A stretch of DNA of 57,627 nucleotides. Origin: Alphaproteobacteria bacterium. GTDB taxonomy: Bacteria > Pseudomonadota > Alphaproteobacteria > Bin95. Below the pieces are notes generated by a model. The model ran no database searches and had not been told where the DNA came from. It saw only the letters and a program-made list of their open reading frames with translations. Positions 1-57,627 of the stretch are shown in pieces (the first letter of the stretch is position 1; each line of letters opens with the position of its first letter). The DNA is taken from the NCBI GenBank assembly GCA_022826185.1, contig JAJDVH010000278.1, positions 1-57,627 of the forward strand. Direction: 5' to 3'. The position numbers and the translations under genes were made by a program.

Positions 1-1
1 C

Positions 2-358
2 CTGCCCCCGGCCGACGACCCGCCCGAGCAGGTCTATGAGGACTGCCCGTGGGCCGGGCGCGACCGGACCGGCGATGCGGACTGGATCGACGACGACCGG
101 GCCGACGGCGCCGAACATGACTGGCTCTACCAGCGCCGCAACGGCTATGCCGACATCTACGACCCCTGGTCCCCGGAGGCGGTCGAGGAGCGCAGGCGGG
201 AAGAAGAAGCCCTCCGCCCCCGCGGTCCGGACGGGGACGAGGACCGGGACGAGGACGACTGGGACGATGGTGATGAACACCGGGACGACGCCCCGTACCG
301 GCAGGACGGGGACTGGTTGGACAGCGCGGAATTCGCGCCCGCCCATGACATCGCATGA
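2..358 (+). CDS. C-terminal part of an acidic protein, truncated by the window edge
   Basis: An open frame enters from the left edge and stops at TGA 356-358, giving 118 visible residues with no start. The composition is strongly hydrophilic and acidic: Asp/Glu-rich patches, an Arg/Glu run (EERRREEEALRPRG) and a D-rich run (DGDEDRDEDDWDDGDEH), with regularly spaced Trp and Tyr. No membrane segment or known motif is visible. The last residues (PAHDIA) are encoded by the first unit of a CATGACA repeat that continues past the stop. I do not recognise the family. The reading frame is believable because codon third positions are GC-rich and the peptide is biased in a consistent way; other frames here give low-complexity Thr/Arg-rich peptides. 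Confidence 0.5.
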   Translation: MPPADDPPEQVYEDCPWAGRDRTGDADWIDDDRADGAEHDWLYQRRNGYADIYDPWSPEAVEERRREEEALRPRGPDGDEDRDEDDWDDGDEHRDDAPYRQDGDWLDSAEFAPAHDIA

Positions 359-375
359 CAATTCATGACGTTTCG
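344..375. repeat. CATGACA repeat, copy 1 (three units, 10-bp phasing)
   Basis: CATGAC begins at 344, 354 and 364, exactly 10 bp apart; the last unit reads CATGACGTTTCG. The same unit, at the same spacing, recurs at 30924-30986 and 47212-47232. It overlaps the end of the upstream frame. Ten-base spacing puts all units on one face of the helix, as in arrays of protein-binding half-sites. The binding role is inference. Confidence 0.6.
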
Positions 376-667
376 CAGGGGGTCGCGGCTGCCCGGAGAG
401 GCCGCGCCCGACGGAAGCGCATGGAGCGGCAACCGGGCGACGAAAAGGGGCGCGGTGATGCGAAGGGGAGCCGACGCAGCCGCCGGCAGCGCTTCAGCAT
501 AATCGTCTTGGCCGGAACCCGACTCTGCGTTAGGGTGCGGCCTCCAGTGTGGCCTCCAGTGTTTGTAGGAGCAGGTTTGTCGCCATAGGCTCTTGCAGCA
601 CTACCATTTCAGGGTTTCGTTATGGTTCGCCCTGCCGACCCACCGCAGAGAGAGAGGAAAAATATCA
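376..667. other. Intergenic region without a convincing gene
   Basis: Open frames here are GC-driven and lack a ribosome site and family resemblance. A short direct repeat (GGCCTCCAGTGT) occurs twice near 540-562, and the sequence becomes relatively AT-richer just before the acyl carrier protein gene, where its promoter is expected. No clear -35/-10 pair was identified. Confidence 0.4.
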
Positions 668-898
668 ATGGCCTCGACGCAAGACCGTCTCAAACAGCTT
701 ATCGACGAACACCTGGACATCGGCCGGGACCCCGATTTCGACGCTCAGTTGGGTGATTCCGGGGTGTCTTCCGTGGACGCGGTCGCCTTCTTCAAGGAGG
801 TCAACCGGGAGTTCTCCCTCGCTCTGCAGGCTGAGGATTGCCTGCAGTTCAAGACGCTGGGGGAGCTTGTGACCTACATCGACGCCCGTGCCGGCTGA
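668..898 (+). CDS. Stand-alone acyl carrier protein
   Basis: The 76-residue product has the size and helical pattern of a free acyl carrier protein. The phosphopantetheine site falls in LGDSGVSSVDAVAFF: Ser35 of SSV occupies the place of the serine in the usual DSL motif, so the local sequence is atypical but the serine and the following hydrophobic helix are kept. The ATG at 668 is chosen because a purine-rich ribosome site (GAGAGAGAGGAAA) precedes it; an in-frame ATG at 593 would add 25 residues with no ACP character. A terminator follows at 955-992. The nearest partners are the alpha/beta hydrolase at 1063 and the convergent giant PKS, whose second condensing module has no ACP of its own. 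Service to that PKS is inference; a role in another acyl pathway is possible. Confidence 0.8.
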   Translation: MASTQDRLKQLIDEHLDIGRDPDFDAQLGDSGVSSVDAVAFFKEVNREFSLALQAEDCLQFKTLGELVTYIDARAG

Positions 899-954
899 AC
901 TCTTCCCGTCGATCGGGGGCGTCTGACTGTCTGCCCCTGCTGACGCACGGACGG

Positions 955-992
955 AATCAGCCGCCTCCGCGTTCGGGGGCGGCTGATTTCTT
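955..992 (+). terminator. Rho-independent terminator after the acyl carrier protein
   Basis: AATCAGCCGCC (955-965) pairs perfectly with GGCGGCTGATT (978-988), an 11-bp stem with a 12-base loop, followed by a short T-rich tail. It lies between the ACP and the hydrolase, so the hydrolase probably has its own promoter or depends on read-through. Confidence 0.75.
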
Positions 993-1062
993 GTGCGGCG
1001 CATCGCCGGCTATCGCCGATATCCGTTCCCTGCCCGAATAGCAGGAATGGGGGAAACCGACC

Positions 1063-1983
1063 TTGCCTGCCATGAAAACGGAAACCGAGTGGATAATACC
1101 CGAGCCGCTGTCGGTCTTCGAAGCACGTCTCGATGACCGCACCGTCACCACTATCCGGCAGCACGGAAATGCGTCGGGACCGCGGCTGGTTCTGAGTCAC
1201 GGCAACGGGCTTGCGGTCGATCTCTATTTTCCGTTCTGGTCATTGTTCGCTGACGATTACGAACTGATCGTCTACGACATCAGGAACCATGGCTGGAATG
1301 GCGCCGATCGGCTGAGCGACCACAATATTCCCACCCTGATTCACGACCATGACCTCATTCTTGACACGGTTGACCGCGTCTATGGGAACAAGCCGACGGT
1401 TGGCGTCTTTCATTCCCTTTCCACGATCATCCCTCTTCTTTCGTTCTCCAGACTCTACTCGGCTCTGGTTCTGTTCGACCCGCCGCTCTGCAAGCCCGGC
1501 GCGAGCCAGGTCGAGCTCCATTCGGCTGCCGAGCAGATGGCCAGGAGGATTCGGAATCGAGGAGACCGGTTCAAGACAAGAGAAGAGTTTTCCGACTTTC
1601 TTCAGTACATCCCGACCTTCTCGCGGGTCGTTCCCGGCGTGCGGGAACTCATGGCGGAGACCACGCTTCGGCCGGCTGAAGACGGGGAAGGGTACGAGCT
1701 TCGGTGCCCGCCCGACTACGAAGCGCAGTTGATGGACTATGCGAGAAGTTTCTTTCCGCTTATCGATCTGGACTTTGTCCCCTGTCCGATCAAGATTATC
1801 GGGGCCGATCCGACCCTTCCCTATTCATACTTGCCGACCCTGGACTCGTCCCTGCAATTTAGCGACGTGGTCAAGGTAGACTATGATTTCATTCCCGATG
1901 CGACGCATTTCCTCCAGCTCGAAAAGCCGCGGGAATGCGCCGCAATAGTCCGCGAGTTTCTTGACCGGAACGAACTGTCCTAG
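1063..1983 (+). CDS. Alpha/beta hydrolase, possible acyl-releasing enzyme of the PKS locus
   Basis: This is an alpha/beta-hydrolase fold protein of about 306 residues. SHGNG (residues 45-49) gives the oxyanion-hole HG, GVFHSLS (114-120) is the nucleophile elbow with Ser118, and DATHFLQLEKP near the C-terminus supplies the catalytic His. The elbow ends in Ser rather than the usual Gly (G-x-S-x-G), a mild departure. The TTG at 1063 has GGGGGAAA at good distance; an ATG at 1072 three codons later is the alternative. The gene ends at TAG 1981-1983, sharing CTAG with the stop of the convergent PKS. There is no thioesterase domain in the PKS, so a release or editing role is a reasonable inference. 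Substrate cannot be read from sequence. Confidence 0.75.
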   Translation: MPAMKTETEWIIPEPLSVFEARLDDRTVTTIRQHGNASGPRLVLSHGNGLAVDLYFPFWSLFADDYELIVYDIRNHGWNGADRLSDHNIPTLIHDHDLILDTVDRVYGNKPTVGVFHSLSTIIPLLSFSRLYSALVLFDPPLCKPGASQVELHSAAEQMARRIRNRGDRFKTREEFSDFLQYIPTFSRVVPGVRELMAETTLRPAEDGEGYELRCPPDYEAQLMDYARSFFPLIDLDFVPCPIKIIGADPTLPYSYLPTLDSSLQFSDVVKVDYDFIPDATHFLQLEKPRECAAIVREFLDRNELS

Positions 1984-4900
1984 CCCGGAGCCGCCCGGTC
2001 CTGGAACCTGATCCAGTGGCGTCGGCGCTCGAACGGGTAGTCCGGCAGCGAAGTCCGGCGGCGGCTTTCGCCCGCGAAGAGCCCCGCGAAGGACAAGGCG
2101 AGCCCCGCCTCATAGGCCCTGGCGACCGCGCCCGCGAAGCCGTCGTCGCCCAGGCTGGCCAGAACCACCGGCAGGCGGGCGCTGCCGTTCGCGTCCGGGG
2201 CCCCGCCAGACCCTGTCCCCGGTGCGGCGCCCGGGCCGATCTCGACTATCACGCCGGCGCCGGCCGCGGCCAGCGTACCGACGCAGTTGTCGGAGGGTTC
2301 CGTTCCGGTCGCCGCGCGCTGGCGCCAATACGCCCCGTCCCGTAGCTCATCGGGCCCGAGCGCGCGGCCCGACACGCTGTTGATCAGTGTCAGGCGCGGC
2401 GGGTTCACCGCGATTTCGGCTTGTTCGCCGCCGGGATCGTCGAGGCCGGCAGCCAGGAGCAAGCCATCCTCAAGCCCAAGCACGCCGGCGGCCTGCGCGG
2501 CCGCAAGCTCTCCTGCCCCGTGACCGAGCACGATGCTCGGCTGCACGCCGACGCTCGACCAGAGCGCCGTGAGCGCGCATTCGAGCGCGTAGGCCGCGGA
2601 CCGCTCCCACTGCGGCCGGGCCGGATCTCCCTCCGGGCCCGACCGGCCGAACATCGCGTCCAGCAGCGAGGCGCCGCGCGCGTCGCGAAGCGCCTCATCG
2701 CAACGGTCGAGGACCGCCCGCACGACCGGCTCGCTCCTGTACAACGCCTCACCCGTTCCGGCCCATCCGTTTCCGTGGCCGGCATAGGCGAAAGCAACGG
2801 CTCCCGCCGGCGTCGTCGGTTCGAATCCCTTGCCGGCTTCCGCGAGCGCCCGCAGGCCCCCGCGCAGCGCCTCGCAATCGGCGAACACCAGGGCCGCGCG
2901 GTGGTCGAAGTGACTCCGTCCCGTGCCGGCGGTCCACGCTATGTCGGACAGCGCCGCATCGGACGCCGCCTCTTCCGATGCAAGCACTGACTGGCGTTGG
3001 TCGAGCCATGCAAGATAACGGTCCGCCAGCTTCCGGAGCGATGCATCGGACTTGCCGGAGAGCGGCAGAATCCGCGTTGCGCGCGCAACAAGGCCGTCGT
3101 CCGCCTGCAGCGGCTCCGCGGCGGCATCCATCGGCGGGACGCAGACCGGTCGCGGCGCGCCATCCGGACCGGGCCGGTCGTTTTCCGGATCGCCGTATCC
3201 CTCCACCACGACATGCGCGTTCGTTCCCGAAATTCCGAAGGCGCTGACCCCGGCCCGCAGCGGACGGTCCGGCCGGCGCGGCCAGTCCGTTGCCTCGGAC
3301 ACCACCTTCACGGGCAGCCGGTCCCAGTCCAGATGCGGGTTCGGGTCCCGAAAATGCAGATGCTTCGGGATCACGCCATGGCGCATGGCCAGGACAACCT
3401 TGATCAGCGAGGCGATTCCCGCGGCCGATTCGAGGTGCCCTATATTGGTCTTGACCGAACCGATCAGCAGCGGGCGGTCCTTCTCGCGTCCCCTGCCGTA
3501 AACCGCCGCCGCGGCCTGCACCTCGATCGGGTCGCCCAGAGCCGATCCCGCCCCGTGCGCCTCCAGATAGTCGATGTCCGAGGGAGGAACGCCCGCCTGG
3601 GACAGCGCGTCGTCGATCACCCGTTCCTGTGCGGGGCCGTTCGGCACCGTCGGGCCCGCGCTCACCCCGTTCTGGTTGACCGCCGCCCCCCGGATCACCG
3701 CCCAGATGCGGTCGCCGTCGGCCTCCGCCTCGTCCAGGCGCTTGAGGACCACCATCCCGCAGCCCTCGCTTCTCACGAAGCCGTCCGCCGCAGCGTCGAA
3801 GGTCTTGCACCGACCCTCCCGGGACAACATCCCCAGCTCCGCCATTTCCCGGGTCAGACCGGGCGAGAGGACCGCGTTGACGCCGCCGACCAGGGCGAGG
3901 TCCACCTCTCCGTCCCGCAGGGCAGCGACCGCCTGCTGCACCGTGACCAGCGACGCCGCGCAGTTGAGCATCACCGGCATCGCCGGCCCGGTGAGCCCCA
4001 GTTTGAAAGCGACGCCGCCGACCGCCATGCTGCTTGCCGTGCCGAGATAGTTGAGGCCTTCGCCGCCCGCCGTCATCATCAGATCGCGGTATTCGCTGGT
4101 CGCGATGCCTGCATAGACCCCCGTTCGGCTGCCCTTCAGCCCCTCCGGGTCGATCCCCGCATCCTCGAGCGCACGCCAGCTCGTCTCCAGCAGAAGCCGT
4201 TGCTGCGGATCCATCATGCGGGCGCCGATCGGCGTCATGCCGAAGAAGCGTGCGTCGAAACGGTCGATCTCGTCGACGTAACCGCCTTGCCTCCAGGCGC
4301 CATCCCCGGCCTCCGGGTCGCCGGCTATTCCGGTCCAGGAGCCGTTGTCCCGCCGCGCGTTCGTCACCGCGTCGTGGCCGGCTTCAAGCTGGCGCCAGAA
4401 TGCGGCGATATCCGGAGCGCCGGGAAGCCGGCAGGCCATACCCACAATCGCGAGTCCATCGTCCCCGCTCCGCACCGGCGGTCGCGGGGCCGGGTCGGGC
4501 TGGGCCGGAGCGGCGGATTCCAGTTCGGCCCCGCCGAGCACGTCCGCCAGATGGCGAGCGAGATCGGAGATGGTCGGGAAGTCGAACACGAGCGTGTTCG
4601 GCGCCACGTAGCTGTCGGAAAAGGCCCGGTTGAGGCGATTCCGCAGCTCGACCGCCATCAGGGAGTCCATTCCCAGATCGAAGAACCCTACCGCGGCGGC
4701 CGGCGCCGAAGGCAGCCTCAGCACCGCCTGCACTTCCCGCTGCAGGAAGGACACCAGAAGGTCCTCGCGTCCCGCCGCCGGTGTCGCGGCGAGTTGAGCC
4801 AGCAGGTCTTCCGACGAGGAGGAATCGTCGCCATCGTCCGCAGCGACGGTGAGCAGTTCCTCCAGGACGGACGGACGGCTTGCGAGGGAGTCTCCGAATA

Positions 4901-7900
4901 CCGGCCAATCGACCGCGGCCACCACCGCGTTGGCCGCATCCTGCCGCAGCAGGCGCTCCAATACCCTGAAGCCCTGCTCCGGGGTGAACCAGCCGGTGCC
5001 GGATGCTTCCCGCCGCCCGGCGATCCGTTCCCGCTGTTCCTCCGCCTCGCCCAGCTCCGACCAGGCGCCCCAGGCGATGGCCTGCCCCGGCAGCCCGAGC
5101 GCGCGCCGGTGGGCGGCAAGCTGGTCGAGGAAGGTATTGGCCGCCGCATGGTTGGCCTGGCCGGGATTGCCCAGTATCCCCGCGACGCTCGAGAACAGGA
5201 CGAACATGTCCAGGTCCCGGTCCGCCGTGGCCCGGTGCAGGTGCCAGGCCCCCAGCATCTTCGGCCACAGGACGGTTTCGAAGCTCTCCCAGCTCTGGTT
5301 TCCAAGAGCGGCGTCCGACAGCACGCCGACGCTGTGGATCACGCCGGCAAGCGGCGGCAGGGCTTCATCGATCCGCACCATCATGGCATCGAGCGCATCC
5401 GTGTCCGTCACGTCGGCAAGCTCGACCTCGATCCTGAACCCTCGGGCGCGCAACGCCTCGATTGCCTTTTCCGCCGCCTCGTCCGGCGGCCTGCGGCCGT
5501 TCAGCACGACCGTTCCGGCGCCGTATTCCGCAAGCCATTCCGCAAGGGCGCAGCCGATTCCGCCCAGGCCGCCTGTCACCAGATAGGTGCGATCCTCCCG
5601 CAGCCGGCCCGTCTCGATCGGAGACATTGCGAGCACTATCTTGCCGATATGCCGCGCAGCCCGCATGTAGCCCATCGCGGCGCCCGTCTCCGCGAGCGGC
5701 CACCTGGTGTGCATGAGCGGCGCAAGCTCACCGGTTTCGATTCGAGCCAGCACCTCTTTCAGGGCTCTTCCCGGTCCCGCCGGATCCTCCAGCTTCAGCT
5801 GGTAGAGATCGAGGATCGAATAGGCGACATCGGGCCGAAGCGCCGTCATCTCTTCCTCGCTCAGTATGTCCCGCCTGGCGAGCTCCACGAAGCGGCCGCC
5901 CTGCGCAAGGCAGGAGAGACTCGCGTCAATGAAACCTTCGCCCGTCAGGCTGTTGAGCACCACGTCGATCCCGGCGCCGTCAGTGGCCTCGAGGATTTCC
6001 CGGCCGAACGCGGTGGAGCGGCTGTCGAACACATGCTGCACGCCGAGCGAACGCAGATAGGCCTGCTTGGGCGCGCTCGCCGTGGCGAACACCTCCGCGC
6101 CCGCCGCCTGCGCCAGCTGGATCGCCGCAAGTCCCACGCCGCCCGCGCCGGCATGGATCAGGACCTGGTCGCCGGCCTTCAGCCCGGCAAGCTCGTAGGA
6201 CAGCACGCATGTCACGAACACCGAAGGGATCGTGGCGAGCGCCGCTGCCGACACGCCCGGCGGCGCGAGCGCCACCAATTCTTCGTGCGTCACCACCTCC
6301 GGTCCGAACGTGCCGAACGCGAAGCCGGCCACACGGTCGCCCACCGAGACGCCGGTTACCTCGGAACCCGTTTCGATGATCCGGCCGCAGAATTCCTCGC
6401 CGAGCAGCCCTTCTTCGACCAGGCCCATCGCCCGGAACACGTCGAGGAAGTTGAGCCCGCAGGTCTCGACCGCGGCGCGCACCTCGTTCGCCTCCAGGCT
6501 GCGCGTCGTCACCGGCTGCACCTGCAGGGCCTCGATCGCTCCTCCCTCGTCGGGCGCCAGCACCCAGTCCGTTTCCTCCGGCAGGGCAAGACGGTCCGTG
6601 CCGGCTGCGGCCCGGACGAGCCGGGCCGACCGGCGGCGTCCCTGGCGGTACGCAATGTGGTTCTCGGAATCCGCGAACAGCAATTCCTCCGGGAGAACGG
6701 CCTGCGGCTCCGAAGCCTCGGGGTCGAGGTCGAGCATCCTCGGTTGAAGCTGGGGCGCCTCGCGCGCCATCACCCTGCCGAGGCCCCAAAGGGTGGCGCC
6801 GGCCAGTTGCCCGGTTCGCTCACGTTCCAGCACCTGCGCGCCGCGCGTGACGAACCACACGCCCTTCTCGGGCACCGCGTCCGCATCCGCGATGCCCTGC
6901 ACGAGCGCGAGTGCGCTTGCCGTCGCCCGCCTTGTATCCGCGGCCATGTCCGCGGTCGTCGCGTCGGCTCCACAGCCGTCCTGCGCGGCGAGGTGCACGA
7001 CGCCGGCGAGCGGCGCATCCGCAGGCAGGCCTTCCATGAGCGCTTGCCAGGACTCGCGCCCTTCCATCCGGACCGTTGCCGAAACGATTCCCGCTTCGGT
7101 CTCGCCCGCCGCGCCCGGACCCTCCGGGTTGTCGCTGGCCAGCACCACCCGCTGGTTCTGCGCCGCCAGCTGCTCCGCCAGCGCCGCCGCCATACCGCCG
7201 CGGTCGGCCGCCAGCACCCAGACGCCCTCCGGCAGGGTGATTTCCGCCGGACCCTGCGCCACGATCACGCCCCGGTCCGGCAATCCGGCCACTTCCGAGC
7301 TATCGATGCCGAGCACTTCGGACTCCGCGAACCCGGTGTCGGCGAGCGCCCGGCGCCAGACATCGGGTCCGGCGAGGGCATGGCCCGTGCGGTACTGGTC
7401 AGCGAAGCGCCACCATCCGTCGAGCTGGCCGAATATCAGATCCATCCAGCCCCTGCCGCGCTGGTTTTCCAGCGCCACCAGCAGCCCCGACGGAGCAAGA
7501 AGCGCCCGGCAATGGCCAAGCGTCTCGTCCAGATAGCGTGTGGCGTGCAGCACGTTGGCCGCGATTATCATATCGAAAGCGTGGGGCTCGAAGCCCTGGT
7601 CGATGGGGTCCTTCTCGATATCGAGCACCCGGTAGTCGATCGGACCGCCTGCATCGCTGAAGCGCGATTCCGCCTCCGCGAAAAAGCCGGCGGAGATGTC
7701 GGTGTAGGTATAGTCGAACCCGCCGGCCGACAGCTCGGGCAGGATGTATTCGGTCGCAGAGCCGATGCCTGCGCCCACCTCCAGCACGCGCAGCCGCCGT
7801 CCTCCCGGCAATTCTTCCACCAGAGTCCGGAACACCTCGCCCAGCATGCGGTTCGCCGCCCGCCAGACCGGCGCACGCCGATAGAGATCGCCGGCCTGAG

Positions 7901-10900
7901 GTTCCGCATCGCCGAACAGCAGCGACAGCGGGTCCTCTTCGCCGCGAAGCACCGCGGGCAGAGCGCCTGCACAGCGCCGGAACAGCCCTATTTCGTTCGC
8001 GGCGTGCGGGAAGCGTTCGATCGTCTCGACCAGGAACGCCTCGCGATCGTCCGGCATGTCGTCCGGCAGCGGATCGCCGGCGCCGACCGCAACTGCGAAG
8101 CCTTCGCCTTTCGCCTGCAGCACGCCCGAGCGGGCCAGGATCTCAAGTATCCGCCGGAACAGATGCGCGTGCTCGGGCAGAACCTCGAGGCGTTCGCGCA
8201 ACTCTTCCGGATCGGCGGGCGAGCCGGCCTTGCGCTCCCACCCCAGCGTTTCCAGGGCCGCGAGCGCGTAGGACCACGACGCCCGCTCCATGACGCCTTG
8301 AAGATCGACCTCGTCCCTGACCTCGACTTCCTCATCGGCCAGATATCGAGAGAAAGGCTGCGAGCGGGATGCTGCAGCCGACGGACTCGGCAGGAAGTCG
8401 GCCGGCAGCATGCCCGGCGGCAAGGCGCTGTCACGCCATACGATTTCGTAGAGAAGGTCGTCGATTCCTTCCACGGCGGAGAGCAACGCCGCCCGCGTGG
8501 CCCGCTTCACCGTGAATCCGGTCAATTCGGCGACGAGCGTTCCTTCGGGTTCGTAAAGGCCCATATCCGCCGCCCAGACCTCGGGAACGCCGCCACGCTC
8601 CGCATCTGCCGCCGCGTTTTCCGGGCTTTCCCTCAATCGCACGTGGCAGACCAGCCGTTCCGGCAAACGGCCCGCCAGCCACAGCCGCTCCCACGCGAAC
8701 GGGAGATAGGTGACCCCCTCTTCATCGCCGTCGGGATCGCGCGCCGCGCCGAAGGCCTGGAAGCAGCCGTCCAGCACGAGGGGATGGATGTCGAGCGGAT
8801 TGCCGTCCAGGCCGGCAGGGAGGGCTACCTCGGCGACCGCCTCGCCTGCGCCGGCCCAAAGCGCGCTCAACGTGCGGAAGGACGGGCCGAGATCGATCCC
8901 GACGGCAGCCTTGGCGCGGTAGTAGGCCGCGAGGTCCACCGGGGAAAGCCCGGCTTTCAGCCCCTCGATATCGAGCCGCGAGGCCTGCTGCGCCGGACGG
9001 GAGGCGCCTGCCGAGACCTGGCCTTCCGCGTGGAGCGTCCAGCTGTCTTCGGCCTCGCTCCGGCTGAGGATGCGGACCCGGCGGGATGCGCTGTCTTCGG
9101 CCTCGGTGACCAGAACCTGCATTCGCCGGCCCGTGTCCGCGGATCCGTCTTCCGAGTCGTCGTCGGGGAAGACCAGGGCGCTCTGCATCTGGAAGTCCTC
9201 GACGGTCGCCCCTTCCGCCCCCTCTGCAAAGGCGGCCGATACGGCCATGGCGCCGTAGAGCGCGCCCGGCGCGATCAACCGGCCGAACACTCGATGGTCG
9301 GCGAGCCACGCCGGGTCGGAGGGAAAGACTTCCGTGTCGAAGGCGATCTCCCCGCTCGCAGATTCGTGCCGCGCGCCCAGCAACGGGTGGCCGGTGCCCG
9401 GCCGCCGCCGCTTGGGCGCTTCGACCCAGTAGCGCTCGCGCTGGAAGGGATAGCCCGGCAGCGCGATCCGGCGCCGCGCCTCGCCGGCGAAGAGTCCGTC
9501 GAAGCGAACCGGCAATCCGGCCGCGTAGACGCCGGCGACGGCCTCCACGAAACCGCCACCGGAGCCCGGCGCCGGCGGCTCTTCGCCTCTCGACGGCCGC
9601 CGGAGGCTCGACACGACCGCCGGCTCCGCGGTTCCGCCGGGCCATGCCAGCGAGACCATCGGCCCGAGCACCGCATGCGGACCGATCTCCACGACCGCGT
9701 CCACGCCCAGTTCCGCCAAGGTCTCGACGCAGGCGCGGAATGCCACCGGCGCGCGCATCTGCCGGCGCCAGTAGGCCGCGTCCAGGGCCTCGTCCGTACC
9801 GATCGCGCGCCCGCTGAGATTGCTGACGAATGGCAGAGACGGCGCTTTCAGGGGAAGCTGCGAGAGGGCTGTCTCCAGATCGTCCAGCGCGGGCTCGATC
9901 ATGGCGCTGTGGTAGGCGGGGCTCCTGCGCAGCCGTGCAACCCGGATGCCGTCCGCCTCCAGCCGCTCAAGAAGCGCTGCAATTTCCTTCGCGGGGCCGC
10001 TGATGGCCTGGTGCGCCCCGTTGTCGGCAGCGATGCAGAGTCCGATGCCCTGCGACGCCGCATTGTGCCGGTCCAGCGCTTCCGAGACGCGCGCGGGCGG
10101 CGCGAATACCGCCGCCATCGCGCCCTCGCCGGGCAAGGCGCCGACCAGCGCACCGCGCACCGCGGCGAGGCGCAAACCGTCTTCCAGGCCGAACGCGCCC
10201 GCAGCGTGCGCCGCCGCGATCTCGCCCAGGCTGTGTCCGAGCACCACATCCGGCTGGATTCCGAGGCTCGACCACAGCGCGGTGAGGGCGCATTCGAGCG
10301 CATAGATCGCGGGTTGCTTCCACTGCGGATCGTCCAGATCGCCCGCAGCAGGGTCCCGGCCGAACATCACGTCCAGCAGCGAGGCGCCGCGTTCTTTCCG
10401 GAGTATGTCGTCGCACCGGTCGAGCACCGCGCGCACCACCGGCTCGCTGTCGTAAAGGGCCGCCCCCATGCCCGGCCACTGGCTGGCCTGTCCGGTATAG
10501 ACAAAAGCCACGGTCGCAGCCTTGCGCAACGCCGGCCTCTCGTCCGTCCCGGCGATGGCTCGCAAGCCCTCGCGCAGCGACTCCGCGTCCCGGAACGCCA
10601 CACCCGCCCGGTGGTCGAAGTGGCTCCGGCCGATGCCGGCCGACCAGGCCATGTCGGACAGCAGGGGATCGGACGCCGCACCGTCGGCCGCAAGCGTCGT
10701 CTCCTGTTGGTCGAGCCATCCGAGATAGCGGCCCGCCAGGTCGCGCAACGCCGCCCCGGACTTCCCGGAGAGCGGGAGCAGGCGCGCGGTGCGCGGGGAA
10801 AGTCCGTCTTTCGACTGCGGCGGCGAGTCCGGTACCGGCAATGAAGCGGAGACCGGCCTGGGAGCGCCGGCGATCCAGCCGTTTCCATCGCGGCCCGACG

Positions 10901-12302
10901 CCGCGCCGTCCGGCGAAACATATCCCTCCAGCACGATATGGGCGTTCGTCCCGGACCATCCGAACCCGCTCACGCCCGCCAGGGGCGGGCGGTCCGCATT
11001 GGCCGGCCATGGCGTCGGGTCGGACGTCACCTGGAGCGGCAGCCGCTCCCAGTCCATCTCGGGATTGGGGTTATGGAAATGCAGGTGCCTGGGGACGATT
11101 CCGCGATTCATCGCCAGCACGGTCTTGATCAGTCCTGCCGACCCCGCCGCCGATTCCAGGTGGCCGATATTGGTCTTGACCGAGCCGATCAGCAGCGGCC
11201 GGTCCGCCTCGCGCCCGCGCCCGTACGCCGCCGCGGTTGCGTCGATCTCGATCGGGTCGCCCACCTCCGTCCCGGTCCCGTGGGTCTCCAGATAGTCGAT
11301 TTCGGAAGGGTGTACGCCCGCCCGCTCGAGCGCCGCCTCGATCACGCGTTGCTGCGCCGCCCCGCTCGGGACCGTCAGGCCCGGGCTCGCCCCGTCCTGA
11401 TTGAGCGCCGAGCCCCGAATCACGCCCCAGATGCGGTCGCCGTCGGCCTCCGCATCGCGGAGCCGCTTCAGCACCAGGATGCCGCAGCCTTCGCCCCTGA
11501 CATACCCGTTGGCGGAGGCATCGAAGGCCTTGCACTGGCCGTCCGGCGACAGCATGCCCGCATTGGCCCGGAATTCCAGAAGCCGGCCGGAAAGAATGAC
11601 GTTCACTCCTCCCGCCAGCGCGAGGTCCGCGTCGCCCCGCTGCAGGCCCGCGACCGCCTGGTGCGTCGCAACCAGCGATGACGAGCAGGCGGTGTCCACC
11701 GCCATTGCCGGCCCGCCAAGGCCCAACGCATAGGCGACCCGGCCTATCGCCGTATTGAGTGACGTGCCGGTGACTGCATAGAGGCTGGCGGCCGGCTCGG
11801 CCGGCCCTGCATTCTCCCTCGCCTCCAGGATCAACCCGCGATAGTCGTTGTTGCTGATGCCGGCATAGACGCCGGTGCGGCTGTCTTTCAGCCCCTCGGG
11901 ATCGATGCCTGCGTCTTCGAGAGCCCGCCAGCAGGTCTCCAGAACCAGACGCTGCTGCGGGTCCAGCAGTTCCGCCTCGACCGGCGAAATCCGGAAGAAC
12001 GCAGCGTCGAACTGGTCAAGTTCATCGAGATAGGCGCCGAAACGGCAAGCTCTGGCCTGCACATCGGAGTGGGGAAACAACTGCCCGATTCGCCCGACGC
12101 CCGAACCGGGGTCGCCCTCCGTAACCGAATTCACGCCGCCGTCCAGCAGGCTCCAGAAGGCGTCGAGGCCCGTCGCGCCCGGGAATCGGCACGCCATGCC
12201 GACGATCGCGATCGGCTCGTTGCTCGGAGCATGCCGTCCATTTGCTCCGGTCGGGTCGCCCGCTGGCGACGCAGCCGGTTCCGCAGACCTTTTGCGTTCC
12301 AT
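1980..12302 (-). CDS. Type I polyketide synthase: KS-AT-DH-cMT-ER-KR-ACP-KS-AT(degenerate)
   Basis: About 3440 residues from ATG 12302 (two TTG codons lie just upstream, with AAAGGAAA before them). Domains in order: KS about 28-450 (Cys206 in DTACSSSL, THGTG, NIGHLE); AT about 600-905 (Ser691 in GHSLGE, AYHS, malonyl-type); DH about 970-1260 (His1003 in HRVFGRLIAP, Asp1178 in LDGCFQ); C-methyltransferase about 1330-1640 (LEVGAGIG); ER about 1915-2225 (HAGAGGVGL); KR about 2235-2420 (VTGGLGGIG; the usual catalytic Tyr is His in QANHAAAN); ACP Ser2547 in GMDSL; second KS about 2620-3035 (Cys2781 in LNCAASL, AHGAG, NIGHLE); second AT remnant to about 3430. The remnant has GHGAGE (Gly3262 for Ser) and lacks about 95 residues containing the catalytic His. 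No terminal ACP or thioesterase. The first seven domains have the order of highly reducing iterative synthases. Product unknown; a reduced methyl-branched chain is inferred. Confidence 0.95.
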   Translation of the reverse strand: MERKRSAEPAASPAGDPTGANGRHAPSNEPIAIVGMACRFPGATGLDAFWSLLDGGVNSVTEGDPGSGVGRIGQLFPHSDVQARACRFGAYLDELDQFDAAFFRISPVEAELLDPQQRLVLETCWRALEDAGIDPEGLKDSRTGVYAGISNNDYRGLILEARENAGPAEPAASLYAVTGTSLNTAIGRVAYALGLGGPAMAVDTACSSSLVATHQAVAGLQRGDADLALAGGVNVILSGRLLEFRANAGMLSPDGQCKAFDASANGYVRGEGCGILVLKRLRDAEADGDRIWGVIRGSALNQDGASPGLTVPSGAAQQRVIEAALERAGVHPSEIDYLETHGTGTEVGDPIEIDATAAAYGRGREADRPLLIGSVKTNIGHLESAAGSAGLIKTVLAMNRGIVPRHLHFHNPNPEMDWERLPLQVTSDPTPWPANADRPPLAGVSGFGWSGTNAHIVLEGYVSPDGAASGRDGNGWIAGAPRPVSASLPVPDSPPQSKDGLSPRTARLLPLSGKSGAALRDLAGRYLGWLDQQETTLAADGAASDPLLSDMAWSAGIGRSHFDHRAGVAFRDAESLREGLRAIAGTDERPALRKAATVAFVYTGQASQWPGMGAALYDSEPVVRAVLDRCDDILRKERGASLLDVMFGRDPAAGDLDDPQWKQPAIYALECALTALWSSLGIQPDVVLGHSLGEIAAAHAAGAFGLEDGLRLAAVRGALVGALPGEGAMAAVFAPPARVSEALDRHNAASQGIGLCIAADNGAHQAISGPAKEIAALLERLEADGIRVARLRRSPAYHSAMIEPALDDLETALSQLPLKAPSLPFVSNLSGRAIGTDEALDAAYWRRQMRAPVAFRACVETLAELGVDAVVEIGPHAVLGPMVSLAWPGGTAEPAVVSSLRRPSRGEEPPAPGSGGGFVEAVAGVYAAGLPVRFDGLFAGEARRRIALPGYPFQRERYWVEAPKRRRPGTGHPLLGARHESASGEIAFDTEVFPSDPAWLADHRVFGRLIAPGALYGAMAVSAAFAEGAEGATVEDFQMQSALVFPDDDSEDGSADTGRRMQVLVTEAEDSASRRVRILSRSEAEDSWTLHAEGQVSAGASRPAQQASRLDIEGLKAGLSPVDLAAYYRAKAAVGIDLGPSFRTLSALWAGAGEAVAEVALPAGLDGNPLDIHPLVLDGCFQAFGAARDPDGDEEGVTYLPFAWERLWLAGRLPERLVCHVRLRESPENAAADAERGGVPEVWAADMGLYEPEGTLVAELTGFTVKRATRAALLSAVEGIDDLLYEIVWRDSALPPGMLPADFLPSPSAAASRSQPFSRYLADEEVEVRDEVDLQGVMERASWSYALAALETLGWERKAGSPADPEELRERLEVLPEHAHLFRRILEILARSGVLQAKGEGFAVAVGAGDPLPDDMPDDREAFLVETIERFPHAANEIGLFRRCAGALPAVLRGEEDPLSLLFGDAEPQAGDLYRRAPVWRAANRMLGEVFRTLVEELPGGRRLRVLEVGAGIGSATEYILPELSAGGFDYTYTDISAGFFAEAESRFSDAGGPIDYRVLDIEKDPIDQGFEPHAFDMIIAANVLHATRYLDETLGHCRALLAPSGLLVALENQRGRGWMDLIFGQLDGWWRFADQYRTGHALAGPDVWRRALADTGFAESEVLGIDSSEVAGLPDRGVIVAQGPAEITLPEGVWVLAADRGGMAAALAEQLAAQNQRVVLASDNPEGPGAAGETEAGIVSATVRMEGRESWQALMEGLPADAPLAGVVHLAAQDGCGADATTADMAADTRRATASALALVQGIADADAVPEKGVWFVTRGAQVLERERTGQLAGATLWGLGRVMAREAPQLQPRMLDLDPEASEPQAVLPEELLFADSENHIAYRQGRRRSARLVRAAAGTDRLALPEETDWVLAPDEGGAIEALQVQPVTTRSLEANEVRAAVETCGLNFLDVFRAMGLVEEGLLGEEFCGRIIETGSEVTGVSVGDRVAGFAFGTFGPEVVTHEELVALAPPGVSAAALATIPSVFVTCVLSYELAGLKAGDQVLIHAGAGGVGLAAIQLAQAAGAEVFATASAPKQAYLRSLGVQHVFDSRSTAFGREILEATDGAGIDVVLNSLTGEGFIDASLSCLAQGGRFVELARRDILSEEEMTALRPDVAYSILDLYQLKLEDPAGPGRALKEVLARIETGELAPLMHTRWPLAETGAAMGYMRAARHIGKIVLAMSPIETGRLREDRTYLVTGGLGGIGCALAEWLAEYGAGTVVLNGRRPPDEAAEKAIEALRARGFRIEVELADVTDTDALDAMMVRIDEALPPLAGVIHSVGVLSDAALGNQSWESFETVLWPKMLGAWHLHRATADRDLDMFVLFSSVAGILGNPGQANHAAANTFLDQLAAHRRALGLPGQAIAWGAWSELGEAEEQRERIAGRREASGTGWFTPEQGFRVLERLLRQDAANAVVAAVDWPVFGDSLASRPSVLEELLTVAADDGDDSSSSEDLLAQLAATPAAGREDLLVSFLQREVQAVLRLPSAPAAAVGFFDLGMDSLMAVELRNRLNRAFSDSYVAPNTLVFDFPTISDLARHLADVLGGAELESAAPAQPDPAPRPPVRSGDDGLAIVGMACRLPGAPDIAAFWRQLEAGHDAVTNARRDNGSWTGIAGDPEAGDGAWRQGGYVDEIDRFDARFFGMTPIGARMMDPQQRLLLETSWRALEDAGIDPEGLKGSRTGVYAGIATSEYRDLMMTAGGEGLNYLGTASSMAVGGVAFKLGLTGPAMPVMLNCAASLVTVQQAVAALRDGEVDLALVGGVNAVLSPGLTREMAELGMLSREGRCKTFDAAADGFVRSEGCGMVVLKRLDEAEADGDRIWAVIRGAAVNQNGVSAGPTVPNGPAQERVIDDALSQAGVPPSDIDYLEAHGAGSALGDPIEVQAAAAVYGRGREKDRPLLIGSVKTNIGHLESAAGIASLIKVVLAMRHGVIPKHLHFRDPNPHLDWDRLPVKVVSEATDWPRRPDRPLRAGVSAFGISGTNAHVVVEGYGDPENDRPGPDGAPRPVCVPPMDAAAEPLQADDGLVARATRILPLSGKSDASLRKLADRYLAWLDQRQSVLASEEAASDAALSDIAWTAGTGRSHFDHRAALVFADCEALRGGLRALAEAGKGFEPTTPAGAVAFAYAGHGNGWAGTGEALYRSEPVVRAVLDRCDEALRDARGASLLDAMFGRSGPEGDPARPQWERSAAYALECALTALWSSVGVQPSIVLGHGAGELAAAQAAGVLGLEDGLLLAAGLDDPGGEQAEIAVNPPRLTLINSVSGRALGPDELRDGAYWRQRAATGTEPSDNCVGTLAAAGAGVIVEIGPGAAPGTGSGGAPDANGSARLPVVLASLGDDGFAGAVARAYEAGLALSFAGLFAGESRRRTSLPDYPFERRRHWIRFQDRAAPG

Positions 12303-12531
12303 CAACAAGGTTTCCTTTGCCTGACCGGGCCGGCTCCGTTACTTTTCAGGCGCAGCGGCACCGGAAAATCGCGTCTGGACTTTCAGCTCGCAGTCTTCTG
12401 CACTTCCAGTTTGCAGTCTATCGCAGAAAGGAATGTATGCTGTCCAGCATGCATTGCAGGCAAGCCGACCGGATGACTGAATCGAATTCGAACCCCGGGG
12501 ACTGCCGTCCGAACGGGGAATGGAACTGGCC
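12303..12531. promoter_or_regulatory. Divergent control region between the PKS and the NCS2-type transporter
   Basis: This 229-bp gap separates two divergently read genes and must hold both promoters. It is less GC-rich than its surroundings. A perfect palindrome ATGCTG-TC-CAGCAT lies at 12437-12450 and could be an operator. CGCAGTC and GCAGTC repeats flank it at about 12389 and 12413. No confident -35/-10 pair was fixed. Confidence 0.4.
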
Positions 12532-14298
12532 ATGAGCGGGAACGGTCAGTCCCGCGCCCCGGGGCTCCGCTACCAGGCCGACGAGCGTGCTCCCGCCGCG
12601 CTCACCATCGGCCTCGGCCTGCAGTTGGCCGTCACCACCATCGCGGTTCCGATCCTGGTTCCGACCGCGATCATGCGGGTTGCCGGCGCTCCCGATTCAA
12701 CCCTGTTGTGGGCGGTGTTCGCCGCCGTCGCAATCAGCGGCGTCACCACCATGCTTCAGGCCATCCGGTTCGGCCGGATCGGCGGAGGCCACATGCTCGT
12801 GATGGGCAGCTCCACAGCATTCATCGGTTTGAGCATCGCGGCGATCACAGAAGGCAGCCCGGCGATGCTCGCCACTCTTGTCGTCATCGCAGCCCTGCTT
12901 CAACTGCTGCTGTCCGCGCGGCTCGCCCTGTTCCGGCGCATACTGACGCCGGCGGTCTCCGGCACCGTGATCATGCTGGTGCCGGTCACGGTGATGCCGA
13001 TCGTCTTCCGCATGCTGAACGAGGCGCCGGACGGCAGCCCGGCTCACGCAGCGCCTCTGATCGCCGCGGTCACGATCCTCGTTATCCTCGGCATTTCGCT
13101 GAAAGGGGCGCCCGGTCTGCGGCTCTGGGCGCCGATCATCGGCGTCATCATCGGCGCGGCGCTTGCCGCCGTCTTCGGGCTCTACGACGTGGACCGCGTC
13201 GCCGCGGCGCCCTGGCTGGGAATGCCGGACATCGAAGCGCCGGGCTTCGATGTCAGTTTCGGGCCGGTTTTCTGGTCGCTTCTGCCCGCGTTCCTGCTGA
13301 CGGCGATGATCTGCACGGTTCGGGCGATCAGCAGCAATGTTGCGCTGCAGCGCGTGTCGTGGCGCGGAGAGCGCCCGCCGGATTTCCGGGCCGTGCAGGG
13401 CACGGTGACGGTCGACGGCCTGAGCAACCTGTTATGCGGTGTCGCGGGAACCGTGCCTAACTGGACCTATTCGGTGGCCGCGCCGCTGGTCGAGATCACC
13501 GGCGTTGCGGCGCGGACCGTAGCCATTGCGACCGGGGCGATCTTTCTCGCTCTGGCCTTCATGCCCAAGGCGGTCGCGGTCGTTCTGGCGATCCCCGGCC
13601 CGGTCGTCGGAGCCTACCTTACCGTCCTGATCGCCCTGCTGTTCATCATCGGTATCGGACTGTCGATGCAGGGCGGCATGGACTACCGCAAGGGCATCGT
13701 CATCGGCGTGTCCTTCTGGCTCGGGCTCGGTTTCCACAACGGCGTGATCTTTCCGGAATTCGTCGCCGACTTTGCCGGCGGGATTCTCGGCAACGGGATC
13801 ACTTCCGGCGGACTGGTAGCCATTCTCATGACCCTGTTCATGGACCTCCGACGGTCGCGTCCCAGTCGGATGGAGGCGGCGTTCGGCCCTGCCGCGCTGC
13901 CGGAGATACGCGAATTCCTGGCCGCCTTCGCGTCGCGCAGCGGCTGGGACGGAGCGATGGCCGACCGTCTCGACGCGGTTGGCGAGGAGGCGTTGCTGAC
14001 CCTTCTGCGCCCGGAGGAAGAGGACCAGGATGAAGATGCGCCGCCGCAGGGCCGCCGCCTGCGGCTGGACGCGACCAGAAACGAAAGCGGGGCGGTCCTC
14101 GAATTCGTCATCGCGCCGCGCGACTACAATGTGCAGGAGCGGCTGGCGCTGGTCGGCGAGCAGGACGACGCGGCGACGATCGAGCAGGAAATCTCGCTCC
14201 GCCTGCTGCGCCATCTCGCGTCGTCGGTGCACCACCAGCAATATCACGATCTGGATATCGTCACCATTCAGGTGAAGGCGCTCCCATCCGCCGAGTAG
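12532..14298 (+). CDS. NCS2-type (xanthine/uracil permease-like) transporter with GHKL-like C-terminal tail
   Basis: Residues 1-450 form about 12-14 hydrophobic segments typical of the NCS2 nucleobase transporter fold, with landmarks GGGHMLVMGSSTAF and GTVPNWTYS. The equivalents of the acidic residues that bind nucleobase and proton on TM8 and TM10 of UraA are not apparent (TVRAISSN and NWTYSVA instead), so the substrate is open. After TM14 there is a cytosolic tail of about 140 residues: LPEIREFLAAFASRSG and AVGEEALLTLL followed by a beta/alpha unit ending ISLRLLRHLASSVHHQQYHD. By eye this resembles RsbW-type GHKL ATPases, with the N-box Glu but no Asn. Start ATG 12532 is preferred over 12520, which sits directly on its only purine run. 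Divergent from the PKS; convergent with the DUF1491 gene. Confidence 0.8.
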   Translation: MSGNGQSRAPGLRYQADERAPAALTIGLGLQLAVTTIAVPILVPTAIMRVAGAPDSTLLWAVFAAVAISGVTTMLQAIRFGRIGGGHMLVMGSSTAFIGLSIAAITEGSPAMLATLVVIAALLQLLLSARLALFRRILTPAVSGTVIMLVPVTVMPIVFRMLNEAPDGSPAHAAPLIAAVTILVILGISLKGAPGLRLWAPIIGVIIGAALAAVFGLYDVDRVAAAPWLGMPDIEAPGFDVSFGPVFWSLLPAFLLTAMICTVRAISSNVALQRVSWRGERPPDFRAVQGTVTVDGLSNLLCGVAGTVPNWTYSVAAPLVEITGVAARTVAIATGAIFLALAFMPKAVAVVLAIPGPVVGAYLTVLIALLFIIGIGLSMQGGMDYRKGIVIGVSFWLGLGFHNGVIFPEFVADFAGGILGNGITSGGLVAILMTLFMDLRRSRPSRMEAAFGPAALPEIREFLAAFASRSGWDGAMADRLDAVGEEALLTLLRPEEEDQDEDAPPQGRRLRLDATRNESGAVLEFVIAPRDYNVQERLALVGEQDDAATIEQEISLRLLRHLASSVHHQQYHDLDIVTIQVKALPSAE

Positions 14299-14370
14299 CC
14301 GAATGCGAATCGCAGGCGTCGGGCGCGACGAACGGGCCGGGTCAGAAGCGGAGCGCCCGGGGGAAGCGCC

Positions 14371-14700
14371 TTAAGTCAACAGTTCCACCGGCTCGTCGAG
14401 CGGGTGGCGGCCTTCGCGGTCCTCGATTTCGAGCACCCAGATGTCGGGGTCCCGCGCGGTCTCGCGGGCGATTTCCTCGTCGGCTTCGGCCTCGGGGCCC
14501 GGCGGGTGGGCGAGCCAGCGGCGGCTGTCGCCCTCGGTCCAGGCCGGGCGGAGGAGCTGCGCCGTCCCGTCGAGGCGGTTGAGCTTCAGCAGCACCGCGC
14601 CCGCCCCGTCGAAGCCGCGCCGCGCCACCTGGGCCGCGCAGCCCCGGACCGATGCCGCCCGGATGCAGGCCTGGATATAGACGCGGGGCGTCAGCGCCAT
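14371..14700 (-). CDS. DUF1491 family protein
   Basis: The 109-residue product matches the alphaproteobacterial DUF1491 pattern as I know it: an N-terminal strand VYIQACIRAAS, then VARRGFDGAGAVLLKLNRLDG, then a Trp-rich middle and an acidic C-terminal part ending in a xPDxWVLEIEDREGRHPLDEP-like segment. Function is unknown for the family. It is soluble, with no signal peptide or membrane segment. It starts 13 bp after the dioxygenase stop, so it is probably the last gene of the fabD / dioxygenase / DUF1491 transcription unit. Confidence 0.8.
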   Translation of the reverse strand: MALTPRVYIQACIRAASVRGCAAQVARRGFDGAGAVLLKLNRLDGTAQLLRPAWTEGDSRRWLAHPPGPEAEADEEIARETARDPDIWVLEIEDREGRHPLDEPVELLT

Positions 14701-14713
14701 GGCGGCGCCGGGC

Positions 14714-15580
14714 TCAGGCGTGTCCGGGCACGATGTGCCGGGCGGGAGACGGGCGGAAGGTCGCGCGCTTCAGCCAGCGGTTCTGCGCCGGGTCGAAATC
14801 GTCGCGCTTGTGCAGGAGGAAACCGTTGTCCCAGAGCACCGTGTCGCCGACCTGCCAGTGGTGCCGGTAAACGAAGCGCGGCTCGGTCGCGTGCGCGATC
14901 AGCCGGTCGAGCAGGGCGCGGCCCTCTTCGGCGTCCATGCCTTCGATGCCGGCCATGGTGCCCGGGTCGAGATAGAGCGCCTTGCGCCCGGTCACGGGGT
15001 GGGTGTGCACCAGCGGATGGGTGACATCCGGCGTGCGCCTGCGGATTTCCGCCTCGGCCAGCTTGTCGATCTCGCCGTAGCCGGCCACGCGCACGGCATA
15101 GCTGAAGACGCCGCGCCGGCCGTCGATCCGGGCCTTCGTCGCGTCGTCGAGGGCCGCATAGGCGGCTTCCAGGTTCGCCCAGCTCGTCGGCGCCTGGCCG
15201 GCCCGGGACTCGACGCAGTAGAGCAGCGAGCCTGTCGCCGGATGGGTCATGTAGGACTGGTCGGAATGCCAGGCGAGTTCGCCCTGGCCGATGCCGCCGA
15301 TGGTGTCGCCGCCGGGGCTGCGCATGTTGGAGATATAGGTGATCTCGGGCTGGTATTTCGACGCCCAGTCCTCGCGCACGATCAGCTCCAGGGCGCCGAA
15401 CCAGGACGCGGCCTCCGCGAGTTCGGCTTCCGAGAGCGCCTGCCGGCGGAATATCAGCACGCCATGCTCGGCGAGCGCCAGATCGAGCGCCTCCCGCGTT
15501 TCCTCGACCTGCGGTTCGTGCAGCGCGATGCCTTCCACGAGTCTCGCGAAGCCGCCGTCGGCGGGCGTGAGTGTCAGCAT
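14714..15580 (-). CDS. TauD/TfdA-family Fe(II)/2-oxoglutarate dioxygenase
   Basis: The 288-residue product carries the facial triad: His105 and Asp107 in WHSDQSYM, and His257 in WDNGFLLHKRDDF, with an Arg near 272 (KRATF) placed to bind the 2-oxoglutarate carboxylate. N-terminal FGALELIVR and the N-I-x-N-like stretch ISNM agree with the TauD/TfdA clade. Family members hydroxylate small acids such as taurine or 2,4-D; substrate here is unknown. The ATG at 15580 lies 5 bp after the fabD stop with GGAG upstream inside fabD, so translation is probably coupled. Longer readings of the frame run antisense-like through fabD and are not supported. Confidence 0.9.
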   Translation of the reverse strand: MLTLTPADGGFARLVEGIALHEPQVEETREALDLALAEHGVLIFRRQALSEAELAEAASWFGALELIVREDWASKYQPEITYISNMRSPGGDTIGGIGQGELAWHSDQSYMTHPATGSLLYCVESRAGQAPTSWANLEAAYAALDDATKARIDGRRGVFSYAVRVAGYGEIDKLAEAEIRRRTPDVTHPLVHTHPVTGRKALYLDPGTMAGIEGMDAEEGRALLDRLIAHATEPRFVYRHHWQVGDTVLWDNGFLLHKRDDFDPAQNRWLKRATFRPSPARHIVPGHA

Positions 15581-15585
15581 GGCCG

Positions 15586-16527
15586 TCAAAGCTCCTTCAA
15601 CAGCGCCTCGATATCGTCCGGGCCCGCGATTGCGACGCCGGACATCTCCCGGTCGATCCGCCTGACCAGCCCGGAGAGCACCTTGCCCGCGCCGAGCTCG
15701 ACCACGCGGTCGACATCGTTGTCGCGCATGAACATCATGCTTTCCCGCCAGCGCACGGTCGCGGTCACCTGGCGCACCAGCAGGCCGGAGAGGTCGGAGG
15801 CGCGCTCCACCGGCTCCGCAGTCACATTGGCGACCAGCGGCACCGAGGGGTCCTCCATCGCGACCGGCTCCAGCGCCTCCGCCATGGCGTCGGCGGCGGA
15901 CTGCAGCAGCGAACAATGAAAGGGCGCGCTGACATCCAGCAGGATCGCCCGGCGCGCGCCGCGCGCCTTCGCCAGCTCCACCGCGCGTTCCACGGCCGCG
16001 CGGTTGCCGCTCACCACCACCTGGCCGGGCGCGTTGTCGTTGGCCGGGTCGCAAACCTCATCTTCCGCGGCATCGCGGGCGACCGCCGCTGCCTCTTCGA
16101 AGTCGAGGCCGAGCAGGGCCGCCATCGCGCCTTCACCCACGGGCACCGCGCTCTGCATCGACCGGCCGCGCAACCTCAGGAGCCGCGCGGTATCCGCCAG
16201 CCGGAAGGTGCCTGCGGCCGTCAGCGCCGAATATTCGCCGAGCGAATGCCCCGCCAGGTAAAGGCAGGCGCCCGGCAGCGAAACGCCGCCCTCGCGCTCC
16301 AGCACCCGCATCACCGCCATGCTGTGCGCCATCAGCGCCGGCTGCGCGTTCTCCGTGAGCGTGAGCTCGTCTGCAGGGCCTTCGAACATCAGCCGCGAGA
16401 GGCTCTGGCCGAGGGCGTCGTCGACTTCCTCGAAGACCTCTCGCGCGGCGGCGGACGCTTCCGCCAGCGCCCGGCCCATTCCCGGGGCCTGGGATCCCTG
16501 TCCCGGAAAGACGAACGCTCGTGCCAC
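15586..16527 (-). CDS. fabD: Malonyl-CoA:ACP transacylase
   Basis: FabD moves malonyl from CoA to acyl carrier protein for fatty acid synthesis. The 313-residue length is normal. Visible features are [14 protein letters not shown] at the N-terminus, Ser95 in GHSLGEYSA, and the catalytic His in APFHCSLL. The start is set at GTG 16527, preceded by a strong GGAGGGG; the longer frame to 16578 adds residues with no FabD similarity. It is read divergently from rpsF, an arrangement familiar in alphaproteobacteria. It could also feed malonyl to the PKS locus in trans, but that is speculation; its first job is primary metabolism. Confidence 0.95.
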
Positions 16528-16605
16528 CAACCCCTCCGAATCGCCTGTCGCCGGATTGCAATCAAGGCGCGGCGGCAAAGGCTGTCAAGGGCGGAGGCGG
16601 GCGGC

Positions 16606-16633
16606 TTGCGCGCTTTGCGGGTTCGTGTATAAC
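16606..16633 (+). promoter_or_regulatory. rpsF: Candidate promoter of the rpsF operon
   Basis: TTGCGC (16606-16611) and TATAAC (16628-16633) are separated by 16 bp, and lie about 40 bp before the rpsF ATG. The spacing and hexamers fit a sigma-70-type housekeeping promoter. Located in the 146-bp gap between fabD and rpsF. Confidence 0.55.
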
Positions 16634-16673
16634 GCCGCTCCCAGTGCAACATCCGGGACGAAACGCATAGGCG

Positions 16674-17111
16674 ATGGCTCTCTACGAGAATGTCTTCATA
16701 GCGCGCCAGGACATGTCGCCCGCCCAGGTCGAGACCCTGGCGGACGAGTATGTGTCCGTCATGGAATCCCTCGGCGGCAAGGTCGAGAAGCGCGAACATT
16801 GGGGTCTGAAGACCCTGGCTTACCGGATCAAGAAGAACCGCAAGGGCCATTACGTCCTTTTCAATTTCGACGCCTCGGGCGATGCGGTCACGGAGCTGGA
16901 ACGCAGGATGCGCCTGTCGGAAGACGTGCTGCGCTACCTGACCGTGCGGATCGAGGCGGTCGACGAGCGGCCTTCGGTCATGCTGCAGGCGCGTCCGCGC
17001 GACGATCGGGGCCGGCGCGACGCACGGCCGCCGCGCCGGGACGCCGGCGAGACGAAAGCAGAAGCGACCGGCGAGCAGCCTGCCGCCGCCGTATCGGAGG
17101 CCGCCCAATGA
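16674..17111 (+). CDS. rpsF: 30S ribosomal protein S6
   Basis: S6 binds the central domain of 16S rRNA together with S18. The 145-residue product starts [19 protein letters not shown] and has the S6 core ([28 protein letters not shown]) to about residue 100. An Arg/Asp-rich then Ala/Glu-rich tail of about 45 residues follows, longer than the E. coli form and common in alphaproteobacteria. It overlaps rpsR by four bases (ATGA). First gene of rpsF-rpsR-DUF2232-rplI. Confidence 0.97.
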
Positions 17112-17344
17112 ACGCTGCGCCGCGCCGTCCGTTCTTCCGCCGCCGCAAGAGCTGCCCGTTCTCCGGCCCCAATGCGCCCGAGATCGACTACAAGGACGTG
17201 AAGCTGCTGCAACGGTTCCTGTCCGAACGCGGCAAGATCGTGCCGAGTCGGATTACCGCCGTTTCGGCGAAGAAGCAGCGCGAACTGGCGCAGGCGATCA
17301 AGCGCGCGCGCTACATGGCGCTGTTGCCCTACGTCGTAAAGTAG
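17108..17344 (+). CDS. rpsR: 30S ribosomal protein S18
   Basis: S18, the partner of S6 in the 30S platform. The 78-residue product shows the family core [19 protein letters not shown] and the basic segment [24 protein letters not shown]. An N-terminal [15 protein letters not shown] stretch with a single Cys is usual. The start codon overlaps the rpsF stop, so the two are probably translationally coupled. Confidence 0.97.
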
Positions 17345-17372
17345 GTTCCGGACTGCAGCCCGCGCGGGTTGG

Positions 17373-18314
17373 ATGGGAAAGGATCTCGTCCTTTTGACCG
17401 TCGGCGGGCTGGCTGCGGGCCTGCTCTTCGGTTCGATTACGACAGGCTCCCTGGGCACTGCGCTGCTGGCCTATTTCGCCGCCGCGCCGCTCTTCCTTGT
17501 CGGTCTTTCGCTTGGCTGGCTGCCGGCGGCGGCGAGCGGCCTGGTCGGGGCCGTCACGGTCGCCGGGATGCTGGGGTTCTTCACCGCTGGATATTTCCTG
17601 CTTGTCGTCGGCGTCCCGGTCGCGGTCCTGAGCCGCCAGGCGCTGCTCAACCGGTCCGACGGGCAGGGCAGCGTCGAATGGTACCCGCCCGGCCATCTGG
17701 TCGCGGCGCTCACCGCTCTCGTGGCCGCGGCCCTGGCCGCGATGTTCGCCGTCGCCGTTCTCGAGGGCATCGATCCGCGCCGGGAAGTGCAGCAGACGCT
17801 CGAGGCCGTCCTGGATGCCGGGCTGCCGCCGGAGGTTGCCGAGCGCGCCAGGGAACAGGGCCTGGCGGAGCGCGGCGCGAGTTTCCTTCCGGGATTCGCC
17901 GCGGCAATCCTCTTTCTCACGCTGGCGCTGGACGGCGTGCTCGGTCAGGCCATTGCCGCCCGCCTGAACATCGCGCGGCGCCCGTCGCCGCCGTGGCGCG
18001 GCATGACGTTGCCGGCATGGCCGCTTTATGCGCTGGGCCTTTCCTGCCTTGCCGGGATTGCCGCCAGCGGGGCGCTGGAGTATATCGGCCGGAATCTGGC
18101 CATCGTCTTCGCCGTTCCGTTCCTGCTGCAGGGGCTCGCCGTCGTCCATGCCGTGACGGCCCGGCTGCCGGGGCGGGCGGTATGGCTGGTCGGTTTCTAT
18201 CTGCTGGGGCTTCTGATGGCCTGGCCGTTCGTGCTGGTTGCGGCTTTGGGTCTGGCGGAGCCCTATATCGGTTTGCGCGCCCGCCTCGGCGGCGGTCCGA
18301 AGGAGAGTGAGTGA
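17373..18314 (+). CDS. DUF2232 (YybS-like) integral membrane protein
   Basis: A 313-residue protein of about eight hydrophobic segments, beginning MGKDLVLLTVGGLAAG. A soluble loop of about 40 residues (around 120-170) separates the halves. The DUF2232 family is known from exactly this position between rpsR and rplI in alphaproteobacteria; its function is not established. The stop TGA shares one base with the ATG of rplI (TGATG), indicating coupling. A nearly complete +1 frame of similar length through the same bases is a GC-driven shadow. Confidence 0.85.
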   Translation: MGKDLVLLTVGGLAAGLLFGSITTGSLGTALLAYFAAAPLFLVGLSLGWLPAAASGLVGAVTVAGMLGFFTAGYFLLVVGVPVAVLSRQALLNRSDGQGSVEWYPPGHLVAALTALVAAALAAMFAVAVLEGIDPRREVQQTLEAVLDAGLPPEVAERAREQGLAERGASFLPGFAAAILFLTLALDGVLGQAIAARLNIARRPSPPWRGMTLPAWPLYALGLSCLAGIAASGALEYIGRNLAIVFAVPFLLQGLAVVHAVTARLPGRAVWLVGFYLLGLLMAWPFVLVAALGLAEPYIGLRARLGGGPKESE

Positions 18315-18925
18315 TGGAACTGGTGCTTCTCGAACGGGTCGAGAGCCTGGGGCTGATGGGCGACATCGTCACGGTCAAGCCGGGCTATGCGCGGAATTAC
18401 CTGCTGCCGCAAAAGAAGGCGCTGCGGGCGACGCCCGAAAACATGGCCGTTTTCGAGGCGCGCCGCGCAGAGCTTGAGGCGCGCAACCTGGAGCGCAAGG
18501 GCGAGGCCGAAGCGGTCGCCGGGAAGCTGGAAGGCTTCAGCGTCACGCTGATCCGGCGCGCCGGCGACACGGGCCATCTGTACGGATCGGTCACGGTGCG
18601 CGATATCGCGGAGGCGGCCAGCGAGGTGGGCGTCGAGATCGACCGCCGGCAACTGCGTCTGGCGCATCCGATCAAGTCGCTCGGCCTGCACGAAATCGGG
18701 GTGCAGCTGCATCCCGAAGTCCAGGTGCCGATTACCGCCAATGTAGCCCGCACGCTGGACGAGGCCGAAGCGCAGGCCCGCGGCGAGGATGTGCTGGCGA
18801 TGGACGACGAGGACGCCTATCGTTTCGAGGGCGGACTGTCCGAGTTCTTCGAAGACGGGGTCGCGCCGGAAGAGGATGCCGCGCCTGCGGATGCGGCGGA
18901 GGAAGAACCGGCCCGGGAAGACTAG
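18314..18925 (+). CDS. rplI: 50S ribosomal protein L9
   Basis: L9 binds 23S rRNA near the L1 stalk. The 203-residue product begins MELVLLERVESLGLMGDIV with the family signature GxxxxVKPGYARNYLLP, then the connecting helix and C-terminal domain ending ITANVA. A strongly acidic extension of about 50 residues follows, making it longer than the usual 150. The ATG at 18314 is preceded by AGGAGAG; the GTG one codon upstream is less likely. Confidence 0.97.
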   Translation: MELVLLERVESLGLMGDIVTVKPGYARNYLLPQKKALRATPENMAVFEARRAELEARNLERKGEAEAVAGKLEGFSVTLIRRAGDTGHLYGSVTVRDIAEAASEVGVEIDRRQLRLAHPIKSLGLHEIGVQLHPEVQVPITANVARTLDEAEAQARGEDVLAMDDEDAYRFEGGLSEFFEDGVAPEEDAAPADAAEEEPARED

Positions 18926-18976
18926 GGTCCCGCTTCCCGCGCGCAGCCGGCATGGGGAAGGGAGAGAGCAGGACCG

Positions 18977-20179
18977 ATGCTGTTCGCGCCGTTGCTACGC
19001 CGGCTCGTCAAATTCGGTAAGCTGACCGTGATCGACCCGCGCGGGGGGACGCACAGCATTGAAGGCGCGGGCGGGCCTTCGGTCGCCGTCCGCCTGCACG
19101 ATGCCTCGGTAGGCCGCGCGCTCGTCCGCAACCCGGCTGTCGCCGTGGGCGAGGCCTACATGGACGGGCGGCTGACCGTCGAAGACGGCACGCTGTTCGA
19201 CTTTCTCACCATTCTGGTGGTCAATCGCCGCGAGGCGCTTCTCGGCCGCTCCGGGGGGCCTGCAACGCTTGGGCGGAAGTTTCTGGGCCGATTGCGCACG
19301 CACAACCCGGTTGGCGCGGCGCGGCGCAAGGTATCGCACCATTACGATTTGAAGCCGGAACTGTTCGACCTGTTCCTGGACAGCGACCGTCAATATAGCT
19401 GCGCCTATTTCGCGTCGGACAATGACGATATCGAGACGGCGCAGCGTCGGAAGAAGACGCATCTGGCGGCGAAGCTGCTGTTGCGTTCGGGGGACCGCGT
19501 GCTCGACATCGGTTCGGGCTGGGGCGGTCTCGGGCTTTACCTGGCGCAGCAGGCGGATGTGGACGTGACGGGGGTGACGCTCAGCCACGAGCAGCATGAG
19601 CTATCGAATGGGCGTGCTGCGGAAGCGGGCCTGTCGGAGCGGGTTCGTTTCAGGCTGCAGGACTACCGGGAGGAGACGGGCCGCTATGAGCGGATTGTCT
19701 CGGTGGGGATGCTGGAGCATGTGGGCCTGGGCCACTACCGTGAGTTTTTCGGGAAGATGCGGGAGTTGTTGACGGATGACGGCGTTGCGGTCGTGCACAC
19801 CATCGGGCGCTATGACACGCCGGGGCCGGTCAATCCCTGGATCACGAAATACATCTTCCCCGGCACCTATGTGCCCACGCTTTCCGAGCTCATGCCCGCG
19901 ATAGAGGAACAGCACCTGCTCGTGACGGACATCGAGATATTGAAACGCCACTATGCGAAGACGCTGCGGGCCTGGCGGGAGCGTTTCGTTTCCAACTGGG
20001 ACCGGGCGCGGTCGATGTATGACGAGCGCTTCTGCCGCATGTGGGAGTTCTATCTGACCGGTTGCGAGGTCGGGTTCCTGTCGAAGGAGCTCAACGTCTT
20101 CCAGATCCAGCTTGCGAAGGATCTGGATGCAGTGCCGGAAACGCGGGACTATATCCACGCTTTCGAGGCCGCGCATTGA
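18977..20179 (+). CDS. cfa: Cyclopropane-fatty-acyl-phospholipid synthase, tandem copy 1
   Basis: CFA synthases add a methylene from S-adenosylmethionine across cis double bonds of membrane phospholipid chains. The 400-residue product has an N-terminal domain (1-110), the hallmark VSHHYDLKPELFDLFLD, Cys142 in QYSCAYF, the SAM loop VLDIGSGWGGLGLYLA (175-190) and SVGMLEHVGLGHY. A purine-rich ribosome site precedes the ATG. The gene is followed 50 bp later by a paralogue of identical length; from 19285 to about 19865 the two are nearly identical in DNA, while the N-terminal parts differ clearly. Confidence 0.93.
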   Translation: MLFAPLLRRLVKFGKLTVIDPRGGTHSIEGAGGPSVAVRLHDASVGRALVRNPAVAVGEAYMDGRLTVEDGTLFDFLTILVVNRREALLGRSGGPATLGRKFLGRLRTHNPVGAARRKVSHHYDLKPELFDLFLDSDRQYSCAYFASDNDDIETAQRRKKTHLAAKLLLRSGDRVLDIGSGWGGLGLYLAQQADVDVTGVTLSHEQHELSNGRAAEAGLSERVRFRLQDYREETGRYERIVSVGMLEHVGLGHYREFFGKMRELLTDDGVAVVHTIGRYDTPGPVNPWITKYIFPGTYVPTLSELMPAIEEQHLLVTDIEILKRHYAKTLRAWRERFVSNWDRARSMYDERFCRMWEFYLTGCEVGFLSKELNVFQIQLAKDLDAVPETRDYIHAFEAAH

Positions 20180-20229
20180 CCGGCGCCGGGCAGGCGTAAT
20201 GCGGCCGGAAAACCGGGGAGGGCGCGGCC

Positions 20230-21432
20230 ATGCTGTATCTGCCGTTTCTGCGCCGTTTCGTCGAAATCGGCACTTTGACCGTAATCGACCCGCAAGGGGG
20301 CAAACACAGGCTGGAAGGCGCGGGCGGGCCTTCGGTCGCCGTCCGCCTGCACGACTCCTCGGTTTCGCGCGCCATGTTCCGCGACCCGGCGCTTGCCGTG
20401 GGCGAGGCCTACATGGACGGGCGGCTGACCGTCGAAGACGGCACGCTGTTCGACTTCCTCACCATCGCCCTCGTCAATCAGCGCCGCGCGAGGCTCAAGG
20501 GCGATTCGCGCATTCTGGACTTCGTGCGGAAGGCGGCGGGCCGATTGCGCACGCACAACCCGGTTGGCGCGGCGCGGCGCAAGGTTTCGCACCATTACGA
20601 TTTGAAGCCGGAGCTGTTCGACCTGTTCCTGGACAGCGACCGTCAATATAGCTGCGCCTATTTCGCTTCGGACAATGACGATATCGAGACGGCGCAGCGT
20701 CGGAAGAAGACGCATCTGGCGGCGAAGCTGCTGTTGCGTTCGGGGGACCGCGTGCTCGACATCGGCTCGGGCTGGGGCGGTCTCGGGCTTTACCTGGCGC
20801 AGCAGGCGGATGTGGACGTGACGGGGGTGACGCTCAGCCACGAGCAGCATGAGCTATCGAATGCGCGTGCTGCGGAGGCGGGCCTGTCGGAGCGTGTGCG
20901 TTTCAAGTTGCAGGACTACCGGGAGGAGACGGGCCGCTATGAGCGGATCGTTTCGGTGGGGATGCTGGAGCATGTGGGCCTGGGCCACTACCGTGAGTTT
21001 TTCGGGAAGGTGCGGGAGTTGTTGACGGATGACGGCGTTGCGGTCGTGCATACCATCGGTCGTTACGACACGCCGGGGCCGGTCAATCCGTGGATCACGA
21101 AATACATCTTCCCCGGCGGTTATCTGCCCGCGCTTTCCGAGCTCATGCCCGCGATAGAGGAACAGCACCTGCTCGTGACGGACATCGAGATATTGAAGCG
21201 CCACTATGCGAAGACGCTGCGGGCCTGGCGGGACCGTTTCGTTTCCAACTGGGACCGGGCGCGGTCGATGTATGACGAGCGCTTCTGCCGGATGTGGGAG
21301 TTCTACCTCACCTCATGCGAGGTCGGCTTCCTGAACAACATCGTGACCGTGTTCCAGATCCAGCTTGCGAAGGACCCGGATGCAGTGCCGGAAACGCGGG
21401 ACTACATCCACGATTTCGAGGCCGCGCATTGA
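20230..21432 (+). CDS. cfa: Cyclopropane-fatty-acyl-phospholipid synthase, tandem copy 2
   Basis: Same length (400 residues) and same motifs as copy 1: HHYDLKPELFDLFLD, QYSCAYF, VLDIGSGWGGLGLYLA, SVGMLEHVG. It is offset from copy 1 by 1253 bp through the conserved core. Differences cluster before residue 108 and in the C-terminal segment (TSCEVGFLNNIVTVFQ against TGCEVGFLSKELNVFQ in copy 1). GGGGAGGG precedes the ATG. The stop TGA shares a base with the ATG of the thioesterase gene. The pair may differ in regulation or phospholipid preference; nothing in the catalytic core suggests inactivation. Confidence 0.93.
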   Translation: MLYLPFLRRFVEIGTLTVIDPQGGKHRLEGAGGPSVAVRLHDSSVSRAMFRDPALAVGEAYMDGRLTVEDGTLFDFLTIALVNQRRARLKGDSRILDFVRKAAGRLRTHNPVGAARRKVSHHYDLKPELFDLFLDSDRQYSCAYFASDNDDIETAQRRKKTHLAAKLLLRSGDRVLDIGSGWGGLGLYLAQQADVDVTGVTLSHEQHELSNARAAEAGLSERVRFKLQDYREETGRYERIVSVGMLEHVGLGHYREFFGKVRELLTDDGVAVVHTIGRYDTPGPVNPWITKYIFPGGYLPALSELMPAIEEQHLLVTDIEILKRHYAKTLRAWRDRFVSNWDRARSMYDERFCRMWEFYLTSCEVGFLNNIVTVFQIQLAKDPDAVPETRDYIHDFEAAH

Positions 21433-21875
21433 TGGATGCAGGGCAGACGACAGGGGCCGCCGATGCGCTGGCCCGGCGCGTCGCCGACGCCATGTATGCG
21501 CAGGACGATGCGTCGCGGACTCTCGGCATCCGCCTGGAGGCCGTCGGCGCCGGGTGGGCGCGCATGTCTATGCCGGTGACCGAGGAGATGCTCAACGGCC
21601 ACCGGGTCTGCCACGGCGGCTACATCTTCTCCCTCGCCGATTCCGCCATGGCCTTCGCGAGCAACAGCCGCAACCGGGTCTCGGTCGCGCAATTCTGCTC
21701 GATCACCTTCCTGCGTCCGGGCCGGCCGGGCCGCCTCCTGCTGGCCGAGGCGCGGGAACAGGCGGACGCAGGACGCACCGGCATGTATGCGGTCGAGGTC
21801 TGCGAGAAGGACGGCGAGACCGTGGCCGTGTTCTCCGGGGCCGTCCGCCGGCTCGGCGACCGGACGATCGTCTGA
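21432..21875 (+). CDS. paaI: PaaI-type hotdog-fold thioesterase
   Basis: The 147-residue product matches PaaI-like hydroxyphenylacetyl-CoA thioesterases: NGHRVCHGGYIFSLADSAM holds the HGG turn and the catalytic Asp70, followed by FASNSRNRVSVAQFCSITFLRP. These enzymes hydrolyse phenylacetyl-CoA-type thioesters and clear blocked CoA. The start ATG overlaps the stop of the second CFA synthase (TGATG), so it is probably co-translated with it. No other paa ring-oxidation genes are in the window, though an HpaB-type monooxygenase lies at 49997. Confidence 0.85.
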   Translation: MDAGQTTGAADALARRVADAMYAQDDASRTLGIRLEAVGAGWARMSMPVTEEMLNGHRVCHGGYIFSLADSAMAFASNSRNRVSVAQFCSITFLRPGRPGRLLLAEAREQADAGRTGMYAVEVCEKDGETVAVFSGAVRRLGDRTIV

Positions 21876-21894
21876 AGGCGGCGCGCGCGGGCTC

Positions 21895-23022
21895 TCAGCC
21901 GCTGCCGAGCGCGGGGCCGGCCTTCGGCTTGCGCCGGTCCTCGCCGTTCAGGAACAGCGGCACGGCCAGCGCCAGCGAAGCGCCCGCCTCCGGGTCGTCG
22001 CAGGGGATGAGCGCCCCGCTTTCCCGCATCTGCGCATCGTTCGGAATGTCGGCGAGCGTGCCGATCTCGCCGAAGCTGACGGCGTGGCGGATGAGGATTT
22101 CCCGCCATTCCGGCCAGTCGCGGGCGGCGAAGACGGCATCGAGCTCGGCGATGAGCGCGCGGCGGTTCGCGACCCGCGCCGGCCGGTCCATGTAGCGCGG
22201 GTCGTCCAGCCATTCCGGCTTCCCCAGCGCCGCGACCAGCTTGGGCCAGTTGCGGTCCTCCGGCAGCAGCACGAGGTGGAACCAGCGGCCGTCCCGGCAG
22301 CGGTAGAGGTTGTGGAGCGCGTTGGCGGCGTCCTCGCGCGCCGGGCGGCGCTGGTGCTCGGCGCCGCAGAGCATGGCGCTGGTCTGGAAGGCGTTCCACC
22401 ACAGGCCGTTCGCCATGAGGTTGGTGGAGACCGCGCCGCCCTTGCCCGTGCGCTCGCGGCGGTAGAGCGCCATCATCACGGCGGCGAACAGGGTCATCGC
22501 GGTCGGATGGTCGCCCATGCCGGGAAGCGAGCGGGCGGGCGGCGAATCCGGTGAGGGGCGCACCATGTCCATGAGGCCGCTGCGCGCCCAGAGCGCCGTG
22601 GAGTCGAAGCCGGTGCGCGCGGCTTCGGGGCCGGTCTCGCCATAGGCTGTGACCGAGGCGTAGATCAGCCGCTCGTTCAGCGCCATGAGGTCTTCAGCGC
22701 GGATGCCGAGCCGCGCGCGGGTTCCGAGCGGCGCGTTGGTGATGAAGACATCCGCCTCCCGCACCATGTCGTAGAGCCGGGCGCGCTCCGCTTCCTGCTT
22801 CAGGTCCAGCACGAGGCTCCGCTTGTGCCGGTTGTCCATGTTGAAGGGGTAGTTGTAGGGAGTGGGAGGGTTGCCGGGCGCGCCCACGGACTGGCGGAAC
22901 GGATCGCCGTCGGGCGGTTCGATCTTCACCACATCGGCGCCGAACTCGCCCAGAATCATCGCGGCCGCCGGGCCGGCGATGAAGGTCGCCGCTTCGATTA
23001 CCCTGATCCCGTCGAGCAGCAC
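21895..23022 (-). CDS. CaiB/BaiF-family (class III) CoA-transferase
   Basis: These enzymes move CoA between carboxylic acids. The 375-residue product starts MLLDGIRVIEAATFIAGPAAAMILGEFGADVVKIE-like sequence, the classic N-terminal signature, and contains YGETGPEAARTGFD, the central PGMGDHPTAMTLFAAVMMALY helix and FHLVLLP. The catalytic Asp is expected in the GxGDHPT stretch region. It converges with the thioesterase gene and is divergent from the hydrolase at 23208. Substrate is not predictable. Confidence 0.88.
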   Translation of the reverse strand: MLLDGIRVIEAATFIAGPAAAMILGEFGADVVKIEPPDGDPFRQSVGAPGNPPTPYNYPFNMDNRHKRSLVLDLKQEAERARLYDMVREADVFITNAPLGTRARLGIRAEDLMALNERLIYASVTAYGETGPEAARTGFDSTALWARSGLMDMVRPSPDSPPARSLPGMGDHPTAMTLFAAVMMALYRRERTGKGGAVSTNLMANGLWWNAFQTSAMLCGAEHQRRPAREDAANALHNLYRCRDGRWFHLVLLPEDRNWPKLVAALGKPEWLDDPRYMDRPARVANRRALIAELDAVFAARDWPEWREILIRHAVSFGEIGTLADIPNDAQMRESGALIPCDDPEAGASLALAVPLFLNGEDRRKPKAGPALGSG

Positions 23023-23207
23023 GGATTCTCTCCCCCGGAAGGCGCCGTCGACGCTAGAGTAACCAAGTTATGGAAATTTAGCCCGATATCGTCGTGCAGA
23101 CACCGATGGTGTACGGGTGCACGGGTGCATTTGTCGCAAGCCTTGGAGTTAGCGGTGACAGATCGGATAAAATCGTCACCGGAGACTCGATTGGGAGAGG
23201 CGGGCAA

Positions 23208-24101
23208 ATGGCGCGGGCGGAAGCGAACGGGATCGAGATCGAATATGAAGTGCGGGGGCCTGCAGGGGGCGAGCCGATCCTGATGATCGGCGGGCTCGGC
23301 ATGCAGCTCATCTCCTGGCCGGATGCGCTGATCGACGGGCTCGGCGAGGCGGGCTTCCGGCCCATCCTGTTCGACAACCGCGATTGCGGGCTCTCCACCC
23401 GCTTCGAGGAAGCCGGGCTTGCGAATATCGGGCGGGCTTTCAAGCAGGCGCGGGCGGGCGAACCGGTGGATGCGCCCTATGCCATCGAGGACATGGCCGA
23501 CGACGGCGCTGCGCTGCTGGACGCGCTCGGCATTGAGGCCGCGCACATATACGGCAGCTCCAATGGCGGGGCGATTGCGCAACTCGTGGCGATCCGTCAT
23601 CCGGCGAAAACGAAGTCGCTGGCCTCCGTCATGGCGACCTCCGGCCGGCGCGGACTGCCGCGGCCGAGCCAGGCGGCGTCGGAGTGGCTGAACGCGCCCC
23701 GCCCGGCGGATATCGACCGCCAGACCTTCATGGACCTTGCCTGGGAGCAGAACCGGATCATGGGCTCGCCGGGCTTCCCGCGCGACGAGGCCGGAGTCAG
23801 GGCCCGCGCGGGCGCGCTCTACGACCGGGCCTACTATCCCCCCGGCCACGGCCGGCACCTGCTGGCCAGCATTGCTTCCGGAGACAGCCGCTGCGCTGCG
23901 CTCGGCGGCATTACGGCGCCCACGGTCGTCATACACGGCGCCGACGACCCGCTGGTCCCCGTAGGGCAGGGCGAGGATGTGAAGAACTCGATCCCCGGTG
24001 CGCGCATGGTCGTGATCGAAGGCATGGGCCATGACGTGCCGGACGGCGCCGCCCCGCAGGTCGTCCGGGCAGTCCTGGAGAACGCGCGCCGCGCGGGCTG
24101 A
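23208..24101 (+). CDS. Alpha/beta hydrolase
   Basis: A 297-residue alpha/beta hydrolase. The oxyanion motif is MIGGLGMQ, the nucleophile elbow IYGSSNGGA (G-x-S-x-G with Asn after Ser), the acid lies in HGADDPLVP and the His in GMGHDVPDG. FDNRDCGLSTRF is the usual strand-loop after beta-4. The ATG at 23208 has GGGAGAGG upstream; the longer frame from 23094 has no ribosome site. It stands divergent to the CoA-transferase with a 185-bp gap. Close relatives in this fold are often esterases or aromatic-cleavage-product hydrolases; no substrate is implied here. Confidence 0.85.
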   Translation: MARAEANGIEIEYEVRGPAGGEPILMIGGLGMQLISWPDALIDGLGEAGFRPILFDNRDCGLSTRFEEAGLANIGRAFKQARAGEPVDAPYAIEDMADDGAALLDALGIEAAHIYGSSNGGAIAQLVAIRHPAKTKSLASVMATSGRRGLPRPSQAASEWLNAPRPADIDRQTFMDLAWEQNRIMGSPGFPRDEAGVRARAGALYDRAYYPPGHGRHLLASIASGDSRCAALGGITAPTVVIHGADDPLVPVGQGEDVKNSIPGARMVVIEGMGHDVPDGAAPQVVRAVLENARRAG

Positions 24102-24105
24102 GAGG

Positions 24106-24588
24106 TCAGACGGCGAGTGACCGGCGCATCAGGTCGAGCGCGGCCTCGGCGAAGCGCCACATGTTCGCCTCGCGGTCGGCGTCGCCCGTCTCCAGCGTCT
24201 CCGCGAACTCGATAGCGCCCGCCACGGCAAGGCATGTGTGCCCCGGCGCATCGCCGTAGCGGTTGCCGTCCGGGCCGGCGGCGCCCGTCTCGGCCAGCCC
24301 CCAGTCCGTGCCGAAGATGCTGCGCGCCCGGCCCGCCAGCAATTGCGCATAGGGCTCGGAGGAGGAGCGCAGGCCGCGCATGTCGTCCTCGCCGATGCGC
24401 GCCAACTCGCTACGGGCTGCCTGCGTGTAGATCACGCCGCCGCCCTGGTAGTAGCGGCTGGCTCCCGGCACGGCCAGCAGCGCCGCCGACACCAGCCCGC
24501 CGGACGAACTCTCGAACACCGCGATGGTCTGCCCGCGTTCCTTCAGCGCCGCGCCGATCTCCGCGGCCATGCTTTCGAGCCTGCTCAT
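24106..24588 (-). CDS. CinA C-terminal domain protein (NMN amidohydrolase-type)
   Basis: The 160-residue product is the stand-alone CinA C-terminal domain (PncC type), which deamidates nicotinamide mononucleotide. Key stretch: VFESSSGGLVSAALLAVPGASRYYQGGGVIYT, with the ESS-x-GG active site, then SVLGTDWGLAETGAAGP-like sequence (here FGTDWGLAETGAAGPDGN) and GDAPGHTCLAV. The start ATG lies 4 bp after the amidase stop with TGAGGA as ribosome site, so it forms an operon with the amidase. Confidence 0.85.
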   Translation of the reverse strand: MSRLESMAAEIGAALKERGQTIAVFESSSGGLVSAALLAVPGASRYYQGGGVIYTQAARSELARIGEDDMRGLRSSSEPYAQLLAGRARSIFGTDWGLAETGAAGPDGNRYGDAPGHTCLAVAGAIEFAETLETGDADREANMWRFAEAALDLMRRSLAV

Positions 24589-24592
24589 GTCC

Positions 24593-25981
24593 TCAGTATC
24601 CCTCCGGGGTGCGGCGGTGCCAGTCCGTCGCCTGTTCGTAGGCCCAGCCGATCCTGAGCGCGAGCGCCTCACCGCCGTCGCGCGTGTTGACGAGAAGCGA
24701 GGTCGGCATGCCGGCGCCTGTGAAGCCGTTGCGCAGCGCAAGGCCGGTCAGGCCCAGATAGTTGCCCATGCGCGTGACCGTCGCCGGCGTCTGCTTCTGG
24801 TCCACGTCCGCGACCGGGATCGCCGCGAAGCGGGCCGTCGGCGTCAGCAGCGCGTCGATGCCGTCCATGGCGTCCTCGAAGGCCGTCATCATCGCCTCGC
24901 GGTCGAGCAGGGTGGCCACATAATCCCGGGCCGGAAGCCGCCCGCCGGCCGCCACCCGCGGGCGCACGTCGGGGTCGAGCTGCTGCTCCTCATTGTCCAC
25001 CACGTCCTTGAGGTGGGTGTAGCTCTCCGCGCCGATGATGTTGGCGACCGGCTCCGCGAAGTCCGCCATGGCGCGCGGCAGGACGATATCGACGATATGC
25101 GCGCCGAGCGCCTCGAACACCGCGAGCGCGGCGTCGTAGGCCGCGAGCACTTCGGCGTCGAAGCCCGGCCGCTCGGCGTCCGGCATCCGCGCCAGGCGAA
25201 GGCCGCGCACGCCCCGGCGCAGGCCCGAGGTCGCGTCAACGGGCGCCAGCCGGCGGGTCTTCGGGTCGCGCGGGTCGGAGCCCTGCATGGCCTCCAGCAG
25301 CCAGGCGCAGTCCTCGACGGCGCGGGCGAGCGGCCCCGGCGTGTCGAGCGTGTGGGAGAGCGGCAGCACGCCGTGGGTGCTGATCCGCCCGACCGAGGTC
25401 TTGAGGCCGGCCGTGCCGCAAAACGCCGCCGGCAGCCGCACCGAGCCGCCCGTGTCGGTGCCGATGCCGCAGGGGATGAGCCCCGCGCCGACGCCCGCGC
25501 CGGTGCCGCTCGACGAGCCGCCGGGAATGCGGTGCGTCTCGCGGTCCCAGGGGTTCCAGGGCGTGCCGAGCGAGTTGTTCGTGCCCCAGCCGCCATAGGC
25601 GAACTCGACCGTATGCGTCTTCCCGACCACGACCATGCCGGCGGCGCGCAGCCGCTCGACCAGCGTGGCGGTCACGGGCGAGATGCGCTCCTTCCAGATC
25701 GACGCGCCGCCGGTCGTGACGCGGCCTTCCATGTCGCAGAGGTCCTTGACGCCGATGGGGATGCCGTGGAGCGGGCCGATGCGGTGCCCGGCGCGGATCG
25801 CCCTGTGCGCGGCCTCGGCGGCCTCGCGCGCCTCGTCCGCATAGACGGCGGCGAAGGCGTGCAGCTTCGGGTCGAGGCTGGCGATCCGGTCGAGGCAGGT
25901 CTCCGTCACCTCGACGGGAGAGAGCCGCCCGGCGGCGATCTCCGGGGCAAGCTCGTGGATGGGCGCGAAGGGGTCCGACAT
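24593..25981 (-). CDS. Amidase-signature family amidase
   Basis: A full-length (462-residue) amidase-signature enzyme with the Ser-cisSer-Lys triad: Lys in GIPIGVKDLCD, the Gly/Ser-rich GGSSSGTGAGVGAGLIP and GTDTGGSVRLPAAFCGTAGLK. Family members hydrolyse amides from small molecules to glutamyl-tRNA; the absence of gatC/gatB neighbours argues against GatA. It is followed by the CinA-type amidohydrolase. A very long opposite-strand frame covering this gene is a shadow. Confidence 0.92.
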   Translation of the reverse strand: MSDPFAPIHELAPEIAAGRLSPVEVTETCLDRIASLDPKLHAFAAVYADEAREAAEAAHRAIRAGHRIGPLHGIPIGVKDLCDMEGRVTTGGASIWKERISPVTATLVERLRAAGMVVVGKTHTVEFAYGGWGTNNSLGTPWNPWDRETHRIPGGSSSGTGAGVGAGLIPCGIGTDTGGSVRLPAAFCGTAGLKTSVGRISTHGVLPLSHTLDTPGPLARAVEDCAWLLEAMQGSDPRDPKTRRLAPVDATSGLRRGVRGLRLARMPDAERPGFDAEVLAAYDAALAVFEALGAHIVDIVLPRAMADFAEPVANIIGAESYTHLKDVVDNEEQQLDPDVRPRVAAGGRLPARDYVATLLDREAMMTAFEDAMDGIDALLTPTARFAAIPVADVDQKQTPATVTRMGNYLGLTGLALRNGFTGAGMPTSLLVNTRDGGEALALRIGWAYEQATDWHRRTPEGY

Positions 25982-26122
25982 GGGATTGGGTCTCCTCGGG
26001 GCGGCAGGCTTGCGCGCAGGATACGGCCATCTCCGCTGCGGTGCGAGCCGCCCCCGCTATGGCGCGAGCGGCGCGGCGGGGATAGCATCGCGGCGGACGG
26101 ACAAAGCGGGGGAGGGGAGGCC

Positions 26123-27280
26123 ATGGCGGCGTCATTGAACGGCAGGGCGGCGGTCGTCGGGGTCGGCGAGACGGCCTATCGGCGCGGCTCGGACAGGAGC
26201 GCGCTGGCGCTGCAATTGGAGGCGTCGCTGCGCGCGATAGAGGATGCGGGCCTGGAGCCTAAGGATATCGACGGCCTCCTGCCCTATGCCTCGGGCGCGG
26301 CCGTCGCGGAGGACTTCATCACCAATTTCGGCCTGGAGGACGTGACCTTCTCGGCCACCACGCCGATGGGCGGGGCAAGCTGCGTTGCGGCCATCCAGGC
26401 GGCGGCGGTCGCCGTGGCGACGGGCCTTTGCCGAAACGTGCTGCTGCCCATCGGGCGGCGCGGCTATTCGGACTCGCGCGTCGCGTCCAGGGTGGCCGCC
26501 ATGCCGCAATTCCATGTCGTCTCCGAGTTCGAGACGCCGTCCGGCGCCATCGCCCCGGCCCAGCTCTACGCCCCGATGGCGCGCCGCCACATGGAGCTTT
26601 ACGGCACGACGGCCGACCAGTTCGCGGAAGTCGCGGTCACCATGCGCCGCCACGCCATGCTGAACGACAATGCCATCATGCGCGAGCCGATGACGGTGGA
26701 GGACCACCATGCGTCCAGGATGATTTCCGACCCCTTCCGCCTGTTCGACTGCTGCCTGGAGAGCGACGGCGGCGCGGCGGTGGTGATCTCCAGCGCCGAA
26801 CGCGCCGCCGACACCCGCCGCCCGGTGCCGATCCTGGGCGTTGCGGAGGGGCACCCGGACTCGCCGAGCGTCATTACCCAGCGCCCGGACATAACCCGGC
26901 TCGGCCTCGCCAAGGCGGCGCCGCGCGCCTTCGGCATGGCGGGCGTCGGCCCCGGCGATGTCGATGTCGCGGAGGTCTATGACTGCTTCACCTGGACGGT
27001 GATCTGCCAGCTTGAGGATCTGGGCTTCTGCGCCAAGGGCGAGGGCGGGGCCTTCGTCGAGGACGGGCGCATCGGCCTCGGCGGCGAGCTGCCGGTCAAC
27101 ACGCATGGCGGCCTCTTGAGCCAGGCGCATATCGTCGGCATGAACCATGTCTGCGAACTCGTGAAGCAGATGCGCGGCGAGGCGGGCCGGGCGCAGGTGG
27201 CGGGCGCCGAAGTCGGCCTCGTCACGGGCTATGGCGACCTCGGTGACGGCTCGCTCGCCATCATGGGAGCGGCGGCGTGA
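26123..27280 (+). CDS. Thiolase-family protein (SCP-x/lipid-transfer type)
   Basis: The 385-residue product is of the SCP-x-like thiolase group: GRAAVVGVGETAYRRG at the N-terminus, a Cys in GGASCVAAIQAAA, EVYDCFTWTVICQLEDLG, and the His in NTHGGLLSQAHIVGMNHV. The C-terminal CxG of biosynthetic thiolases is replaced by VTGYGDLGDGS, as in many members whose activity is uncertain. GGAGGGGAGG precedes ATG 26123. It overlaps the DUF35 gene by four bases; the two proteins in such pairs form one complex, and the DUF35 partner is often required for function. Confidence 0.88.
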   Translation: MAASLNGRAAVVGVGETAYRRGSDRSALALQLEASLRAIEDAGLEPKDIDGLLPYASGAAVAEDFITNFGLEDVTFSATTPMGGASCVAAIQAAAVAVATGLCRNVLLPIGRRGYSDSRVASRVAAMPQFHVVSEFETPSGAIAPAQLYAPMARRHMELYGTTADQFAEVAVTMRRHAMLNDNAIMREPMTVEDHHASRMISDPFRLFDCCLESDGGAAVVISSAERAADTRRPVPILGVAEGHPDSPSVITQRPDITRLGLAKAAPRAFGMAGVGPGDVDVAEVYDCFTWTVICQLEDLGFCAKGEGGAFVEDGRIGLGGELPVNTHGGLLSQAHIVGMNHVCELVKQMRGEAGRAQVAGAEVGLVTGYGDLGDGSLAIMGAAA

Positions 27281-27681
27281 GTGTCGCCCGCCCGGTCCCG
27301 GAGCCGACCATCGACTCGAAGCCCTACTGGGACGGGCTGAAGGAACGCCGCCTGCTGCTCCAGCAATGCGGCAATTGCGGCTTGGTCCGCCACTATCCCC
27401 GCCCGATGTGCGCCGCCTGCCACTCCCTGGAGGTCCGCTGGATCGAGTCCTCCCGCCGGGGCCGGCTCCATAGCTGGACGGCAGTCCACCACCCGTTCGT
27501 GCCCGCCCTCCGAGACGAAATCCCTTATGTCATGGCGACCGTGGAACTGGAGGAGGGCGTCCGCCTCCAATGCCAGATGCTCGACGCGGAGGCCGCCGCA
27601 CTCCGGCTGGACCTGCCCGTAGAGATCGTCTTCCGTGAAGTGCAGGATGGTTTGGTTCTGCCTTTCGCATTGGTGGTGTAA
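27277..27681 (+). CDS. DUF35 / OB-fold zinc-ribbon partner of the thiolase
   Basis: The 134-residue product has a helical lead (KPYWDGLKERRLLLQQC), a four-Cys zinc ribbon (CGNCG and CAACH), then an OB-fold (LHSWTAVHHPFVPAL, PYVMATVELEEGVRLQCQM). It begins at GTG 27277 overlapping the thiolase stop (GTGA). DUF35 proteins act with thiolases in acyl-CoA metabolism. Its 3' end runs to within 11 bp of the next gene, but that gene has a different base composition. Confidence 0.88.
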   Translation: MSVARPVPEPTIDSKPYWDGLKERRLLLQQCGNCGLVRHYPRPMCAACHSLEVRWIESSRRGRLHSWTAVHHPFVPALRDEIPYVMATVELEEGVRLQCQMLDAEAAALRLDLPVEIVFREVQDGLVLPFALVV

Positions 27682-27691
27682 GCTGCGGACG

Positions 27692-28876
27692 ATGCCTGAC
27701 CTGTCGAAACTTGAGGCCTTGATCGCACGATTGGCCGGAATCGATTTCTCCCAGAGCCGGGAAATAGCGACGCGCGAGATGGCGGTGATTCCGCTTATCG
27801 ACGCATTGGGCTGGGATACTTTCAATCTGGATGAAGTTGCTCGCGAGTTCTCGGTGCGCAGTGGCCGCCCAGACTATTGCCTTCGTACACAAGCGCGTAA
27901 TCTCGTCATGATCGAGGTGAAGCGGACGGGAACAGAATTTAGTAAGGATCACGAGGATCAGTTGCTGCGTTACGCTTTCGATGAGGGCGTACCACTGGCG
28001 GTGCTAACAGATGGCCTTGTCTGGTGGCTGTATTTGCCAACAGCCGAAGGAACTTGGGAACGTCGTCGGTTCTTCCGTATAAACTTCCGCGAGCAACCTT
28101 CTGCCGACGCGGCCGCAGCGCTCTACCGCTTCCTCAACCGCGACGGTTTAGTTAGCGGCAAAGCGCAGGAAGAAGCCCGGCGGGAGTTCGAAAGCCAGGA
28201 GCGTGATCGACGTGTGCGTGCGGCCTTGCCGCGAGCATGGCAGCGTGTGTTGGGCGACCCTGACAGCCTTTTGCGCGAGGAACTCGCTGACACCGTAACG
28301 GAGATATCCGGCTATCGTCCCGAAGAAAAAGTTGTCGCCGATTTTCTGCAGGAGGTGCTTGGGAGCGAAGGCGGAATGATCGTTCCGATGGCTATGCAGA
28401 CTGTTTCAGCCAAAAAGACGCGGACGCCAAACAGACGCTTGGCCGGTATCGGCCATGGCGAAACGCAACCGAGCGAGTCAGGGCGCCCCGTTGAAACATC
28501 TACGAGAAATCCGGCTGAGAACCGCACAGGAAAGAACCGATCCATTAAGCCGACAGCCATTTGGCTTGACGGCATAAGGTACGAGGTAACGGCATGGGGA
28601 CAGATAGTACCAGAACTTTGTGCACTTTTGGCGAGAGAGGTAGGATCAGATTTCAATAAACGAGTTTCAGGACTACGTGGTACAAAGCGTCGCTACTTCA
28701 GCACGTCTCCGGACGAACTTCATACCGCCTTTCCGATACCAGGTTTTCCCCTTTATGTTGAAGGGAATCTCAGTAGCGGTTTGGCCGAGAGGATAGCAAG
28801 ACGGACACTACACGCAGTTCGTGGCACCGATGACGGCTTTCGTATCGAACGGGCAGAACTGCCTCCGGATTCGTGA
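27692..28876 (+). CDS. HsdR N-terminal-like restriction endonuclease protein
   Basis: The 394-residue product resembles the stand-alone type I restriction R-subunit N-terminal family. A PD-(D/E)xK site is visible: Asp61 in GRPDY, then Glu75 and Lys77 in MIEVKR, followed by QLLRYAFDEGVPLAVLTDGLVWWLY, typical of this nuclease fold. The middle is charged and helical; residues about 295-390 look like a separate C-terminal domain (IWLDGIRYEVTAWGQIV...). No helicase, methylase or specificity subunit is nearby. Its DNA is less GC-rich than its neighbours, with more A/T third positions, pointing to horizontal acquisition. Start ATG 27692; the longer frame overlaps the DUF35 gene. Confidence 0.75.
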   Translation: MPDLSKLEALIARLAGIDFSQSREIATREMAVIPLIDALGWDTFNLDEVAREFSVRSGRPDYCLRTQARNLVMIEVKRTGTEFSKDHEDQLLRYAFDEGVPLAVLTDGLVWWLYLPTAEGTWERRRFFRINFREQPSADAAAALYRFLNRDGLVSGKAQEEARREFESQERDRRVRAALPRAWQRVLGDPDSLLREELADTVTEISGYRPEEKVVADFLQEVLGSEGGMIVPMAMQTVSAKKTRTPNRRLAGIGHGETQPSESGRPVETSTRNPAENRTGKNRSIKPTAIWLDGIRYEVTAWGQIVPELCALLAREVGSDFNKRVSGLRGTKRRYFSTSPDELHTAFPIPGFPLYVEGNLSSGLAERIARRTLHAVRGTDDGFRIERAELPPDS

Positions 28877-28944
28877 AAGCGCCCTCGAATTCGCCCCTGT
28901 TCGAGACTGGAGCTGCTACAATTGTGCAGCGTTGGGAGCACGAC

Positions 28945-29169
28945 ATGCTTGCGATCACATTGCCTGAAGAAATCGAAGGCCGTCTCGAACGGCTCGCCAA
29001 GGCGATGGGCCGGACCAAGGCCTTCTACGCCCGCGAAGCCATTCTGGCGCATCTCGACGATCTGGAAGACCTGTATCTGGCCGGGCAGCGGCTGATCGAC
29101 AACCGGGCCGGGCGGTCTCGGACCTATACGCTGGAAGAAGTCGAACGCGAGCTCGGTCTGGAGGGTTGA
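28945..29169 (+). CDS. RelB-family ribbon-helix-helix antitoxin without a toxin partner
   Basis: The 74-residue product MLAITLPEEIEGRLERLAK... KAFYAREAILAHLDDLEDLYLA fits RelB-type antitoxins: an N-terminal strand and two helices for DNA binding, then a toxin-neutralising tail (SRTYTLEEVERELGL). In the usual arrangement relE begins within a few bases of the stop. Here the next 550 bp contain only repeats, so the toxin is absent. A possible -10 box TACAAT lies at 28917-28922. Either an orphan antitoxin left by deletion or one acting on a toxin elsewhere. Confidence 0.8.
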   Translation: MLAITLPEEIEGRLERLAKAMGRTKAFYAREAILAHLDDLEDLYLAGQRLIDNRAGRSRTYTLEEVERELGLEG

Positions 29170-29194
29170 CGTTCGGCGTCCCGACCCTTTTCCC

Positions 29195-29269
29195 GTCATG
29201 CCCGGACTTGTTCCGGGCATCCATTTCCGCCACCGCGACAGCCCTGAGGGAGATGCCCGGAACAAGTAC
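29195..29269. repeat. Inverted repeat pair of the GGACTTGTTCCGGGCAT family
   Basis: GTCATGCCCGGACTTGTTCCGGGCATCC-type repeat at 29195-29222, and an inverted partial copy (GATGCCCGGAACAAGT) at 29252-29267. The two arms could form a long stem. Repeats with this core are common between genes of alphaproteobacteria. They lie directly after the orphan antitoxin. Confidence 0.7.
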
Positions 29270-29576
29270 ACGGCTGTCCGGTTTAGCCGTCGGGTGAAGG
29301 CGAACGGGGGTTTTGGACGCGCGTAACGGCTCCTGTCCCCTCACTTTCCACCGTGCCTGAATGCGCCCCCTCCGTCATGCCCGGACTTGTTCCGGGCATC
29401 CCCTTCCACCGCTTCCGCTGCACGGCCGCATGGATACCCGGAACAAGTCCGGGCATGACGAGGAGTGGGTTGGGATGCCGGGCGCTGATCCGTGTCCCGA
29501 TCCGACGGAACCCTTTGAAATCCTGTTGCATCCAGGCCATGCGCCCTGTCCGCAAAATCTAAACCGGACAGCCGTG
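29269..29576. mobile_element. MITE-like element with 18-bp terminal inverted repeats
   Basis: CACGGCTGTCCGGTTTAG at 29269-29286 is matched perfectly in inverse by CTAAACCGGACAGCCGTG at 29559-29576. The 308-bp unit has no gene and holds its own inverted pair of the CCGGACTTGTTCCGGG repeat. On both outer sides it abuts pieces of that same repeat (29252-29268 and 29576-29596), as if it had inserted into a repeat. A third AACCGGACAGC lies at about 29697. No target-site duplication was identified with confidence. Confidence 0.45.
29374..29460. repeat. Inverted repeat pair inside the MITE-like element
   Basis: A copy at 29374-29401 and its inverse at 29432-29460 can form a stem of more than 20 bp with a 30-base loop. 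Sequence matches the 29195 copy. A further partial inverse copy is at 29576-29596. The remaining parts of 29170-29725 hold no gene that I can support. Confidence 0.65.
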
Positions 29577-29725
29577 GAACAAGTCCGGGCATGACGAAAG
29601 GGGGAGCGTTCAGGCGTGGCGGAGAGGGGGCGGACCGGAGACGCCGTGCGCTGCCGAACTCCCGATAGACTCCCGACCGGCTCCGCCGAACGGCCGAACC
29701 GGACAGCAATGGACCGTCCCCGCGC

Positions 29726-30397
29726 TCAGACGTAAGTCACCACCTCGCCAAGCGGCTTGCGGCCGATGTCCGGCACCGTCGCACCCTCGTCCGGATAGCC
29801 GGCGACCAGCAGCAGGAAGGGGCGTTCGGCGGCCTTCGGGCGGCCCAGTATTTCGTTCAGGAACTTCATCGGGCTCGGCGTGTGGGTCAGCGTCGCCAGC
29901 CCGGCCATGTGCAGGGCCGCGATCAGCATGCCCGTCGCGATGCCGACCGACTCCATCGGGTAGTAATGCTTGACCCGCCGGCCGTCCGCCAGCCGCCCGT
30001 ATCTCTGGGAAAAGACTGCGATCAGCCAGGGCGCGGTTTCCAGGAAGGGCTTGCGCTCGTCCGTGCCGAGCGGGGCCAGCGCGTCCAGCCATTCCTGCGG
30101 CGCCCGGTGGCGGTAGAACTCGCGCTCTTCCTCCTCGGCGGCGGCCCGTATCCGGCGCTTGGTCTCCGGGTCGCCCACGACCACGAAATGCCACGGCTGG
30201 AGGTTCGCGCCGCTCGGCGCGGTGGTCGCGGCCCGCAGGCAGTCATCGATGACCGCGCGCGGCACGGGGCGGCTGGAGAAGTCCCGCACCGTGCGCCGGC
30301 GCTTCAGCTCCTCGCGGAAGGCGCGCGCCCGGCTCATCATCTCGTCCTCGGGATACTCCCGGTAGCCGGGCAGCGGTATGAAGGCGGGTTCGTTCAT
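29726..30397 (-). CDS. Iodotyrosine-deiodinase-like nitroreductase-fold flavoprotein
   Basis: The 223-residue product is a nitroreductase-superfamily FMN protein with the specific hallmarks of iodotyrosine deiodinase (IYD): [29 protein letters not shown] (FMN site), a lid with Glu91 and Tyr95 in EREFY, Lys116 in [35 protein letters not shown] and the terminal [16 protein letters not shown]. Glu, Tyr and Lys of that lid hold the amino-acid part of halotyrosine in known IYDs, and all three are kept. It probably reductively dehalogenates halotyrosine or a related phenol; nitro reduction is the fallback. It stands alone, reading away from the structured element at 30546. Confidence 0.82.
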
Positions 30398-30545
30398 GGC
30401 GCGCGTTCCTGGAGGCGGCGGGGAAGAGCCTTGACAGTCGCCCGTTCGCCGCCGGCGTCAAGGCGCAAGGTTGCGCGGGACGCCGCCCACCCTGTCTTCG
30501 GATAATTTGAAAATTTCCCGAAAAATCTCGGTATTGTTCTCCAAA

Positions 30546-30783
30546 CGGGCTTGACATTTGGCGGTATGGTGTATGATGAAAGTAGAGAGAGGCGGCTTCC
30601 GGGGCCGCCTTTCGGCGTTTCTGCGCAGAAGCATGGCCGGGGCCGAAAAAAGCCCCGGCGGGAACGGACGGGCGAGGTGCGCCCTGCGTCTCGCGCGCGC
30701 AATCAGGTGCGCGAACCGCGCCGGCGCCGACACCCGCCCGCGCCCGCCCGCGCCCGCACGCGAAACGCGCGCAAAACAGGGAC
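30546..30783 (+). repeat. Structured intergenic element, copy 1 (candidate small RNA or leader)
   Basis: Nearly identical to 46832-47062. It opens with TTGACA (30551) and TATGAT (30572), 15 bp apart. Then come a hairpin AGGCGGC/GCCGCCT (30590-30610), a palindrome TTCTGCGCAGAA (30619-30630) and a hairpin GCCGGGGC/GCCCCGGC (30636-30659) with an A-rich loop, followed by a GC-rich tail. In copy 2 the palindrome and last stem differ in sequence but still pair. The sequence upstream is AT-rich in both copies. A transcribed structured RNA is the best reading; a REP-like DNA element is the alternative. Confidence 0.6.
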
Positions 30784-30826
30784 ACCCTGTCCCGCCCTTT
30801 GCTTTGCCCCGAAGGAGGCACCGTTG

Positions 30827-30928
30827 ATGACCGCAACCGGTCCCCGCCCCGGCGGCGAAACCGGCCGCATCGCCGACGCCCGCCGCGGAAACCCCGGCCG
30901 CACTGGCCGGCGGAGTCGGCCCGCATGA
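30827..30928 (+). CDS. Possible 33-residue micro-ORF behind element copy 1
   Basis: GAAGGAGG (30811-30818) sits 8 bases before ATG 30827, a near-ideal ribosome site in a region with no other gene. The peptide is Gly/Pro/Arg-rich (MTATGPRPGGETGRIADARR...). A second short frame overlaps its stop as ATGA (30925-30969, MTEHDISGGPHDGT). Copy 2 of the element is likewise followed by strong ribosome sites and micro-ORFs, though the peptide sequences are not alike. Confidence 0.3.
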   Translation: MTATGPRPGGETGRIADARRGNPGRTGRRSRPA

Positions 30929-30986
30929 CAGAACATGACATTTCGGGAGGGCCGCATGACGGAACATGACAAAACATGACATTTCT
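30924..30986. repeat. CATGACA repeat, copy 2 (five units, phased 10/21/10/10)
   Basis: CATGAC starts at 30924, 30934, 30955, 30965 and 30975, spacings 10, 21, 10 and 10, all close to whole helical turns. The array ends CATGACATTTCTGCAGGGG and is followed by TTTCGACAAGCTCGGGACAGGCTC (31008-31022 region), a dispersed intergenic repeat widely seen in proteobacteria. The rest of 30398-31131 outside the element and array shows no gene. Confidence 0.65.
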
Positions 30987-31131
30987 GCAGGGGTCCCTTT
31001 CGACAAGCTCGGGACAGGCTCCCGATACGGGGCCGGCGCCGCCGCTCGGGTTCTGCCGCATGGCCAGGCTGTTATGGTTGCTGTGGCGGAAGCGGGCGGG
31101 ACAGCGGCTATTGTGCTAAGCTCTGCGCGCA

Positions 31132-31743
31132 ATGGCTGTTCATGTGCATCGCAACGATATTCCCGAAGGCCTGAGCTTCGGCGCGCTGGCGGCGGTCGAT
31201 ACCGAAACCATGGGATTGAAGCCCGCCCGGGACCGGCTCTGCGTGGTGCAGCTTTCGGCCGGGGACGGCCATGCCCATCTGGTCCGGTTCCAGGTCGGCG
31301 AGTATGCGGCCCCGCGCCTGAAGGCCTTGCTTGCGGACCCCGGCGTCACCAAATTGTTTCACTTCGCGCGCTTCGACCTTGCCGTGCTGGAGTGCTATCT
31401 CGGAGTGGCGGCGCAGCCGGTCTATTGCACCCGAACCGCCTCCCGGCTGGTTCGCACCTATACCGACCGGCATGGCCTGAAGGACCTCTGCAAGGAGTTG
31501 CTCGGCATCGAAATGTCCAAGACACAGCAGTCGTCGGACTGGGGCGCGGCGGACCTGACAGGGCCGCAACGGGACTACGCCGCCGCCGATGTGCTGCATC
31601 TGCACCGCCTGAAGGAACGACTCGATTCCATGCTCGCAAGGGAAGGCCGGACGGAACTGGCGGCGGCCTGTTTCGATTTCCTGCCGGTCCGCGCGCGGCT
31701 CGACCTGGAGGGCTGGGCCGAGGAGGACATCTTTGCTCACTGA
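31132..31743 (+). CDS. rnd: Ribonuclease D-like 3'-5' exonuclease
   Basis: A 203-residue DEDDy exonuclease domain: Asp23 and Glu25 in VDTETMGL, Asp82 in HFARFDLAVL, and Tyr149/Asp153 in DYAAADVLHLHRL. It lacks the HRDC domain of E. coli RNase D, as is normal for the short alphaproteobacterial form. It processes tRNA or other RNA 3' ends. Its stop lies 11 bp inside the next gene, beginning a long co-directional block that runs to ptsN. Confidence 0.9.
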   Translation: MAVHVHRNDIPEGLSFGALAAVDTETMGLKPARDRLCVVQLSAGDGHAHLVRFQVGEYAAPRLKALLADPGVTKLFHFARFDLAVLECYLGVAAQPVYCTRTASRLVRTYTDRHGLKDLCKELLGIEMSKTQQSSDWGAADLTGPQRDYAAADVLHLHRLKERLDSMLAREGRTELAAACFDFLPVRARLDLEGWAEEDIFAH

Positions 31744-32704
31744 ACCGCTCGACAACGCATTGCGCACCGCCGGGCGCCGGGTGCTGGCGATGGAGGCGGA
31801 AGCGCTGGTCACGCTCGCCGACAGCCTGGACGGCGCGTTCGACGAGGCCGTGGACATCCTGGCGGGCGTCAGCGGGCGGGTAATCGTGACCGGCATGGGA
31901 AAAAGCGGCCATGTGGCCGCCAAGATCGCCTCCACGCTGGCCTCGACCGGCACGCCGGCGCATTTCGTCCATGCCGGCGAGGCCTCGCACGGAGACCTGG
32001 GCATGATCGCGCGCGGCGACGCCGTGCTGGCGCTTTCCAATTCCGGAGGCACGGCCGAGCTCGCAGCCGTCATCGCCCATGCGGCGCGCAGCTCGGTGCC
32101 GTTGATTGCGGTGACGGCCAACGCCGGAAGTCCGCTCGCGGAAGCGGCCCGCCATGCGGTCGTGCTTCCGCCGGTCTCCGAAGCCTGCCCGATGGGCCTC
32201 GCGCCGACGACCTCGACCACAATGATGCTGGCGCTGGGCGATGCGCTTGCGGTGGCGCTGCTGGAGCGCAAGGGCTTCTCCGCAGCCGATTTTCGCGACC
32301 TGCATCCCGGCGGTTCGCTCGGCCAGAGTCTCAAGCTCGTCTCCGACATCATGCATGGCGGCGACGCCATGCCGCTCGTCGGGCCGGACACGGTCATGGC
32401 CGAGGCGCTGTTCGAGATCTCGTCCAAGGCGTTCGGCTGCGTCGGCGTGACGGATGAGGCGGGCCTGCTCCTGGGCATCGTGACGGACGGCGACCTGCGC
32501 CGGTCGATGAGCACGGACCTGCTGCAGCGTCCGGTCTCGGCGATCATGACCGCCTCGCCCAAGACCATCCGGCCGCGGGCGCTGGTGGCCGAGGCGGTGG
32601 CCGTGATGAACGACGCCCAGATCACCGCCTTGTTCGTCGTCGAGGACGGCCTGCCGGTCGGCATCGTCCATGTCCATGACTGCCTCCGCGCCGGGGTCGC
32701 CTGA
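31733..32704 (+). CDS. kdsD: Arabinose-5-phosphate isomerase (Kdo pathway)
   Basis: KdsD/KpsF converts ribulose-5-phosphate to arabinose-5-phosphate for Kdo, needed for lipopolysaccharide. The 323-residue product has an SIS domain (about 35-170: VIVTGMGKSGHVAAKIASTLASTGTPA, HGDLGMI, SNSGGTAEL) and two CBS domains (about 205-320). GMGKSG and ALSNSGGTAE mark the sugar-phosphate site. The start is TTG 31733, overlapping rnd, with GGAGG upstream. It precedes lptC-lptA-lptB, a common alphaproteobacterial order. Confidence 0.93.
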   Translation: MLTEPLDNALRTAGRRVLAMEAEALVTLADSLDGAFDEAVDILAGVSGRVIVTGMGKSGHVAAKIASTLASTGTPAHFVHAGEASHGDLGMIARGDAVLALSNSGGTAELAAVIAHAARSSVPLIAVTANAGSPLAEAARHAVVLPPVSEACPMGLAPTTSTTMMLALGDALAVALLERKGFSAADFRDLHPGGSLGQSLKLVSDIMHGGDAMPLVGPDTVMAEALFEISSKAFGCVGVTDEAGLLLGIVTDGDLRRSMSTDLLQRPVSAIMTASPKTIRPRALVAEAVAVMNDAQITALFVVEDGLPVGIVHVHDCLRAGVA

Positions 32705-32707
32705 GCC

Positions 32708-33346
32708 GTGGCGACCCGCAGCGGGGCATATTTCGCTTTCGCCCGCTCGGCGCCGCGCCGGCAAGCCTCGTTCTTCTATTCTTCCTTCGTGCGGACGGCG
32801 AAGATCGGCCTGCCTGCCGGAGCCGCCGCCCTGCTCCTCATGGTTTTCGCCTGGCCGGAAACCGACGAATTCCTGGGGCCGGTCTGGAAGGGAGAAGTAT
32901 CGACGCAACTTGCGATGACCAATATGGAGGCCTTCGGTTGGGACGAGGACCGCCCCTATTCGATCCGCTCCGCCGGCGTGCGCCGCCTCGGCACGGAGGG
33001 ACGCCGCTTCCAGATGGACCGTCCGAGGGCCTGGATCGTCCTTCCGGACGGCGCCTGGCTTTCCGGCGACAGCGAGAGCGGCGTCGTGGACTGGAGGGAA
33101 CGGACCGTGCATCTGTCAGGCGGCGTGCAACTCCGCCACGAAGCCGGCTATGCAATCCTTACCCAGGCGGCCTTCGTGAATCTGGCCGACAGGACCGCGT
33201 CCGGCGACCGGCCGCTGGAGGGGGTGGGCAATTCCGGCCGGTTCCAGGCCGAGGGATTCCGCGTCCTGGACGGGGGCAACAGGATCCGCCTGCTCGGGCG
33301 TTCCGCCGTGCGTTTCGAAACCGAACCGGCTGCGGCGTCGCAATGA
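32708..33346 (+). CDS. lptC: LPS export protein LptC
   Basis: LptC is the bitopic inner-membrane protein that takes LPS from LptBFG and passes it to LptA. The 212-residue product has one membrane segment (about 34-48, AGAAALLLMVFAWP) and a periplasmic beta-jellyroll (LGPVWKGEVSTQLAMTNMEAFGWD..., SGDSESGVVDW, GNSGRFQAEGFRVLDGG). Start GTG 32708 is 3 bp after kdsD. It overlaps lptA (ATGA). Sequence similarity within this family is weak, so the call leans on context as well as topology. Confidence 0.85.
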   Translation: MATRSGAYFAFARSAPRRQASFFYSSFVRTAKIGLPAGAAALLLMVFAWPETDEFLGPVWKGEVSTQLAMTNMEAFGWDEDRPYSIRSAGVRRLGTEGRRFQMDRPRAWIVLPDGAWLSGDSESGVVDWRERTVHLSGGVQLRHEAGYAILTQAAFVNLADRTASGDRPLEGVGNSGRFQAEGFRVLDGGNRIRLLGRSAVRFETEPAAASQ

Positions 33347-34143
33347 GGACGGTGGCGCTCGCCATAGTCCCGCTTCTGGCTTCCGCCGCGGCATGGGGCT
33401 TCGAACTCGACCTTGCCGCCGGAACCGGCGAGCCGTTCCAGATCGAGGCAACCGGCAGCATCGAGTGGCGGCGCGACGAGAAGGTCTATATCGCCGAGGG
33501 AGACGTCCGGGCGAAGCGGGGCAACCTCGTGCTGGAGGCCCAGACCCTGTCCGCCTACTACCGGGCGGACGACGACGGCAAGACCCGGATCAGCCGGGTC
33601 GAGGCGCAGGGCGGCGTGACGATCCAGTCCCCGGACGGGACGGCGAACGGCACGGAGGCGGTCTATGACCTCGATCGGTCGCTCATCGTGATGCGCGGCG
33701 GGGACCTTGCGCTCGCGACAGCGGAATACCGGGTCACGGCGCGCGACAGCCTGGAATTCCATCAGGATGAAAATTATGCCGTGGCGCGCGGCGCAGCCCG
33801 CGCGGTGCGGGCGGAGGAGTCCGTTGCAGCCGAGACCCTGGTGTTGCGGTTCGAGGAGGCGGACGAGGGCGGGCTCGCCGCAAGGCGCCTGGAAGCGTTC
33901 GGCGGCGTGGAGGTCCGCAGCGGGCCCGATACGGTGTCCGGGGAGCGCGGCTTCTACGACACCGAGACGCAGATCGCCGAAATCTGCGGGAATGTGCGCG
34001 TTCAGCAGGGCCCCAACCGGATGGCCGGCGAGTGCGCCGAGGTGGATATCGCCAGAGGCCGCAGCCGTCTGGTCGCCGGCGCAGGACAGCGCGTGAGCGG
34101 CCTGTTCGAACCCGGCGAAACGGAAGTCGCGCCGGCGCAATGA
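33343..34143 (+). CDS. lptA: LPS transport periplasmic protein LptA
   Basis: LptA forms the periplasmic bridge for LPS. The 266-residue product has a signal peptide (MRTVALAIVPLLASAAAWG) and an OstA/LptA domain: IEATGSIEWRRDEKVYIAEGDV, ANGTEAVYDLDRSLIVMRGG, and a second repeat GVEVRSGPDTVSGERGFYDTETQIAEICGNVRVQQG. It is longer than the usual 180 residues, with extra beta repeats in the middle. Overlaps both neighbours by four bases. Confidence 0.9.
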   Translation: MRTVALAIVPLLASAAAWGFELDLAAGTGEPFQIEATGSIEWRRDEKVYIAEGDVRAKRGNLVLEAQTLSAYYRADDDGKTRISRVEAQGGVTIQSPDGTANGTEAVYDLDRSLIVMRGGDLALATAEYRVTARDSLEFHQDENYAVARGAARAVRAEESVAAETLVLRFEEADEGGLAARRLEAFGGVEVRSGPDTVSGERGFYDTETQIAEICGNVRVQQGPNRMAGECAEVDIARGRSRLVAGAGQRVSGLFEPGETEVAPAQ

Positions 34144-34868
34144 CGGAGCCGGGCCTCGCCGCATCGAGCCTGGCCAAATGGTATCGCAGGCGCGAGGTCC
34201 TGCGCGACGTGTCGCTTTCGGTCGGACGGGGAGAGGCCGTCGGGCTGCTCGGACCGAACGGCGCCGGCAAGACGACCTGCTTCTACATTCTGACCGGGCT
34301 TACCGCGCCGGACCGCGGGTTCGTCAGCATCGACGGGCAGGACGTGACCGGCCTGCCGCTGTACAGGCGCGCCCGGCTCGGGCTTGGCTACCTGCCGCAG
34401 GAGCCCTCCATCTTCCGCGGCATGACGGTCGAGTCGAACATCCGCGCCGTGCTCGAAGTCGTCGAGAGCAGCGGGGAAACGCGCGACGCCGTGCTGAGCG
34501 ATCTGCTGGACGAGTTCGCCATCGGCCACCTGCGCCGCTCGCCGGCGGTGGCGCTTTCCGGCGGCGAGCGGCGGCGGGTCGAAATCGCCCGCGCGCTCGC
34601 GGCGCGTCCGAACTACATCCTGCTGGACGAGCCGCTCGCCGGCATCGACCCCATTGCGGTGGGCGAAATCCGCGACCTGGTCTCGCATCTCAAGGACCGC
34701 GGCATCGGCGTCCTGATTACCGACCACAATGTCCGCGAGACGCTGGAGATCGTGGACCGCGCCTATATCCTGGCGGGCGGCGCCATCCTGAAGGAAGGCG
34801 GGCCGGCGGAGATCATCGCCGACGAGCATGTCCGCCGCGTCTATCTCGGAGACACATTCAGTCTCTAG
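34140..34868 (+). CDS. lptB: LPS export ABC transporter ATPase LptB
   Basis: The 242-residue ATPase shows Walker A GPNGAGKTT (38-46), the Q-loop YLPQEPSIFRGMTVESNI, signature LSGGERRRVEIARAL, Walker B YILLDEPLAGIDP and H-switch ITDHNVRETL. These are diagnostic for LptB, which powers LPS extraction with LptF and LptG (not in this window). ATG overlaps the lptA stop. TATAAC at 34882-34887, after this gene, may give rpoN its own promoter. Confidence 0.96.
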   Translation: MTEPGLAASSLAKWYRRREVLRDVSLSVGRGEAVGLLGPNGAGKTTCFYILTGLTAPDRGFVSIDGQDVTGLPLYRRARLGLGYLPQEPSIFRGMTVESNIRAVLEVVESSGETRDAVLSDLLDEFAIGHLRRSPAVALSGGERRRVEIARALAARPNYILLDEPLAGIDPIAVGEIRDLVSHLKDRGIGVLITDHNVRETLEIVDRAYILAGGAILKEGGPAEIIADEHVRRVYLGDTFSL

Positions 34869-34924
34869 GCCCGTTTTCGGCTATAACGCGCCTCCGGGAG
34901 AGAGCGGGAGCGGCGAAAGGCTGC

Positions 34925-36358
34925 ATGAGGACGATGGCGCTCCAACCGAGGCTGCGGCAACGCCAGGCCCAGGGGCTGGCGATGACGCCCCGGCTGCAGC
35001 AGTCGATCAGGCTGTTGCAGATGGGCAGCGTCGAACTGGAAGCGTTCGTCGATTCCCAGCTCGAAGAGAATCCGTTGCTGAAACGCGACGAGCCGGACGG
35101 CGCGGCAGACGCTGTGGCGCCGCCGGGTGAACGGGACCCCCGTTCCGACGCCGCCCGGGACAGGTTCGGCTCAGCGGAGAACTTCGCTGCCATGCCCCGG
35201 GGCGCGGGCGCTTTCGACGCCGATGGCCCCGGCCCGGAGGAGCGCGTGGCGGCGGCTCCCAGCCTGCGCGACCGCCTGGAACGGCAGCTGGTGCTGGATA
35301 TCGCGGACTCCCGGGACCGGCTGATCGGGCGGGCGATCATCGATGCGCTCGATCCCTCCGGCTGGTTCACCGCCGATCTCGAAGGCTTCGCATTGGCGCT
35401 GGGCGCACGGCCCGAGGATGTCGAGCGCGTGTTGCTGCGCCTGCAGCAGTGCGAGCCCGCGGGTCTTTTCGCCCGTTCTCTGGCGGAGTGCCTGGCGCTG
35501 CAACTGCGCGACCGGGGCCGTTACGGTCCGGCGATGGCGGCGCTGCTGGACAATCTCGACCTTCTGGCGGCCGGGCGGTTCGATGCGCTGGGGAAAGCCT
35601 GCGGCGTCAACGGGGACGAACTCGCGCGGATGGTGCGCGAACTGCGTTCGCTCGACCCGAAACCGGCAGCGGCCCTCGACGGGGAAGCCGCGGCGCTGCT
35701 GGTCGTCCCCGATATCCTGGTGCGCGCGCATCCCGGTGGCGGCTGGGCGGTCGAACTCAACGACGAGGCGCTGCCCCGCGTGCTGGTGGACCGGGAATAT
35801 TACGCGCGTGTGCACGGCGGCGCGGCGTCGGATGCCGTTCGGGAATTCCTGGCGGACCGGTTGAGCAGCGCCAATTGGCTGGTGAAGGCGCTGCACCAGC
35901 GGGCGGAGACCATGCTCAAGGTCGCTGCCGAACTGGTGCGCCGGCAGCACGCCTTCTTCGCGCAAGGGGTCGGGCACCTGCGCCCGCTGACATTGCGCGA
36001 TATCGCGGAAGCCGTGGGGGTCCACGAGAGCACCGTCAGCCGTGTGACGGCGAACAAGTATCTCGCCGCGCCCCCCGGCGTTTTCGAGCTCAAATATTTC
36101 TTCACCGCGGCGATAGCCGGGACGGACGGCGGCGCGCTCCATTCGGCCGAGGCGGTCCGCCACCGGCTGAAGGCGTTGATCGACGCCGAGGAGCCCGGCA
36201 GGACGCTTTCGGACGACAAGCTGGTGGCCGCCATGCGCATCGACGGGATCGACATCGCGCGCCGGACCGTTGCGAAATACCGGGAGACAATGGGGATTCC
36301 GTCGTCCGTGCAGCGCCGCCGGCGCAAATTGGCGGCTGCCGGGGGAAAAGGGCATTGA
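34925..36358 (+). CDS. rpoN: RNA polymerase sigma-54 factor
   Basis: A 477-residue sigma-54. Region I is Gln/Leu-rich (LRQRQAQGLAMTPRLQQSIRLLQM), the core-binding domain follows, the HTH is VHESTVSRVTANKYLAAPPG, and the RpoN box ARRTVAKYRE lies at about 445-454. It directs transcription from -24/-12 promoters with enhancer-binding proteins. ATG 34925 is preceded by GAAAGG; the long upstream extension of the frame overlaps lptB and is not coding. The lptB-rpoN-hpf-ptsN order is classic. Confidence 0.97.
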   Translation: MRTMALQPRLRQRQAQGLAMTPRLQQSIRLLQMGSVELEAFVDSQLEENPLLKRDEPDGAADAVAPPGERDPRSDAARDRFGSAENFAAMPRGAGAFDADGPGPEERVAAAPSLRDRLERQLVLDIADSRDRLIGRAIIDALDPSGWFTADLEGFALALGARPEDVERVLLRLQQCEPAGLFARSLAECLALQLRDRGRYGPAMAALLDNLDLLAAGRFDALGKACGVNGDELARMVRELRSLDPKPAAALDGEAAALLVVPDILVRAHPGGGWAVELNDEALPRVLVDREYYARVHGGAASDAVREFLADRLSSANWLVKALHQRAETMLKVAAELVRRQHAFFAQGVGHLRPLTLRDIAEAVGVHESTVSRVTANKYLAAPPGVFELKYFFTAAIAGTDGGALHSAEAVRHRLKALIDAEEPGRTLSDDKLVAAMRIDGIDIARRTVAKYRETMGIPSSVQRRRRKLAAAGGKGH

Positions 36359-36426
36359 CCCGGGGCCATGCGCGCTCCTAAATTTTGCCCAGAACCGCCC
36401 GGTCCGGAGACAGTGGGGAGCGGCAG

Positions 36427-37011
36427 GTGCGGATTTCCGTAAGCGGTAAACAACTGGACGTGAGCCAGGGGCTCGCCGAACGGGTCAAGACGTCGCTGGA
36501 GCAGTCGGTAGCCCGCTATTTCGATCGGGCGATCGATGCGCAGATCGCGTTTTCGAAGCAGGGCACCGGCATCCGGGCGGATGTCTCGGTCCATGCCGGG
36601 CGCGGGCTGACGGTGCAGACGCACGGCCAGGCGGCGGACCCGTGGCTGGCCTTCGGCGAGGCGGAGGAGAAGGTCGCGAAGCGCCTTCGCCGCCACAAGC
36701 GCCGGCTGCGCAACCACCATGGGCGCGAGGAAACCGGGACGGACCGATGGCCGGTCGCGCACCGGGTTCTCGACGAACCGGAAGGCGCCGCAGAAGAAGC
36801 GCCCGAGGACGCGCCCGCGATCATCGCGGAGATGACCGAGGACGTGCTCACGCTCAGCGTGGGCGAAGCCGTGATGCACATGGATTTCGGCGGCCAGCCG
36901 GCATTGATGTTCCGCAATGCCGCGCATGGCGGCCTGAACATGATCTACCGGCGCGCCGACGGCAATGTCGGCTGGGTTGACCCTGACGGCCAGCCCGGCC
37001 GAAGCGGCTGA
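36427..37011 (+). CDS. hpf: Long-form ribosome hibernation promoting factor
   Basis: The 194-residue product has the S30AE domain (1-110: VRISVSGKQLDVSQGLAERVK, SVHAGRGLTVQTHGQAADPWLAFGEAEEKVAKRLRRHKRR) and the C-terminal dimerisation domain (LSVGEAVMHMDFGGQPALMFRNAAHGGLNMIYRRADGNVGWV). This is the long HPF that forms 100S ribosome dimers. GTG 36427 is taken because GGGGAG lies just upstream; a TTG at 36385 is the alternative. Situated directly after rpoN. Confidence 0.92.
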   Translation: MRISVSGKQLDVSQGLAERVKTSLEQSVARYFDRAIDAQIAFSKQGTGIRADVSVHAGRGLTVQTHGQAADPWLAFGEAEEKVAKRLRRHKRRLRNHHGREETGTDRWPVAHRVLDEPEGAAEEAPEDAPAIIAEMTEDVLTLSVGEAVMHMDFGGQPALMFRNAAHGGLNMIYRRADGNVGWVDPDGQPGRSG

Positions 37012-37018
37012 CGCCGCG

Positions 37019-37465
37019 ATGGGCGTACTCGAGCTGGTCGGTCCCGGCGGCGTGATGGCCGATCTGGAGGCGTCCAGCAAGAAGCACGCGCTGGAGCTGA
37101 TGGCGGCCTTCGCCGCGGACAGCCTGGGCTTGAGCTCGAAGGCGGTGTTCACCGTGCTGGTGGACCGGGAGAAGCTCGGCAGCACCGGCGTCGGGCGCGG
37201 CATCGCCATTCCCCATGCCAAGATGGCCGGGCTCGAGGGGATTCACGGCTTCCTCATCCGCTCGCGGGAGGCCGTGCCCTTCGAGGCGGTCGACGACGAG
37301 CCGGTCGATCTCTTCTTCCTGCTGCTCGCGCCGGAAAGCGCCGGCGCGGAGCATCTGAAGGCGCTGGCACGGGTCTCGCGCGCGCTCCGAGACCGGGACA
37401 CGGTCAAGGCTCTCAGGGAGGCCGCCGGCGCCGCCGCCATGCGCGCTGTGCTGGAGGACCGTTAG
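37019..37465 (+). CDS. ptsN: Nitrogen PTS EIIA component
   Basis: PtsN (EIIA-Ntr) is phosphorylated on a His by NPr and regulates potassium uptake and other targets. The 148-residue form starts MGVLELVGPGGVMADLEASSKK and carries His66 in GRGIAIPHAKMAG. An ATG at 36965, inside hpf, is an alternative start. The stop overlaps the stop of the convergent MFS gene by two bases (TTAG). Confidence 0.94.
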   Translation: MGVLELVGPGGVMADLEASSKKHALELMAAFAADSLGLSSKAVFTVLVDREKLGSTGVGRGIAIPHAKMAGLEGIHGFLIRSREAVPFEAVDDEPVDLFFLLLAPESAGAEHLKALARVSRALRDRDTVKALREAAGAAAMRAVLEDR

Positions 37466-38643
37466 CCGGCTCGCTGCTGCCGGCGCATCCGGCGCGAGAG
37501 GACGCCCGCCAGCAGCAGGCTGCACGCTGAAAGCGCCGCCATGAACCAGAAGGCATCGCCGCCGAAGCGCTCATAGAGCGGGCCCGAAACCACGAGCGCG
37601 AGCCCCACGGCGCCGCCCATGGCCAACGAGGAATAGAGGCCCTGCGCGGTCGCCGAGATTTCCGGCGGGACATGGCGCTGGAGGTAGGTCATGCCGCCGA
37701 GATGCGTCGCGGCGAAGGTGAACCCGTGCAGCATCTGGACCGGCGCCAGCAGCCAGAGGTCGGTCGTCAGCGCCGTGCCCGCCCAGCGCAGCATGGCCGC
37801 CGCCGCGCCGAGCGCGATCAGGCCGGCAATGCCGAGGCGGTCCACGACCCGCTTGCCGAGCGCGAACAGCGCGACTTCCGAGATGACGCCGACGGCCCAG
37901 AGCGGCCCGGTGATGTCCTTGTCGTACCCCGCTTCCTCCCAGTGGATCGTGCCGAAGCCCATCAGCACCGCATGGCTCGCCATGTTGCAGGCGATGGCGG
38001 CGACGCAGAGCAGGAAGCCCGTATCCCGCAAGAGGCCTCCCGCGGCCCGCCATATCGCACGCTGCGCCTGCGAGCGGGCGTCCGGCAGGACCGCCGTCGC
38101 CAGCGCCACCCAGGCGAGCCCGGCGACCATGGCCGCGACGATGGCGTCGTCGCCGCGTCCGGCCAGCGCCCAGCCCCCGCCCGTCGAGGCCACGATGAAG
38201 GCGACCGAACCCCAGACCCGCAGCCGGCCGTAGTCCAGCCGCCGGGAGCGCGCCGTGAGCAGCGCGATATTGTCCGAGAGCGGCAGGGTCGGCCCGTGGG
38301 CGAGCGCGAACAGCAGTACGAGACCGAGCACCGGCCAGAAGCCTTCCGCCAGCGGAAAGCAGGCTGCGACCGCCACCGAGGCGACCGCGAAGCGGAGCGC
38401 ATAGCGCCGCCGTTCGCCCTGCCAGTCGGCGAAGACCATCACGGCCGGGTTGACGGCCACCCGCAGCCAGATGCTCGCCGCGATGACCCAGGCGATTTCC
38501 GGCGCGTCGAGGCCCCGCGACTCCAGCCAGAGCGGGAAGAAGGGCTGATAGACGCCGACCATCGCGAAATAGGCGGTATAGAAGAGCGAGATGCGGAGCG
38601 CGGGGCGTGCGGCCTCCGCCTGCCGGACCCGGGAGGTGCTCAT
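37462..38643 (-). CDS. MFS transporter (HcaT/LacY-like MFS_1-like group)
   Basis: A 393-residue protein with 12 hydrophobic segments. The opening LRISLFYTAYFAMVGVYQPFFPLWLESRGL and the central GRLRVWGSVAFIVAS resemble the phenylpropionate-permease/nucleoside-symporter-like branch of MFS. The start ATG 38643 is followed by a short cytosolic tail; extending the frame to 39051 would run antisense through the decarboxylase gene. Divergent from the ThDP genes with a 51-bp gap. Substrate unknown. Confidence 0.85.
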   Translation of the reverse strand: MSTSRVRQAEAARPALRISLFYTAYFAMVGVYQPFFPLWLESRGLDAPEIAWVIAASIWLRVAVNPAVMVFADWQGERRRYALRFAVASVAVAACFPLAEGFWPVLGLVLLFALAHGPTLPLSDNIALLTARSRRLDYGRLRVWGSVAFIVASTGGGWALAGRGDDAIVAAMVAGLAWVALATAVLPDARSQAQRAIWRAAGGLLRDTGFLLCVAAIACNMASHAVLMGFGTIHWEEAGYDKDITGPLWAVGVISEVALFALGKRVVDRLGIAGLIALGAAAAMLRWAGTALTTDLWLLAPVQMLHGFTFAATHLGGMTYLQRHVPPEISATAQGLYSSLAMGGAVGLALVVSGPLYERFGGDAFWFMAALSACSLLLAGVLSRRMRRQQRAG

Positions 38644-38694
38644 GGCGCCCGCCTCCGGTATATGGAAGCGCCGACAGGGGGGACGGGAACGGAC

Positions 38695-39219
38695 ATGGAC
38701 GAGTGGCGGGACGGGATTTTCGAGGCCATCAAGGCGGCGGGCGTGACCCAGGTCGCCTATGTGCCGGACGCCGGGCACAGCCGGCTGATCGAGCGCTCGA
38801 TCGAGGACAACGACCTGCGCGCGGTGTCGCTCACCACCGAGGAGGAGGGCGTGGCGCTGCTCGCCGGCGCCTGGCTCGGCGGCGCGAAGGGCGTGCTGCT
38901 GCTGCAATCCTCGGGCGTCGGCAATTGCGTCAACATGCTCTCCTTGGCAAGGACCTGCGCCTTCCCGCTGGTGATGCTGGTGACCATGCGCGGCGAATGG
39001 GGCGAGTTCAATAGCTGGCAGAAGCCGATGGGCGCGACGACCCGGGCGCATCTGGAGCTCTGCGGGGCCACCTGCTACCGCTGCGACCGGCCGGAGGACG
39101 TGCGCGAGACCGTCGAGTCGGCCTTCCGCTTCGCCTATTTCACCAACTCGATCGCCGCTGTGCTGCTGGGACAGCGGCTGATCGGCGCCAAGGTGTTCGA
39201 GGAGCCGGCGCCATGCTGA
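38695..39219 (+). CDS. ThDP-dependent decarboxylase, N-terminal (Pyr) subunit
   Basis: The 174-residue product is the pyrimidine-binding half of a ThDP enzyme in the sulfopyruvate/phosphonopyruvate decarboxylase group: VTQVAYVPDAGHSRLIE, the catalytic Glu in SLTTEEEGVALLAGAWLGG, LLLQSSGVGNCVNMLSLA and MLVTMRGEWGEFNSWQ. The other half is encoded next, overlapping by seven bases. Split enzymes of this kind are heteromers. A physiological 2-oxoacid substrate cannot be assigned; no phosphonate or coenzyme M genes are nearby. Confidence 0.85.
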   Translation: MDEWRDGIFEAIKAAGVTQVAYVPDAGHSRLIERSIEDNDLRAVSLTTEEEGVALLAGAWLGGAKGVLLLQSSGVGNCVNMLSLARTCAFPLVMLVTMRGEWGEFNSWQKPMGATTRAHLELCGATCYRCDRPEDVRETVESAFRFAYFTNSIAAVLLGQRLIGAKVFEEPAPC

Positions 39220-39788
39220 ACCGGAGGGAGGCCGTGAGCCGGCTGCTGGCGGACCGGGGCGACATGCTGGTGGTCGCGGGGCTCGGCCAGTCCTGCTTCG
39301 ACTGCTTCGCGGCCGGCGACGACCCGCGCAATTTCTACCTCTGGGGCGCGATGGGCGGGGCCGTGCCGGCGGGCCTCGGGATCGCGCTTGCGCAGCCGGA
39401 GCGCCGGGTGCTGGTGGTGACGGGCGACGGCGATGCGCTGATGAGCGCGGGCGCGTTCGCCACCGTCGGGGCCGAGGCGCCGGAGAACCTCGCGATCTGC
39501 ATCCTCGACAATGAGCGCTACGGCGAGACCGGCGGGCAGGTGACGCACACGGCGCGCGGCGCGGACCTGGCGGCGATGGCGGCGGCGGGCGGCGTCGGCA
39601 AGGCCCGGACCGTGCGCACGGAAGCCGAGCTGGCCGACGCCGTCGGCGCGCTCCGGTCCGGCGCGGGGCCGCTGGTCGCGGTCGTCAAGGTCGCGCCCGA
39701 AAGCGAGCTCGGCGCGCTGCCGCCCCAGGACGGCCCGCACCTCAAGCGCCGCTTCCGCGCCGCCGCGCTCGGCGTCGAGGACAAGTAG
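39213..39788 (+). CDS. ThDP-dependent decarboxylase, C-terminal (PP) subunit
   Basis: The 191-residue product is the diphosphate-binding half: NFYLWGAMGGAVPAGLGIALA and the ThDP/Mg motif GDGDALMSAGAFATVGAEAPENLAICILDN (GDG...N). NERYGETGGQVTHT is typical of sulfopyruvate/phosphonopyruvate decarboxylase beta chains. ATG 39213 overlaps the alpha gene, implying coupled, equimolar synthesis. Confidence 0.88.
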   Translation: MLNRREAVSRLLADRGDMLVVAGLGQSCFDCFAAGDDPRNFYLWGAMGGAVPAGLGIALAQPERRVLVVTGDGDALMSAGAFATVGAEAPENLAICILDNERYGETGGQVTHTARGADLAAMAAAGGVGKARTVRTEAELADAVGALRSGAGPLVAVVKVAPESELGALPPQDGPHLKRRFRAAALGVEDK

Positions 39789-39795
39789 GGCGCGC

Positions 39796-40170
39796 ATGGC
39801 CCGGTTGCCTGTCGAGTTCCAGCCGGCCATCGGCCGCGATGCGCGGGCGGTGGCGGGCCTTGCGCGGGAGGCCGACGGCTCGATCTGCGCGGTCTGGCTG
39901 TCGGCGATCGGCGGGCTGGCGCTGGCTTTCCTGCTGTTCTTCGAGCCGGCGGGCATGGCGGCATGGATGATCTACGCCAATGCGGGCGGGCTGGCGCTCT
40001 GCCTGCTGGCGGCGCTCGGGCGCTGGCTCGGCTGCACCGTCCGGGCGCGCCGGATCGCCGTGGGCTGGAGGCAGGCGGGCGTCGTCTTCCTGCCCGGGTC
40101 CGAGGGGCTTGTCGAATATGGCGGCGCGGTCCACGATCCGGCGCCGCCGCCGGAGCGGGCGGACGGGTAG
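39796..40170 (+). CDS. Small membrane protein of unknown function
   Basis: A 124-residue protein with two adjacent hydrophobic segments (about 32-49 AVWLSAIGGLALAFLLFF and 54-75) and hydrophilic ends. The C-terminal part (VGWRQAGVVFLPGSEGLVEYGGAVHD) looks soluble. It begins 7 bp after the decarboxylase beta gene and ends 23 bp before the SDR gene, so it is probably in the same transcript. I do not recognise the family. Confidence 0.6.
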   Translation: MARLPVEFQPAIGRDARAVAGLAREADGSICAVWLSAIGGLALAFLLFFEPAGMAAWMIYANAGGLALCLLAALGRWLGCTVRARRIAVGWRQAGVVFLPGSEGLVEYGGAVHDPAPPPERADG

Positions 40171-40193
40171 AACGGCGCCGGGGAGAGCGAGGC

Positions 40194-40955
40194 ATGGCAA
40201 GGCTTGCAGGCAAGGTCGCGGTCATCACGGGAGCGACCGGGGGCATCGGCGCGGCGGCCTCGCGGCTGTTCGCGGCGGAGGGCGCGGACCTCATGCTGGT
40301 CGATCTGGACGCGGAGCGGCTGGAGGCGCTGGCCGGCGAGACCGGCGCGGCCTGGCATGCCGCCGACGTGTCCGATCCCGAGGCCAACGAAGCGATCGCG
40401 GCGGCGACCGCCGAGCGCTTCGGCGGCATCGACATCGGCCTGCTCAACGCCGGCATAGAAGGCGCGCTCGCCCCCATCGGCGACTATACGGTCGAGATGT
40501 TCGACCGCGTCATGGCGGTCAATGCGCGCGGGGTCTGGCTCGGCCTCAAGGCGCTGATGCCGCATCTGGAGCGGCGCGGCGGCGGCTCGCTGGTGCTGAC
40601 TTCCTCGACGGCGGGCATCCGCGCCGTCCCGGACATGTCCGCCTATACCGCCTCCAAGCATGCCGTGATCGGGCTGATGCGCTCGGCCGCCATCGAGGGC
40701 TCGGCGTCGAACATCCGCGTCAACACGGTCAATCCCTCGCCCATCGACACGCGCATGATCCAGAGCCTGGAGGACATGCACGGCGTCCCGCGCTCCGGCG
40801 CGAACCAGCCGCTGGCCGGCGCGACGCCGCTCAGGCGCTACGGGGAGCCGGAAGAGGTGGCGCGCCTCATGCTGTTCCTCGCCAGCGACGAGTCCGGCTT
40901 CTGCACCGGCGGCGTCTATATGGTCGATGGCGGCGTCTCCGCCGGACGGTTGTAG
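40194..40955 (+). CDS. Short-chain dehydrogenase/reductase
   Basis: A 253-residue classical SDR: TGATGGIG (12-19) for the dinucleotide, VDLD after beta-2 (suggesting NAD rather than NADP), LLNAGI, Ser137, Tyr150 and Lys154 (SAYTASKHA) and the C-terminal FCTGGVYMVDGGVSAG. A GGGGAGAGCGAGG ribosome site precedes the ATG. Last gene of the ThDP block, convergent with the TonB-dependent receptor A. Confidence 0.92.
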   Translation: MARLAGKVAVITGATGGIGAAASRLFAAEGADLMLVDLDAERLEALAGETGAAWHAADVSDPEANEAIAAATAERFGGIDIGLLNAGIEGALAPIGDYTVEMFDRVMAVNARGVWLGLKALMPHLERRGGGSLVLTSSTAGIRAVPDMSAYTASKHAVIGLMRSAAIEGSASNIRVNTVNPSPIDTRMIQSLEDMHGVPRSGANQPLAGATPLRRYGEPEEVARLMLFLASDESGFCTGGVYMVDGGVSAGRL

Positions 40956-40994
40956 GACGGAAAAGACGCGGGTCCTGCATGGAGGCCGTCGGTA

Positions 40995-43511
40995 TCAGAA
41001 CCGCGCGTTGAGGGTCAGGAAGAAGGTGCGGCCCCAGCCGGCTGCGACGGGCCCGTCCGTGGCGGAGGGGTCGGACGTGTCCGTCGTGAGCAGTTCGTCG
41101 GTGAGGTTGAACACGCCGGCCGAGACCCGGGCGCCCCTGAGCCCCAGCGGGTCTGCCCAGTCCACCGACAGGTCGTGGCCGGTCCAGGACCCGTACTCCC
41201 CGCTGAGGGTGCGGTTCTTGAAGCCGGCGCGGTAGTTGGCGGTCCAGATGGCGCTCAGATTGCCGCGCCTCGCCAGGAACCCGACCCGCACGGCGTTGCG
41301 GGTGATGGCGATCCGGTCCTTCGCGCCCGCGACCCGCCTGTCGGTGCTGAGGACATGCCGCCACGCGCCGCGCATGCCGACCACGCCCCAGCTCGTCCTC
41401 ATGCCCCCGCCGAAGCGGGTGTTGATGCCCGAGATCTCGGACTCCGCGACATTCTCGAAGCCCCGGTGGATGGTGATCTCGCCGCCATTGCGCTCGATGC
41501 AGTTCGTTGTGGCTTCGCCCTCGCATTCGGGCAGGTTCAGCATGGCATGGGTGGCGGAGTTCAGCCCCACCCCCTTGGAGGTCGAGACCCGGTACCATTC
41601 CGCGGCCAGGAAGAACGGCCCCCGGCGCGCCTCGGCGCCGAAGGAGAGCCTCTCCGCCTTGGTGGGGTCCAGCTTCGGGTTGCCCGAGAGCTCCTGCGTC
41701 ACCTGCCGGACATTCGGCTTCGGGCATGTACGCGGCGGAGGGCCGGCGCCCGGGTCGCACTGGATATAGGGATGGCCCTGCGCCTCGGTGGCGTAGAGAC
41801 TAAACATGGAAGGCGCGCTTTCCGCCGCGCTGAAGGAGCCGCGCAAGGTGACGATGCCGGTCGGGCGGTATTCGGCCCCGGCGCGCCAGGAACCCAGCCC
41901 GCCCACATCGTCGAGTTCCGTAGCGCTGCCCGCGACCCTGAGGTGCAGCCGGTCGGCAACCGGCAGCGACATGTCCGCGAAGGCCGCGGCGGTCTCGCGC
42001 TTGCCGGCATAGCTGACGCCGCCGGACCCGAGCACCTTGGTCACGTCGTGGGTGCCGCCGTCCCTGTCGCGGAAGCGCAGGAGGTCATGCGCTTCGACCC
42101 GGCCCAGTTCGACCCCGGCCGTCCATGCCGCGTCGCGGCCGCCGACCGCGAAGCCCGACCCCTCGAGCGCGAACCGGCCCGACAGGCTCTCAAAGCCGGT
42201 ATCCTGTTCCTCCGTCAGGCTGGTCCTCGCGATCGCTGTCTTATGATTCTCGATAGCGTCCGCAGTCGCCTGCGAGTCGGGAAACGGGTTCAGGATGTCG
42301 TAATTTCCTGCCGCAATTTCCTCCCTTATCCAGTCGGCATGCACCAGGGTGTTGCCGGTCTCGAAACTGTTGAACCGGTAGGCGCCGATGCGCGCATCGT
42401 AGCCGAGGTCCTTCGCCAGACGGCCCCCGACGCCCAGGGAGATGTCGTATTCCTCGCTTTCCGTCACCCAGTCCCGGTTGCCGTGGCCCACGAAACGGTG
42501 CCCGATGGAGAACCCGTCATCATCGTCGGCGGAGCCGAGGCCTAGCTCGTCGTTGATTGCGTCGATCACGGGCTGGGGCGGGGTGATGGAGAACGTATCG
42601 ACCGACGGCGCGTAGCGGTCCGTCGAATCGCTCTGCCTGACGTTCACGTCGAGACGCAGCTCGGCATCGTCGCCGAGGGGATGGTCGAGGTTCAGGATGG
42701 CGCTCTGCTGCTCGTAGCTGGCGGTATCCCAGGCGATGTCGCCGTAGGCGAAGCCGCAGCCCTCGTCGCCCGAGGTGATTCCGGACGGGTTGATGCCGCG
42801 GACGTAGCCGTGCGCCGGGTTGCAATCCCCCAGCCTCACCGACCTTTTCGGCAGGGGGACATCTTCGCCGTCAATGTTTTGCGTATCCCTCACGCCGCCG
42901 GTCTTCTTGACGACGAAGGCGGTGTTGCCGCTGATGCTGACATTCTTCATCCGGCTGAATTCGCCGTCCTCGACCCATTCGGAGCGGCTGTGAACCCGCT
43001 CGCTGTCGGGGGTTTCCTGGCGGTCGATGACATCGACGCCGAGCGTCATGCGGCCCTTGCCGAACGCGCCGCCCCAGAAGGTGCTGCCCTGCCAGGCGTC
43101 GCCGCCCTTCCGGCCCGGCGCCCGCGTGACCGTGCGCGTCTCGAAGCCGTCCAGGTCCTTCCTCAGCACGACATTGAGCGCGCCGCGGGCCGTGCCGGCG
43201 ACAGAGCCCAGGCTGTCGCCGCCGAGGGCCTCTATGCGCTCCACGGCCGAGAGCGGCAGGCTTTCCAGATCGCCGCCGGTCGAGGAATAGGGCCTGCCGT
43301 TCACCAGGACGAGCAGCGACTGGCCGCCGGTGAGGAAATAGCGGATGATGCCGGTGTCCAGCAGCTCCTGCATCGTCTGGGCGCCCGAGCGCTCGATGAA
43401 GTCGCGGTCATATGTGGCGACGACGCGCGGCTGGGGCGCCAGCGGGCCGGCATGGGCGAGCGGGACCGCCAGCGCGGCGAAAACGGCAAGCGACGCCAGA
43501 ATGGTCTTCAT
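40995..43511 (-). CDS. TonB-dependent outer-membrane receptor A
   Basis: An 838-residue TonB-dependent receptor. Signal peptide MKTILASLAVFAALAVPLAHA, a plug domain (about 30-130: RDFIERSGAQTMQELLDTG, LLVLVNGRPYSSTGGDLESLPLSAVERIEAL, GTARGALNVVLRKD), then a long beta-barrel ending in FFLTLNARF with terminal Phe. No clear TonB box was seen. Receptor B (44083-46647, plus) is a close paralogue in mirror-image orientation; barrel strands are nearly identical while three loop zones differ. Two Cys pairs occur (around CNPAHG.../GDEGCGF and CDPGAGPPPRTC), likely disulphides in extracellular loops. The ligand is unknown. Confidence 0.92.
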   Translation of the reverse strand: MKTILASLAVFAALAVPLAHAGPLAPQPRVVATYDRDFIERSGAQTMQELLDTGIIRYFLTGGQSLLVLVNGRPYSSTGGDLESLPLSAVERIEALGGDSLGSVAGTARGALNVVLRKDLDGFETRTVTRAPGRKGGDAWQGSTFWGGAFGKGRMTLGVDVIDRQETPDSERVHSRSEWVEDGEFSRMKNVSISGNTAFVVKKTGGVRDTQNIDGEDVPLPKRSVRLGDCNPAHGYVRGINPSGITSGDEGCGFAYGDIAWDTASYEQQSAILNLDHPLGDDAELRLDVNVRQSDSTDRYAPSVDTFSITPPQPVIDAINDELGLGSADDDDGFSIGHRFVGHGNRDWVTESEEYDISLGVGGRLAKDLGYDARIGAYRFNSFETGNTLVHADWIREEIAAGNYDILNPFPDSQATADAIENHKTAIARTSLTEEQDTGFESLSGRFALEGSGFAVGGRDAAWTAGVELGRVEAHDLLRFRDRDGGTHDVTKVLGSGGVSYAGKRETAAAFADMSLPVADRLHLRVAGSATELDDVGGLGSWRAGAEYRPTGIVTLRGSFSAAESAPSMFSLYATEAQGHPYIQCDPGAGPPPRTCPKPNVRQVTQELSGNPKLDPTKAERLSFGAEARRGPFFLAAEWYRVSTSKGVGLNSATHAMLNLPECEGEATTNCIERNGGEITIHRGFENVAESEISGINTRFGGGMRTSWGVVGMRGAWRHVLSTDRRVAGAKDRIAITRNAVRVGFLARRGNLSAIWTANYRAGFKNRTLSGEYGSWTGHDLSVDWADPLGLRGARVSAGVFNLTDELLTTDTSDPSATDGPVAAGWGRTFFLTLNARF

Positions 43512-44082
43512 GGCAGCGCCGCTCGACTCCGGCAAGCCGAAGACAACCGGCGCTCTTGCGCCGAGGCGCTCCCGGATGGAACCCGGTGTCCCGACCCTCC
43601 ATTCGTCATCGCTCTCTCCTCGTCATGCCCGAACGCGCCCTTCTCGTCATCCTGTCCCCCCCCCGAGCGGGGCTACCGCCAGAACCGGGGCCGGGGCGAC
43701 GGTTGGGGGCGTGTGTCGCGGAGTCGCCGGAACAGATGTGTGAATCCGGTAGCCGAGCGGGGAAGCCGGACCGACGATATGGGCCGCGATCTTCCTGTGA
43801 GTCTGAAGTCGATGCCGCTGGTATGAGGCGCCGCCCTATAAATTTTTTTCATCCTCTTTTTTACGAATACCTTCAAATTTAAAGGTGTAACAGAGCAGGT
43901 GCGACAAGTCCAGTCTGCGGACAGTTTTTCCCTGCAAAAATACTACGCTGGATAGCGGCTCCGGAGCCTTTTCCGCCGCCTTTTCTTCGTCTCTTTTCGG
44001 CTATTGGATACCTGCAAATATGCAGGATTTTCAAGGTCTTGGGCCTGCATAACACTGCCTCGGGCACGCAGGCGGAGTTTCC
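43512..44082. promoter_or_regulatory. 571-bp control region between the two divergent receptors
   Basis: No gene. Near receptor A it is GC-rich, with a run of nine C at 43656-43664 and a dispersed repeat (43690-43769). The centre is AT-rich. Two similar palindromic boxes stand out: ATACCTTCAAATTTAAAGGT (43867-43886) and ATACCTGCAAATATGCAGG (44008-44026), consensus ATACCTKCAAATWTRMAGG. The second is 56 bp before the receptor B start and could be an operator. Promoter hexamers could not be fixed. Confidence 0.5.
43690..43769 (-). repeat. Dispersed intergenic repeat containing CTACCGGATTCACACAT
   Basis: Read on the minus strand this segment aligns along about 85 bp with 46696-46782 on the plus strand: shared blocks are CCCCGC..GCTACCGG.TTCACACAT.TGT and CCGTC.CCCCGGCCCC. 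A shorter relative (GAATCCGGTAG) is at 47469-47479. The two long copies lie on opposite sides of receptor B. Confidence 0.55.
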
Positions 44083-46647
44083 ATGAAGACCTTTCTGGCG
44101 TCGTTTGCGGTGTTCGCCCTGCTGGCGGCGGGCGCGGCCCATGCCGGCCCGCTGGCGCCGCCGGCGCGGGTCGTCTCCACACACGACCGCGACTTCATCG
44201 AACGCTCGGGCGCCCAGACGCTCCAGGAGCTGCTGGACACCGGCATCATCCGCTATTTCCTCACCGGCGGGCAGGACCTGTTCGTGCTGGTGAACGGCAG
44301 GCCCTATTCCTCGACCGGCGGCGATCTGGAAAGCCTGCCGCTCTCGGCCGTGGAGCGCATCGAGGTCCTCGCCGGCGACAGCCTGGGCTCCATCGGCGGC
44401 ACGGCGCGCGGCGCGCTCAATATCGTGCTCAGGAAGGACCTGGACGGCTTCGAGACGCGGATGGTCGCGCGGGCGCCGGGCCGGGAGGGCGGCGACGCCT
44501 GGCAGGGCAGCACCTTCTGGGGCGGCGCCTTCGGCAAGGGGCGCATGACGCTCGGCGTCGATGTCCTCGACCGTCAGGAAACCCCCGGCAGCGAACGGGT
44601 CCACAAGCGCTCCGAATGGGTCGAGGGCGGCGAGTTCAGCCGGATGAAGAATGTCAGCATCGGCGGCAACACCGCCTTCGTCGTCCCGCTGGTGGCAGTG
44701 ACGACCGTTGATGGCGAAGAAGTCCTCCAGCGGGAGAGGGTGGGTGCGCAAACTGATGTCACATCACCCTTCAAGCCGACAAGGTCGGTGGCGCTGGGGG
44801 ACTGCGACACGGCGCACGGCTATGTCCCCGGCATAAACCCGTCCGGCATCACCTCGGGCGACAAGGGCTGCGGCTTCGCTTACGGCGACATCTGGTGGGA
44901 CATCCGGAGTCGCGAGCAGCAGAGCGCCATCCTGAACCTGGACCATCCGGTCGGCGACGATGCCGATCTGCATCTGGATGTGAACATCACGCAGTACGAG
45001 ACGGCCTTCCGCTACGCGCCGTCGGTCGATTCGTTTTCCGTTTCCATCACGGGCGAAAACCAGGATTTGCTGAATGCAATCAACACTGCCGCCAGGGAGG
45101 CCGACCCGAGCCTGGGGGCAACGGACACTATCGCCGACGCCAACGACGGGTTCTCCATCGGGCACCGCTTCGTGGGCCACGGCAACCGGGAATGGGTGGA
45201 CAAGGGAGACGAATACGACATCTCGCTGGGCGTTACCGGCCGTCTGGCTGACGACCTCGGCTACGATACGCGCGTCCGCGCCTACCGGTGGGACCGGCTG
45301 GAAACCGGCGTCAACAAGGTGCTCAAAAGCAGGATAACGGAGGAAATCGAGGCGGGGCATTACGATGTTGAGGACCCATTTTCCCAGGAAACGGAGCATC
45401 TGGCCGCGATAGAGAACAGCCGTGTGCTCGAGACAACGGATTCCGGCATCGAGACGCTTTCAACCCGGCTGGCGCTGGAAGGGTCCGGCTTCACGATCGG
45501 CGGCCGCGACGCGGCATGGACCGCGGGGGTCGAACTGGGCCGGGCCGAAGCGCATAACCTCCTGCGCTTTCGCAGCAATGACGGCGTGGTTCACAGGGTG
45601 ACCGACGTGATCGGTTCCGGCGGGGTCAGCTATGCCGGCAAGCGCGAGATCGCCGCGGCCTTTGCGGACATGTCGCTGCCGGTCGCCGACCGGCTGGACC
45701 TCAGGCTCGCGGGCCGCGCAACGGAACTCGACGATGCGGGCGGGCTGGGCTCCTGGCGCGCCGGGGCGGAATACCGCCCGACCGGCATCTTCACCTTGCG
45801 CGGCTCCTTCAGCGCCGCGGAGAACTCGCCCTCCATGTTGGAGCTCTATGCCACCGAGGCGCAGACCCATCCCTACATCCTGTGCGATCCAGGCGCCGGC
45901 CCCCCGCCCCGCACATGCCCGAAGCCCAATTGGCGGCAGGTGACGCAGGAACTCTCGGGCAACCCGAAGCTCGACCCCTCCAAGGCGGAGAGGCTCTCCT
46001 TCGGCGCCGAGGCGCGCCGGGGGCCGTTCTTCCTGGCCGCGGAATGGTACCGGATCTCGGGTTCCAAGGGCGTGGGGAACAACACCGCCACCCACGCCAT
46101 GCTGAACCTGCCCGAATGCGAGGGCGAAGCCAGAACGAACTGCATAGAGCGCAATGGCGTCGAGATCACCATCCACCGGGGCTTCGAGAATGTCGCGGAG
46201 TCCGAGATATCGGGCATCAACACCCGGTTCGGCGGGGGCATGAGGACGAGCTGGGGCGTGGTCGGCATGCGCGGCGCCTGGCGCCATGTCCTCGACGCCG
46301 GGTTGCGGGTCGCGGGCGCGAAGGTTCGATACCCCATTACCCGCAACGCCGTACGGGTCGGGTTCCTGGCGCGGCGCGGCAATCTGAGCGCCATCTGGAC
46401 CGCCAATTACCGCGCCGGCTTCAAGAACCAGACCAACACCGGGGAGTTCGGGTCCTGGACCGGCCACGATGTGTCGGTGGACTGGGCCGACCCGCTGGGG
46501 CTCGACGGCGCCCGGGTCTCCGCCGGCATCTTCAACCTCACCGACGAGCTGCTCACGACGGACACCTCCGACCCCTCCGCCACGGACGGACCCACCGCCG
46601 CCGGCTGGGGCCGCACCTTCTTCCTGACCCTCAACGCACGGTTCTGA
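44083..46647 (+). CDS. TonB-dependent outer-membrane receptor B
   Basis: An 854-residue paralogue of receptor A: signal peptide MKTFLASFAVFALLAAGAAHA, plug (RDFIERSGAQTLQELLDTG ... GTARGALNIVLRKDLDGFET) and barrel ending FFLTLNARF. Against A it carries an extra stretch around residues 205-230 (VAVTTVDGEEVLQRERVGAQ) and different sequences about 305-350 and 420-455, while the last 250 residues are almost the same. GGAG lies 6 bp before the ATG. A hairpin at 46653-46672 follows the stop. Close relatives of such receptors take up siderophores, vitamin B12 or glycans; none is indicated here. Confidence 0.92.
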   Translation: MKTFLASFAVFALLAAGAAHAGPLAPPARVVSTHDRDFIERSGAQTLQELLDTGIIRYFLTGGQDLFVLVNGRPYSSTGGDLESLPLSAVERIEVLAGDSLGSIGGTARGALNIVLRKDLDGFETRMVARAPGREGGDAWQGSTFWGGAFGKGRMTLGVDVLDRQETPGSERVHKRSEWVEGGEFSRMKNVSIGGNTAFVVPLVAVTTVDGEEVLQRERVGAQTDVTSPFKPTRSVALGDCDTAHGYVPGINPSGITSGDKGCGFAYGDIWWDIRSREQQSAILNLDHPVGDDADLHLDVNITQYETAFRYAPSVDSFSVSITGENQDLLNAINTAAREADPSLGATDTIADANDGFSIGHRFVGHGNREWVDKGDEYDISLGVTGRLADDLGYDTRVRAYRWDRLETGVNKVLKSRITEEIEAGHYDVEDPFSQETEHLAAIENSRVLETTDSGIETLSTRLALEGSGFTIGGRDAAWTAGVELGRAEAHNLLRFRSNDGVVHRVTDVIGSGGVSYAGKREIAAAFADMSLPVADRLDLRLAGRATELDDAGGLGSWRAGAEYRPTGIFTLRGSFSAAENSPSMLELYATEAQTHPYILCDPGAGPPPRTCPKPNWRQVTQELSGNPKLDPSKAERLSFGAEARRGPFFLAAEWYRISGSKGVGNNTATHAMLNLPECEGEARTNCIERNGVEITIHRGFENVAESEISGINTRFGGGMRTSWGVVGMRGAWRHVLDAGLRVAGAKVRYPITRNAVRVGFLARRGNLSAIWTANYRAGFKNQTNTGEFGSWTGHDVSVDWADPLGLDGARVSAGIFNLTDELLTTDTSDPSATDGPTAAGWGRTFFLTLNARF

Positions 46648-46652
46648 TACCA

Positions 46653-46672
46653 GGGCTCATTGACTGGAGCCC
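46653..46672 (+). terminator. Hairpin after receptor B
   Basis: GGGCTC (46653-46658) pairs with GAGCCC (46667-46672) around an 8-base loop, starting 6 bp after the stop codon. There is no U-run, so termination efficiency is doubtful. Confidence 0.35.
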
Positions 46673-46695
46673 ATGCCGCCAGCCGCGGGAAACCT

Positions 46696-46782
46696 CTTCC
46701 CCCGCTTGCGCTACCGGCTTCACACATTTGTCTGCGCCGGTTTCGCGTCGTATGGCATCCACCCGTCACCCCGGCCCCCGCC
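46696..46782 (+). repeat. Dispersed intergenic repeat, second copy
   Basis: Plus-strand partner of 43690-43769 (GCTACCGGCTTCACACATTTGT followed by CACCCGTCACCCCGGCCCC). It lies between receptor B and the second structured element. Orientation is opposite to the first copy. Confidence 0.55.
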
Positions 46783-46831
46783 GCCGGCATTCGATGAAAA
46801 CTCTCCGGTGTTTTCATTTTTTGTTCCCGGC

Positions 46832-47062
46832 CGGGCTTGACATTTGGCGGTATGGTGTATGATGAAAGTAGAGAGAGGCGGCTTCCGGGGCCGCCTTTCG
46901 GTGTTTCTGCAGAAAGCGACGGCTGGGGCCGGAAAAAAAGCCCCGGCGGGAACGGACGGGCGAGGTGCGCCCTGCGTCTCGCGCGCGCAATCAGGTGCGC
47001 GAACCGCGCCGGCGCCGACACCCGCCCGCGCCCGCACGCGAAACGCGCGCAAAACAGGGACC
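46832..47062 (+). repeat. Structured intergenic element, copy 2 (candidate small RNA or leader)
   Basis: Matches 30546-30783 almost base for base, in the same orientation. TTGACA is at 46837 and TATGAT 15 bp on. The first hairpin (AGGCGGC/GCCGCCT) is unchanged. The central palindrome is TTTCTGCAGAAA here but TTCTGCGCAGAA in copy 1, and the last stem is GCTGGGGC/GCCCCGGC (one G-U pair) instead of GCCGGGGC/GCCCCGGC. Changes that keep base pairing support selection on an RNA structure. Copy 2 lacks about ten bases of a GC-rich CCCGCGCC tract. Confidence 0.6.
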
Positions 47063-47110
47063 CGCCGCAGGCCGGCGGCGGGACCGAAGACGGATCGAAA
47101 GGAGACGCCC

Positions 47111-47236
47111 ATGCCAGGGACGCAAGGCCGGACAGCATACCCGCAGCCCCGTTCCGAACCGCAGCTTCATGCCCGAAAGGAGCACAGACCATGCCCCAGG
47201 CACATGCCGATCATGACATTCCATGACATTTCGTAA
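47111..47236 (+). CDS. Possible 41-residue micro-ORF behind element copy 2
   Basis: GAAAGGAG lies 7 bases before ATG 47111. The peptide is basic and His/Pro-rich and ends MTFHDIS at TAA 47234-47236. A second start at 47191, with its own GAAAGGAG site, encodes an 11-residue peptide MPQAHADHDIP ending in the CATGACA repeat. Two successive strong ribosome sites in otherwise empty sequence are notable, but no homologue is known to me. Confidence 0.3.
   Translation: MPGTQGRTAYPQPRSEPQLHARKEHRPCPRHMPIMTFHDIS
47212..47232. repeat. CATGACA repeat, copy 3 (two units, 10-bp phasing)
   Basis: CATGAC at 47212 and 47222, followed by ATTTCG as in the other arrays. As at 30924, it lies about 150 bp downstream of the structured element, so element and array appear as a unit twice. 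Confidence 0.6.
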
Positions 47237-47237
47237 C

Positions 47238-47611
47238 GGTCCGGGGACATCGGCCATGCAGCATGCGCGCATCGGCGCGGGAATCCCTTCTCCCGCTTGC
47301 GGCGGGCGAAGCCCGGCAAACGCCCGTCGCGCCGAGAGGGGCGCAACCCGGCCGGCAGGCGCGCCGGATGCAAGGCAAGACGAGATGTGCGCAGGCGCCA
47401 CCCGCCGGGCGGGAGGGGAGCACAGCGGAGCGCCCCCAGGACATGGGTTCTGCATTCCGCTCCTCGGTATGAATCCGGTAGTCCCGAGCCGAGGCTCAAC
47501 CCTGCCGTTTCAGCCAGGCAGAACGACCGGGAGATGGACCCCGGACCTTCGCTCCGCTCCGTCCGGGGCGACGGGTGAGGCCCTGCGGATGGTTCCGTTT
47601 CAACTTTTCGT
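47238..47611. other. Gene-free GC-rich stretch with small inverted repeats
   Basis: No supported gene. Small inverted repeats such as CCCGC-TTGC-GGCGGG near 47293 and CTCGG...CCGAG near 47463-47494 occur, with a fragment of the dispersed ATCCGGTAG repeat. It separates the micro-ORF region from the convergent acyl-CoA dehydrogenase gene. Confidence 0.4.
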
Positions 47612-48868
47612 TCACCCCACCTGGTTTCGCGGCACGTCGCGGAAGGGGCGGTCGGTGTCGTGGCGGGGTTCCTTGGGCATGGAGAGGATACGCTCGGAGA
47701 TGATGTTCCGCTGAATCTCGTCCGTGCCGCCGGCGATCGAGATGGCGGGCGTCGAGACCAGGATTTCCGCGACCACGCCGCCCGCGCCGTCATCCTCGCC
47801 CGTCAGCATGGCGTCCGGCCCGGCGATCATGGTGTGGGCCTTCGCGCAGGCGCGCGCGACGATGCTGGCGGCGAGCTTGCCGATGGAGCCTTCCGGCCCC
47901 TGCGGCCGGCCCATCTGCTGCGCCTCGCGGGCGCGCCGCGCCGTCCATTCCGCGGTCCTTGCCAGGGTGAGCGCCTTCGCCACCTCCTGGCGGACGGCCG
48001 GGTCGTCCCAGCATCCCGCGGCTTTCGCGCGCTCGATCAGCAGGTCGGCGCGGCCGGTGCGCTGCGGATACCAGACATAGGGCGCCATGACGGTCGCCAC
48101 CTCGGCGCGCTCCTCCTCGTAAATGCGTCCCGGCCGGTCGCTGCCGGTGGCGTAGCGGCGCACGCCGTCCGCGCCGCGGCGCTCGTGCATGAGCGTGGTC
48201 GTCGCGACCTTCCAGCCTTCGCCGACCTCGCCGATCCGGTATTCCGGCTCGATCTCGGCGTCGGTGAAGAACACTTGGTTGAAGGAGGCGTGGCCGTTCA
48301 TCTGCCTGAGCTGGTGCACCTGGACGCCCGGCTGGCGCATGTCGAGCAGGAAATAGCTGAGGCCCTGATGCTTGACGGCGTCCCAGTCGGTCCGCGCCAG
48401 CAGCAGGCCGAAATCGGCATGGTGGGCGCTGGTGTTCCAGACCTTCTGGCCGTTGATGATCCATTTGCCGCCCTGGAAGTCGGCGCGGGTCACGGCCCCG
48501 GCGAGGTCGGAGCCGCTGCCCGGCTCGCTGAAGAGCTGGCACCAGGTTTCCTCGCCCGTCAGGATGCCGCGCAGGAAGCGCTGTTTGTGCAGGTCCGCGC
48601 CGTGTTCGAGGATCGTGGCGGCCGCCAGCGTGCGGATGCCCATTTTGGCGACGCCGACCGCGCCCACCTTGTCGAACTCCTCCTCGACCACCGGCGTCAT
48701 GCCGACCGGCAGGCCGCGTCCGTGCCACGCCTCCGGCCAGTGCGGCACGCCCCAGCCGGAGTCGATGAGAATGTTGCGCCATTCGACGAGGCCCCGGTCC
48801 GGGTCCCAATTCGCCGTCAGCCACGCGCGGACCTCGGCGCGGATTTCGTCTTCGGTGAAGTCGGTCAT
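47612..48868 (-). CDS. Acyl-CoA dehydrogenase, subunit-like partner 1
   Basis: A 418-residue acyl-CoA dehydrogenase: WCQLFSEPGSGSDLAGAVTRA (FAD/substrate loop), KWIINGQKVWNTSAHHADFGLLLARTD and the C-terminal SIAGGTDEIQRNIISERIL. The position that is the catalytic Glu in short-chain enzymes (EGT) reads AGGTDE here, as in members of heteromeric ACADs where the base lies elsewhere or in the partner. Its start is 1 bp after the stop of the second ACAD gene, so the two proteins are probably made together as a heteromer, like the alpha/beta FadE pairs of steroid degradation. Confidence 0.9.
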   Translation of the reverse strand: MTDFTEDEIRAEVRAWLTANWDPDRGLVEWRNILIDSGWGVPHWPEAWHGRGLPVGMTPVVEEEFDKVGAVGVAKMGIRTLAAATILEHGADLHKQRFLRGILTGEETWCQLFSEPGSGSDLAGAVTRADFQGGKWIINGQKVWNTSAHHADFGLLLARTDWDAVKHQGLSYFLLDMRQPGVQVHQLRQMNGHASFNQVFFTDAEIEPEYRIGEVGEGWKVATTTLMHERRGADGVRRYATGSDRPGRIYEEERAEVATVMAPYVWYPQRTGRADLLIERAKAAGCWDDPAVRQEVAKALTLARTAEWTARRAREAQQMGRPQGPEGSIGKLAASIVARACAKAHTMIAGPDAMLTGEDDGAGGVVAEILVSTPAISIAGGTDEIQRNIISERILSMPKEPRHDTDRPFRDVPRNQVG

Positions 48869-48869
48869 G

Positions 48870-50000
48870 TCAGGCGTTCCAGTGCTGGAGCATGCGTTCG
48901 CGGTGGTCGGCGGCGCTGCCGAGGAAGACCTCGCTCGCCTTGGCGCGCTTGAACCAGAGCTGCGTGTCGTTGTCGTGGGTGAAGCCGATGCCGCCATGCA
49001 TCTGCACGGCGTGGATGGCGGTCTGCATGTAGGTGTCGGACGCGGTGGCCTTGGCGAGCGAGGCGAGGGCAGGAAGCGGCTGGTCCACCTCTTCGTCGCC
49101 GCCGTCGGCTGCAGCGGCGGCATAGTAGGCGGCGGCCTTGGCCAGCTCGACCTCCAGCAGCATGTCCGCCGCCTTGTGCTTGGTGACCTGGAAGGAGGCG
49201 ATGGAGCGGCCGAACTGCATCCGCATCGAGACATATTCGAGCGCATCCTCGCGCAGCCGCTCCGCGCCGCCCACCATCTCCCCGGCAAGGCAGACGGCGG
49301 CGATGTCGAGCGTCCGCGCCCATGCCGGGGCGCCGGCCTCCGGCCCGCCGAGCAACTCGGCCTCCGCGCCGTCGAAGTCCATCTGCGCGAGCCGGCGCGT
49401 CGGGTCCATGGATTGCAGCGGTTGCCGCGTGAGCCCGGCGCTGTCCGCCGGCAGGCTGAACAGGCCGAGCCCGCCCTGCGGCAGCCTTGCCGCCGCGACG
49501 ACGAGACCGGCGGCCATGCCGTCCAGCACGTAGCTCTTGCGGCCCGTCAGCCGCCAGGTGCCGCCCGCCGGGCTGGCGGTCGCCGTGAAGGCGTCGGCGT
49601 TCCACCCGGTCCCGGGTTCGGCGGCGGCGAGCGCGGCGATCGTCCCGCCGCCGGCGATGCCGGGCAGGAGCGCCTGCTTCTGGGCGTCGGTCCCCGCCTC
49701 GGCGATGGCGGTTGCAGCCATGACGGTGGAGCCGAAAAAGGGCGAGGGCAGGAGTGCGCGACCGGCCTCCTCGGCGGCGATGGCGAGTTCCGAGACGCCG
49801 AACCCCGCCCCGCCATAGGCCTCGGGAATATGGATCGCCGTCACGCCCAGCTCCTCCGCCATCATGCGCCAGACCTCGGGGTCGTAGCCGGCCTCCGTTT
49901 CCATGACGCGGCGCACCTCGGTTGTCGGCGAACGGTCGTTCAGGAAACGGCGGAGCATGTTGCGAAATTCGGTCTGCTCCTCGGAAAAGCTGAATTTCAT
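48870..50000 (-). CDS. Acyl-CoA dehydrogenase, subunit-like partner 2
   Basis: A 376-residue ACAD of the diverged partner type: MKFSFSEEQTEFRNMLRRFL, ALAAAEPGTGWNADAF in place of the usual T-E-x-x-x-GSD loop, RMQFGRSIASFQVTKHKAADM and MQMHGGIGFTHDNDTQLWFKRAK-like C-terminal part. It overlaps the HpaB-type gene (ATGA) and is followed at once by partner 1. Order: monooxygenase, ACAD, ACAD. Substrate could be a cyclic or branched acyl-CoA; this is inference. Confidence 0.9.
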   Translation of the reverse strand: MKFSFSEEQTEFRNMLRRFLNDRSPTTEVRRVMETEAGYDPEVWRMMAEELGVTAIHIPEAYGGAGFGVSELAIAAEEAGRALLPSPFFGSTVMAATAIAEAGTDAQKQALLPGIAGGGTIAALAAAEPGTGWNADAFTATASPAGGTWRLTGRKSYVLDGMAAGLVVAAARLPQGGLGLFSLPADSAGLTRQPLQSMDPTRRLAQMDFDGAEAELLGGPEAGAPAWARTLDIAAVCLAGEMVGGAERLREDALEYVSMRMQFGRSIASFQVTKHKAADMLLEVELAKAAAYYAAAAADGGDEEVDQPLPALASLAKATASDTYMQTAIHAVQMHGGIGFTHDNDTQLWFKRAKASEVFLGSAADHRERMLQHWNA

Positions 50001-51475
50001 TCGGGGTCGGTCCTCGTTTCTGCGGCGGAGCCGGAGACGGAAGCGACCAGCGCTTCGGCCGCCTCCCAGTCATAGGTGCGGAAGGCGTGCCCGCGCGTGA
50101 CGAACGGCGCGCCGGCATAGAACATCTCATACTGCGTCTGCCGCCCGGCGAATTCGGAGCCGAGCGCGTCCCAGGCGAGTTTCATCAGGCGCACGCGCTC
50201 GACCGGCGGCGCGCCGTCGGCGGACTGCTGGACGCTTTGCAGGATGCCGGCGAGCTCGGGGTCGGCAAGGTCGCGCTCGGAGGAGGGCAGCATGATGAGC
50301 GCGCCGCCGGCGAGCCCGCGCACGCGCTCGACCATGCGCGGATAGAGCGCCTGGCAGTAGGCCTGCGCCGCATAGACGGAATGGGCGTCCGGCACGAAAT
50401 ACTTGCCGCGCTGCCGGCCCTTCGCTTCCATGCCGTAAAGCATCGTCTCGACCGCCGTCGCCTGCGCCGCCAGCATTCCGAGCGTCTCGGCCACCGGCGG
50501 CATCCTCACCGTGCCGATGGTTTCGCAGATGCGCCGCGCCAGCCCGACAAGAAACCGGAATTTCACCGCAAGCCGGATCTGCGCCTGGTAGTTCTGGTAG
50601 ATGTGGCCGGGCGTGGCGTGGAACTGGCGCGCGCACATGGCGGGGCTGCGATGGACGAAGACGCGCTCCCACGGCACCTTCACATCGTCGAACCAGACCA
50701 GCCCGTCATTCTCGTCGAAGCGCGAGGCGAGCGGGTCGTCGAAGGTCGAGAGCGCGCGGCCCTCGTATGACTTGCGCGCGAGCAGCCGAAGGCCCCTCGC
50801 CGCCATCGGGACCGCGAAGCTGACGGCGTAATCCTCCTCGTCCGGCTTCAGCGGCTGGAGATGGGCCACGAACATCTCGTTGGCGAGCACGGCCGCGGTG
50901 CCGAGCATCTTGCCGCCGCGCACCGTCACGCCGTCTGCGTCCTCGTCCACGATGCGGAGCATGGGGCTGTCGTCGCCCTGCTCGCCGGTGCTCTTCGAGC
51001 GGTCGAGCTGCGGGTTGACGATGACATAGGTGAGGTAGAGGTCGTTGTCGCGGGCATGGACGAAATAGTCGTGGAAGGCCCGCGCGCGCTCCGGGTCGTG
51101 GGCCTCGAACACCTCCAGCCCCATGATCTGCCCGGTGACTGCGGACGCCAGATGGTCGGGCGCCCGGCCCATGAAGCCCGCATGGCATTCGGCCCAGGCG
51201 GTCAGGGCCTCGCGGCGGCGCACAAGCTCCTCCAGCGATGTCGGCATCTGCCAGGCGCGGTTGACGCGCCGCCGGCCGGTGGGCGAGGGGAAGGTCATCG
51301 CCTCCAGATTGGCGGGGTCGGCCTGGTAGCCGTAGAGCCCGGCGGCGGTGCGCGCGGCGTTGCGGAAGGCGGGGTGCGCCGACGGGTTCTCGACGCGGGC
51401 GCCGTCCAGCCAGACGGCGCGGCCGTCCTCCAGGCTCGCCAGATGCTCGGCGGCATCCTTGGCCGCGCCCCCCAT
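49997..51475 (-). CDS. HpaB-family FADH2-dependent monooxygenase (4-hydroxyphenylacetate 3-hydroxylase type)
   Basis: The 492-residue product belongs to the 4-hydroxyphenylacetate 3-monooxygenase large-component family: MGLEVFEAHDPERARAF, LYLTYVIVNPQLDRS, GGKMLGTAAVLANEMF, AVSFAVPM, WFDDVKVPWERVFVHRSPAM and QNYQAQIRLAVKFRFLVGLA. It uses reduced FAD from a separate reductase, which is not seen here. GGGAGGCGAGGGG precedes ATG 51475. Co-transcribed with two ACAD genes, which suggests it hydroxylates an intermediate of the same CoA pathway. Confidence 0.9.
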   Translation of the reverse strand: MGGAAKDAAEHLASLEDGRAVWLDGARVENPSAHPAFRNAARTAAGLYGYQADPANLEAMTFPSPTGRRRVNRAWQMPTSLEELVRRREALTAWAECHAGFMGRAPDHLASAVTGQIMGLEVFEAHDPERARAFHDYFVHARDNDLYLTYVIVNPQLDRSKSTGEQGDDSPMLRIVDEDADGVTVRGGKMLGTAAVLANEMFVAHLQPLKPDEEDYAVSFAVPMAARGLRLLARKSYEGRALSTFDDPLASRFDENDGLVWFDDVKVPWERVFVHRSPAMCARQFHATPGHIYQNYQAQIRLAVKFRFLVGLARRICETIGTVRMPPVAETLGMLAAQATAVETMLYGMEAKGRQRGKYFVPDAHSVYAAQAYCQALYPRMVERVRGLAGGALIMLPSSERDLADPELAGILQSVQQSADGAPPVERVRLMKLAWDALGSEFAGRQTQYEMFYAGAPFVTRGHAFRTYDWEAAEALVASVSGSAAETRTDPE

Positions 51476-51501
51476 CGCCCCTCGCCTCCCGGCCGCTCCC
51501 T

Positions 51502-51822
51502 CTACTTCATCGTGGAGTAGTCGGTCGGGTCCATGACCACGCTTTCGATGGAGGCGACCAGCGGGCCGTTGCGCTCGCTCTCGGCCCGCGCCGCCTGCCA
51601 CTCGGGATCGTCGCGAAAGGCCGCCCAGGCGCTCTCCATCTGCGCGGCGTCCCGGAAGGTGCAGATGTAGATGAGCTGGTTCGGGTCCGCCCGGTTGATC
51701 CAGAAGCCGGCGACGCCGATGCCGTGGCGGGCGAAGAGGTCGCAGGTGTGGTCGCGGAACCGGGCGTTCAGCGCATCGATCTTGCCGGGCGCGGCGTTGT
51801 AGGTGCGCAGTTCGTACAGCAT
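51502..51822 (-). CDS. NIPSNAP family protein
   Basis: A 106-residue dimeric alpha/beta-barrel (ferredoxin-like) protein: MLYELRTYNAAPGKIDALNARF at the N-terminus and GFWINRADPNQLIYICTFRDAAQMESAWAAFRDDPEW are typical of NIPSNAP proteins. Function is uncertain in bacteria; they often neighbour catabolic monooxygenases. It precedes the HpaB-type gene by 26 bp on the same strand and is probably the first gene of that operon or follows msrB. Confidence 0.88.
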   Translation of the reverse strand: MLYELRTYNAAPGKIDALNARFRDHTCDLFARHGIGVAGFWINRADPNQLIYICTFRDAAQMESAWAAFRDDPEWQAARAESERNGPLVASIESVVMDPTDYSTMK

Positions 51823-51853
51823 GGGCGGCGTCTTTCCTTGACTTGGGGCGGGA

Positions 51854-52273
51854 TCAGTCTTTCGGCTCCAGGCGAAGCGCGGCCGAGTTCATGCAGTAGC
51901 GCAGCCCTGTCGGCGGCGGGCCGTCGGGGAAGACATGGCCCAGATGCGCGTCGCACCCGGCGCAGAGCACCTCGGTGCGCGTCATGAACCAGCTCCGGTC
52001 CACCTTCTCCGCGACGGCCGCCTCGGAGACGGGCCGGGTGAAGGAGGGCCAGCCGGTGCCGCTGTCGAACTTGGTGTCGCTCTCGAACAGCGGGATGCCG
52101 CAGCAGATGCAGCGATAGGTTCCGGGGGTCTTGGTGGCGTGATACTCGTTCGAGAAGGGCCGCTCGGTGCCGTGCCGGCGCGTCACCTTGTATTGCTCGG
52201 GCGTGAGGCGGCTGCGCCACTCCGCGTCGCTGAGGTCGGTCCGGGGAGGGGCGGTGTCGAGAAGGTCGGTCAT
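51854..52273 (-). CDS. msrB: Peptide-methionine (R)-S-oxide reductase
   Basis: MsrB reduces methionine-R-sulfoxide in damaged proteins. The 139-residue product has two CxxC zinc pairs (CICC, CAGC), [27 protein letters not shown] and the catalytic Cys in RYCMNSAAL. Starts at 52282 or 52294 would add three or seven residues. The C-terminus ends shortly after the catalytic motif, as expected. Confidence 0.95.
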
Positions 52274-52462
52274 GGTGTCCATCCGCGTCCGCATCGAAGA
52301 TGCCGGTTGGCCGGATCGGCTGTCGTTTGCGTTCGCCTGCAGCCGATTGCAGGCCGAAAAACGGTATGCCCAACCCGGCCCCCGCGCAAGTGCGCTCTCC
52401 CTGCCGGCAATTCTCCTGTACCGTTCGCAATGGCTTAGGCGGAGAAGAAGGACGGGCACGCG

Positions 52463-52771
52463 ATGTTCATTGCAATGAACCGGTTCCGGATCGTGCGCGG
52501 GCGCGAGGCGGAATTCGAGCGCATCTGGTCGGAGCGCGACTCCCATCTCGACGGCGTGCCGGGATTCCGGGAATTCCGCCTGCTCAGGGGGCCGGAGGAG
52601 GAGGACCATACGCTCTACGCCTCCCACTCGATCTGGCGCGACCGCGAGGCCTTCGTCGACTGGACGCGCTCCGAGGCGTTCCGCAAGGCGCATGCGGGCG
52701 CCGGCACCGCCCGCGACCTCTATCTCGGCCATCCGCATTTCGAAGGGTTCGAATCCGTCCTCGAGGGTTGA
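52463..52771 (+). CDS. Antibiotic biosynthesis monooxygenase-domain protein
   Basis: A 102-residue ABM/HmoA-like protein: [68 protein letters not shown] and a His-rich GHPHFEGFE end. Members include heme-degrading and quinol-oxidising small enzymes; the pattern VNRFxVxxGxEexFExxWxxR is that of the HmoA-like group. Divergent from msrB. Confidence 0.85.
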
Positions 52772-52795
52772 GGCGGACGGCGTTGGCCCCGGAAC

Positions 52796-53212
52796 CTACA
52801 GCGCGCCGGCGGCCTCGGCCTTGGCCCGCCGCGCGGAGAGGCGCTCGCGCTGGCGGCTCTTGTCGATGACGAAACGGGTGTGGCGGGCGCGGCCCACCTG
52901 GCCGAGCGCATCGCAGATGTCGGCGGCCATTTCGACGCGCTGGCCGTCCAGCGACAGGACGCGGGCGTTGACTTCGATCCACATGCCCGCGAGCGTCGGC
53001 CCCAGATGGTCGATCTCCACCCGCGCGCCGACGGAGTCCTCGCCCTCGTCGAGATGGGAAAACACCAGGTCGCGGCAGGTCTGCTCGATCCGCGCCAGCA
53101 TGAACGTGGTGGCGAAGACGCGCAGGTCCTCGCCCATGAAGTCGATGGTCTGATCCACCGTGACATCGAAACGGCGAACGCTTTTCAGGTCGGGCGCAAG
53201 CGAGGGTTTCAT
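52796..53212 (-). CDS. Hotdog-fold thioesterase family protein
   Basis: A 138-residue hotdog protein. VDQTIDFMGEDLRVFATTFMLARIEQTCRDLVFSHLDEGEDSVGARVEIDHLGPTLAGM resembles the FlK (fluoroacetyl-CoA thioesterase)-like group: a long helix with a Glu, then a strand containing GxxVxxxHLxPT. Start ATG 53212 is preceded by CAGGGA. Convergent with the ABM gene. Confidence 0.8.
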   Translation of the reverse strand: MKPSLAPDLKSVRRFDVTVDQTIDFMGEDLRVFATTFMLARIEQTCRDLVFSHLDEGEDSVGARVEIDHLGPTLAGMWIEVNARVLSLDGQRVEMAADICDALGQVGRARHTRFVIDKSRQRERLSARRAKAEAAGAL

Positions 53213-53310
53213 GCCGTGTCCCTGAGTCAGTCCCCAAGACCGGCATGGTTGGATAGCGCGCGCCCGCATGCAAGACTTTCGCGGTGAAAAAATGACGGTT
53301 TGAGGAATCG

Positions 53311-54066
53311 ATGACGATTGTCCCGATCGAACGCGAGGGGCCGGTGCGCACCGTGCGCCTGAATCGCCCGGAGAAGCGCAACGCGCTCAACCGCGAGATG
53401 CTGGGCGCCCTGCTCGACGCCTTCCGGAGCGAGCCGGACAAGGCCGAGCGGCTGACCGTGCTGCGCGCCGAGGGGCCGGTCTTCTGCGCCGGGATGGATT
53501 TGCGCGAGCGGGCCGGCACGCTCGACACGGAAAGCCCGATAGAGGCGGTGCTGGATGCGGTGCAGCATTATCCCCTGCCGGTGGTTGCGGTGGTGCACGG
53601 CGACGCCATTGCGGGCGGCAACGAGCTGGCGCTGCATTGCGATCTGGTCGTGGCGGCGGAAAGCGCGTGCTTCGGGATGTCGCTCGCCCAGATCGGGCTG
53701 GTGCCGACCTGGTTCCTCGCCAAGAAGATCGTGGAGACGGGCGGGCCCGTGGCCGCGCGCGAGATGCTGCTGCTCGGCGACCCGCTGCCGGCGGCGCGGA
53801 TGCACGCGCTCGGCATGATCCACAAGGTCGCGCCCGACGACGAGCTTGAGGCGGCGGTTGCTGCCGTCACCGCGCGCCTCGCCGCCAATGCGCCGCTTGC
53901 CATGAAGGCGATGAAGGCCGTCATGCTGCGGCAGATGGCGTTCCGCGATGCAACGCCGCATGACGACCTGCTGGGTATGCTGCGCGCGGCAAGGCTGTCC
54001 AGCGATGCCAGGGAGGGGATCGCCGCGCGGCTGGAGAAGCGCGCGGCGAACTTCACGGGGGAATAG
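53311..54066 (+). CDS. Enoyl-CoA hydratase/isomerase family protein
   Basis: A 251-residue crotonase-fold protein: VRLNRPEKRNALNREM, VFCAGMDL (oxyanion and CoA site), GDAIAGGNELALHCDLVVAA with Glu105 matching the first catalytic Glu of hydratases. The second Glu (usual PE in FGxPE) is replaced by Leu125 in FGMSLAQIGLVP. Simple hydratase activity is therefore doubtful, and isomerase or hydrolase chemistry is possible. It is followed without a gap by a small gene and then an acyl-CoA dehydrogenase. Confidence 0.88.
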   Translation: MTIVPIEREGPVRTVRLNRPEKRNALNREMLGALLDAFRSEPDKAERLTVLRAEGPVFCAGMDLRERAGTLDTESPIEAVLDAVQHYPLPVVAVVHGDAIAGGNELALHCDLVVAAESACFGMSLAQIGLVPTWFLAKKIVETGGPVAAREMLLLGDPLPAARMHALGMIHKVAPDDELEAAVAAVTARLAANAPLAMKAMKAVMLRQMAFRDATPHDDLLGMLRAARLSSDAREGIAARLEKRAANFTGE

Positions 54067-54402
54067 GTGGCCGTCCGTCTCGACAAGCCGTGGCGGCGGC
54101 TCGATTCCGCCGCTGTCGCCGCGCTCAGCGGCCAGCTCGGCGTCTATCAGCTGTCCGACGACGCGGCGACCGTGCGGGCCATTGTCCGGGTCGATGCGCG
54201 CTCGCTGTTCGGCCTGCGCGGCGAGCTCGGGCGCGAACTGGAAGAGCGCGGCGAGGGGCTGTTCTTCCGCCTGGAGGTCAACCACCAGCCGCGTACGCGG
54301 TGGCTGGAACTGATGATGGTCCACCGGGCCGACCATGGCCGCCTGCCGTCCTGGAACCCGCCGGAGGACGGCGTGGGCCTCGGGCGCCTCAGCCCCGCCT
54401 GA
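54067..54402 (+). CDS. Conserved small hypothetical protein
   Basis: A 111-residue protein from GTG 54067, directly after the stop of the crotonase gene. VYQLSDDAATVRAIVRVDARSLFGLRGELGRELEERGEG and FFRLEVNHQPRTRWLELMMVHRADHGRLP make a compact alpha/beta unit that faintly recalls GIY-YIG-like folds but without their catalytic residues. No signal peptide. Function unknown; its position suggests a link to the CoA pathway genes around it. Confidence 0.65.
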   Translation: MAVRLDKPWRRLDSAAVAALSGQLGVYQLSDDAATVRAIVRVDARSLFGLRGELGRELEERGEGLFFRLEVNHQPRTRWLELMMVHRADHGRLPSWNPPEDGVGLGRLSPA

Positions 54403-54448
54403 CCGGCCGCCGCAACAGCATTTTCGCAATCGGGAAAGCGCAAGACTC

Positions 54449-55615
54449 ATGGACCTGTCCCTTACCGACGAGCAGAAACTGATCGTGGACCAGGTGCGCC
54501 GGTTCGTCCGCGAGGAGATCGTGCCACTGGAAGACGGCCTCGACCCCGACGCCGACAGCCTGCCGCCGGAGGACCATGAACGCCTTGCGGGCCGGGTGGC
54601 GGAAATGGGCCTCTACGGCCTCGACATTCCGCCCGAGTTCGGCGGCCCGGACGTGGATATCGTGACGCGCACCCTGCTCGCCATAGAGATGTCGCAGCAC
54701 CGCGCCGGTCTATACGCGCCCTGCTACAACGTGTTCGGCGGCGCGGGCCTGGCGCAGATGTTCGAGGCCAATGATGACCAGAAGCAGCGCTTCCTCTTTC
54801 CGATGCTGCGCGGCGAGAAGAAGACCTTCTTCGGCCTGACCGAGCCCTCGGGTGGCTCGGACCCAGCCCGCGCCATCCAGACCCGCGCGGTGCGCGACGG
54901 GGACGACTGGGTCATCAACGGCGCCAAGATGTTCATTTCCGGAGCGGACCGGGCGGATTTCGGCCTCGTCTTCGCGCGCACGGACCCGACGAAAGGGCGG
55001 GCAGGCGTCACCTGCTTCATCGTCGAGACCGACACGCCGGGCTTCCATGTGCGCCGCATCGTCCACACGCTGCGCGCCGCGCGCTACGCAACCGAGCTGC
55101 AATTTGAGGACATGCGGGTGCCGCACGCAAACGTGCTGGGCGAGGTGAACGGCGGCTTCGCCATCGCCAACGACCGCGTGTCGCGCCAGCGCATCCCCTA
55201 TGCCGCCACCTGCATCGGCGTGGCGGTCAAGGCGCAGGAGCTGGCGGTCGAATATGCCGGGATAAGGGAGACCTTCGGCGACAAGCTGGCACACCGGCAG
55301 GGCATCCAGTGGATGGTGGTCGAGAACGAGATCGACATCCGCCAGTCGCTCTGGATCACGCTGGCGGCCGCCGACAAGGCGCGGCGCGGCGAACCGTTCC
55401 GGACCGACTCCGCGCTCGCCAAGATCGTGGCGACGGAGGCCTCGGGCCGGGTGGTGGATCGCGCCATGCAGATCCACGGTGGCTACGGCGTCACCAAGGA
55501 CCTGCCGTTCGAGCGCTGGTACCGGGAAATGCGCATCCGCCGCATCGGCGAGGGCCCGAACGAGGTCCAGCGCCACATCGTCGCCCGCGACCTGTTCGGC
55601 AGCTCGCTGCGGTAG
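54449..55615 (+). CDS. Acyl-CoA dehydrogenase
   Basis: A canonical 388-residue ACAD: MDLSLTDEQKLIVDQVRRFVREEI, FFGLTEPSGGSDPARAIQT, DWVINGAKMFISGADRADFGLVFARTD, RQGIQWMVVENEIDI, MQIHGGYGVTKDLPFERWYREMRIRRIGEGPNEVQRHIVARDL. The Glu in GEGPNE matches the catalytic base of short-chain enzymes. Start ATG 54449 has only a weak ribosome site (GGGAAAG). It probably works with the crotonase-type enzyme two genes upstream. Confidence 0.93.
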   Translation: MDLSLTDEQKLIVDQVRRFVREEIVPLEDGLDPDADSLPPEDHERLAGRVAEMGLYGLDIPPEFGGPDVDIVTRTLLAIEMSQHRAGLYAPCYNVFGGAGLAQMFEANDDQKQRFLFPMLRGEKKTFFGLTEPSGGSDPARAIQTRAVRDGDDWVINGAKMFISGADRADFGLVFARTDPTKGRAGVTCFIVETDTPGFHVRRIVHTLRAARYATELQFEDMRVPHANVLGEVNGGFAIANDRVSRQRIPYAATCIGVAVKAQELAVEYAGIRETFGDKLAHRQGIQWMVVENEIDIRQSLWITLAAADKARRGEPFRTDSALAKIVATEASGRVVDRAMQIHGGYGVTKDLPFERWYREMRIRRIGEGPNEVQRHIVARDLFGSSLR

Positions 55616-55704
55616 GGGCGCGAGCGCCATGCGGCTTGTGTTGCGGCGCCAGGCGCGCCATCATTTGTCGATATAAAGTGGCACAGTCGGCGAAGGGCGG
55701 ACTC

Positions 55705-55917
55705 ATGGACAATGGCACGATTGCAATCATCGTTTCCGTCGTAGCGGTCGGCGCCACGGTCGGAATCGGGCTTGCGACGTTGATCCTGACGAGTTCGGGA
55801 CGCTTGGCCGCGCGCTTGACAGCGGTAGAGAAGGAAACCGCCCGCTTGTCCGGACTGCTCGAAGGTCTTGGGCTCACGGGACGTGCACCGACCGGGTCCG
55901 AGGCCGGGGGCTCGTAA
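55705..55917 (+). CDS. Small single-pass membrane protein with coiled coil
   Basis: A 70-residue protein: one membrane segment (about 6-30, IAIIVSVVAVGATVGIGLATLIL) then a heptad-like helix (RLAARLTAVEKETARLSGLLEGL). GAAGGGCGG precedes the ATG. Many bacteria encode such small membrane coiled-coil proteins; no function can be given. Convergent with the glyoxalase-family gene. Confidence 0.7.
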   Translation: MDNGTIAIIVSVVAVGATVGIGLATLILTSSGRLAARLTAVEKETARLSGLLEGLGLTGRAPTGSEAGGS

Positions 55918-55935
55918 CATCTGGCAGGCGCGGCC

Positions 55936-56382
55936 CTAGGGGGCGAAATAGCGCGCCAGCGGCGGCGGCATGTCGTCCGTGTCGATCTGGAAGAGCTCCA
56001 GCAGCACGCCGTCGGGCGCCTCGCACATGATGTAGCGCCACGACCCGAACTCGCGGATGCCGGAGCGGAACGGCACGCCGAGCGCCGTCAACCGGCGGTG
56101 GAGCGCGGCAAGGTCGTCCGTCTGGATGCCGACATGGTGCACGGCTCCGCCCGGCGTCCCGCGCGGCGGCTGGTCGTAGAGGTGGAGACGGCCGCGCCCC
56201 ACCTCCATGAACACATTGCGCGCCCCGCCGAACTCGCCGTCGAAGGCGACAATGCCCCCGAGCTTCTCCTGCCACCACGCGACCGTCGCGTCGATATCGG
56301 CCGCGAACAGATGCACATGATGCAGGTGCGCGGCGGCCTTCTGGCTGCGTCCGGCTGGATTGTCGCCAAGCGCGTCGGTCAT
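55936..56382 (-). CDS. VOC (glyoxalase/bleomycin-resistance) family protein
   Basis: A 148-residue vicinal-oxygen-chelate protein. HLHHVHLFAADIDATVAWWQEKLGG gives the first metal His, VHHVGIQTDDLAALHRRLTALG the second, and EAPDGVLLELFQID the C-terminal Glu. FRSGIREFGSWRYIM agrees with the fold. Family members are lyases, dioxygenases or epimerases; which one cannot be told. It is the last gene before the lower-GC region at the right edge. Confidence 0.9.
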   Translation of the reverse strand: MTDALGDNPAGRSQKAAAHLHHVHLFAADIDATVAWWQEKLGGIVAFDGEFGGARNVFMEVGRGRLHLYDQPPRGTPGGAVHHVGIQTDDLAALHRRLTALGVPFRSGIREFGSWRYIMCEAPDGVLLELFQIDTDDMPPPLARYFAP

Positions 56383-56425
56383 TTCGGGTTGGAGCTATCG
56401 AAAAGGAAATCGCCGCCGTCGAGGC

Positions 56426-57484
56426 TCAACCGGGAAAATCGATACGCCATACTGCGGCTGCGCCCCTTGCCATAACGTCCTGGCGTGAGTCGATGGTTTC
56501 CGGCGTCCAGTCTTCGTATTTGCTCGCAATTTCCCGAGTCGTCCGGAAACGGCTTTTCCCGAACAATTCCCTCTTTGCTTCGTACCCGGCATTGCCGGCG
56601 TCCCGGTTCGCGCCTGCTTCCAGCAACGCCATATTGCCGAGACGCGATGTCTGCGCGTCCAAGTCGTCCTCGGCAAACCGATTCCAGCCATCTTCCGGAT
56701 TCAGCGGGCAGATGTGCTCCAAGGTTATCCTGTTGTCCTCGAAGTCGTGGCTGTTCCCGGAGGCCTGACGCTCCAGTTCGAACAGAATATATCTGACGAC
56801 CCGCTTGTTTCGCGTCTGCGCAACACCGATGGATTTTTCCCGGAAGCTCAGCCGGAACCGTTCATCGTCAGGATAAACCGGCCGCAGGCTGCCCATGATT
56901 TGCCGGATCGAAGAATGTTCGCCCCTCGAAATCCTCTGGGCTTCCGCGTGGTAAACCCGCTCCTGTTCGTTTGCTTGAAAACTGCCAATGACATTGTAGC
57001 GAAAGGAGATCGTCACGACCGAGCGCAGCAGTCTCTCGAAGTCGGCGTCATCCAGAACCCGCCGTGCTGCGATCAGGAGGGGAAATGGCTGGCGGACGCT
57101 GAACATGCGAAGGGTTCGGGCATGGCGCTTCCATTCGACAGGCCAGTCCGAGCCGTCCGGTTGCGTCAGCGCCAGGTAAGCCTCGATATCGGTTTTGAGT
57201 TCCTGCAGGAGGGAGAATGCGTCCCCCCTGTCCTGGACCTGGGCGCGGACAGTCTTGAAGAGGTCGGACAACCGGACCGTCGTCCTCCGGCTGATCCAGT
57301 GGACACGCAGGAAATCAGGGAAGCTCTCCTCCCCGAGCCGTCCCACGATTTCGTTCCAACGGCTCTCCAGCGTCTCGATCTCACGCTCATGCTCGCTTTG
57401 GCGGTGTAGGAGCGAGAACAGGTAATTCTTCAGGAGGTCGGTCGCCGAGAGCCGTACGCCCCGCGCATTCAGCGTTTCGAACAC
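56426..57484 (-). pseudogene. 5'-truncated DUF262/DUF1524 (GmrSD-like) nuclease gene
   Basis: The 352 residues begin inside the DUF262 domain (VFETLNARGVRLSATDLLKNYLFS), which normally has roughly 200 residues before this point, including the DGQQR-type nucleotide-binding motif. Here the frame is cut by an in-frame TGA at 57509-57511 nine codons upstream, and the sequence beyond shows no DUF262 similarity in any frame. The C-terminal DUF1524 HNH-like part is intact: LEHICPLNPEDGWN and RLGNMALLEAGAN. The full protein would be a type IV (modified-DNA) restriction or phage-defence enzyme. Base composition is lower in GC than neighbours. Called a pseudogene because the functional N-terminus is missing; GTG 57484 could still start a fragment. 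Confidence 0.65.
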
Positions 57485-57515
57485 CTGGTATTTTCTGGAG
57501 TCCGCCTGTCACTGG

Positions 57516-57627
57516 ATGAGGCAGGCCGGTCATGCCGGCACGATCGTCTATCTGGACAATGACCGCGTGACCGTGGGACGAAATCCGCGGGACGGACTGA
57601 GATACTATACCAGGGCGATGACGCTGG
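57516..57627 (+). CDS. Possible partial gene running off the right edge
   Basis: An open frame from ATG 57516 (WMRQAGHAGTIVYLDNDRV... in context) continues to the window end without a stop. It begins next to the breakpoint of the DUF262 gene. The composition is protein-like, but I do not recognise it and only 37 residues are visible. Confidence 0.25.
   Translation, partial: MRQAGHAGTIVYLDNDRVTVGRNPRDGLRYYTRAMTL

Follow-up and report, generated by a model that had tools for sequence, protein, structure and literature searches.

The repeated segment near position 30,546 of the window, by which we mean the whole stretch of 57,627 nucleotides that was analysed, is best explained as one copy of a dispersed, non-autonomous intergenic element of mobile type, namely a small transcription unit whose RNA leader is under selection. 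We assign this reading a probability of about 0.6. Sequence comparison establishes the architecture of the element, its copy number, its restriction to one lineage, its presence and absence between species, the exchange of sequence between copies, and a pairing constraint on the leader.

The sequence-only reading had described a unit of about 235 bp (copy 1, 30546-30783) that recurs in the same orientation at 46832 (copy 2), in gene-free DNA, each copy starting with TTGACA-15 nt-TATGAT. The recurrence is confirmed, with 222 of 243 alignment columns identical (92% by BLAST), neither copy overlaps a gene, and the promoter is exact in both. Copy 1 lies between a nitroreductase gene (−) and a gene for an RNase-D-like 3'-5' exonuclease (+), while copy 2 has a TonB-dependent receptor gene (+) on one side and an acyl-CoA dehydrogenase gene (−) on the other, and faces a convergent gene end. 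The 235-bp unit is thus real, but it is only the left part of the element, which continues via a Shine-Dalgarno sequence (SD) and an ATG to an array of CATGACA repeats (Table 1).

Judged by its sequence, the complete element is a small transcription unit of ca 0.4-0.8 kb with a promoter, a leader, an SD-ATG-ORF and a CATGACA end. In a full copy, an AT-rich upstream box precedes a sigma70-type promoter, which is followed by the leader of ca 200 nt, the SD with the start codon, and the CATGACA end. An alignment of 70 copies from the same genome has the upstream box TTTCATTTTTTGTTCCC, the promoter, the leader, the SD (GGAGG) with its ATG, and the right end in common; where the upstream sequence is unrelated to the box, it is still mostly AT-rich. 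Over 125 copies, the −10 hexamer varies mainly among near-consensus versions (TAGAAT in 61 and TATGAT in 42, with TACAAT, TATTAT and others rare), and the spacing to the −35 hexamer is 15 nt in 111. The right end, a CATGACA array with 10-bp phasing (CATGACAAAACATGACATTTCATGACA), is present in all subfamilies and in almost every copy not truncated by a contig end. In the three copies examined, the two ends are not linked by an inverted repeat, and no transposase was found inside the element.

Table 1. Positions of the element's parts in the two window copies, and of the alternative pairing in the leader (L219 is a locus outside the window).
Feature	Position	Strand	Basis
Copy 1, AT-rich upstream region, diverged from family box TTTCATTTTTTGTTCCC	30495-30550	+	family alignment, upstream listing
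Copy 1, promoter TTGACA-N15-TATGAT	30551-30577	+	sequence; −10 variants and spacing over 125 copies
Copy 1, leader hairpin H1 (GAGAGGCGGCTT/GGGCCGCCTTTC)	30587-30613	+	fold; pair counts GC/AU/GU
Copy 1, palindrome TTCTGCGCAGAA, minority form, exchanged relative to G003 orthologue	30619-30630	+	orthologue comparison
Copy 1, leader hairpin H2, A-rich loop (GCCGGGGC...GCCCCGGC)	30636-30659	+	fold, family comparison
Copy 1, conserved leader core, match to covariance model R1	30662-30773	+	model and pattern search
Copy 1, near-invariant core CTCGCGCGCGCAATCAGGTGCGCGAACCGCG	30689-30720	+	pattern search
Copy 1, SD GGAGG (30814-30818) and ORF (30827-30928), 33 codons, MTATGPRPGGETGR...	30814-30928	+	
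Copy 1, right end, CATGACA repeats, 10-bp phasing	30924-30985	+	sequence, family alignment
Copy 2, AT-rich upstream box TTTTCATTTTTTGTTCCC	46811-46828	+	sequence, family alignment
Copy 2, promoter TTGACA-N15-TATGAT	46837-46863	+	sequence
Copy 2, structured leader: H1; H2 46922-46947; core 46977-47008; model match 46950-47051	46873-47061	+	
Copy 2, SD (AAAGGAG) and a different short ORF (47111-47236), 41 codons	47098-47236	+	sequence; stop agrees with ORF list
Copy 2, right end, two CATGACA repeats	47212-47228	+	sequence, family alignment
Alternative pairing GTCTCGCGCGCG/CGCGCGCAAAAC, copy 1	30688-30699 with 30766-30777		
Alternative pairing GTCTCGCGCGCG/CGCGCGCAAAAC, copy 2	46976-46987 with 47044-47055		
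Alternative pairing GTCTCGCGCGCG/CGCGCGCAAAAC, L219	4000-4011 with 4078-4089		

A covariance model of the 112 conserved positions finds 108 copies in the source genome (G000, 4.48 Mb). A 32-mer core pattern with up to three mismatches gives 105 matches there, compared to 0 for the reversed control pattern; the match between the two window copies is therefore far beyond chance. A DNA search of the same genome returned at least 40 scored matches. With the same model, six congeners contain 27-90 copies each, while none was detected in the congener G001 or in the six genomes searched from two sister genera. Counts of the spaced repeat CATGACA-N3-CATGACA are 259 in G000, 53-228 in the six congeners with the element and 1 in G001, with a control count of 0, and a pattern search of three sister-genus genomes gave none. 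Since the two distributions match, the leader and the CATGACA array belong to one element. No family member was found in the viral contigs and phages searched, and the plasmids searched gave just one short, chance-like match. The GTDB relatives with the element are metagenome-assembled genomes (MAGs) labelled Alphaproteobacteria, among them bin95 (MPNF) of the same genus, which a published study describes as a symbiont of the sponge Aplysina aerophoba (PMC5649159). All of the compared genomes are MAGs in many contigs.

We now consider whether the family has moved. At the site of the copy on contig C196, three congeners have only 9-31 bp, compared to 1.1 kb in G000, where the element is accompanied by other repeats; in the family-free G001, no leader follows the gene that precedes this copy. 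Behind the gene that precedes the G000 copy at C171:4151, G004 carries a diverged element in the opposite orientation (L289, 2394-2747), and the stretches read behind the same gene in G001, G002, G005, G006 and G007 contain no element. For the copies on C239 and C266, the empty-site comparison loses synteny downstream. The species differ in which sites carry an element, elements stand in opposite orientations behind the same gene, and the flanks are unrelated; at the level of sequence, this indicates that the family has spread. Many copies are at the same place in the sister genome G003, and the spread is therefore not very recent. No target duplication could be defined and no transposase or recombinase was identified. 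The sequence-only reading had held neutral REP/MITE-like spreading of the copies to be incompatible with its proposal; of this condition, the spreading is largely borne out, but the neutrality is not.

A set of ca 120 non-identical leaders, taken from several species, differs in sequence at the hairpin positions and yet retains pairing there. In at least three leader subfamilies, the same two positions are occupied by different sequences that are self-complementary in each case: the H1 arms are GGCGGC/GCCGCC and GAAGCGGC/GCCGCTTC, and the H2 arms are GCTGGGG/CCCCGGC, GTGCCGC/GCGGCAC, TTCGCGCTG/CAGCGCGAA and CCGTGCCG/CGGTGCGG. One H1 pair is GC in 28, AU in 9 and GU in 8 cases. For H1 and the core hairpin, 97.7% of cells are paired, as compared to 23-59% when slid, and the mean stems H1-H4 are longer than in dinucleotide shuffles. 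In H1-H3, the preference for G-U over A-C also exceeds that in dinucleotide shuffles, which points to RNA of the + strand and not to double-stranded DNA. It is important to note that the leader copies are related and exchange sequence, so that these shuffle and pairing numbers overstate independence.

Taken per sequence, H3 and the core hairpin are not unusual relative to shuffles, although their mean stems exceed them. By column statistics the covariation is modest, and RNAalifold on the whole alignment finds little of it, as the core does not vary and H2 resists alignment between subfamilies. Comparison of orthologues, mostly from the sister genome, gives 4 changes in 320 sites for the core and 263 in 4320 upstream, while the rest of the leader evolves about as fast as the upstream flank. 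Taken together, a constraint on the leader at the RNA level is supported by these comparisons. The earlier proposal of a selected RNA structure hence stands as regards pairing that is kept family-wide and beyond shuffles, but not as regards its proof, which was the compensation seen between two copies.

The changes themselves were described correctly. The first hairpin does not differ between the copies, the palindrome TTCTGCGCAGAA of copy 1 is TTTCTGCAGAAA in copy 2, and the last stem GCCGGGGC/GCCCCGGC of copy 1 is GCTGGGGC/GCCCCGGC in copy 2, a C-G pair becoming U-G. The interpretation as compensatory change has to be abandoned, as the orthologue of copy 1 in G003 (ca 96% identical to the source genome) carries the common TTTCTGCAGAAA form within nearly identical flanks. 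In this orthologue, the 70 bases upstream of the promoter and the core are identical to copy 1, and the 3' leader differs solely by a 10-base indel; the 5' leader is 20% different and has the common TTTCTGCAGAAA and TAGAAT forms. With TTTCTGCAGAAA lying between the same flanks, it follows that the segment in copy 1 was exchanged between copies. The difference between copies 1 and 2 is thus most simply read as an exchanged haplotype, which would have arrived via gene conversion. The middle palindrome is moreover not preserved in every copy (TTTCTGCACAAAG, TTTCTGCAGCAAG). In some G003-like contigs, the flanks of different G000 copies are joined to each other, as either recombination between copies or chimeric assembly would do. 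A general caution is that, where two paralogous copies differ by apparently compensatory changes, these can be haplotypes swapped between copies.

The leader has no match in Rfam 15 at either the gathering or the E-value threshold, and no tRNA or tmRNA was found. An intrinsic terminator at H1 was considered and dropped after a terminator scan, and attC/integron cassettes, retrons and IscB/omega-RNA elements were likewise dropped, with no Rfam match and no nuclease ORF. It can also be observed that the core arm GTCTCGCGCGCG has two possible partners, one inside the core hairpin and the other, CGCGCGCAAAAC, a short way upstream of the SD (Table 1), which would allow two alternative folds of the leader.

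The ORF behind the SD has the form MTATDPRPxLAAxLAARLAPAAEALA... and is complete (ca 200-211 aa) in few copies, e.g. G000:C20:11219. Between species, the dN/dS of intact copies is mostly 0.2-0.6, and the protein has therefore been selected in some lineage of copies. In most copies the ORF is truncated, deleted or frameshifted while the promoter, leader and right end persist; the 33-codon ORF of copy 1 is such a decayed version of the ca 210-aa ORF. Other subfamilies, and also window copy 2, have different short ORFs behind the same leader. The intact ORF has no match to a Pfam or NCBIfam family, and against PHROGs there is only a weak match to PHROG 31793 (E=1.5e-4), which has no assigned function. 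Homologues outside the genus are limited to weak matches, at least some of them of low complexity.

A mechanism consistent with these data can be outlined. The housekeeping-type promoter, which is probably active, would drive transcription of the structured leader of ca 200 nt, followed by the SD and ATG, the short ORF and the CATGACA end. The leader would fold in the mRNA and control how the element's own transcript is translated or how stable it is. The CATGACA array, a putative binding site, may bind a protein that copies or moves the element, and gene conversion would then homogenise the copies.

Several other explanations have to be weighed against this one. That the copies form a functional regulatory family, selected as host promoters and 5' leaders or as multi-copy trans-acting RNAs and spread by duplication as useful, we regard as unlikely. 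The conserved promoter and leader and the many copies in the same place in the sister species speak for it, as does the orientation, which agrees with both flanking genes in 24 cases and opposes both in 7 (p=0.003, with crude gene calls), the downstream gene being co-directional with the element in 40 of 60 cases. The same bias would, however, be left by selection against antisense insertions. The neighbouring genes examined are unrelated, including a uvrA-like gene beside L145; copy 2, as noted, faces the end of a convergent gene, and the element carries a decaying ORF of its own. The decay of the ORF also bears on a protein-coding family, in which selection acted on the ca 210-aa protein together with its own promoter and 5' leader, the remaining copies being pseudogenes that gene conversion keeps similar. 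The dN/dS values and the conserved SD and ATG agree with such a family, but loss of the ORF in most copies with retention of the promoter, leader and CATGACA end, together with the unrelated short ORFs in other subfamilies, makes it quite improbable.

The stand-alone, trans-acting small RNA gene family originally suggested is very unlikely. The promoter followed by stable hairpins, and an A-rich stretch in or after H2, would suit it, but the unit runs on from the leader into the SD, ATG and ORF, no Rfam family matches, and in 30400-31140 a simple scan of the + strand detected nothing resembling a terminator beyond the hairpins. Because the predicted RNA runs into the ORF, it is better understood as a 5' leader than as a small RNA of its own. 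There is, finally, barely any chance that the family is an artefact of collapsed or chimeric repeats in the metagenome bins. Although the genomes are many-contig MAGs, several of their contigs end at or near the element, and bin95 has the smallest N50 of its study (PMC5649159), dozens of copies are internal to their contigs and have kilobases of flanking DNA, bins produced separately for six congeners give the same picture, and orthologous copies match together with their flanks.

Returning to the mobile-type transcription unit, it should be pointed out that the sole clean empty site involves a 1.1-kb block which contains other repeats as well. As regards classification, the leader resembles a structured cis-regulatory mRNA leader in that it shows conserved structure with compensatory changes, in H1 and H2 across subfamilies, and has an SD and start codon directly downstream. 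The element is small, dispersed, present in many copies and non-autonomous, as MITEs are; it has no terminal inverted repeats, and for this reason we do not file it as a MITE.

In kind, it is best filed, by analogy, beside QMITE1 and the Correia elements as a small dispersed repeat of mobile type. QMITE1 of Coxiella burnetii, the source of the small RNAs CbsR3 and CbsR13, is likewise dispersed (ca 50 copies of 300-400 bp) and shared between strains, with sigma70 promoters, strong RNA folding and short peptides (PMC5896051). It has, however, terminal inverted repeats of 21-28 nt and an IHF site (PMC5896051), whereas the present element lacks such repeats, has unlike ends (leader on the left, CATGACA array on the right) and a predicted transcript that enters an SD-ATG-ORF. 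The Correia repeat enclosed elements/NEMIS of Neisseria share the >100 intergenic copies, promoters, RNA hairpins and small ORFs, but are 105-155 bp long with inverted repeats of ca 24 bp and a TA target duplication (PMC2229807, PMC5039591), and differ in sequence and host group and in having no CATGACA array. The CIR repeats of Caulobacter and Brucella are also alphaproteobacterial, intergenic and without typical terminal inverted repeats (PMC2229807); they are set apart by their description, being defined by a methylation-site motif with no ORF listed (PMC2229807). The TAACTGA repeats of Beggiatoaceae resemble CATGACA as heptamer direct repeats at >100 intergenic sites in a marine bacterium, but lie just upstream of start codons as proposed translational binding sites (PMC4679880), whereas the CATGACA arrays form the 3' end of an element with promoter and leader.

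A bolder proposal, which we consider unlikely, is that the family represents a new class of mobile transcription unit, a bacterial counterpart of SINEs. Such an asymmetric selfish element, with ca 100 copies in one genus of sponge symbionts, would need the structured RNA and the phased CATGACA array, instead of inverted repeats and a transposase, for its spread.

The unlike ends, lack of inverted repeats and conserved RNA of the present element call for a route of mobilisation other than the usual one of MITEs. A genus-wide repeat with ca 100 near-identical promoters and structured leaders across one symbiont genome would also alter the expression of neighbouring genes, drive rearrangement and break metagenome assemblies.

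A few further observations concern the element's surroundings. Two different copies are followed, ca 20 bp beyond their CATGACA ends, by group II introns (RF02005; L241, 3573-3797, −; L243, 4202-4426, +). Exactly behind GCGCGCAATCAG of one element core lies an insertion sequence of the IS110 family with Transposase_20 and DEDD_Tnp_IS110 domains (L285, in G003:C196; ORF 60-1220, −), and the core may thus be an IS110 target, as REPs are elsewhere. Further repeat families (GGCTGGGCCCCGGCTCGG..., CCGTTGGTATCA) fill the intergenic block beside the element at L219 4480-4860, and another dispersed family, at 29253-29623 in the window, occurs several times in congeners, sometimes near the element. Divergent subfamilies, finally, share a recurring 15-codon ORF of fixed length, MPERxxxYAxxA(W/C)R(S/T), whose stop lies at the first CATGACA repeat (e.g. 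MPERTPEYAPRAWRT, MPERAIEYAPSAWRS and MPERDIEQALYAWRT; L203, L213, L226, L244, L249 and others). This candidate ORF may encode a micropeptide or may be a by-product of a local DNA hairpin.
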